Source: Acidobacteriota bacterium (lineage in GTDB: Bacteria; Acidobacteriota; Thermoanaerobaculia; Multivoradales; JAHEKO01). Taken from it: DNA of 37,314 nt. Numbering within the stretch: the first letter of the stretch is position 1; the number at the start of each line of letters is the position of its first letter. The notes beneath the pieces are model-generated. The model had not been told where the DNA came from. It did not search any database and was given only the letters and a program-made list of their open reading frames with translations. Below, piece by piece: positions 1-37,314 of the stretch. The DNA is taken from contig JAOTWP010000025.1 of the NCBI GenBank assembly GCA_029862975.1, positions 1 through 37,314 of the forward strand. Direction: 5' to 3'. The position numbers were made by a program, and so were the translations under genes.

Positions 1-1416
1 GCAGGCCAACCCCCGGCCGACGACGTGGCTCAGGTGGGGGAACTCCCGGCCGAAGGGGCGGGCCGTGCGCCCCTCGATGCCGGCGTGGCACTCCAGGCAG
101 GGCGTTTCGTACGGCGCCTCCGGCCAAGCCGTGCGGAAGCTCGCGAGCCCACGGGCGCCGCGCACCGAGTTGATCTCCTCGTGCGCCGCCCCCAGCAGGG
201 CCAGACTGTAGGGGACGTTGTGGATTCCACGGCCGCGCTCGACGAGCTCGAGGTTGGCCCGCGCGTCGGCCAGGGCTTCGGCGGCCGCGGGGCCGAGCTG
301 CCGCGCGGTGTCGTCGAGCTCGCGGCGCACCGCGGCTCGGCGCTCGGCGACGCTCTCGGACCAGGACGCAAAGAGGGTGCGGTACTCCGGACCGTGGCAG
401 CTCATGCACGACACGGCGCCCGCGGTGCTGGTCCCGGCCCCGTCGTGATCGAAATGGCACCCTTCGCACCGCACTCCGGCGCGGAACATCACGTCGGGCA
501 TCGGCGGCACGCCCTTGCCGGCGATGCCGGCGTAGAGATCGCGCTGCGGGGAATGGCGGCCGGCGTGGCAGGCCGCGCACTCGGACTGTGCGGCCTCCAG
601 GTGGCGGGGAGCGACGTGCTGGATCTCGAGGTGGCAGTTGGTGCACTCGACCTTGTGATCGGTGACGTGGGTCTGATGCAGCAGGTCGCCGTCCTCGTAC
701 TCCGCCAGTCGCGCCGGCTCGTTGTGACAGGTGAGGCACCTCTCCCGCGGCACGCCTCCCTCGGACGCCGCGGGAGGTGTGTGGCAGGAGACGCACTCCA
801 TCCCGAAGCGGGAGACCTCGCCGTGGTCGAACTCGAGACCCGCCGCGTCGACCACGCGGTCGGGAACCTGGTGACAGAGGGTGCACCGCGCCGTGCCCTC
901 CCCGGGTCGCTCGCCCTTGAAGTGGCACAGGATGCAGCTCGTCGTCGTCACGGTGATGTGGCTGCCTTGAACGATCTGCGAGTGGCAGGAGGTGCACTGC
1001 AGCCGCTTGCCCCGCCGCAGCTCGGAGAGATGCGGCCGGTGGTCGAAGAGCACGTCGCCGAAGAGCTCGCTGCCCGACAGCAGGCGGCGATCGTGGCATT
1101 CCAGGCACGCCGCGTCGTCGACCTCCGCCCACGGGTTGGTGCCGTACGTGCCGGTGAAGTAGCGCGCCACCATCGACAGCGCCTCGTACTTCTTCTCGAG
1201 CTCGGCCGTGATGCCGGGGGGGATGTGACAATCGACGCAGGCGATGTCCCCGTGGCTCGAGCTCACCCAGGAGTCGTAGTAGGGCTCCATGATGTGGCAC
1301 GAGCCGCAGAAGGTCGGCGTCGAGCTCACCTCGATGGCGCCGTAGGTGAGGACCAGCCCCAGACCCACGACCATGCCGACCACGTAGCCGGCGATCGTGA
1401 TCTTTCCGAACTTCAT
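1..1416 (-). CDS. NapC/NirT-like multiheme cytochrome c (C-terminus truncated by window edge)
   Basis: Own minus-strand reading (real frame not in ORF track): MKFGKITIAGYVVGMVVGLGLVLTYGAIEVSSTPTFCGSCHIMEPYYDSW...; N-terminal TM helix; 13 complete CxxCH motifs counted, and a Cys codon at 1-3 that probably begins another. ATGA overlap with upstream CDS. Confidence 0.93.
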   Translation of the reverse strand, partial: MKFGKITIAGYVVGMVVGLGLVLTYGAIEVSSTPTFCGSCHIMEPYYDSWVSSSHGDIACVDCHIPPGITAELEKKYEALSMVARYFTGTYGTNPWAEVDDAACLECHDRRLLSGSELFGDVLFDHRPHLSELRRGKRLQCTSCHSQIVQGSHITVTTTSCILCHFKGERPGEGTARCTLCHQVPDRVVDAAGLEFDHGEVSRFGMECVSCHTPPAASEGGVPRERCLTCHNEPARLAEYEDGDLLHQTHVTDHKVECTNCHLEIQHVAPRHLEAAQSECAACHAGRHSPQRDLYAGIAGKGVPPMPDVMFRAGVRCEGCHFDHDGAGTSTAGAVSCMSCHGPEYRTLFASWSESVAERRAAVRRELDDTARQLGPAAAEALADARANLELVERGRGIHNVPYSLALLGAAHEEINSVRGARGLASFRTAWPEAPYETPCLECHAGIEGRTARPFGREFPHLSHVVGRGLAC

Positions 1417-2615
1417 CGCCGGCCGCTCGCGCGGCCGAGTCGCCGCCTGTACCCGAACAGGATGACCAGGGTCATCAGGACGTAGAACCAGAAGATCGCC
1501 AGCCCGATGTGGGCGTTGGTGCGGTCCAGCTCGCTGTAGAGCTCGTGCTGGATCTCCTGCCCGATCGACCGCGCCCGGCGCGTCACCTCCTCGACCGGCT
1601 CCACCGAGACGGCGTGGACGATGGTCTGGGCTTCGGTGACGTAGGTACGCGCCTCGCCGAGGCGAGCGAGGTGGTCTTCGACGTCGAGAGGCACCTTCTC
1701 GGCCTCGAGCGTCAGGAGCTCCGCCCGATCGAGCTCCTCGCTCGCGGCACCGATCAGCGCGCGCACCTTGAGGCCGACCTGCACCGCCTCCGAGTCGCCT
1801 TCGTGACACTCGGCGCACAGGCTGCCGAGGTCGGCGTCGTCCAGCGGATGGATGGCGTGGTTCGAATGGCAGGACTCGCACTCGGGCAGATTCGCCGCCG
1901 CCAGGCCCGTGCCGTGCGGCCCGGCCAGAAACGCGACGCGCGCCTGCACGTGGCAGGTGCCGCAGACCTTGCCGACGTCGCCCACGCCGGGGGGCGTGGC
2001 GCCGTGCACGCCGTGGCAGTTGACGCAGGTCGGCGCCGCGACGTTGCCGGCCGCGACCGCTCTGCCGTGGACGCTCGACTCGTAGCGCTCCACGAGCTCG
2101 TGGTCGTGCCCGTAGCGCTCCATCAGGCTGCGATCGCCGTGGCAGCGGCCGCAGGTCGCGCCCAGATTGGCGGGGTTCGCCGGACTCCTCGGGTGGTCGG
2201 GCGCGCGGATGTCGTGCACGCCGTGGCAGTCGGTGCACACCGCGGCGCGCTCGTCACCACCGGCCACGCTGAGGCCGTGCTGCGACGTCTGGTACATCGC
2301 GTACTGATCCACCGGCAGGTTGTAGGGGCGCATCTGCTCGAGGTCGGCGTGGCACGCGGCGCAGGACTTCGGAACTCCGGTCCGGTCGGCCAGGCTCTGG
2401 AAGCCGCCCCGGTGCGCCGCCGCCACGTCGCGGCTCGCCGGATCGCCGCCGTGGCAGCCGGTGCAGCCGACGCCCTCGCTCGCGTGGATGCTCTCCGCGG
2501 CCAGCACCCGCTCCGCCGGGTGACAGAGCACGCAGGCCTCGTCCGCCGCGGCCGCACCCGGTGCCAGGAGCAGAAGCCACACCAACCGCCCGGGAGACGG
2601 AGATCGGACCCCCAT
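1413..2615 (-). CDS. Membrane-anchored nonaheme cytochrome c
   Basis: C-terminal part of ORF 1413..4133, from MGVRSPSPGRLVWLLLLAPGAAAADEACVLCHP...; signal peptide, 9 CxxCH motifs, C-terminal TM helix (IGLAIFWFYVLMTLVILFGYRRR). Confidence 0.93.
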   Translation of the reverse strand: MGVRSPSPGRLVWLLLLAPGAAAADEACVLCHPAERVLAAESIHASEGVGCTGCHGGDPASRDVAAAHRGGFQSLADRTGVPKSCAACHADLEQMRPYNLPVDQYAMYQTSQHGLSVAGGDERAAVCTDCHGVHDIRAPDHPRSPANPANLGATCGRCHGDRSLMERYGHDHELVERYESSVHGRAVAAGNVAAPTCVNCHGVHGATPPGVGDVGKVCGTCHVQARVAFLAGPHGTGLAAANLPECESCHSNHAIHPLDDADLGSLCAECHEGDSEAVQVGLKVRALIGAASEELDRAELLTLEAEKVPLDVEDHLARLGEARTYVTEAQTIVHAVSVEPVEEVTRRARSIGQEIQHELYSELDRTNAHIGLAIFWFYVLMTLVILFGYRRRLGRASGRR

Positions 2616-3739
2616 CAGGCCACCTTCGTTCCATACAGGGTGAGAGCCAGCCAGACCGCCACGGCGACCCCGGCCAGCACCATCAGCAGGAGCCGCCCGC
2701 CGCGGCGCTCCAGCGAGCGAGCCCAAAAGGGCACGAGAACGAACGCCGTCGTCGCCGCGAGCAGCACCAGACCGGCCAGCCATCGCGGCAGCCAGCTCGC
2801 CGTGATCTCGAAGAACCCGAACGGCGCCAGCAGGTACCACGGGGGGTGGACGCCGGGGAGCGTGGCGTAGGGCTCGGCGCCGGCGGGCAGGCCGCGCGGC
2901 GCCAGGACCCCGAGGGTGACGAGCGCCGCGACCAGCACGGTCAGCAGGATGGCGAGGTTGACGACGTGCTGGCGGAAGGTCACCCCATCGTCGGAGGCGC
3001 TCGCGCGCACCTTCGACGGGTCGAGCCCGACGCGGCGGATCGAGGAGAAGTGCAGGTAGATCAGCGTCAGCATCGCGATGGGCAGCAGGACGACGTGGAA
3101 GATGTAGAACCGCAACAGCGTCAGCTCCGAGATGACCGCGCCTTCGGTGCCGCTCAGGAAGCTCACCAGCCCGCCGTAGAGGGGAATCGTCTGAACGACC
3201 TCCAGGGCTCGAACCCCGGACCAGTACGCCGTGCCCGTCCAGGGCAGGATCCGCCCGGTCAGCTCGGCGTGAAACGCGACGAGCAGCAGCAGAGAGGCGA
3301 AGACCCAGACCAGCTCGCGGGGAGCGCGATAGACCCGCTGCAGGAAGAACCGCAGGACCCTGAGCGCCAGGATGGCCAGGAGCAGCTGCGCTCCCCAGTA
3401 GTGGACCTGGTGCACGAAGCCCCCGAAGTGCACCTCGCTCAAGATCGTGGCGGCGCTCGCGTGAGCGCCTTCGGGGGTCGGCGAGTAGTAGAACGTCAGC
3501 AGTCCGCCGGTGAAGATCTCGACGCCGATCAGGACCACGGCCGCGAGACCCAGGACCCGAGGCCAGGCGGAGTACGAGGGCATCGGCCGCGCCATCGCCT
3601 CGGCCAGCGCCTCGCGTGGCGGCTTGCTGCTGTCGAGCTCCGCGTGGAAGAAGCCGTAGCTCACCAGGAGCGAGAAGATCTCGGTGAGCACGAGCCTCTC
3701 CGACAGCCAGTCGAGCCATCCCTTGCGCTGTGGGTTCAT
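2615..3739 (-). CDS. Cytochrome b (N- and C-terminal domains fused) of a Rieske/cytochrome b complex
   Basis: 374 aa; VHQVHYWGAQ..., APRELVWV, GRILPWTGTAYW, LLRFYIFHVVLLPIAMLTLIYLH (b6f-like 15-residue His spacing), HPPWY at the PEWY position; next to a Rieske gene. Confidence 0.92.
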   Translation of the reverse strand: MNPQRKGWLDWLSERLVLTEIFSLLVSYGFFHAELDSSKPPREALAEAMARPMPSYSAWPRVLGLAAVVLIGVEIFTGGLLTFYYSPTPEGAHASAATILSEVHFGGFVHQVHYWGAQLLLAILALRVLRFFLQRVYRAPRELVWVFASLLLLVAFHAELTGRILPWTGTAYWSGVRALEVVQTIPLYGGLVSFLSGTEGAVISELTLLRFYIFHVVLLPIAMLTLIYLHFSSIRRVGLDPSKVRASASDDGVTFRQHVVNLAILLTVLVAALVTLGVLAPRGLPAGAEPYATLPGVHPPWYLLAPFGFFEITASWLPRWLAGLVLLAATTAFVLVPFWARSLERRGGRLLLMVLAGVAVAVWLALTLYGTKVA

Positions 3740-3760
3740 CCGGGTCTCCCGACGGTCCGA

Positions 3761-4222
3761 TTAGAGGTGAAGATAGACCTTTCCCAGACTGGTCTCGACG
3801 CGGTAGCGGGTCAGCGGGCGCGGCGGCGGGCCCTTGGTCACGTTGCCGCTGAGATCGAAAGCCCCGTTGTGGCAGGGACAGGCGAGGGCGCTCACGTCTT
3901 CGTCCCAGGTCAGCACGCAGCGCAGGTGGGTGCACACGCCCGACAGCCCCACGAACGTCGACTCGTCCGTGCGCACGACGAAGACCGGGTCGCGGCCGTG
4001 GCGAACCATCCTGGCGCGACCGACCGGCATCGACTCGAGGGGACCCAGCTCGATCACCCGCTGCGTCAAGCTGCGCTGCGAGCGGGGCGGCTTGAGGAAC
4101 GACGTCACGAGCCAGGCGAACCCCAGACCCCACAAAGAGAGGAATCCCCGCGCCAACCAGGTCAGGAGACGGCGCCGGTCCGGCGCGGACTCAGGCGGGT
4201 CGATGGTGCTCGGCTCGTTCAT
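3761..4222 (-). CDS. Rieske 2Fe-2S protein
   Basis: 153 aa; CTHLRC and CPCHNGAFD cluster-binding boxes, N-terminal TM anchor. Confidence 0.95.
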   Translation of the reverse strand: MNEPSTIDPPESAPDRRRLLTWLARGFLSLWGLGFAWLVTSFLKPPRSQRSLTQRVIELGPLESMPVGRARMVRHGRDPVFVVRTDESTFVGLSGVCTHLRCVLTWDEDVSALACPCHNGAFDLSGNVTKGPPPRPLTRYRVETSLGKVYLHL

Positions 4223-4304
4223 CGCGACTCCTTCGAGGCTACGCTACACGACGCCGCCGGACGGTCTGCCCACTCGCCGGGGTAGTGGCGGGCGACGGCG
4301 GTCC

Positions 4305-5792
4305 TCAGCCGGCGGCGCTCCCCAGGCACAGGTACTTGACCTCGAGGAACTCCTCGATGCCGAGCCGGGACCCCTCGCGTCCCAGGCCCGACTCCTTGAC
4401 GCCGCCGAAGGGCGCGACCTCGGTAGAGATCAACCCCTCGTTGACGCCCACCATTCCGTACTCGAGACCCTCGGCGACCCGCCAGATGCGGTCGGGATCG
4501 CGGGTGTAGAAGTAGGCCGCCAGCCCGTAGGGGGTGTCGTTGGCCAGCCGGATCGCCTCCTCCTCGGTCGCGAAGGGCACGAGGGGAGCGACCGGCCCGA
4601 AGATCTCCTCGTTGACCACTGCCATGCCCGGATCGACACCGGTGAGCACCGTCGGCTCGTAGAAGCTCCCCGCCGCCTCCCGGCGCGGGCCGCCGGTGAT
4701 GGCGCGGGCGCCGCCGGCCACGGCGGCGCGGACCAACGCGTCCACGTCGTGGGCGGCCTTTTCGGTGATCAGCGGCCCGATGGCGACGCCCTCGGCGCGC
4801 CCGTTGCCGACCGGGAGCGCGGCCGCGGCCGCGGCTAGGCGGCGCGCGAAGCGGTCGTAGATCCCCTCCTGCACGAGGAAGCGATTGGCGCAGATGCACG
4901 TCTGCCCCGCGTTGCGGTACTTCGAGGCCACCGCCCCGGCGACCGCGGCCTCGAGGTCGGCGTCGTCGAAGACGAGGAACGGCGCGTTGCCGCCGAGCTC
5001 GAGCGACAGCCTCTTCACCGTGCCGGCGCACTGCGCCATCAGGAGCTTGCCGACGGCCGTCGAGCCCGTGAACGAGAGCTTGCGCACGATCGGGCTCGAG
5101 GTCAGCGCGGCGCCGACCCGCGCCGCGTCGCTCGTGGTCACGACGTTCAAGACCCCGGCGGGGATCCCGGCCGCCGCGGCGAGCGCCGCCAGGGCGAGGG
5201 CCGAGAGCGGCGTCTCGGAGGCCGGCTTGACGACTGCGGTGCAGCCGGCCGCGAGCCCCGGAGCCACCTTGCGCGTGATCATCGCCACGGGGAAGTTCCA
5301 CGGCGTGATCGCCGCGAAGACGCCGACCGGCTGCCGGAGGACGACGATCCGCTTGCCCGGCAGGTGGCCGGGAACGACCTCGCCGTAGACCCGCTTGGCC
5401 TCCTCGGCGAACCACTCGACGAACGACGCCCCGTAGGCGACCTCGCCCCGCGCCTCGGCGAGCGGCTTGCCCTGCTCCAGCGTCATGAGCAGCGCCAGCT
5501 CCTCCTGGCGCTCGAGGATGAGCTCGTACCAGCGCCGCAGCACGGCCGCGCGCTGCTTGGCCGTCCGCGCCCGCCACCCGGGCAGCGCCCGCTCGGCGGC
5601 GGCGATCGCCTCCCGGGTGTCGGCGGCGTCCATGTCGGGCACCCGCGCGATCACCTCCCGCGAGGCCGGGTCGAGCACCTCGAACGTCCGCCCCGAGCCG
5701 GCCCCGACCCACTCGCCGCCGACGTGGGCCCGCTCCTTCAGGATGCCGGCGCGCGAGAGCTCCGCCGTGCCGCTCGCGATCGAGGGTTCCAT
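4305..5792 (-). CDS. NAD(P)-dependent aldehyde dehydrogenase, succinate-semialdehyde dehydrogenase-like
   Basis: 495 aa; FTGSTAVGKLLM, LELGGNAPFLVFDDADL, RNAGQTCICANRF, EEIFGPVAPLVPF. Confidence 0.93.
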   Translation of the reverse strand: MEPSIASGTAELSRAGILKERAHVGGEWVGAGSGRTFEVLDPASREVIARVPDMDAADTREAIAAAERALPGWRARTAKQRAAVLRRWYELILERQEELALLMTLEQGKPLAEARGEVAYGASFVEWFAEEAKRVYGEVVPGHLPGKRIVVLRQPVGVFAAITPWNFPVAMITRKVAPGLAAGCTAVVKPASETPLSALALAALAAAAGIPAGVLNVVTTSDAARVGAALTSSPIVRKLSFTGSTAVGKLLMAQCAGTVKRLSLELGGNAPFLVFDDADLEAAVAGAVASKYRNAGQTCICANRFLVQEGIYDRFARRLAAAAAALPVGNGRAEGVAIGPLITEKAAHDVDALVRAAVAGGARAITGGPRREAAGSFYEPTVLTGVDPGMAVVNEEIFGPVAPLVPFATEEEAIRLANDTPYGLAAYFYTRDPDRIWRVAEGLEYGMVGVNEGLISTEVAPFGGVKESGLGREGSRLGIEEFLEVKYLCLGSAAG

Positions 5793-5966
5793 CGCTCCAG
5801 TCTAGCTCCGGGAGCGCCTGCGAATCGAGCCGGCCCAAGCCCGCGCGGGGCGCCGCCGGGCGAACCGGGTGTATGATTCGCGGGTTCTCACCAACCCGGA
5901 AGCCTCGGCTGGCGGCCGACGCGGCCGTCGGCGCCGAGACTTCCAGCTCGCACGAGGAGGTGCCAG

Positions 5967-6452
5967 GTGGTGAAGGTCCCGGTCGCTGTCCGAGTCAACG
6001 GCCGCCTCTACGAAAGGGAGGTCGAGCCGCGGCTGCTCCTCGTCCACTTCCTGCGGGATCTGGACGGCCTCACCGGCACCAAGGTGGGGTGCGACACGAG
6101 CCAGTGCGGCTCCTGCACGGTGCTCCTCGACGGCATGACCGTCAAGTCCTGCACCTGCCTGGCGGTGCAGGCCGACGGCGCGGCGATCACGACGATCGAG
6201 GGGCTGGCGGCGGAGAACGGCGCTCTGCATCCCCTGCAGGAGGCCTTCTGGAACCAGCACGGGCTGCAGTGCGGATTCTGCACTCCCGGCATGATCTTCG
6301 CTGCGCACGAGATCCTGCGCACCAGCCCCGACCCCTCGGACGAGGAGATCCGGCACGGCCTCGAAGGCAACCTCTGCCGCTGCACCGGGTACCAGAACAT
6401 CGTGCGCTCCGTGCGCGCGGCAGCCGACGCGATGCAGGAGGGCGAGGGATGA
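5967..6452 (+). CDS. Xanthine dehydrogenase/CO dehydrogenase family 2Fe-2S small subunit (CoxS-like)
   Basis: 161 aa, GTG start after [20 protein letters not shown] and CGFCTPGM...[12 protein letters not shown]. Confidence 0.94.
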
Positions 6453-8800
6453 GCGCCAAGATCTTCGGCTCGGGAATCCGCCGGCGCGAGGACCCGCGCC
6501 TCGTCACCGGCAGCGCCACCTACACCGACGACATCACGCTGCCCGGCATGGTCTACGCCGCCATGCTGCGCAGCCCGCACGCCCACGCGCGGATCCGGAG
6601 CATCGACACGGCCGCCGCCGCGGCCGCCCCCGGGGTCCTGGCCGTCTACACCGGGGCCGACACCGCGGAGGCCCTCGCGCCTGTGCCCACGGCCTGGCTG
6701 CTGCCGGATTCCGATCTCCAGGTCGCCGACTACCCGGCGATCGCCAGGGACACCGTCCGCTACGTCGGCGACATCGTCGCCGTCGTCGTCGCGGAGAGCC
6801 GCTACCAGGCCTACGACGCCGTCGACCTCGTCGCGGTCGACTACGAGCCGCTGCCGGCCGTCGTCGACCCCGAGCTGGCCTCGCGGCCCGGGGCGCCGCA
6901 GATCCACGACGGCATCGCCGGCAACCAGGCGCTGCACTGGACGGTGGCCGGCGGCGACGTCGAGGCGGCCTTCGCGAGCGCCGACGTCGTCGTCGAGGAG
7001 CGCATCGTCCAGCAGCGCCTCATCCCCAACGCCATGGAGACCCGCTCCGCCGTCGCCCGGTTCACCCGCGCCTCGGGCGAGCTGACCCTGTGGAACACGA
7101 CCCAGAACCCGCACATCGCGCGGTTCATCTGCTCCGCCGTCACGGGCGTCCCCGAGGACCGGCTGCGGGTGATCGCCCCCGAGGTCGGCGGCGGCTTCGG
7201 CAGCAAGATCGCCGTCTACCCCGCCGACTTCGTGACCGTCTTCTGCGCGATGCGGCTGGGGCGGCCCGTGAAATGGACGGAGACCCGCAGCGAGAACTAC
7301 CAGGCGACGACCCACGGCCGCGATCACGTCCAGCAGGTCGAGCTGGCGGCGACCCGCGACGGCCGCATCACGGGCCTGCGCTGCTCCGTGTGGGCCGGCC
7401 TCGGCGCCTACCTGTCGACGGCCGCGCCCGGCATTCCCACCATCCTGCACGGGCTCATGCTCTCGGGCGTCTACGACATCCCGGCCGTGAAGGAGGACGT
7501 CTACGGCATCTACACCAACGCCACCCCGGTGGAGGCCTACCGCGGCGCGGGGCGCCCCGAGGCGACCTTCATGCTCGAGCGCCTCGTCGACCGCCTGGCC
7601 GGCGAGCTCGGCCTCGACCCGGCCGAGGTGCGGCGCCGCAACCTGATCCCGCGGTTCGAGGACGGCCACCCCGTCGTCACCGGCCTCACCTACGACAGCG
7701 GCGACTACCCGGCGGCCCTCGAGAAGCTCCTCGCCCACGCCGGGTACGACCGGCTGCGCGCGGAGCAGGCGGCGGCCCGCGAGCGCGGCCGCCATCTCGG
7801 GATCGGGCTGGCGACCTACGTCGAGATCTGCGGCCTCGGACCGTCGCAGGTCGCCGGCGCGATCGGCTTCCAGGGCGGCCTGTGGGAGAGCGCTATCGTG
7901 CGCTTCCACCCCAGCGGCAAGGTGCACGTCTTCATCGGCGCCTCGCCGCACGGCCAGGGCGAGGAGACGACCTTCGCCCAGATCGTCGCCAGCGAGGTCG
8001 GGGTGTCGCCCGACGACGTCAAGGTCTTCCACGGCGACACCGACAACACGCCCATGGGCTGGGGCACCTACGGCAGCCGCACGACGGCGGTGGGCGGCGC
8101 GGCCCTGGCCCTGACGGCGCGCAAGATCAAGGAGAAGGCCAAGATTGTCGCCGCCCACCTGCTCGAGGCCGCGGTCGAGGACATGGACTACGAGGACGGC
8201 AACTTCTTCGTCAAGGGGTCGCCCGACCGCGGCAAGACGATCCAGGACATCGCCCTCATGGCCAACGTCTCCTGGAACATGCCGGAGGGGGTCGAGTCGG
8301 GGCTCGAGGCGAGCACCTTCTACGACCCTCCGAACTTCACGTTCCCCTTCGGCGCCCACCTGGCCGTCGTCGAGGTGCATCCCGAGACCGGCCAGGTGGA
8401 TCTCCTGCGCTACGTCGCCCTCGACGACTGCGGGCCGCAGATCAACCCGGTCATCGTCGCCGGCCAGGTCCACGGCGGCGTCGTGCAGGGCATCGGCCAG
8501 GCCCTGTGGGAAGAGGCGGTGTACGACGAGAGCGGCCAGCTCGTCAGCGGCACGATGCTCGACTACGCCCTGCCGCGCGCCGACCGCCTGCCCGAGATCG
8601 AGGTCCTGTCGACCGTGACGCCCTCGCCCCATCACCCGATCGGCGTCAAGGGCGTCGGCGAAGCCGGCACGATCGCCTCGACGGTGACGGTCTACAACGC
8701 GGTCATGGACGCGCTGCGGCCGTTCCGGGTCGGCGCCGTCACGATGCCCCTCACCCCGGAGCGCGTCTGGCGCGCAATTCAGGAAGCTCAAGGAGGCTGA
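6449..8800 (+). CDS. Molybdopterin-binding large subunit, CoxL-like form II
   Basis: In-frame start [21 protein letters not shown] inside ORF 5873..8800; active-site signature AYRGAGR (form II); ATGA overlap with the small subunit gene. Confidence 0.94.
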
Positions 8801-8803
8801 GCC

Positions 8804-9667
8804 ATGTTCGCACCGCAATTCGGCTACCACCGCGCGAGCTCGGTCGCAGAGGCCGGTGAGCTCCTGCGCAGCAACCCGGGGGCCAAGCTGCTGGCGGGCG
8901 GCCACAGCCTCATCCCGGTCCTCAAGCTGCGGCTGGCGGCGCCGCCGGCGCTCATCGACATCGGGCGCCTGGCCGAGCTCCGGGGCATCGCCGTCGACGG
9001 CGGCTCCCTGCGCCTCGGCGCCCTGACGACCCACGCCGAGCTCGCGGCTTCACCCGAGCTGCAGCGGCACGCGCCGGCCCTGGCGCAGGCCGCGTCCGTG
9101 ATCGGCGACCCGGCGGTGCGCAACCGCGGCACGATCGGCGGCAACGTGGCCCACGCCGACCCCGCGTCGGACCTGCCCACCGTGCTGGTGGCGCTGGGAG
9201 CGGCCTTCGAGATCGCCGGCGCGGGCGGCGAGCGCACGGTGCCGGCGGCGGAGTTCTTCCAGGGGATGATGGCGACGGCGCTGGGCGACGGCGATCTGCT
9301 GACGGCCGTGGTCCTGCCGGCCCGGCCGCCGGGTCAGGGCCAGGCCTACGTCAAGTTCGCGCATCCGGCGTCGCGCTACGCCGTCATCGGCGTCGCCGCG
9401 GCGCTCACCGTGAGCGACGGCGCGTGCACGGCGGCTGCCGTCGCCGTCGGCGGACTCGTGCCCGTGCCGCTGCGGGCGCCTTCGGTCGAGGGGGCGCTGG
9501 CCGGCGGTCCCGTGGCGGCGGACGCCCTCGCGGCGGCGGCGGACCGGGTCGCGGCCGACCTCGGCGACGATCTCATCGGCGACGTCTTCGCCTCGGCCGA
9601 GTACCGCAGGGCCGTGGCCGCGGTCTGGGTGCGGCGCGCGCTCGAGGCGGCGGCGCAAGCCGCGTAG
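8804..9667 (+). CDS. FAD-binding medium subunit (CoxM-like)
   Basis: 287 aa; LLAGGHSLIPVLKLRL and TIGGNVAHADPASDLP. Confidence 0.94.
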   Translation: MFAPQFGYHRASSVAEAGELLRSNPGAKLLAGGHSLIPVLKLRLAAPPALIDIGRLAELRGIAVDGGSLRLGALTTHAELAASPELQRHAPALAQAASVIGDPAVRNRGTIGGNVAHADPASDLPTVLVALGAAFEIAGAGGERTVPAAEFFQGMMATALGDGDLLTAVVLPARPPGQGQAYVKFAHPASRYAVIGVAAALTVSDGACTAAAVAVGGLVPVPLRAPSVEGALAGGPVAADALAAAADRVAADLGDDLIGDVFASAEYRRAVAAVWVRRALEAAAQAA

Positions 9668-9688
9668 CCCGCGGCCCGGCGCGACCTC

Positions 9689-10606
9689 ATGGCGCGAGAC
9701 CGAGCCCCGCGCTCGATCGATGAGCTCTGCGAGCTGCTGGCCGGCGAGCTCTACATCGCCGATCGCGGGCTGGCGACGTCGATCTACCTCGCCCTCCAGC
9801 TGGGGCGGCCGCTCCTGCTGGAGGGCGAGGCCGGGGTCGGCAAGACCGAGGTCGCCAAGGTCCTGGCGGGCGGGCTCGGCACGGAGCTCATCCGCCTGCA
9901 ATGCTACGAGGGCCTCGACGTCAACCACGCGGTCTACGAGTGGAACTACGCCCGGCAGCTGCTCGAGATCCGGCTGATGGAGGCGAGCGGCACCCTCGAC
10001 CGCGAGGCGGCCGCCGCCGAGCTCTTCAGCGAGGAGTTCCTCGTGCGGCGTCCGGTGCTGCGCGCCCTCCAGCACGGGGGCCGGCCTCCCGTCCTCCTGA
10101 TCGACGAGCTCGACCGTGCCGACGAGGAGTTCGAGGGCTTCCTCCTGGAGATCCTCTCCGACTTCCAGGTGACGATTCCGGAGCTCGGGACGATCCGCGC
10201 CGAAGCACCGCCGATCGTCATCATCACCTCCAACCGGACGCGCGAGCTCCACGACGCGCTCAAGCGCCGCTGCCTCTACTTCTGGATCGACTACCCCGAC
10301 TACGAAAAGGAGCTGAGCATCGTCACCGCCAAGGTCCCCGCGGCGTCGCGGCGGCTGGCCGAGCAGGTCACGGGCTTCGTCCAGGAGCTGCGGCTGACCG
10401 CGCTCTACAAGGTGGCGGGCGTCTCCGAGACGCTCGACTGGATCGCCGCGCTGACCGCCCTCGACCGCTCGGAGCTCGACGCGCGAACGGTGGACGAGAC
10501 GCTGGGGATCGTGCTCAAGAACCAGGAGGACATTCGCGCCGTGCGCGGCGAGCGCGTCCGGGCGATCCTCGACCGCGTGGCCCACCCCGGCGCCGCCGGC
10601 GCGTAG
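9689..10606 (+). CDS. MoxR-family AAA+ ATPase (CoxD-like)
   Basis: 305 aa; Walker A GEAGVGKTEVAK, Walker B VLLIDELDRADEEFEGFLLE; directly downstream of coxSLM-like genes. Confidence 0.93.
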   Translation: MARDRAPRSIDELCELLAGELYIADRGLATSIYLALQLGRPLLLEGEAGVGKTEVAKVLAGGLGTELIRLQCYEGLDVNHAVYEWNYARQLLEIRLMEASGTLDREAAAAELFSEEFLVRRPVLRALQHGGRPPVLLIDELDRADEEFEGFLLEILSDFQVTIPELGTIRAEAPPIVIITSNRTRELHDALKRRCLYFWIDYPDYEKELSIVTAKVPAASRRLAEQVTGFVQELRLTALYKVAGVSETLDWIAALTALDRSELDARTVDETLGIVLKNQEDIRAVRGERVRAILDRVAHPGAAGA

Positions 10607-10609
10607 AGG

Positions 10610-11824
10610 ATGGGATCGCTCCTCCCCAACCTGCTGCGCTTCGGACGGCTGCTCCGCGCCCTCGGGCTCGAGGTGCCGGCGGGGAGCATGCTGACGGCGG
10701 CCCGCGCGCTCGAGCACGTCGATATCGGCCGGCGCGGCGACTTCTACCACGCGCTGCGCTGCGTGCTCGTCCGTCGCGCCGCCGACCTGCCGCCCTTCGA
10801 CGCCGCGTTCCGTGCCTTCTGGCGCCGCCCTCCCGGGCGGCGGGTGAGGAACCGTCCGCGCGCCATGGGCGAGGAGATCCGCTTCGGCGAGCCGGAGGTC
10901 GATCCCCCGTCTCTGGCGGCGGAAGCGGGGGACGATCCGAGCTCCGGGGGGCCGCTCGCCGAGCCCCGGCACCTCGAGCTGGCCACCCACAGCGCCCGGG
11001 AAGCTCTGCGGCGGAAGGACTTCGCCCTTTACTCCGCCGCCGAGATCGCCGCCGCGGAGACGATGATGGCGCGGCTCGACTGGGAGGTCGGCTCGCGCCG
11101 CACCCGGCGCTGGCTCGCCGGCGCCGGCCCCGGCCTGGACCTGCGCCGGCTTCTGCGCAGCGCCGCGCGCCACGGGCAGGACGACCCGGTGCTGCCTCGA
11201 CGGCGGCGCAAGGTCCGCCGCCGTCCCCTCGTCCTGATCTGCGACGTCAGCGGCTCGATGGAGCGCTACACCCGCATGCTGCTCCACTTCTGCCACTCGC
11301 TGACCGGCGGTCTCGAGGGCGTCGAGTCGTTCGTCTTCTCGACCCGCCTCACTCGCGTGACGCCCGAGCTGCGGCGGGGGCGGATCAACGACGTTCTGCC
11401 CGCGCTGAGCGAGCGGGTGCACGACTGGTCCGGGGGGACGCGGATCGGGGAGGCGCTCGGCTCGTTCGCGCGCGACTGGGCGCGCCGGATCCTCGGCCAC
11501 GGCGCGGTCGTGCTGCTGATCTCCGACGGCTGGGACCGCGGCGATCCCGAGCTCCTGGCGCGGGAGATGGCCCGGCTGCAGCGCTCGTGCCATCGCCTCG
11601 TCTGGCTCAATCCGCTGCTCGGGGCGCCCGGCTACGAGCCCCTGACGCGGGGCATGCGAGCCGCCCTGCCGCTCGTCGACGACTTCCTACCGGTGCACAA
11701 CCTCGAGAGCCTGGAGACGCTGGCGCGCCATCTCAACCGGCTGCCGGAGGCCCGGTCGCGGCGACCGGTCGCGCCGCCGGGTCACGCCCTCTCGCGCCGG
11801 TCCAGGGCGGCGGTGCAGCGGTAG
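10610..11824 (+). CDS. VWA-domain protein (CoxE-like)
   Basis: 404 aa; MIDAS-like LICDVSGSMERYTRML, SGGTRIGEAL, VVLLISDGWDRGD; adjacent to the MoxR gene. Confidence 0.92.
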   Translation: MGSLLPNLLRFGRLLRALGLEVPAGSMLTAARALEHVDIGRRGDFYHALRCVLVRRAADLPPFDAAFRAFWRRPPGRRVRNRPRAMGEEIRFGEPEVDPPSLAAEAGDDPSSGGPLAEPRHLELATHSAREALRRKDFALYSAAEIAAAETMMARLDWEVGSRRTRRWLAGAGPGLDLRRLLRSAARHGQDDPVLPRRRRKVRRRPLVLICDVSGSMERYTRMLLHFCHSLTGGLEGVESFVFSTRLTRVTPELRRGRINDVLPALSERVHDWSGGTRIGEALGSFARDWARRILGHGAVVLLISDGWDRGDPELLAREMARLQRSCHRLVWLNPLLGAPGYEPLTRGMRAALPLVDDFLPVHNLESLETLARHLNRLPEARSRRPVAPPGHALSRRSRAAVQR

Positions 11825-12399
11825 CAGAAGGCGGCGGTCTTGAGGTCGATTCCCACCACCTCGGGAGAGCTCGCCATGACGCAGCGGCCGTCGGAGCAGT
11901 GGACCAGGCCGCAGGCGTGGCCGAGCTCGTGGATCGCCTCCTTGACGAGGCGGGCCTGGAGCAGCGCGCGGTCGGCCGGCAGGCCGTAGCGCTCCGGGGC
12001 CAGGCGGTGACTCGACACCAGGGCGGCCCGGCCGTCGAGCTGGGCCTCTCCGAAGACGAACGTGAGAACGGGGATGAACAGATCTGCGTCCGTGACCCCC
12101 AGGACCTTTGCCGTTCCCGGATGGTGGCGGAGCAGCAGCGCCAGCAGCAGCCGGGAGTTGTACTGGCCGCGGGAGCCGTCGAAGGCCGTCTCGGGATCGA
12201 AGTTCGGCGCCTGCCGCTCGACCTCGAGCCCGAACGTGGCCCGGAGCTCGCCGGCGAGCGGCTCCAGGAGCGCGCTGCGCTCGCCGCAGTAGAAGGGAAC
12301 CAGGGCGAGAACGCCCGGCCGCGCTTCAGCCGCCGGGCCGGCCGCCGCGGCAGGGCCCGGCGCTCGGGGCAAGCCCGGATCTCGACCGGCAGGCGGCAC
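11782..12399 (-). CDS. amzA: Archaemetzincin-type zinc metalloprotease
   Basis: 205 aa; HELGHACGLVHCSDGRCVM...DLKTAAFCYRC matches the HExxHxxGxxHC...CVM...FCxxC signature. Convergent 43-bp overlap with the CoxE-like CDS. Confidence 0.9.
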   Translation of the reverse strand: MPPAGRDPGLPRAPGPAAAAGPAAEARPGVLALVPFYCGERSALLEPLAGELRATFGLEVERQAPNFDPETAFDGSRGQYNSRLLLALLLRHHPGTAKVLGVTDADLFIPVLTFVFGEAQLDGRAALVSSHRLAPERYGLPADRALLQARLVKEAIHELGHACGLVHCSDGRCVMASSPEVVGIDLKTAAFCYRCTAALDRRERA

Positions 12400-12412
12400 C
12401 CCCGTCCTCCGC

Positions 12413-13746
<1,334 letters not shown>

Positions 13747-13750
<4 letters not shown>

Positions 13751-15399
13751 TCTCTTGCCTCCTGGTCCGGCGGGGCGTCTGCCGCCGCCTCTGGCCCGCC
13801 GCGCGGCAGCCGCAGGCGGAAGGTCGCCCCGCGCCCGGGCGACGATTCGACCTCGATCTGGCCGCCGTGGCCGCGGACGATCCCGTAGACCACCGCCAGG
13901 CCCAGCCCCACCCCGCTCGGCTCGCTCTTGGTGGTGAAGAACGGCTCGAAGATCCGGGTCTGGATCTCCGCCGGGATGCCGACCCCGGTGTCCGCCACTT
14001 CGACCACGATCTCGTCCGCCTCCCCTTCGAGCATCCGCACGGTGAGCTCGCCCTCTCCGTCCCCGGCCTCGACCATCGCCTCGACGGCGTTGACGCAGAG
14101 GGCCACGAGAGCCTGCTCGAGCTGGCCGGCGTCGCCCCAGATCGTCGCGTCGGCGAGCTCGCGCTCGGTGCGCAGGCGCACGCCGTGCATCTCCAGGTGA
14201 TGGCGCACGAGGGCCAGGCTCCTCTCCAGGACGCCGTCGAGGTCGACCTGCGCCTTCTCTCCCGCGCCGTGGCGGGCGAAGAGGAGCAGATTGCGCACCA
14301 CGCCGCCGCAGCGGCTGCACTCCGACTCGATCACCCGCAGGTGGTGGCGCAGCTCCTCCGCCACCGTCGCGGCCAGCGGCTGGCGGTCCAGCTCCCGCTC
14401 CACGAGACGGGCGTAGGTGAGGATCCCGCTCAGGGGGTTGTTGAGCTCGTGGGCCACGGTGGCCGCGAGCTTGCCGAGCGACGCCATCTTCTCCATGTGG
14501 AGAACCTGGCGCTGGGTCCGTTGCAGCTCGCTCGTCTTTTCCGCCACGGTCTCCTCCAGGCGCCGGGACCACCCTTCGAGCTCGCCGCGGGCCTGCGCCA
14601 GGTCCTCGGTCATGCTGTTGAAGGCGTGAGCGAGCCGCGCCAGCTCGTGCTCGCCGCCGACGTCGATCCGGGTGCCGAGCTCGCCGGCCGCCACTCGCCG
14701 GGCCCCCTCGCGCAATCGCGACACCGGCTGCTGCACCAGGCGCCGGACCAGGACCCAGACGACCGTGGCGGTGACGAGAAGCAGGAGCGCCGTCGTGACG
14801 AGGAGCTGGCGGCGCACCGAGCGCTCGGCCGCCTCGACGGGAGCGAGCGACATCTCGAGGTCGAGCACCCCGAGGACCGCCCGCTCGGGCGGGTGGGCGT
14901 GGCAGCCCGCCGTGGCGCACACCGTCTCGTTCTCGATCACCGAGAGGTAGCGGACGGCCCGCACGCCGCTCGCCGTGCGCATGGCGGCCGAGGCTTCGGC
15001 CGCCGCGGCGCTCGCCGGCGCGCCGGGGCCGTGACAGCTCAGGCAGGGCGTGTCCTCGAGCTGTGCCGCCAGGCCGATCTCGTCCGGCGACGCCGACAGC
15101 ACGATCCGGCCCTCCTTGTCGTAGACGCGGATGGCCAGGATCTCGGGCCCCTCGGCCATCCGCTCGAGCAGCGCCTGCACCTCGTCGAGCTGGTTGAGCA
15201 GCATGCCGTCGTGGGTGGCGCGCCGCACGAGACCGCTGTTGCGCTTGACCCCGGAGCTGATCAGCGAGGTCAGCTGATCCTGGGCCGACCGGAAGTTCAG
15301 GAAGGTGTGGAGCGCGAGGACGACCGCCACCGTGAGGAAGAGCGGCACCAGCAGGCGAATGCCGAAGGACCCCAGGAGCGACCGGAAGCGACTCGCCAT
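13747..15399 (-). CDS. Membrane sensor histidine kinase with periplasmic c-type heme motifs
   Basis: Start [28 protein letters not shown] and CATAGCH in the periplasmic region, second [20 protein letters not shown]-box, N/G1/G2 boxes. ATGA overlap with the response regulator. Confidence 0.93.
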
Positions 15400-15466
15400 G
15401 AATGGCCTCCCCTGCCGCGGGCGTGGTGCCCGTCTCGTCTCGATGCTACCGCGAGGCGCTGAAAAT

Positions 15467-15497
15467 CTCAACGCTCGCTGTTGAGCTCGGCAACAGC
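15467..15497. promoter_or_regulatory. Two overlapping inverted repeats, candidate activator-binding site
   Basis: CTCAAC-N7-GTTGAG (15467-15485) and GCTGTTG-N7-CAACAGC (15477-15497), both with perfect arms, about 85-115 bp upstream of the -24/-12 element. Confidence 0.55.
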
Positions 15498-15581
15498 CGG
15501 AACGCCGGCGGCGCTCGACCTCTCGGCGCGTAACTCGCTGCACACAAGATGCTTAGCGCTACGTGACGCGGCGGTGCGCCG

Positions 15582-15597
15582 TGGTCCGCGCCTTGCA
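15582..15597 (+). promoter_or_regulatory. Sigma-54 (-24/-12) promoter
   Basis: TGGTCCGCGCCTTGCA: GG-N10-GC spacing with TTGCA at -12; upstream of the 15642 operon and divergent from an NtrC-family regulator. Confidence 0.75.
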
Positions 15598-15641
15598 CAG
15601 CAAGGGGGCGGGGCGACCCGAGCCCCAGACCGGAGGACGCG

Positions 15642-16439
15642 ATGGAACCCCAGAAGATTCGCCTCAGAGAATGTCTCGCCGCCGCCGCCGTGGTTCTCGT
15701 CCTGATCGCCGCCCTGCCCCTGCTGGGGGTGGGTCTGTTCGTCCTCCGCTTCGTCCTCGTGGCGCTCGCCGTGGCGGCGCTGACGGCCGGCGTGGTGGCG
15801 TTCGCGGCGAGCCGGCGCTTCCGCCGCCGCTTCCTGGCCGCGATCGGGCCCCGCTACGACTACAAGGGGCTGCACCTCTCCACCGACGTCGCCCTCGACC
15901 CCGCCCACTCCTGGGCGCTCGTCGACCCGGACGGCGCCTTCGTCGGCGTCGACGATCTCGCCGCGGCCTGTCTGGGGCCGGTCGAGCGGGTCGAGCTGCC
16001 CGCGACGGGGCGGCGGGTGGAGCGCGGCGAGGCCCTGTTCACGCTCAGCCGCGCCGGTCGCGACCTGCCGGTACCGTCTCCGGTCAGCGGCACGGTGAGC
16101 GCCCGCAACGAGGCGCTGGTGAGCGACCCGCAGCGCGTCAACCGCGACCCCTTCGGCCTGGGCTGGGTCGCCCGGCTCCGCACCGACAACCCGCGCGCCC
16201 AGCGCCGCCGGCTGCTGCGCGGCCTGCGCGCCCAGGAGTTCTTCCGCCACGAGGTGGATCGGCTCGTGGGCACGCTGGGCAGCGACTCGTCCGCGATCAC
16301 CTCCCTCGCCGACGGCGGCGCGGTCGTCGCCGATCTCCATCGAGCGATCGACTTCCCGACCTGGCAGCGGCTGCGCCGCCAGTTCTTCGCCGCCGGCCGG
16401 GAGGAAGAAGCCCTTTCGGCGACCCGGGCCAGCGAGTAG
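15642..16439 (+). CDS. Membrane-anchored GcvH-like (lipoyl-domain-fold) protein without lipoyl lysine
   Basis: 265 aa; two N-terminal TM helices, then LPATGRRVERGEALFTLSRAGRDLPVPSPVSGTVSARNEAL, which matches the GcvH hairpin/SPVSG pattern, with Gly at the lysine position. Confidence 0.7.
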   Translation: MEPQKIRLRECLAAAAVVLVLIAALPLLGVGLFVLRFVLVALAVAALTAGVVAFAASRRFRRRFLAAIGPRYDYKGLHLSTDVALDPAHSWALVDPDGAFVGVDDLAAACLGPVERVELPATGRRVERGEALFTLSRAGRDLPVPSPVSGTVSARNEALVSDPQRVNRDPFGLGWVARLRTDNPRAQRRRLLRGLRAQEFFRHEVDRLVGTLGSDSSAITSLADGGAVVADLHRAIDFPTWQRLRRQFFAAGREEEALSATRASE

Positions 16440-16469
16440 CCCGAGCGCCGCGACCACCTGGAGGATGCC

Positions 16470-17339
16470 ATGGAGCGTCGCACCTTCCTCAAGTTGACGG
16501 CCGCCGCCGGGGCCACGTCCCTGGCCGGCTGCGCCAGCGCCCCCCGTAGCGCCGAGGACGCCGGCGAGGACTACGCGGTCCTCGTCGACCTCACCCAGTG
16601 CGCCGGCTGCCGCATGTGCGAGTTCGCCTGCGCGGAGGCCAACGGGCTGCCGGAGCCCGACTACGACGAGAAGACGGTCGACCAGGTCCGGCGCGAGCCT
16701 TCCGAGAGGCAGTGGCAGGTCGTCAACCGCTTCGAGACCAGCGCCGGAGAGGTCTACGCCCGGCGCCAGTGCATGCACTGCCTCGAGCCCGCGTGCGCCG
16801 CCGGGTGCCTCACCAAGGCCCTCGTCAAGACCGACGAGGGACCCGTGGTCTGGCGCGCCGACAAGTGCATGGGCTGCCGGTACTGCATGATCTCGTGCCC
16901 CTTCGACGGGCCCAAGTTCGAGTACCACAGCCCCGTGCCCAGGATCCAGAAGTGCCAGATGTGCTGGGAGCGCCTGCGCGCCGGGGAGCGACCGGCGTGC
17001 GTGGAGGACTGCCCGATGGAGGCCCTCGTGTTCGGCAAGCGCTCGGAGCTCCTGGAGCTGGCGCGCCAGCGCATCTACGGCAATCCGGGCGACTACGTGC
17101 CCCACATCTACGGCGAGCACGAAGCGGGCGGCACCAGCTGGCTCTATCTGTCCCCGGTTCCCTTCGCGGAGCTGGGCTTTCCCACGAACCTCGGCACGAC
17201 GTCGTACCCCGAGCTCACCCGCGACTTCCTGACCGCCGTGCCGGTGGTCCTCACCGTCTGGCCGGCCTTCCTGCTGGCCCTGCGGCGGGCCAACGTGGGT
17301 GACGACGAAACCGCCGGCAGCCCGGCGAGGGAGGAGTGA
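16470..17339 (+). CDS. Tat-exported 4Fe-4S ferredoxin-type subunit (DmsB/NrfC/PsrB-like), possible lipoprotein
   Basis: 289 aa; Tat-like RRTFLKLTAAAGATSLAGC with lipobox-like LAGC; CAGCRMCEFAC, CMHCLEPACAAGC, CMGCRYCMISCPFDGP, CQMCWERLRAGERPACVEDC. Confidence 0.92.
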   Translation: MERRTFLKLTAAAGATSLAGCASAPRSAEDAGEDYAVLVDLTQCAGCRMCEFACAEANGLPEPDYDEKTVDQVRREPSERQWQVVNRFETSAGEVYARRQCMHCLEPACAAGCLTKALVKTDEGPVVWRADKCMGCRYCMISCPFDGPKFEYHSPVPRIQKCQMCWERLRAGERPACVEDCPMEALVFGKRSELLELARQRIYGNPGDYVPHIYGEHEAGGTSWLYLSPVPFAELGFPTNLGTTSYPELTRDFLTAVPVVLTVWPAFLLALRRANVGDDETAGSPAREE

Positions 17340-18595
17340 CCATGGCCGTCCTGGACTTCGAATCCCCGCGCGGAGCGCTCGCCGTCCTGCGCCGCGACCT
17401 GCGGCCCAAGGGACGGCTCCTGACCCCGTTCAACGTCGTCTCGGCGCTCATCATGGCGACGACCGCGGTGATCCTGGTCTTCCGCTTCGCCTTTGGCCTG
17501 GGAGCGGTGACGAACCTCGACCAGCGGTTCCCCTGGGGGCTGTGGATCGGATTCGACGTCGTGGCCGGCGTCGCCCTGGCCGGCGGCGCCTACGTCGTCA
17601 CCTTCCTCGTCTACATCCTGAGGCAGGAGCAGTACCGGCCGATCGTGCGGGTCACGGTCCTCAACGGCTTCCTGGCCTACGTCTTCTACGCCGGCGCCCT
17701 CGTGCTCGACCTGGGCCGGCCGTGGAACGTCGTCAATCCCATCATCGGCAACTCCTTCGGCCTCACCTCGGTGCTGTTCCTCGTCGCCTGGCACTTCCTG
17801 CTCTACATGACGGCCGAGCTGGTCGAGTTCTCGCCCGCGATCGCCGAGTGGCTGGGCTGGCGTCGGCTCCATCGGATCCTCGTGGGGATGACCGTCGGCG
17901 CCGTGGTCTTCGGCATCACGCTGTCGACGCTCCACCAGTCCGGGCTCGGGGCCCTCTACCTCATGGCCAAGCCGAAGATCCACCCGCTGTGGTACTCCGA
18001 GCTCATCCCGCTGCTGTTCTTCGTCTCGAGCATCTTCGCCGGCCTTTCCATGGTGATCGTCGAGGGCAGCCTGACCCGCCGGATCTTCGAGGACCGGGTG
18101 GGCTCCCGCCTGCGCCGCTCGCACGACGACATCCTGCTCGGCCTTGCCCGGATCGCCGGCGGCACGATGTTCGTGTACCTGTTCCTCGAGGCGATGAAGA
18201 TCCTGCACGGCCAGCTGTGGCGCGAGATCCGGGAAGGCTGGGGCGCCTGGTACCTGCTCGAGGTCCTCGGCCTCGTGGCCTTTCCCATGGTGCTGCTGCT
18301 CTACGGCGGAGTCCGCGGCAAGCTGCCGGCCGTGCGCGCCGGGGCGGCCCTCGCGCTCGCCGGCGTGATCCTCAACCGGCTCAACATCTCGGTCATCGCC
18401 TTCCGCTGGGACGAGCCGCTCCACTACGTGCCGACGTGGATGGAGCTCGTCGTCACGGCGGGCATCCTCTCCGCCGAGATCTGGGTGTTCCGCTGGGTCG
18501 TGGGTCGGCTGCCGGTGCTGGGTCGTCGGCCCGCCTGGGCCGAAGAACCCGGCCGCCACGGCGCGAGCGTCGAGACACGCCACGAGGCGGCCTGA
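17336..18595 (+). CDS. NrfD/PsrC-like polytopic membrane subunit
   Basis: 419 aa, multiple TM helices; typical HybB/NrfD order after a ferredoxin subunit; 4-bp overlap with it. Confidence 0.9.
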   Translation: MTMAVLDFESPRGALAVLRRDLRPKGRLLTPFNVVSALIMATTAVILVFRFAFGLGAVTNLDQRFPWGLWIGFDVVAGVALAGGAYVVTFLVYILRQEQYRPIVRVTVLNGFLAYVFYAGALVLDLGRPWNVVNPIIGNSFGLTSVLFLVAWHFLLYMTAELVEFSPAIAEWLGWRRLHRILVGMTVGAVVFGITLSTLHQSGLGALYLMAKPKIHPLWYSELIPLLFFVSSIFAGLSMVIVEGSLTRRIFEDRVGSRLRRSHDDILLGLARIAGGTMFVYLFLEAMKILHGQLWREIREGWGAWYLLEVLGLVAFPMVLLLYGGVRGKLPAVRAGAALALAGVILNRLNISVIAFRWDEPLHYVPTWMELVVTAGILSAEIWVFRWVVGRLPVLGRRPAWAEEPGRHGASVETRHEAA

Positions 18596-18611
18596 TTCAA
18601 GGGAGAAGGAC

Positions 18612-19289
18612 ATGGACTTCCTGCAGACAAAGGGTCTCGAGTACCTGCTGGCGATCGCCTACCTCGTTCTTCTCGTGCCCTTCTGGCGCTTCCTGACGGG
18701 ATCGCGCGGCCCCGCGCCGCAGCCCGCCCGCGCCGTGGCCCGGGCTCAGGACCGCCCGTGGTTCGCCGTCCCCGACGGCTTCCACTTCCACCGCGGCCAC
18801 ACCTGGGCCCGGGAAGAAACGCCTGACCTCGTCCGCGTCGGCATGGACGACTTCGCCCACGTCCTGCTCGGCCCGGTGGACGGCCTCGACCTGCCCGCGC
18901 CGGGCAGCCGGATCACGGCCGGAGAGAACGGCTGGAAGGTGCGGCTCAATGGCGACGAGCTGCCGATTCTGGCCCCCGTCTCGGGCGAGGTGGCCGAGGT
19001 CAACGCCGACGCCGCCGACATCTTCGGGTCCGGACGCGGCGATCCCTACACGGGCGGCTGGCTGCTCAAGGTCCGAGTGCCTTCGGCCCCCGGGGTCCTG
19101 AAGAACCTCCTCCCCGGAAACCTCGCACGGGCCTGGATGGACGACGAGTCGCGGGCTCTCTCGACCGCCATGAGCCCCGAGCTGGGCACCGTCCTCCAGG
19201 ACGGCGGCATGCCGGTGGCCGGCCTGGCCCGCGAGCTGGCCGGCGACGGCTGGCGCGACTTCGCCCGGCGAGCCCTGCTGACGGACTGA
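18612..19289 (+). CDS. Second membrane-anchored GcvH-like protein without lipoyl lysine
   Basis: 225 aa; N-terminal TM, FHRGHTWAREETPDLVRVGMDDFAHVLLGPVDGLDLPAPGSRI...ILAPVSGEVAEVNAD is GcvH-like; the lysine position is Gly (RLNGDELPILAPVSG). Confidence 0.8.
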   Translation: MDFLQTKGLEYLLAIAYLVLLVPFWRFLTGSRGPAPQPARAVARAQDRPWFAVPDGFHFHRGHTWAREETPDLVRVGMDDFAHVLLGPVDGLDLPAPGSRITAGENGWKVRLNGDELPILAPVSGEVAEVNADAADIFGSGRGDPYTGGWLLKVRVPSAPGVLKNLLPGNLARAWMDDESRALSTAMSPELGTVLQDGGMPVAGLARELAGDGWRDFARRALLTD

Positions 19290-19310
19290 AGCACGGCGCG
19301 CGGGTGGGTT

Positions 19311-19336
19311 CGGCCGGCGCCCCGTCGGGCCGGCCG
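19311..19336 (+). terminator. GC-rich hairpin downstream of the NrfD operon, possible terminator
   Basis: CGGCCGGC-N10-GCCGGCCG perfect stem 22 bp after the stop codon; no T-tract. Confidence 0.35.
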
Positions 19337-19342
19337 TAACAA

Positions 19343-19357
19343 GGGGTCGCTCCTTGC
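19343..19357 (+). promoter_or_regulatory. Possible second -24/-12 promoter
   Basis: GGGGTCGCTCCTTGC keeps GG-N10-GC and TTGC and resembles the 15582 element, but -24 is not TGGC; upstream of the 19444 CDS. Confidence 0.4.
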
Positions 19358-19443
19358 GCCTGTGGAGAGTGGGCCAACGACCGCGGCGAAGGTGCCTCTC
19401 CGGCCCTGCACCCCGCCGCAGCTAACGAATTGAAGGAGACATC

Positions 19444-21264
19444 ATGTACCTTTTCAGAGGGCGGCTTTGTGGACGCATCTGCCGGGACTGCCCCGAGGAT
19501 CTGGCGGACGTCACGGTCCGCCTCTACCGACTGCGCGAGGACCAGGACGCCACGCGACTGGCCACGGCGCAGACCAAGCAGACCTTCGGCCAGCTCAAGC
19601 CGGCGGAGGTGAAGAAGAAGCAGTCGTCGCTCCTGGCCGAGGCCAGGACGGACCAGAACGGAGCGTACTGCTTCGAGCTCGATCGCGACGACTACGACGG
19701 CGGCGCTTTCGAGGTCGACCTGGTCTTCGAGCGTGCGCCCGGCCAGGAAGAGCCGGCGGCCAAGCCGCTGCAGTTCACGCTCACGACGTTGCAGCCCCAG
19801 TGGCGCCAGACCGAGAAGGGCCTGGTCTGGGGTTGGGACTACTGCCTTCCCCACCGCCTCTGGTGCTTCATCCGCGGCCTGCTCGGCGCCTGGGTGATCT
19901 GCGGCAAGGTCGAGATCTGCGACACCGGCGCTCCGCTGGGCGGCGTGCGAGTCAAGGCCTTCGATCGCGACTGGCTCCAGGACGACGCCCTCGGCGAGGC
20001 CATGACCGACGGCAGCGGCCACTTTCGCATCGACTACACGAAGGCCGATTTCGAGCCCGGCACGTTCCTCGACGTCGAGCTCTTCGGCGGCCCCGACCTC
20101 TACTTTCGGGTCGAGACCGCCAGCGGCGTGCCGCTCCTCATCGAACCGCCCTCGCGAGGGCGCGACGCCGACCGCGAGAACGTCGGTCCCTGCTTCTGCG
20201 TCGAGCTCTGCATCGAGGAGATGCCCGATCAGCCGCAGGACGAGCCGCCGCCGGTCTTCCTGCGGGTCGGAGGCTACGACTACGCCACGCAGATCGACAG
20301 CGCCCCGGCCGGCACCGGCTTGACCACCGGCAGCGGACGGGCCTTCTACTCGAACAATCGGCTCAACGGCGTGCTGCCCAAGAAGCTCAACGGCAACCCG
20401 ATGGAGTATCAGTTCGACACCCGGGAGATCCAGGCCGACGGGACGCCGATCACCGCCTGGGCCACCGTCGGACTGGCGCAGGTCGCCCGCACCCGCATCG
20501 GCGACCTCCTGCACTACGCTCCGGCCTTCCCCGGCGACCCGAACCCGATCAAGGCCCAGGCCTACACGGTCAACGGCGACCCGGGTGAAAAGGAAGCCGC
20601 CGTGGTCGGTGGCTGGATTCGGGTGCCCCAGGAGAGCGACGTGTTCGCGCCTCAGGGGTACTTCCAGCCCAACGGGAACATGATCAACTTGATCTCGACG
20701 AGCCTCGCACCCGACGCCGGGGTGAATCTCGCGGGCCTGGTCGCGGGCAACAGCTCCACGTCGACGGGCGTGCCGCTGGTCCAGAACCGCCACTTCTCCA
20801 TTCGCATGCGGGTGCGAGAGGTCGGCACGATCGGGCCAGGCATTCCGGCGGGCACCTGCCAGCACATCGCGATCAACAACACGCGCTATGACGGCTACGT
20901 GCGGCACCCTTCCTGGATGCCCGACGTAGCGAACAACGAGCTGACCGTCAACATGGTCGACATCCAGCAGTTGCAGGTCAACGGCTGCTCCCAGATCGGC
21001 AACGACCTGGATGTGGTCTTCACCGCCGCACACCCGACCCTGGGGAATGTCACGGTGTGGATGACCGGGCCCGGTGGACCCTACAGCTTCACCGAGCCGG
21101 CGGCCGTGCCCGGAGAGCGCTTCGGGGTCGCCAACCCGAACTTCGTGGTGGCCGACCTGGCGCCCTGTGCCTACGTGGTGCACCTGAGCGTTCAGGTGCT
21201 GCTCACCACCGGCGACTCGATTCCCGTCAACCAGCACGATCACATCGCCTTCACCAAGGCTTGA
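19444..21264 (+). CDS. Uncharacterised 606-aa protein with a carboxypeptidase-regulatory/transthyretin-like beta segment
   Basis: Long ORF after AAGGAG; VCGKVEICDTGAPLGGVRVKAFDRDWLQDDALGEAMTDGSGHFRIDY resembles CarboxypepD_reg-like repeats; no obvious signal peptide. Confidence 0.8.
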   Translation: MYLFRGRLCGRICRDCPEDLADVTVRLYRLREDQDATRLATAQTKQTFGQLKPAEVKKKQSSLLAEARTDQNGAYCFELDRDDYDGGAFEVDLVFERAPGQEEPAAKPLQFTLTTLQPQWRQTEKGLVWGWDYCLPHRLWCFIRGLLGAWVICGKVEICDTGAPLGGVRVKAFDRDWLQDDALGEAMTDGSGHFRIDYTKADFEPGTFLDVELFGGPDLYFRVETASGVPLLIEPPSRGRDADRENVGPCFCVELCIEEMPDQPQDEPPPVFLRVGGYDYATQIDSAPAGTGLTTGSGRAFYSNNRLNGVLPKKLNGNPMEYQFDTREIQADGTPITAWATVGLAQVARTRIGDLLHYAPAFPGDPNPIKAQAYTVNGDPGEKEAAVVGGWIRVPQESDVFAPQGYFQPNGNMINLISTSLAPDAGVNLAGLVAGNSSTSTGVPLVQNRHFSIRMRVREVGTIGPGIPAGTCQHIAINNTRYDGYVRHPSWMPDVANNELTVNMVDIQQLQVNGCSQIGNDLDVVFTAAHPTLGNVTVWMTGPGGPYSFTEPAAVPGERFGVANPNFVVADLAPCAYVVHLSVQVLLTTGDSIPVNQHDHIAFTKA

Positions 21265-21442
21265 GCTCACGGCTCGAGGCCACGGCGCCCCCGCCCCTCC
21301 CGCTCACCAGCGAGGCCGGGGCGGGGGCTTCCCGTTTCCCCTCGGGCCCTGGACCCCCGCCGGCCAGCGAGGCTCGACAGGACGTTGCGCTCGAGCTCGC
21401 CGACCGGGAAGGAAAGCCCGGGCTCCGGCGCCGGCCGCCGCT

Positions 21443-22648
21443 TCAGCCCTCGCTGGTCATGAGGAACAGGGGGCGCTTCTCGAAGCTGCGGTAGTGGGGG
21501 CGCAGCCGGTCGACGTTGTAGTGCTTCGCGACGTCCACCACCTTCTTGGTCGAGGTCACGACGTCGATGGGCATGTTGTCGTAGCGCCCGTTGCGCAGCA
21601 CCACCAGCCGGCCGTACTTGCCGTCCATCAGGAGATCGAGGGCGAGGTTGCCGTAGGCCATGGGCACGATCGAATCGAGCGCGTCCGGGTCGCCCGAGCG
21701 CACCAGGTACCCGAGCTTCTGGGTCACGGTGTCGATCTTCTTGCCCTTGTTGTAGGCCGGAGCCAGAGCCTTCAGCCGCTCCGAGACCTGCTCGCCGATG
21801 CCCCCCAGCTTGGCGTGGCCGTAGGCGTCTCGCGCCTCGTCCGCGAAGACCATCTCGCCGCCCTCGAACCTGGCGCCCTCGGAGACGAGCAGCACCGAGT
21901 AGCGGCTGGGATTGCGCCAGCGATCCGCGACGAGCAGCTCGGCGAGCCGCTCGAGCGTGAAGACGTGCTCGGGGATGACGCAGCGGTTGGCGGCTCCCGC
22001 CATGGTGGGCAGCATGGCCGTGAAGCCCGCGTAGCGGCCGAACACCTCGAGCACGAGGAAGCGCTCGTGCGAGCCCGCCGACGTGCGCAGCCGGTTCGTC
22101 ATCTCGATGGTCCGGGTGACGCAGGTGGAAAACCCGATGCAGTAGTCGGTGCCCGGGACGTCGTTGTCCATCGTCTTGGGAATGGCGACCACCTTCACCC
22201 CCTCCCGGTGGAGCCGCACGCCGTAGCTCAAGGTGTCGTCGCCGCCGATCGGAATCAGGTAGTCGATGCCCAGGAAGTCGAGGTTGGCGAGCACCTCGGC
22301 GGTCAGGTCGTTCGTCTCCTCGCGGTAGCGATCCTCGAGGTGGGCGGGGACCTCGGCCCGCCGCACCTTGCCGGGGTGGGTGCGCGACGAGTGCAGAAAG
22401 GTGCCGCCGGTGCGACCCGCCCGGTTCACGGCCTCTTCGGTAAGCACCTGCAGGCAGTCCGAGTTGTCGGCCTCCGGGTCCCGCACCAGCTCGACGAGGC
22501 CGGCCCAGCCGCGGCGGATGCCGAGCACCCGGTAGCCCTCGGCCAGGGCCTCGATGGTCACCGCCCGGATGGCCGGGTTGAGCCCCGGCACGTCGCCGCC
22601 ACCGGTCAAGATGCCGATGACGCCGCGGGTCTTGCCGACCTCCGCCAT
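21443..22648 (-). CDS. 6-phosphofructokinase, probably PPi-dependent type
   Basis: 401 aa; ILTGGGDVPGLN, IGGDDTLSYG and PKTMDNDV. Asp after GGD and Lys before TMDND are typical of PPi-PFKs. Confidence 0.92.
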   Translation of the reverse strand: MAEVGKTRGVIGILTGGGDVPGLNPAIRAVTIEALAEGYRVLGIRRGWAGLVELVRDPEADNSDCLQVLTEEAVNRAGRTGGTFLHSSRTHPGKVRRAEVPAHLEDRYREETNDLTAEVLANLDFLGIDYLIPIGGDDTLSYGVRLHREGVKVVAIPKTMDNDVPGTDYCIGFSTCVTRTIEMTNRLRTSAGSHERFLVLEVFGRYAGFTAMLPTMAGAANRCVIPEHVFTLERLAELLVADRWRNPSRYSVLLVSEGARFEGGEMVFADEARDAYGHAKLGGIGEQVSERLKALAPAYNKGKKIDTVTQKLGYLVRSGDPDALDSIVPMAYGNLALDLLMDGKYGRLVVLRNGRYDNMPIDVVTSTKKVVDVAKHYNVDRLRPHYRSFEKRPLFLMTSEG

Positions 22649-22655
22649 CGCCCTG

Positions 22656-23663
22656 CTAAGCGCCGAAGGCGGCCAGCCGACCGATCAGGTCGACGACCCG
22701 GTTCGAGTAGCCCCACTCGTTGTCGTACCACGAGACGACCCGCGCGAAGCCGTCGCCGCGCGACGCCGTCGAGAGGGAATCGAAGATCGAGGAGTGGGGA
22801 TTGCCGATGATGTCGCTCGACACCAGGGGATCCTGCGAGTACTCGACGACCGCCTGCATGGGCCCCTCCGCGGCTCGCCGCACCGCGTCGTTGATCTCCG
22901 CGGCCGTCGGCTTCTTCTCGAGCCGGCAGACGAAGTCGACGATCGAGCCGTCGGGGACGGGCACCCGCATGGCCATCCCGTCGAGCCGCCCGGCGAGCCG
23001 CGGCAGGACCTTGCCCACGGCGCGGGCCGCGCCGGTCGACGTCGGGATGATGTTGTCGGCCGCCGCCCGGCTGCGCCGGATCGACTTGTGCGGCACGTCC
23101 GCCAGGCGCTGATCGTTGGTGTAGGCGTGCACCGTGGTCAGGAACCCCTCCTGGATGCCGAAGGCGTCGTCGAGGATCTTGGCGAGCGGCGCCAGGCAGT
23201 TGGTGGTGCAGGAGGCGTTGGAGACGATCCGGTGGGCGGGCTCGAGCTCGTGGTCGTTGACCCCCAGGACGGCCATGAAGTCCACCTCGTCTTTCGGCGG
23301 CACCGTGAGGACGACCCGCCGGGCGCCGGCCGCCAGGTGCTTCTCGAGCGGCTCCCGGGTCCGGAAGACGCCCGTCGACTCGACGACGACGTCGACCCCG
23401 AGCTCCTTCCACGGCAGGCGCGCGGGGTCGCGCTCGTCGGTCATGGCGACCCGGTCGCCGCCGACGTGCATGACGTCGCCGTCGATCCTCACTTCCTTGT
23501 CGAAGCGCCCCATCACCGTGTCGTAGCGCAGCAGGTACGCGAGCTGCTCGTTGTCGAAGAGGTCGTTGACCGCGACGACCTCGAGGTCCTCCCGGTCGCT
23601 GAGAATCCGGAAGACGCTGCGCCCGATGCGGCCGAACCCGTTGATCCCGACCCGCGCGCCCAT
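22656..23663 (-). CDS. gap: Type I glyceraldehyde-3-phosphate dehydrogenase
   Basis: Start MGARVGINGFGRIGRSVFRIL inside ORF 22656..24728; SNASCTTNCLAP, TTVHAYTNDQ, SWYDNEWGYSNR. Confidence 0.96.
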   Translation of the reverse strand: MGARVGINGFGRIGRSVFRILSDREDLEVVAVNDLFDNEQLAYLLRYDTVMGRFDKEVRIDGDVMHVGGDRVAMTDERDPARLPWKELGVDVVVESTGVFRTREPLEKHLAAGARRVVLTVPPKDEVDFMAVLGVNDHELEPAHRIVSNASCTTNCLAPLAKILDDAFGIQEGFLTTVHAYTNDQRLADVPHKSIRRSRAAADNIIPTSTGAARAVGKVLPRLAGRLDGMAMRVPVPDGSIVDFVCRLEKKPTAAEINDAVRRAAEGPMQAVVEYSQDPLVSSDIIGNPHSSIFDSLSTASRGDGFARVVSWYDNEWGYSNRVVDLIGRLAAFGA

Positions 23664-24676
23664 CACGCGGCCTCCCGCTCTTCGATGGCGATGAACCGGC
23701 GGATCAGATCGACCACCCGGTGCGCGTAGCCCCAGCCGTTGTCGTACCAGGAAAGGGTCTTCGACACGCGGTCGCCCAGGATCATCGTCGCCTGGGAGTC
23801 GAAGGTGCTCGAGTAGCTGCTGCGCACGATGTCGCTCGAGACGATGGGATCGTCCTCGTAGTGGAGGATGCCCTGCCAGTCGCTCGACGCGGCCGTGCGC
23901 ACCACCTCGTTGACGGCGAACTGCGTCACCGGCTGCTCGTGCCAGCAGACCAGATCGACCACCGAGCCGTTGGCCACGGGCACGTTGATGGCGCCGCCGG
24001 AGATCCGTCCGGCGAGCTCGGGGAGAAGCTCCTCGACGACGTGCGCCGCGTTCGTCGCCTGGGGAATGATGTTCTCGGCGGCGGCGCGGCCGCGCCGCGG
24101 GTCTTCGGAGGGCACGTCCGCCAGCCGCTGCTGGTTGGTGTAGGCGTGGACGGTGCTCAGGAAAGCGCGCTCGATCCCGAACGCGTCGCTCAGGATCTTG
24201 ACGATCGGCGCCGCGCAGTGCGCCGTGCAGGAGGCGTTGGAGATGATCCGGTGCTGGGGACCGAGCTGGTCGTCGTTGACGCCCATCACCACGGTGAGAT
24301 CGGGCGGGTCCTTGGGCGGCGCGCAGAGGATCACCCGCCTCGCGCCGCGCTCCAGATGCTGCTCGAGCTCCTCGCGGGTGCGCTCCCGGCCCGCCGCCTC
24401 GACGACCAGGTCGACGCCCAGGTCGGCCCAGGGGGCGTTGCTCGGCGCGCCGAAGGAGGTCATCGGGATCCGGCGGCCGGCGACATAGAGATGGCCGTCG
24501 CGGATGCTGAGCTCGTCGGGGAACGGGCCGAGGATGGTGTCGAAGCGGATCAGGTACTCGATCGTCGCGTGGTCCGCGATCTCGTCGATGGCGACGATCT
24601 CGATGTCGCGGTTCTTGTAGAGGATCCGGAAGAGGTTCCTGCCGATCCTGCCGATTCCCATCAATCCTATTCGCAT
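23663..24676 (-). CDS. Divergent second GAPDH/erythrose-4-phosphate dehydrogenase family paralogue
   Basis: 337 aa; SNASCTAHCAAP, STVHAYTNQQ, SWYDNGWGYAHR; tandem to gap with TGATG overlap; altered MGIGRIGR and AIDEIAD near the cofactor site. Confidence 0.92.
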   Translation of the reverse strand: MRIGLMGIGRIGRNLFRILYKNRDIEIVAIDEIADHATIEYLIRFDTILGPFPDELSIRDGHLYVAGRRIPMTSFGAPSNAPWADLGVDLVVEAAGRERTREELEQHLERGARRVILCAPPKDPPDLTVVMGVNDDQLGPQHRIISNASCTAHCAAPIVKILSDAFGIERAFLSTVHAYTNQQRLADVPSEDPRRGRAAAENIIPQATNAAHVVEELLPELAGRISGGAINVPVANGSVVDLVCWHEQPVTQFAVNEVVRTAASSDWQGILHYEDDPIVSSDIVRSSYSSTFDSQATMILGDRVSKTLSWYDNGWGYAHRVVDLIRRFIAIEEREAA

Positions 24677-24790
24677 CGGTCTCGTGCCTCACTCGCTGAC
24701 GTCCGCGGCCGGGGGGAGCGCGGAGCATCCACTAAATCGGTTTACTTCTAGCCCCTTCATGCTCCCACGTACGCGCCGCGGCGTCAAGAA

Positions 24791-25649
24791 TCAGGCCCGG
24801 GGCGGCTCGCCGTGCGACACCGCCGGCCCCGGGTACTCGGGAAGGAAGAGGGTGCAGCGGGCGCCCGCCGCCGCGTCCGCCCGGCGCTCGATCGTCCCGC
24901 CGTGCGCCCCGGCCACGCCTTCGGCGAACGCGCGCGCCAGAGCCTGGAGGTCGGGCTCCGCAGGAGGGTCGTAGCGGTCGTAGCCGCCTTCGCGGATCTC
25001 CTCGGCCGCGTCCCCGCCGTCGTGGGCGACCGCCAGCCTGGCGTGGCCCGCCGGGACCCCGTCGTGCGCTCCGGAGCCGCGCAGCTCGATGCGCACGCTG
25101 CCGCCGCGCGGGACGGCATGGGCGGCGTCCAGACCGAGGCCGACGACCAGCTGGTAGAGCTGGTTGGCGTCGCCGCGAACGGCGACGGCCGACTCGCCGA
25201 GGTCGAGCTCGAGCCGCGTCGACGCCGGCAGGGAGGCGCGCAGGAAAGCGCCGGCCTCCGCCACGGCCTGCCGCAGGTCGAACGGCGCGCTCTCCGGCGC
25301 CCGGTCGCGGCCGAACGACGAGAGGCCCGAGACCAGGACGGCGGCCCGGCGGGCCGCCTCGAGCACCTGGTCCAGGTGCTCCGCCGCGCTCGAGTCGCCC
25401 TCCAGGCCGCTCTTGGCGAGCTCCGTGTAGCCGACGATCGTCAGCAGGATGTTGTTGAAGTGGTGGGCGATCCCGCCGGCCATCCGGCCGAGCGTCTCCA
25501 CCCGCTGGCGGTGCTGGAGCCGGAGCGCCCGCGCCTCGCTCTCGGCCGAGCCGCCCTCGGCGGCGAGCGTCGACGGGGGGTCGGCGTCGCCGATGAGGCC
25601 CGGTGCGTTCTGCGATGGATCTGGTCCCACGGCCCGCGATGTTCGCATA
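24791..25649 (-). CDS. Histidine kinase-like protein with degenerate catalytic domain
   Basis: Start at MRTSRAVGPDPSQNAPG; LGRMAGGIAHHFNNILLTIVGYTELA H-box; N-box and G1/G2 region poorly conserved. Confidence 0.78.
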
Positions 25650-25755
25650 CACCCGTCGCGCCATTCCAGAGGGCCGGCGGCGGCGACGTGGCGGCGGCGC
25701 TCCGGGCCGCCGCCGAGGCGATGCCCTTCCGGGGCCGGGCGGCGCCTCTTCCGCC

Positions 25756-26175
25756 TCAGAGACCGCTGCCGGCGAGGAGCACCAGGTCGAGACCCGGGAT
25801 GTCCTCGAAGTCCTTCCGATTCCGAGTCAGCAAGGACAGTCCGTGCTGGACCGCTTGACTGGCCATCCACAGATCATGGACACGGAACTCATGCCCGCGA
25901 CCCATCGCCGCCAGCTCCGCCGCCAATCGGCCGAAGATCTCTCCCGTCGTGTCGTCGATGAGGAGGACGGGGCTCCGCCGCAGTCGGCCGAGACCTACGA
26001 GCCGCTTCTGTTTGAGGCCCGGGGCAGCGGCTCGTTGAGCACCGAACTCGAGCTCGGCGATGGTCACGGGAGAGAGGAAAACCGGCTCGGAGCCGGTTAC
26101 CGCTGCCACCTCCGCCGGCGTCAGCCGCCCACGTTCCACGTCGACCCAGATCGACGTGTCGATCAGGAATCCCAC
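25756..26175 (-). CDS. vapC: PIN-domain toxin, VapC family
   Basis: GTG start; VGFLIDTSIWVDVERGRLTP...TIAELEFGAQRA...VHDLWMASQAVQHGLSLLTRNRKDFEDIPGLDLV is PIN/VapC-like with conserved acidic residues. Confidence 0.88.
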   Translation of the reverse strand: MGFLIDTSIWVDVERGRLTPAEVAAVTGSEPVFLSPVTIAELEFGAQRAAAPGLKQKRLVGLGRLRRSPVLLIDDTTGEIFGRLAAELAAMGRGHEFRVHDLWMASQAVQHGLSLLTRNRKDFEDIPGLDLVLLAGSGL

Positions 26176-26429
26176 GGATTTCGCAGCTCGTCCAACCGCA
26201 ACCCTTCCCGGTCGCGAGAGTCCCGAACCCAGTCGGCGCCGGCGTCCTCGGAAAGCACCCGGTACAGATCGCCCATGGCCTCCTCCGCCGTCTGATGTGC
26301 CGGGCCGGGAACGATGCGGGCGATCTGGTGCTGATTGCGCCACACCAGATGCTCCTCTCTCTGGAACTCGACCCGGTCCAGCACCTCCCGCAGGTTGCGG
26401 GCCAGCTCCGTGGCGGTGACCTGTCTCAT
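26163..26429 (-). CDS. Phd/YefM-type antitoxin
   Basis: MRQVTATELARNLREVLDRVEFQREEHLVWRNQHQIARIVPG; overlaps the toxin start, same strand. Confidence 0.87.
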   Translation of the reverse strand: MRQVTATELARNLREVLDRVEFQREEHLVWRNQHQIARIVPGPAHQTAEEAMGDLYRVLSEDAGADWVRDSRDREGLRLDELRNPWDS

Positions 26430-26530
26430 GGCTCGTCTTCCTCGACCGGCCTCGGCGGTCGATCTGATTTTATGTATTGTGTTGGCTGCCCCCTGGGAAG
26501 TCAAGGGCGTAAGGGCCGGCCGCGGCGGGG

Positions 26531-27427
26531 TCAGTCCTCGCCGGGCCTCGCGCCCGCGCCCAGCGCCGCGACCACCGGCGGGTCGAGGTGGAGATCGAGC
26601 TGCGGGAAGGCGATCGTCACTCCGGCCTCCTTGAGCGCCCACCAGACGGCCTCGTGCAGCTCGTTGCGGTAGGACTGCATCCGCCACGGATCGCAGATCC
26701 AGACGGAGGTCTCGAAGACGACGGCCGAGTCGCCGAACTCCTTGAGCAGCACCCGCGGCGCCGGCTCCGCCTCGCGCCACGCCAGGTCCTTCGCCGCGCC
26801 CTCGAGGACCTGCCGTACGAGCCGGAGGTCGGCGCCGTAGACGACTCCGACCACGGCCCGCAGCCGGTAGAGCGAGTCCTCGAACGTGAAGTTCTTCACC
26901 GTCGTCGAGACCAGGAGCGAGTTCGGGATGATGATGTCCTCCTCGTCGAGAGTGCGGGCGACCGTGGCGCGAATCCCCATGTCGCGCACCTGCACCATGC
27001 TGCCTTCGACCTCGAGGACGTCGCCCGGCTTGATGACCCGCTCGAGCAGGAGGATCACCCCGGAGACGAAGTTCTGCGAGATGTTCTGCATGGCGAAGCC
27101 GATGGCGACCGCGAAGACCGCCCCGGCGGCGAAGAGCGCCGTGAGATCGATTCCCACGTTGTGGGTCGCGATCCCGAGGCCGATCAGGAGCACCAGGTAG
27201 CGCGCCAGGCGCGAGGCCACGGCGGCGGTGCCCTCGTCGCTCTGCCCCCTCGCCGCGAAGGCCCGGGCGACCCCGCGGCGCACCCAGCCGGCGACGACGA
27301 AGGTCAAGGCCACGATGAGCGCGAAGGTCAGCAACGCGACCAGCGTCACCGTCGCGCCGCCGACGTCGAAGAGCGACACGTCGAGGACGCCGAGCTGTCC
27401 CCTCACCTTCTCGAGCTGCTGGTCCAC
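26531..27427 (-). CDS. MscS-family mechanosensitive channel
   Basis: 298 aa; several TM helices, VAIGFAMQNISQNFVSGVILLLERVIKPGDVLEVEG, IIIPNSLLVS. Confidence 0.94.
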   Translation of the reverse strand: MDQQLEKVRGQLGVLDVSLFDVGGATVTLVALLTFALIVALTFVVAGWVRRGVARAFAARGQSDEGTAAVASRLARYLVLLIGLGIATHNVGIDLTALFAAGAVFAVAIGFAMQNISQNFVSGVILLLERVIKPGDVLEVEGSMVQVRDMGIRATVARTLDEEDIIIPNSLLVSTTVKNFTFEDSLYRLRAVVGVVYGADLRLVRQVLEGAAKDLAWREAEPAPRVLLKEFGDSAVVFETSVWICDPWRMQSYRNELHEAVWWALKEAGVTIAFPQLDLHLDPPVVAALGAGARPGED

Positions 27428-27500
27428 CGCACCCTCTCGGAATCCGGTGACAGGATACCCGCTTCCGCCGCCGGGCGTCGACGATCGGGCGATTGTCCGA

Positions 27501-27509
27501 TGCTAGAAT
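27501..27509 (+). promoter_or_regulatory. Possible extended -10 promoter element
   Basis: TGCTAGAAT upstream of the 27567 CDS; no convincing -35. Confidence 0.3.
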
Positions 27510-27566
27510 CCCCGCCGTTCCGCCACCAGCAGGTCTCGAGATCTCCCCGGCCGAGGAGGGCAGCAG

Positions 27567-28679
27567 ATGCTCCACCAGCGATCGTTTCTCGTTCTCATGT
27601 CCTTCGCGCTCGCGCTCGCCGCCGCCGGCCCGCGCGCCGCGGAGCTCGCGGCGGCGGCGCCGGCGCCGCTGCTCCTGATCCTCGATGCCTCGGGCTCGAT
27701 GTGGGGGCAGATCGAGGGCGAGAACAAGATCGTCATCGCGCGGCGGGTGCTCGCCGGGCTGGTCGACGGACTCGACGACGGCGCGGAGGTCGGGGTCATC
27801 GCCTACGGCCACCGGCGCGAGGGCGACTGCGACGACATCGAGACCGTGGTGACGATGGGGCCGCTCGACAAGGCGGCCGTCAAGTCGACGGTGAGCGGCC
27901 TCGAGCCGAAGGGCAAGACGCCGATCACGAGATCGGTCGAGACCGCCTTCGACTCGCTCGCCGCACGGCCGGGCGGAGCCACCGTCATCCTCGTTTGCGA
28001 CGGCCTCGAGACCTGCGGCGGCGACCCCTGCGCCGCCGTGCGCGCCGCCAAGGAGCGCGGCATCGACTTCCGGCTCCACGTCATCGGCTTCGACGTCGCC
28101 GGCGAGGACGTGTCGCAGCTCGAATGCGCCGCGCAGGCCGGCGACGGCCTCTTCCTGAGCGCCGAGAACGCCGCCGAGCTGGCGGGCGCCCTCGACCGGG
28201 CCGTGGCGCTGGCGCCGGCCGTGCCGGCCGGCCGGCTGTCCGTTCGCGCCGTCGCCGACGGCGAGCTCCAGGACGCCGCGTCAACGGTTCGCCTGACGAG
28301 CGGCACCTACGAGGTCGCGGTCCACTCGGTCGAGATCTCCGGCCGGCCGTCGGCGTCGCTGGGCGAGGTCACCATCCAGCCCGGCGGCAGCGCCGCGGTG
28401 GATCACGACTGGCAGTCCGGCACGCTCGAGATCGGCGCGGCCCGCGGCGGCGAGCTGGTGGATGCCACCCTCGGCATCGTCAGCATCGCCACCGGCGAGG
28501 CCGCGGCCCAAGGGCGCACCTACACGAGCGCGAGCTCGAACCCCAAGACCTTCATCCTCCTGCCGGGCGACTACCGAGTTACCGTCCAGGAGATCCGCGG
28601 CGAGCGTCGCACGATCGAGGTCAAGGTCGTCTCCGGCCAGAGCGTGCAGCACATGGTGGATCCGTCCGGCGGAGGGTAA
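27567..28679 (+). CDS. Secreted VWA-domain protein
   Basis: 370 aa; signal peptide, LLLILDASGSMWGQIEGENKIVIARRVL (MIDAS DxSGS), VILVCDGLETCGGDPC. Confidence 0.92.
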   Translation: MLHQRSFLVLMSFALALAAAGPRAAELAAAAPAPLLLILDASGSMWGQIEGENKIVIARRVLAGLVDGLDDGAEVGVIAYGHRREGDCDDIETVVTMGPLDKAAVKSTVSGLEPKGKTPITRSVETAFDSLAARPGGATVILVCDGLETCGGDPCAAVRAAKERGIDFRLHVIGFDVAGEDVSQLECAAQAGDGLFLSAENAAELAGALDRAVALAPAVPAGRLSVRAVADGELQDAASTVRLTSGTYEVAVHSVEISGRPSASLGEVTIQPGGSAAVDHDWQSGTLEIGAARGGELVDATLGIVSIATGEAAAQGRTYTSASSNPKTFILLPGDYRVTVQEIRGERRTIEVKVVSGQSVQHMVDPSGGG

Positions 28680-28818
28680 CGGCGTCCGACCATGCGTCGC
28701 GCCGGCTCTCGCCGGGGGTGACTCTACGGCAGCGCTCTCGGCCAGGCCGCGTCGCCGGCCCGGTCGGTGAAGAGCCACTCGAGGCTCGCGCGCGATGCCC
28801 GCCGCCTGTGGGGCTAGC

Positions 28819-30138
28819 CTACGCCGGCACGCGCTCCCTCACCCGGCGCAGGCTCGCGAGGACGGCGTCGGCGAGGCGGTCGATCTCGGCCTCGCCCATG
28901 GGGGTCGAGAGGGTTCCGGTGCCGGTGTGGATGAGCACGATCCCTTCGTCGTAAAGGCCGTTGACGAAGAGCTCGAGGGCCTTCGACTCCGTCGCGGTGA
29001 GTACCGAGGACCGGTAGTCGCGTGGCGCGACGGCGCGCAGGTGGATGCGGAAGAGCGAGCCGGCGCCGGTGACGCTGGCCGGCACGCCGGACGCGGCGAT
29101 CGCTTCCTCGAGGCGCGCGCGCGCGAGACGACCGAGGCGGTTCAGCCGCGCCACCGCCTCGGCGTCGAAGAGCCGCATCGCCGCCTGGCCCGCGGCCAGC
29201 GTCAGCGGGTTGGCCGAGAAGGTCCCCGAATGCGGCAGCCGCGGCGGCGCGCCGCTTTGCGACGAGAACACCGACATCACCTCGTCCCGCCCGGCCACCG
29301 CGCCCACGGGCAGTCCGCCGCCGATGATCTTGCCCATGGCGGTCAGGTCCGGCGTCACCCCGTAGCGCTCCTGCATGCCGCCCACCTCGATGCGGAGCGT
29401 TATGACCTCGTCGAAGACCAGCAGGACGCCGTGGCTCGCCGTCCAGTCGCGCAGCGCCTCGACGAACGAACGCTCGGCGGGCACCAGCCCGAGGCGGTGG
29501 GGCATCGGGTCGAGCAGCACGCAGCCGATCTCGTCGCGGTGCTCGTCCAAGACGTCGACCGCGGCCCCGAGGTCGTTGAACGGCAGGACCACGACGTCCT
29601 GCGGCACCGCGGGCGGCGTGCCCGCGGCCAGCGCCACCGAGGACGGTCGGCCGGGAGGGCCCCACAGGTGGGGCGGCGGCGCCTGGCTGACCTCGGCGTA
29701 GTCGTAGCCGCCGTGGTAGCTACCCTCGACCTTGGCTATCCGACTGCGGCCGGTGAACGCTCGCGCCGCCTTGAGCGCGGCCATGACGGCCTCGGTGCCG
29801 GAGTTGACGAAGCGCATCTTGTGGAACGACGACGGCGAGCGTCCGCACAGGTGGCGCGCGTATTGGATCTCGATCTCCGTCGCCAGGGTGAACGCCGTGC
29901 CCCGCCTCACCTGCTCGCTCACCGCCGCCACGATCGCCGGATGGGCATGTCCGTGGATCAGCGCCGCCATGTTGTTGGCGAAATCGAGGCGCTCGACGCC
30001 GTCGACGTCGACGACCCGGCAGCCACGTCCTTCGCTCACGTAGAGCGGGTAGGGGCGGCGCAGCAGCGTGTTGCGGCTGACGCCGCCGGCCAGGACCTCC
30101 TGCGCCTGCCGGAAGAGCTCGGCGCTGCGCTCGCTCAT
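28819..30138 (-). CDS. Class-III PLP aminotransferase, glutamate-1-semialdehyde aminomutase-like
   Basis: Start MSERSAELFRQAQEVLAGGVSRNTLLRRPYPLYVSEG; LLVFDEVITLRIEVGG, TAMGKIIGGGLPVGAVAGR (PLP Lys), HSGTFSANPLTLAAG. Confidence 0.92.
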   Translation of the reverse strand: MSERSAELFRQAQEVLAGGVSRNTLLRRPYPLYVSEGRGCRVVDVDGVERLDFANNMAALIHGHAHPAIVAAVSEQVRRGTAFTLATEIEIQYARHLCGRSPSSFHKMRFVNSGTEAVMAALKAARAFTGRSRIAKVEGSYHGGYDYAEVSQAPPPHLWGPPGRPSSVALAAGTPPAVPQDVVVLPFNDLGAAVDVLDEHRDEIGCVLLDPMPHRLGLVPAERSFVEALRDWTASHGVLLVFDEVITLRIEVGGMQERYGVTPDLTAMGKIIGGGLPVGAVAGRDEVMSVFSSQSGAPPRLPHSGTFSANPLTLAAGQAAMRLFDAEAVARLNRLGRLARARLEEAIAASGVPASVTGAGSLFRIHLRAVAPRDYRSSVLTATESKALELFVNGLYDEGIVLIHTGTGTLSTPMGEAEIDRLADAVLASLRRVRERVPA

Positions 30139-30803
30139 CGACGTCCCCCTTCGCGCGCTGCTCGCAGCGGGGCGGCGGTCTTTTCGATCACCTCTTCCAG
30201 CTCGACGCCCGGCGCGAGCTCCCGCAGCTCGAGGCCGTCGAGCGTCACGTCGATCACCGCGAGGTCGGTGTAGATCGACGAGACCACGCCGCGGCCGGTG
30301 AGCGGGTAGCTGCACTCCGCGATGATCTTGGGCTCGGCGTCCTTGGTGACGTGGCTGGTCAGAACGAAGATCGCACCCACGCCCGCGACCAGGTCCATCG
30401 CGCCGCCGACCGCGGGAATCGCGTCGGGCGCTCCGGTCGACCAGTTCGCGAGATCGCCGGCCGCAGACACCTGCATGGCCCCGAGGACGCAGACGTCGAT
30501 GTGGCCGCCGCGGATCATGGCGAAGCTGTCCGCGTGGTGAAAGAAGGAGGCGCCGGGCAGCGCAGTCACCGGCCTCTTGCCGGCGTTGATGAGCTCCGGG
30601 TCCTCGCGGCCCGGCGGCGGCGGCGGTCCCATGCCGAGAAGTCCGTTCTCCGTGTGGTAGATGAACACCCGCCCCTCGGGGACGTAGCGCGCCACCAGCT
30701 CCGGGATGCCGATGCCCAGGTTGACGTACGCGCCGTCCGGGATGTCGAGCGCCGCCCGCGCGGCGATTCCCTCGCGGCTCCAGCCCTTCTTCTCGCGGCT
30801 CAC
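30135..30803 (-). CDS. 3-oxoacid CoA-transferase subunit B
   Basis: 222 aa; VNLGIGIPELVARYVP, HTENGLLGMGP with catalytic Glu; ATGA overlap with the next CDS. Confidence 0.94.
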   Translation of the reverse strand: MSREKKGWSREGIAARAALDIPDGAYVNLGIGIPELVARYVPEGRVFIYHTENGLLGMGPPPPPGREDPELINAGKRPVTALPGASFFHHADSFAMIRGGHIDVCVLGAMQVSAAGDLANWSTGAPDAIPAVGGAMDLVAGVGAIFVLTSHVTKDAEPKIIAECSYPLTGRGVVSSIYTDLAVIDVTLDGLELRELAPGVELEEVIEKTAAPLRAAREGGRR

Positions 30804-31510
30804 GGGTAGCGCGCCCCCGCGGCGATCAGCTCCGATTCGTGGAGCGGCTCGGGGACCTCAACCACGCGATCGACGAAGATGCCGGGCGTGACGACGTGCT
30901 CCGGGTCGATCGCCCCCGGCTCGACGACCCGGCGCGCCTGGACGATCGTGGTCTCGGCCGCCATACACATGATCGGCCCGAAGTTCCTCGCCGTCTTGTT
31001 GTACACGAGATTGCCCAGGCGATCGGCGACCTCGCAGCGCACCAGCGCGAAGTCCGCCTTGAGCCAGCGCTCGAGCAGATAGGGCCGGCCGTCGAGCTCG
31101 CGCACCTCTTTGCCCTCGGCGAGCGGCGTGCCGACGGCAGCCGGCGTGTAAAAGGCCGGGATGCCCGCGCCGGCGGCGCGGATGCGCTCGGCGAGCGTGC
31201 CCTGGGGCACCAGCTCGAGCTCGATCCGTCCGGCCCGATAGAGCTCGGGAAAGAGCTTCGAGTGGCTCGAGCGCGGGTAGGAGCAGATCATCTTGCGCAC
31301 CTGCCCGTTGCCGATCAGCGCCGCCAGCCCGACCTCGCCGTTGCCGGTGTTGTTGTTGATCGCGGTCAGGTCGCGAGCTCCCCGGTCGATCAGGGCGTGG
31401 ATCAGCTCGATGGGGCTGCCGGCCTCGCCGAAGCCGCCGATCATCACCACCGCGCCGTCGCCGATGCACGCCACCGCTTCCGCCGGGGAGCCGACCGTCT
31501 TGTCGATCAT
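30800..31510 (-). CDS. 3-oxoacid CoA-transferase subunit A
   Basis: Start MIDKTVGSPAEAVACIGDGAVVMIGGFGEAGSPIELI; KTARNFGPIMCMAAETTIVQ; paired with subunit B. Confidence 0.94.
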   Translation of the reverse strand: MIDKTVGSPAEAVACIGDGAVVMIGGFGEAGSPIELIHALIDRGARDLTAINNNTGNGEVGLAALIGNGQVRKMICSYPRSSHSKLFPELYRAGRIELELVPQGTLAERIRAAGAGIPAFYTPAAVGTPLAEGKEVRELDGRPYLLERWLKADFALVRCEVADRLGNLVYNKTARNFGPIMCMAAETTIVQARRVVEPGAIDPEHVVTPGIFVDRVVEVPEPLHESELIAAGARYP

Positions 31511-31539
31511 CCGTCCTCCCGAGTGGCGATCCAGCGCGA

Positions 31540-33114
31540 TCAGCGGGCCGTGAGCTCGACCAGCCGCGCCTCCAGCTCCTCCTCGATCGCCGCGAGCTCG
31601 GCCTCGAAGAAGAACGCCTCCGTGTCGTAGGGCTCGAGGAGAGCGACGTTGTTGGCCTCCTCGTCGTACTTCGCCAGGAACACCTTGTCGAGCCACCTCA
31701 TGTCGCGGCCCTCGGAGAACTTGAGCGCGAAGAGGGTTTCCCCGTGCACCTCGGCCGTGCCCAGGATCGAGATCTTGCCGGCCGAGGTAGTCATCGAGAT
31801 GTGGCGCGACGGCCGGTTGATCGAGGGCAGGGAGCGATAGATCGTGTCGTACACCTTGTGAATGTCCGCCAGGGGCGCGGTGAAGTAGTGGTGCTCGCCC
31901 GTCGGCCGCGCGCAGTAGATCGAGTGGAAACCGACGTTGAGCATACCGAGAATATTGGCGAGATCGATCCAGTTCTTCGCCGAGCGGGCGACGTCGATGG
32001 CGCCCGTCTCGTCGGCGAAGAGGCTGATGTGCTTCATCATCGGGCTCTGGCTGCGCAGCACGGCGTGGCGCGCCTGCAGCCGGCGGATCGCGGCGATCGT
32101 CAGCGGATTGAGCACCTCGCGCGGCGTCGAGAAGTGAGCCATCCAGGCCACCTGGATGCCGTGGTCATAGAGCCGCTCAAAGAGCTCGAGCATGCCCTCG
32201 TACTTGGGGGAGAGCACGATCTCGGGCTGGTAGGTGAGCGCCCGGCTGCCCAGCCGCACCGTCTTGACGTGGATCAGGGTGGGGTCCTCGAGCAGCGGCG
32301 CGACGTAGCGCGCAAAGCGCTCGGCTGTGAGATACCCGGCGTCGCCCCCGGTGATCAGCAGGTCGTTGACCTCCTCGTGGGCCCGCAGGTAGTCGTGCAC
32401 CTGGTCGACGTCCTCCTGCACGAACATGTCCTCGTCGCCGCGCACCTGGGCGTGCCGGAAGCAGTAGGTGCAGAACGAGAAGCAGTGCTGGGTCTGGCGG
32501 TCGAATATGAGCTGGCACTGCGGGTACTTGTGCTGGCTGCCGTGCAGCACCTCCACTTCGCCCGTCTCGCTGGTGAACCAGGGCTTGTTCAGCAGCTGGT
32601 GGCAGTCGTGCGGATTCGTCTCGTGCATGTAGTCGGCGGCGATCCGCTCGCGCTCTTCGCGGCTGTCTGCCCGACAGTAGGCCTCCACGACCTGGCGACG
32701 GATCATCCCCGGCTGCGGGAAGACCATCTGGAAGATCGAGTCGGCCGTGAACTCCTCCCAGTCGATGCTGTTGAGCGTGTGTCGGGTAGCGAGGAAGCGA
32801 TAGACGTCGATGAAGAGCTCGCGCTCCTCCTGGAAGCCGATCTCGACGCCGTGCTCGCGCAGGATCGCGCAGACCTCGCGGAACCCCTCGAGGCCGGAGT
32901 AGGTCTCCTGGCCGGCAAACAGCGGTGGCGACGTGGGCCGCAACCGAGCGTGCTGTGGGTAGAGCCGCTCGAGCCGGCTCACCAGGCCGTCCGGCAGCAG
33001 CCGTTCGGCGCGGATGGTCGCGATGCTCTCGGGGCGATAGCCGCGCCCTTCGAGCGGCAGCGGGTCGCCGGCGGCGCGGGTCGTCTGGGCGGACTGCGGA
33101 ACGGTCTGCTGCAT
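31540..33114 (-). CDS. KamA-family radical SAM protein (lysine 2,3-aminomutase-like)
   Basis: 524 aa; CFSFCTYC (CxxxCxxC, 32461-32484), LLITGGDAGYL, SAGKISILG at the expected PLP-lysine position. Confidence 0.88.
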   Translation of the reverse strand: MQQTVPQSAQTTRAAGDPLPLEGRGYRPESIATIRAERLLPDGLVSRLERLYPQHARLRPTSPPLFAGQETYSGLEGFREVCAILREHGVEIGFQEERELFIDVYRFLATRHTLNSIDWEEFTADSIFQMVFPQPGMIRRQVVEAYCRADSREERERIAADYMHETNPHDCHQLLNKPWFTSETGEVEVLHGSQHKYPQCQLIFDRQTQHCFSFCTYCFRHAQVRGDEDMFVQEDVDQVHDYLRAHEEVNDLLITGGDAGYLTAERFARYVAPLLEDPTLIHVKTVRLGSRALTYQPEIVLSPKYEGMLELFERLYDHGIQVAWMAHFSTPREVLNPLTIAAIRRLQARHAVLRSQSPMMKHISLFADETGAIDVARSAKNWIDLANILGMLNVGFHSIYCARPTGEHHYFTAPLADIHKVYDTIYRSLPSINRPSRHISMTTSAGKISILGTAEVHGETLFALKFSEGRDMRWLDKVFLAKYDEEANNVALLEPYDTEAFFFEAELAAIEEELEARLVELTAR

Positions 33115-33240
33115 GGCATCCTTCCGGAACGTACGGTGTCGGGACGTACACCCACCCCTGTCAGCCGCTCGTGCCTCGCTCCAGTGGACTGGACGGCGCG
33201 CCGGCCGTGCAACACCCGAACGGGTGGTCCCCAGGACAGT

Positions 33241-34848
33241 CTACGGCACCGTGAGGCTCCAGGCCGAGGTGTCGCCGCTCTCGAAGCCGTCGGCGAAGAT
33301 CCCGCCCACGTGGAACGATTGCGCGGCGCCCGTCCCGAGGTTGTCCGCCCAGTCGCGGGCCGTGACGAAGTACTCGACGAGCGCGCCGCTTTCCTGGCCC
33401 GGCACGAGGCCGCGGTAGACCTGGCCGCCGCTGTACCTCATCGCGGCCTCGAGCTCGGCCCCGCCGTCGACGCTGTAGTGGAGCGTCACCCCGCGGTCGA
33501 AGAAGTTGCGGTCGGACGTCATGTCGTCGAGCACGAGCGCGCGCACGACGTAGAAGGGCTCCCCGGGCTGCGGGTCGGCCGGCACCTCGGTGGCGACGAT
33601 GCGCGGCGCGCGGTCGTCCGCGGGGCCGCCGTTGACGTAGATCCGGTTGACGAAGCTGCCCGACTCTCCCTGGGCGGTGACGACGTCGAGGCGACCATCG
33701 CCGTCGAAGTCGGCGACGACGAGGTCGAGCGAGGAGTCCGACACCGCCTGGATGACGCCGGGCACCAGCACGAAGTTGCCGTCACCATCGTTCTCGTAGA
33801 CCTTCTCGCTCGTGCCGCCGAGCCGCGCGATGACGAGGTCGAGGTCGCCGTCGTCGTCGTAGTCGAAGAACTTGGAGTCGTTGTCGTCCTCCGACGGGTT
33901 CGGGTCGAGCCGGTTGCTGACGTCGGTGAAGCTCCCGGTGCCGTCGTTGAGCAGCAGGAGCTCGCCCAGCGAGGAGGGGTTGGCGTTGGCGCCCAGCAGA
34001 TCCAGGTCGCCGTCGCCGTCGATGTCGCCGAAATCGTAGGAATAGGCGTTGTTATCCGCCGGGATGCTCGTCGACAGGGCGAAGACGCCGGCTCCGTCGT
34101 TGACGTAGAGCCGGCTGTTGGCGGCCCCGGTGCTGCCGGTACGCACGTCGAGATCGAAGTCGTTGTCGACGTCGCCGAAGATGCAGTCCATGTTTTCGCA
34201 GACGTTCTCGATCGGATGCCGCGCGGCGGTCTCGTCCACGAACGTGCCCAGCCCGTCGTTGACCCAGACCTGGTACTGGCCGCAGCCGAAGCGGCTGCCG
34301 ACGCCGTTCGTGAGATAGAGATCGAGGTCGCCGTCGTTGTCGATGTCGCCGAACTGCGCGCGCGAGCTCGAGAGCGGAAGCGCCGGCAGCTGCTCTGCGG
34401 TGACGTCGGTGAAGAACCCGTTGCCGTCGTTGACGAAGAGAGCCGGCTGGCGGTCGAAGTCCTGGGCGAAGACGAGATCGAGGTCGCCGTCGCCGTCGAC
34501 GTCTCCGAGCTCGGCGCCGCGCGCAAGGGCCGAGAAGCCGAGGCGCGCCGCCGACTCGTCCGTGAAGACGCCCGTGCCGTCGTTGACGTAGACCCTCTGG
34601 ACCTGCGGGCTCCCGGGGCTTGCGAAGTTGCCGCCGTTGGCGAAGACGAGATCGAGATCGCCGTCACCGTCGAGGTCCCCGACCGTCGCCTGGTTGCTGT
34701 AGTCGGTGGCGGCCGGGGTCGGAAACCGCGTCGCCGTCTCGTCGACGAACTGCTGCCCGCCCGCGGCCGCGGCGCCCAACCCGGTGGCGAGGCAGGCGGT
34801 GGCGAGGCAGGCGGCGGCGATCGGGAAGCGGCTCGGGGCGGGGCTCAT
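33241..34848 (-). CDS. Secreted FG-GAP/VCBS repeat protein
   Basis: Start MSPAPSRFPIAAACLATACLATGLGAAAAGGQQFVDE; seven DxDxDxDLD-type Ca-binding repeats; C-terminus FADGFESGDTSAWSLTVP. Confidence 0.93.
   Translation of the reverse strand: MSPAPSRFPIAAACLATACLATGLGAAAAGGQQFVDETATRFPTPAATDYSNQATVGDLDGDGDLDLVFANGGNFASPGSPQVQRVYVNDGTGVFTDESAARLGFSALARGAELGDVDGDGDLDLVFAQDFDRQPALFVNDGNGFFTDVTAEQLPALPLSSSRAQFGDIDNDGDLDLYLTNGVGSRFGCGQYQVWVNDGLGTFVDETAARHPIENVCENMDCIFGDVDNDFDLDVRTGSTGAANSRLYVNDGAGVFALSTSIPADNNAYSYDFGDIDGDGDLDLLGANANPSSLGELLLLNDGTGSFTDVSNRLDPNPSEDDNDSKFFDYDDDGDLDLVIARLGGTSEKVYENDGDGNFVLVPGVIQAVSDSSLDLVVADFDGDGRLDVVTAQGESGSFVNRIYVNGGPADDRAPRIVATEVPADPQPGEPFYVVRALVLDDMTSDRNFFDRGVTLHYSVDGGAELEAAMRYSGGQVYRGLVPGQESGALVEYFVTARDWADNLGTGAAQSFHVGGIFADGFESGDTSAWSLTVP
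33500..34720 (-). repeat. Tandem VCBS/FG-GAP coding repeats
   Basis: Recurring GTCGAGGTCGCCGTCGCCGTCG-like segments on the + strand encode DLDGDGDLDLVF, DVDGDGDLDLVF, DIDNDGDLDLYL, DVDNDFDLDV, DIDGDGDLDLLG, DYDDDGDLDLVI and DFDGDGRLDVVT; boundaries approximate. Confidence 0.75.
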
Positions 34849-35417
34849 GACCGTCGCGGCGACGCCGCGGCGGGACCGAAGGAGCGCTCGAAGAGCTCGT
34901 GGATCGCCGTCCGGCCGTCGTCCGTGAGGTTGCGCGTGCCGGTGGCGGCGAAGGGACCGTTGGGGATGACCGGGTCGCTCTCCTGCCAGCTGCCGCCGAT
35001 CCAGGTGTACCACCGCCTCTTGTCCTGGTCGAAGACGCTCACCTTGCGGTGGAAGAACTTGGCCAGCTCGACCCCCCAGCCGGTGCCCCCCTTGACGTGG
35101 TCGTCGGGGAGGATCCAGCCGACCGCGAAGAGCTCGTCGCCCCGCGTCACGACGTGGAACATCGACTGGATGACCCGCCGGATCCCCTTGCCGCGGTGGA
35201 ACTCGCGGCGGAGGTTGGCAAAGACGAAGTCCATGCTGACGTCGCCGCGGGCTAGGTCCGCCTCGCTCAACGTCTCGACTTCGCCCGAGTGCTCCATCAC
35301 GTGGCCCTCGAAGGTGAACGTGGTCTCGGGAATGTTCCAGAGCGCGGCGGCACGGCCGAACTCGGCCTCGGCTCCTCGGTGGCCGCCGCTCACGAGACGG
35401 GCCTTGTGCTTTTCCAT
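34845..35417 (-). CDS. Putative SLOG/Rossmann-like nucleotide-binding protein
   Basis: 190 aa from MEKHKARLVSGGHRGAEAEFG; N-terminal SGGxxGAE and later KGGTGWGVELAKFFHRKVSVFD resemble SLOG-type loops; ATGA overlap with the FG-GAP CDS. Confidence 0.6.
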   Translation of the reverse strand: MEKHKARLVSGGHRGAEAEFGRAAALWNIPETTFTFEGHVMEHSGEVETLSEADLARGDVSMDFVFANLRREFHRGKGIRRVIQSMFHVVTRGDELFAVGWILPDDHVKGGTGWGVELAKFFHRKVSVFDQDKRRWYTWIGGSWQESDPVIPNGPFAATGTRNLTDDGRTAIHELFERSFGPAAASPRRS

Positions 35418-35655
35418 GGGTTCTGTCCTCGTCGGGAGCGCCCGCGGGCGTCGGAGATCGGTCGGGCCGCGCCGGCAGGCCGGCGGGTGCCGCATCTTCG
35501 CAGAATCGGGCGCCGATGTGGAGGCCCCTCGGGCTACCCGCTCTCCTCGACGAGGTCGCCGGCAATCGGGCCGCGCGGCGTCGCGCCGGCCGTGCCGGGT
35601 GCGCGCGCAGCAACGTGGCCGCCGCGTGCGTCGAGACGGACCGCGCCAAGCGCGC

Positions 35656-37002
35656 CTACCATGGAGCCTCTCGCCTCCAGGGGCAAAAGGGGCCGGACGG
35701 GTGAGGAGCCGGCACGCTGGATCCTGCCGTGTCCGAGCCGAGCGGGCTGGCGACCGTCAGGCTGACGGCGAGCTCCCCCGTGGAGCCCGACCAGGCCGAG
35801 GTGTCGCCGGACTCGAAGCCGTCGGCGAACACGACGTCGCCGAACCGCTGGCCGACGAGATCCCAGTCCGGCCCGACGAGGCGGACGAGGACGAAATCGG
35901 AGGGATTGTCGCTCGAGTGAACCAGCGTGGAGAAGTCTTCGGTGTCCGGGACCGCGAACGTCGCGACGTGGTTGCCCAACGGATCGAAGCGGTCACCGCG
36001 GGGCTCCCCGCCGTACGGGTAGTAGTCGTGCCACACGACCACGAAGTCACCGGTGGGCGCCATCGAGAACGTGTGGTCTTCACTTTCGATTGCCAGTTCC
36101 TTGATCGGACCGGTAGCGCCACCGGCGTCCGTCCGGCGGCCGTAGACCCCACCCCAGGCGAGATTGAGCTGGGTGTGCCAGACGACGAGGAAGTTGTCGC
36201 TCTCGTCGACGCCGACGTCGGGGCGAATGCTGTAGTAGGCCCCGCCCTCCCCGGGGTCCGACAGCTGAAACTCGCCGCTCAGGGGAGATCCGTCCGCGGC
36301 GAAGCGCCTCTGGAAGACGTCCGTGGTGGGCCCGGGACCACCCGCATCGTGCTCGCCCACCCACGCTACGACGAACCCGCCGTCCGAGCGCATGCCGCTG
36401 GCGACGCCCCCGCCGGAGGGGTAGTTGCCCGAGGTGTTGACGACGAACTCCGGGAGTGCGACGGCGCCCGAAGCATCGAAAGCGGCTGCCTTGACGTCCT
36501 CGGAGGAGAGCCGAGCGGCCCACGAGACCAGGAAGTCACCGCTCCCGTTGCGACCTACCGCGACCCATGGCTGCACGAGAGGGGTCTGAGAGTTGACCTG
36601 GAACTCTCGACCGAGAGGCGCGCCATCGGCGGCAAAGAGCCGTGCGAACACCGCGTGATCTTGCTGATCCGGGCCGATCCAGACCACCACGAAGTTACCC
36701 AGCGCGTCCGTCGCGACCCGCGGACGCCACTGGTTGCCCACCGTGGTCTCGTTGACGGTGAACTCGCTGGAGATCGGGTTGCCCCTGGCGGAGAAGAGAC
36801 GCGCCCGTACGGCCGTCCCGTCGCCGTCGGCGGCATCACTCTGCCAGACGACGACGAACGACCGGTTCGGCTGCCGAGCGGCGTCGGCGCCGATCTGCGC
36901 TCCAGGCGTGAGCTCGTTGATCGGAAACGGATCTCCGACCGGGGTCTGCGCCCCTGCCGCGGCGGTCAGAAGACAATGGCCGAGCACGATGAGGCGTCGC
37001 AT
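35656..37002 (-). CDS. Secreted beta-propeller-like repeat protein
   Basis: Start MRRLIVLGHCLLTAAAGAQTPVG; recurring NFVVVWxxxxxDG-type repeats; contains FADGFESGDTSAWS. Confidence 0.87.
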   Translation of the reverse strand: MRRLIVLGHCLLTAAAGAQTPVGDPFPINELTPGAQIGADAARQPNRSFVVVWQSDAADGDGTAVRARLFSARGNPISSEFTVNETTVGNQWRPRVATDALGNFVVVWIGPDQQDHAVFARLFAADGAPLGREFQVNSQTPLVQPWVAVGRNGSGDFLVSWAARLSSEDVKAAAFDASGAVALPEFVVNTSGNYPSGGGVASGMRSDGGFVVAWVGEHDAGGPGPTTDVFQRRFAADGSPLSGEFQLSDPGEGGAYYSIRPDVGVDESDNFLVVWHTQLNLAWGGVYGRRTDAGGATGPIKELAIESEDHTFSMAPTGDFVVVWHDYYPYGGEPRGDRFDPLGNHVATFAVPDTEDFSTLVHSSDNPSDFVLVRLVGPDWDLVGQRFGDVVFADGFESGDTSAWSGSTGELAVSLTVASPLGSDTAGSSVPAPHPSGPFCPWRREAPW

Positions 37003-37188
37003 GACGGTCACAACCCTCCCACGGCACTGTACTAGACCCGGTCGAGGCGTCGCCGGCCTGCCCTCGAGATCGGACTCTCTGCTCGGGCGAAGAGAGGGGG
37101 TGAGCAGGGGCTCCGCCATCGGCTCGCGGGTCGCTCGGCTACACTGGGACCAGCCGGTCAGATCAACCGTTCCGATGGAGGTGCCGAC

Positions 37189-37314
37189 ATGCCGCGATTC
37201 ATCGCCCTGATCGACTTCACAGCGAAGGGAATAGGCGCGATCCAGGACACCGTGAAGAGAAGCGACGCCTTTCGGGAGACGGCGGCGCAGATGGGGGCCG
37301 AGATCCGCGAGGTC
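37189..37314 (+). CDS. GYD-domain protein (N-terminal fragment, truncated by window edge)
   Basis: MPRFIALIDFTAKGIGAIQDTVKRSDAFRETAAQMGAEIREV after GGAGG; typical GYD-family N-terminus. Confidence 0.8.
   Translation, partial: MPRFIALIDFTAKGIGAIQDTVKRSDAFRETAAQMGAEIREV

Follow-up and report, generated by a model that had tools for sequence, protein, structure and literature searches.

Two genes that score as glycine cleavage H protein (GcvH) flank a ferredoxin/NrfD-type gene pair in the Acidobacteriota DNA shown above (the window, 37,314 nucleotides in full). What would H-protein-like polypeptides be doing next to membrane electron-transfer subunits? The question was addressed with profile searches, alignments, predicted structural models, and a survey of related loci.

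Organization of the operon

The operon (15642–19289) consists of just four genes, GcvH1, HmcB-like, HmcC-like, and GcvH2, in that order:

15642–16439, + strand: GcvH-like protein 1 (GcvH1), with two transmembrane (TM) helices, an H-protein-fold domain, and a C-terminal helical extension with DGG
16470–17339, + strand: HmcB-like iron-sulfur protein (Fer4), with Tat signal RRTFLKL, lipobox-like LAGC, and a hydrophobic C-tail
17342–18595, + strand: HmcC-like NrfD-family membrane protein, ~10 TM helices
18612–19289, + strand: GcvH-like protein 2 (GcvH2), an H-protein-fold domain joined at its N-terminal side to an HmcD-like TM helix
18615–18698, + strand: HmcD-like TM segment of GcvH2 (residues 2–29)

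Gene coordinates and family matches, all on the same strand, bear out the gene order proposed in the initial annotation. Of the stretch that it had delimited, 15467–19289, the genes stand, while position 15467 falls in the intergenic/promoter region upstream of GcvH1. Gene calling favoured HMM matches, and flanking genes with no match are less certain than the named ones. The third gene product, which scored 56.7 bits in a profile search against a Pfam NrfD cut-off of 25.8, belongs to the NrfD superfamily by this match, its TM helices, and the adjoining Fer4 protein; no sequence relatives of HmcC were found among solved structures. The lipobox-like motif previously noted in the ferredoxin is present, but its Cys is shared with a same-genus locus (L063, where the gene order is that of the window) and is absent from more distant members. 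Of the four NrfD genes in the genome, one is flanked by the only two GCV_H genes that the genome contains. No cytochrome gene adjoins the operon; the nearest one seen is an open frame with 13 CxxCH motifs ~13 kb away.

The H-protein fold is kept and the lipoylated lysine is lost

Both GcvH-like proteins passed the Pfam GCV_H cut-off of 22.2 bits (GcvH1, 69.3; GcvH2, 48.5), and a Foldseek comparison of predicted models agreed with Pfam that the H-protein fold is kept. Their scores with the TIGR00527 equivalog, 54.8 and 46.6 bits, respectively, are far under the 115.85-bit cut-off of real GcvH. In the alignment, the lipoyl-lysine column is occupied by glycine in both proteins (Gly139 of GcvH1 and Gly114 of GcvH2); lysine stands there in 8 of 8 canonical GcvH proteins of the same class. 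In confident regions of the models, Gly139 lies between strands 131–137 and 140–145, and Gly114 between strands 106–112 and 115–120. Neither protein has the ESxKA context of a lipoylatable lysine. Alignment and models thus agree on the replacement of the lipoylated lysine by glycine that had been read from the sequence earlier, and the single-chain predictions place no lipoylatable lysine at the hairpin tip. The N-terminal TM segments noted at the same time were also found, two in GcvH1 (residues 3–23 and 31–55) and one in GcvH2 (residues 2–29). The lysine is missing in 54/54 class relatives, and in a wider set it occupies the lipoyl column in 4 of 148 proteins, in none of them within an ESxKA context.

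A widespread module

Related loci were seeded with HmcB only and examined for GcvH-like genes within 6 kb. Such genes were found at 72 of 80 HmcB-seeded loci and, where both flanks reach 6 kb, at 30 of 31 loci, 26 of which carry at least two copies. One locus with full flanks (L149) has no GcvH-like gene. The seeded loci are spread over more than ten bacterial phyla. The survey thus upholds the conserved association of GcvH-like genes with the ferredoxin/NrfD pair; the two GcvH-like proteins, rather than being peculiar to this genome, belong to a widespread module. In its full form, the module also includes a sensor kinase with two haem c motifs (28 of the 31 loci), a regulator of the NtrC type (30, by regulator-type match), and, in many cases, an archaemetzincin (22); each of these is encoded in the window. 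A module can have as many as three H-like subunits, and c7-type or pentahaem cytochromes are encoded inside the operon in many relatives.

Domain fusions in relatives bear on the side of the membrane at which the H-like domains act. In some, the H-like domain is fused to a receiver domain with an intact phospho-acceptor Asp, placed between the TM anchor and the H-domain; in Bacteroidales, an exported binding-protein-like domain is followed by a TM helix and then by the H-like domain. Because of these arrangements, the H-like domains probably face the cytosol. A net positive charge after the TM segment points the same way. The HmcD-like helix and the H-like domain are fused in a gene directly after hmcC.

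Promoter and divergent regulatory genes

The genes upstream of the operon are divergent from it, and a candidate promoter lies in between:

15582–15597, + strand: candidate sigma-54 promoter TGGTCCGCGCCTTGCA, −24/−12 type, 44 bp upstream of GcvH1
13747–15399, − strand: histidine kinase with two TM helices, a periplasmic domain with CLSCH and CATAGCH, HAMP, HisKA, and HATPase
12413–13750, − strand: NtrC-type response regulator with receiver, sigma-54 AAA+ domain, and Fis-type HTH
11782–12399, − strand: archaemetzincin-like (M54) protease, a frequent module member; start codon uncertain

A consensus scan allowing up to two mismatches returned no more sigma-54 matches than shuffled sequences did. 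Since a plain mismatch count was not above chance, a weighted score, the site position, and relatives were used instead. By weighted score, TGGTCCGCGCCTTGCA is the top + strand site of the window, and when both strands are counted (74,598 positions), just 3 positions score as high. Upstream of relatives, such sites are over-represented (20/69 at p ≤ 0.05), with a mean score of 6.3 in the sense and 2.3 in the antisense orientation. Sigma-54 control, as originally proposed, is therefore favoured by the position and score of the candidate site and by the presence of rpoN in the genome, though not by the mismatch count alone.

The regulator carries the GAFTGA motif of its family (HERGAFTGA in the translation). 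The kinase is a predicted c-haem sensor kinase by its sequence motifs, which lie between the two TM helices, and two haem c motifs are present in 56/56 related kinases. The archaemetzincin signature HEXXHXXGXXHCX4CXM plus CXXC (PMC3427221) is recognizable in the protease (HELGHACGLVHCSDGRCVM...CYRC; 73.4 bits). The protease gene, the kinase's pair of haem motifs, and the HmcD-like anchor of GcvH2 had escaped earlier notice.

Comparison with known systems

The Hmc complex of Desulfovibrio (HmcABCDEF) is the best match for both core proteins, yet the scores are below its cut-offs (HmcB, 333.5 versus 420 bits; HmcC, 364.3 versus 550 bits), as they likewise are in relatives. The likeness extends to the HmcB–HmcC order, an HmcD-like TM segment straight after HmcC, and regulator genes in the cluster, and HmcB of Hmc has a Tat signal and a hydrophobic C-tail (PMC10924467), as does the window protein. 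In contrast to Hmc, the window has two extra H-protein-fold domains, the haem-sensor kinase, and the NtrC regulator. The HmcD profile also stays below its cut-off with the GcvH2 N-terminus (25.2 versus 34 bits); the position after hmcC is conserved in relatives. Genes for the 16-haem HmcA, cytochrome b HmcE, and cytosolic HmcF are absent from the operon. HybA–HybB of hydrogenase 2 are the second-best family match of the core pair (HybA, 207.9 versus 263 bits; HybB, 251.5 versus 450 bits). In the Qrc complex (QrcABCD), too, an NrfD-family subunit with 10 TM helices is paired with an iron-sulfur protein on the periplasmic side; the QrcD score is 85.6 bits against a cut-off of 570, and some Qrc-type loci from the class of the window (L099 and L100) have GcvH-like genes on their own flanks. 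Neither QrcA/QrcB nor hydrogenase genes occur in the operon. With these scores, membership of Hmc, Hyb, or Qrc was rejected. No published description of a GcvH-like/HmcBC association was found in the open-access literature, and the module of the window, below the Hmc, Qrc, Hyb, and GcvH cut-offs, is, as far as we found, a variant not previously described there.

The window proteins share with GcvH the fold and the core motifs HxW, PVSG, and DPY/F..GW, and differ from it in lacking the lipoyl-lysine and in having membrane anchors and a C-terminal extension. A GcvH relative, LarG, is encoded near the act operon (respiratory complex) of Pelobacter carbinolicus; it is described as lipoylated and as paired with a dihydrolipoamide dehydrogenase (PMC3543383). 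The kinase resembles the c-haem PAS-like sensors of Geobacter/Anaeromyxobacter, such as GSU0935, GSU0582, and the two-motif Gsu0591 and Gsu0599 (PMC3831638), in that its periplasmic sensor domain carries CxxCH together with another haem motif. It differs from them in that its Pfam match to their sensor family is weak (14 bits, cut-off 27), and kinases of its type are regularly linked to the electron-transfer cluster described here.

Proposed role and alternatives

The best reading, to which we give about an even chance, is that the operon encodes an Hmc-type quinone/cytochrome c module with cytosolic, non-lipoylated H-fold subunits serving as docking or regulatory domains. The HmcB-like protein, exported to the periplasm by the Tat pathway, would relay electrons between periplasmic c-type cytochromes and a menaquinone site of HmcC; HmcC-type subunits have been proposed as electrogenic quinone subunits (PMC6303296). 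We infer this chemistry and its direction by analogy, and function by analogy is uncertain because the HmcB- and HmcC-like proteins of the window score below the family cut-offs. GcvH2 would provide the HmcD helix of a physical complex together with an added H-protein-fold domain, and GcvH1, held in the membrane by its two helices, would be a further subunit. The H-like domains would bind proteins at the cytosolic face rather than carry lipoyl groups. The periplasmic two-haem sensor may report redox state or a ligand to the kinase, which would phosphorylate the NtrC-type regulator and so drive the sigma-54 promoter. Where relatives have a receiver inserted between anchor and H-like domain, the kinase could therefore act directly on the state of the complex; the receiver of the window is on the separate regulator.

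Could the domains be carriers after all? They might carry or exchange electrons or thiols on the cytosolic side through a cofactor other than lipoate: the same fold bears lipoyl groups elsewhere, and in 12 family members a conserved segment with four Cys precedes the H-domain. This is improbable for the window proteins, from which a Cys motif is missing (GcvH2 is free of Cys, and the two Cys of GcvH1 are isolated). We consider it less probable still that they are degenerate or mis-annotated carriers lipoylated at a different lysine for a lipoate-linked dehydrogenase. GcvH homology is clear, and a few distant members keep a lysine in the aligned column; however, the only lysines of GcvH1, Lys5 and Lys75, are not close to its hairpin, Lys109 of GcvH2 lies inside a strand away from the tip in the model, and the cluster contains no gene for a lipoyl enzyme or dehydrogenase.

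Viewed at a single locus, or from L149, the arrangement might look like a coincidental neighbourhood of an ordinary ferredoxin/NrfD pair; the recurrence at nearly all complete loci and across phyla makes this exceedingly unlikely, and rules out decaying gcvH copies too. The initial annotation favoured scaffolds or adaptors, and its view of non-lipoylated, membrane-tethered proteins of a quinone/iron-sulfur module, outside glycine cleavage, holds; pure scaffolding is one possibility among others. Inert cytosolic caps that stabilize HmcC and HmcD and take no part in signalling would fit the TM anchors, the HmcD fusion, the close adjacency to hmcC, the loss of the catalytic residue, and the window copies being free of receiver domains. 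Such a purely structural role is possible, if less probable than the docking or regulatory module, and hardly explains why intact receivers are inserted in the H-like subunit of relatives and a haem-sensor kinase accompanies nearly every cluster. Because of the same two features, a regulatory role of the H-like subunits is at least as likely as scaffolding. A bolder form of the regulatory reading, which we put forward as rather speculative, is an undescribed, widespread class of respiratory complexes in which a haem-sensing phosphorelay acts directly on lipoate-less H-fold subunits at the cytosolic face. There, a two-component system would gate a quinone- and proton-linked enzyme post-translationally through a receiver–GcvH protein, and the window would hold an uncoupled version of that contact.

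Significance

Many genes scoring as GcvH in anaerobic and sediment bacteria of at least ten phyla lie outside glycine cleavage and are tied to an energy-conserving membrane module. The results suggest that the H-protein fold has been recruited both as a respiratory-complex subunit and as a response-regulator output domain. Sequenced isolates such as Maribellus luteus XSD2 make the module testable, and it offers a direct test bed for the sensing and control of quinone-linked electron transfer.

Operon and Adjoining Genes

Four genes form an operon on the plus strand of the window, and three further genes are encoded divergently to it.

Operon genes and divergent genes of the window
11782–12399, −, archaemetzincin-like protease
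12413–13750, −, NtrC-type regulator
13747–15399, −, histidine kinase
15642–16439, +, GcvH-like 1 (above the Pfam GCV_H cut-off)
16470–17339, +, iron-sulfur protein with a twin-arginine signal (best NCBIfam model, HmcB)
17342–18595, +, NrfD-family membrane protein (best NCBIfam model, HmcC)
18612–19289, +, GcvH-like 2 (above the Pfam GCV_H cut-off)

The iron-sulfur protein scored 333.5 bits against the NCBIfam HmcB model (cut-off 420) and the NrfD-family protein 364.3 bits against HmcC (cut-off 550), while the first 30 residues of GcvH-like 2 matched HmcD at 25.2 bits (cut-off 34). The exact gene order is kept in a same-genus genome (G042, locus L063). Downstream of the operon, positions 19444–21264 (+) encode a 606-aa protein with weak transthyretin/carboxypeptidase-regulatory-like matches; its gene was not found at the corresponding place in L063. 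At 21443–24676 (−), as judged by eye from translations, a tandem pair of glyceraldehyde-3-phosphate dehydrogenase-like genes comes after a phosphofructokinase-like gene.

H-Protein Fold and Lipoyl-Lysine Site

Eight canonical GcvH proteins from the window's own class served as the reference for the lipoyl-lysine column. All eight carry ESVKA; the aligned residue is glycine in both window proteins, and lysine occupies the column in 0/54 GcvH-like relatives of the class. It was found there in 4 of 148 further GcvH-like proteins (KREA, KEKI, KRDL, KGTL), none of the four in an ESxKA context. In AlphaFold models of both window proteins the H-domain is confident, and Gly139 (GcvH1) and Gly114 (GcvH2) each sit in the turn that joins the two strands of the hairpin. 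The best Foldseek matches of both models are real H proteins (GcvH1 against 1onl, TM-score 0.91; GcvH2 against 1htp, 0.87; both normalised to target). Judged by these alignments, modelled hairpin positions and structural matches, both proteins have kept the H-protein fold and lost the cofactor site, and the initial annotation was right to describe them as GcvH-like without the lipoylated lysine. They differ from GcvH itself in the defining lysine and in falling short of the equivalog score.

Glycine decarboxylase GcvP is present in the window's own genome (contig C48 and whole assembly). Canonical GcvH was not found in this 93%-complete assembly and is present in a same-genus genome (L103); its lack is probably an assembly gap.

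Conservation of the Neighbourhood

Public genomes were scanned with HmcB as the only seed (alignment A1), to avoid circularity; since the scan retains the nearest relatives of the window HmcB, the figures apply to that clade and not to all HmcB. A GcvH-like gene lies within 6 kb in 72 of the 80 best loci, and seven of the other eight end early on at least one side, leaving L149 as the only full-flank locus without one. In the 31 loci that extend 6 kb or more in each direction, GcvH-like genes were found in 30 (two or more in 26), HmcC in 31, a regulator-model match in 30, the kinase in 28, the protease in 22, and a small cytochrome in eight. By record title, carriers include Acidobacteriota, Bacteroidota, Gemmatimonadota, Calditrichota, Ignavibacteriota, Chlorobiota, Krumholzibacteriota, Fidelibacterota, Myxococcota, Thermodesulfobacteriota, and Pseudomonadota; these genomes are mostly metagenome bins, so single phylum labels may be wrong. 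Homologous clusters occur in many families of the window's own class.

The window's own genome contains four NrfD genes. Its two GCV_H genes both flank one and the same NrfD gene. The three further NrfD-family genes (contigs C20, C28, C116) have open frames with several CxxCH motifs nearby and no GcvH-like neighbours. In five other loci (L079, L084, L085, L086, L102), GcvH-like genes, TM-anchored where complete, have no adjoining HmcB/HmcC in the stretch read.

Forms of the GcvH-Like Subunit

Across the family, GcvH-like subunits recur in five kinds.

Kinds of GcvH-like subunit
(a) one or two TM helices joined to an H-domain (the kind of window gene 1)
(b) HmcD helix joined to an H-domain and encoded immediately downstream of hmcC (47 cases; the kind of window gene 2)
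(c) TM helix, then receiver domain, then H-domain; all full-length cases carry the phospho-acceptor motif (DLKMP or DFKMP)
(d) in Bacteroidales, signal peptide, weakly matched binding-protein-like domain, TM helix, and H-domain
(e) four-Cys segment and H-domain

Form (b) genes start within 150 bp of the hmcC end in 42/45 cases, always on the same strand. Locus L078 encodes the HmcD helix on its own, as a 64-aa gene adjoining hmcC, with the GcvH-like genes apart from it, which fits the prediction of a later HmcD/H-domain fusion.

Form (c) fusions with the Asp intact were seen in the window's family or order (L092, L093, L094, L095) and elsewhere (L125, L126, L139, L147, L180 and others). Their operons also hold a pentahaem cytochrome, HmcB, HmcC, and the haem-sensor kinase; a soluble receiver and H-domain variant keeps the Asp in 7/7 inspected cases. 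The protease was found in 0/15 receiver-type loci versus 38/57 others, and pentahaem cytochromes in 12/15 versus 3/57, some loci being truncated; receiver architecture and protease did not co-occur in the sampled loci. The receiver type is clustered on the HmcB tree, yet about five changes are needed.

The form (d) binding-protein-like domain is a weak match (E 0.0046 in L134); in L134, L143, L145, and other Bacteroidales, the gene (~560 aa) lies upstream of hmcB, adjoining the HmcB/HmcC complex. Form (e), seen in L111, L112, L117, L122, L124, L129, L136, L144, L148, L153, L154, and L160, has a conserved CxWMxxGxxxYKLCDxxxxCxxC segment before the H-domain, possibly a metal or iron-sulfur site. 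Small Cys-rich proteins (CPLLKEVVMLYCDAC...DCPLY) are encoded just before hmcB in L064 (4644–4898) and L067 (6574–6816), and a segment of this type is fused to a GcvH-like domain at the N-terminus of L099 4264–5310; the one such protein scanned had no Pfam match.

We place the H-domain on the cytoplasmic side on the strength of forms (c) and (d) and of the positive charge that follows the TM helix; HmcB, in contrast, is exported by Tat.

Haem-Sensor Kinase and Candidate Sigma-54 Promoter

The kinase periplasmic domain has two c-haem motifs (CLSCH and CATAGCH), both present in 56/56 related kinases. Geobacter and Anaeromyxobacter are known to have periplasmic sensors that carry two haem motifs (PMC3831638). 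Haem-bearing Cache domains, which belong to a different family, bind NO as parts of fusions with signalling modules (PMC12889525). The window kinase may sense either redox state or a gas.

A candidate sigma-54 promoter (15582–15597), the top plus-strand site of the window, lies 44 bp before GcvH-like 1 and outscores 60/60 shuffles of its own region. The genome encodes rpoN. Over 69 operon upstream regions, the mean score was 6.3 on the sense strand versus 2.3 on the antisense, and 20 reached p ≤ 0.05.

Relation to Known Complexes and Proposed Working

The window complex probably works like an Hmc/Hyb/Qrc-type module, yet we do not file it under Hmc, Hyb, or Qrc, because it falls below the cut-offs and lacks the partner subunits of all three. 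GcvH-like flanking is not restricted to the window-type complex, since L099, whose NrfD protein passes the NCBIfam QrcD cut-off (588.1 versus 570), has such flanking genes too, as does L100, which resembles it. Both Qrc-type clusters encode a Tat/molybdopterin-binding-like protein and a pentahaem cytochrome.

HmcBC-like modules with other partners have been described (PMC10924467), as has LarG, a lipoylated carrier near an act operon (PMC3543383). Searches of the open-access literature turned up neither lipoate-less GcvH-like subunits in HmcBC-like complexes nor receiver-GcvH proteins, though absence is not proof. We rate the core HmcB/HmcC pair as familiar; the subunits with an H-fold, and the way they are coupled to a haem-sensor system, are not.

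By analogy with HmcC, HybB, and QrcD, the HmcC-like protein is expected to bind menaquinone, with HmcB connecting it to a donor or acceptor in the periplasm. Like QrcD, HmcC has been proposed to be electrogenic, the direction of electron transfer being still uncertain (PMC6303296). Many relatives have a c7-type or pentahaem cytochrome within the operon; the window's four-gene operon has no cytochrome gene, and its genome has many c7-type domains. At 1–2238 (−), an open frame truncated at the end of the contig has 13 CxxCH motifs; this multihaem cytochrome, ~13 kb from the operon, is a possible but unproven electron partner. The H-like domains would sit on the cytosolic face of the complex and, because they are without lipoate, would most simply be binding domains. 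The receiver fusions in relatives suggest that some family members, at least, use this H-domain contact for phosphorelay control.
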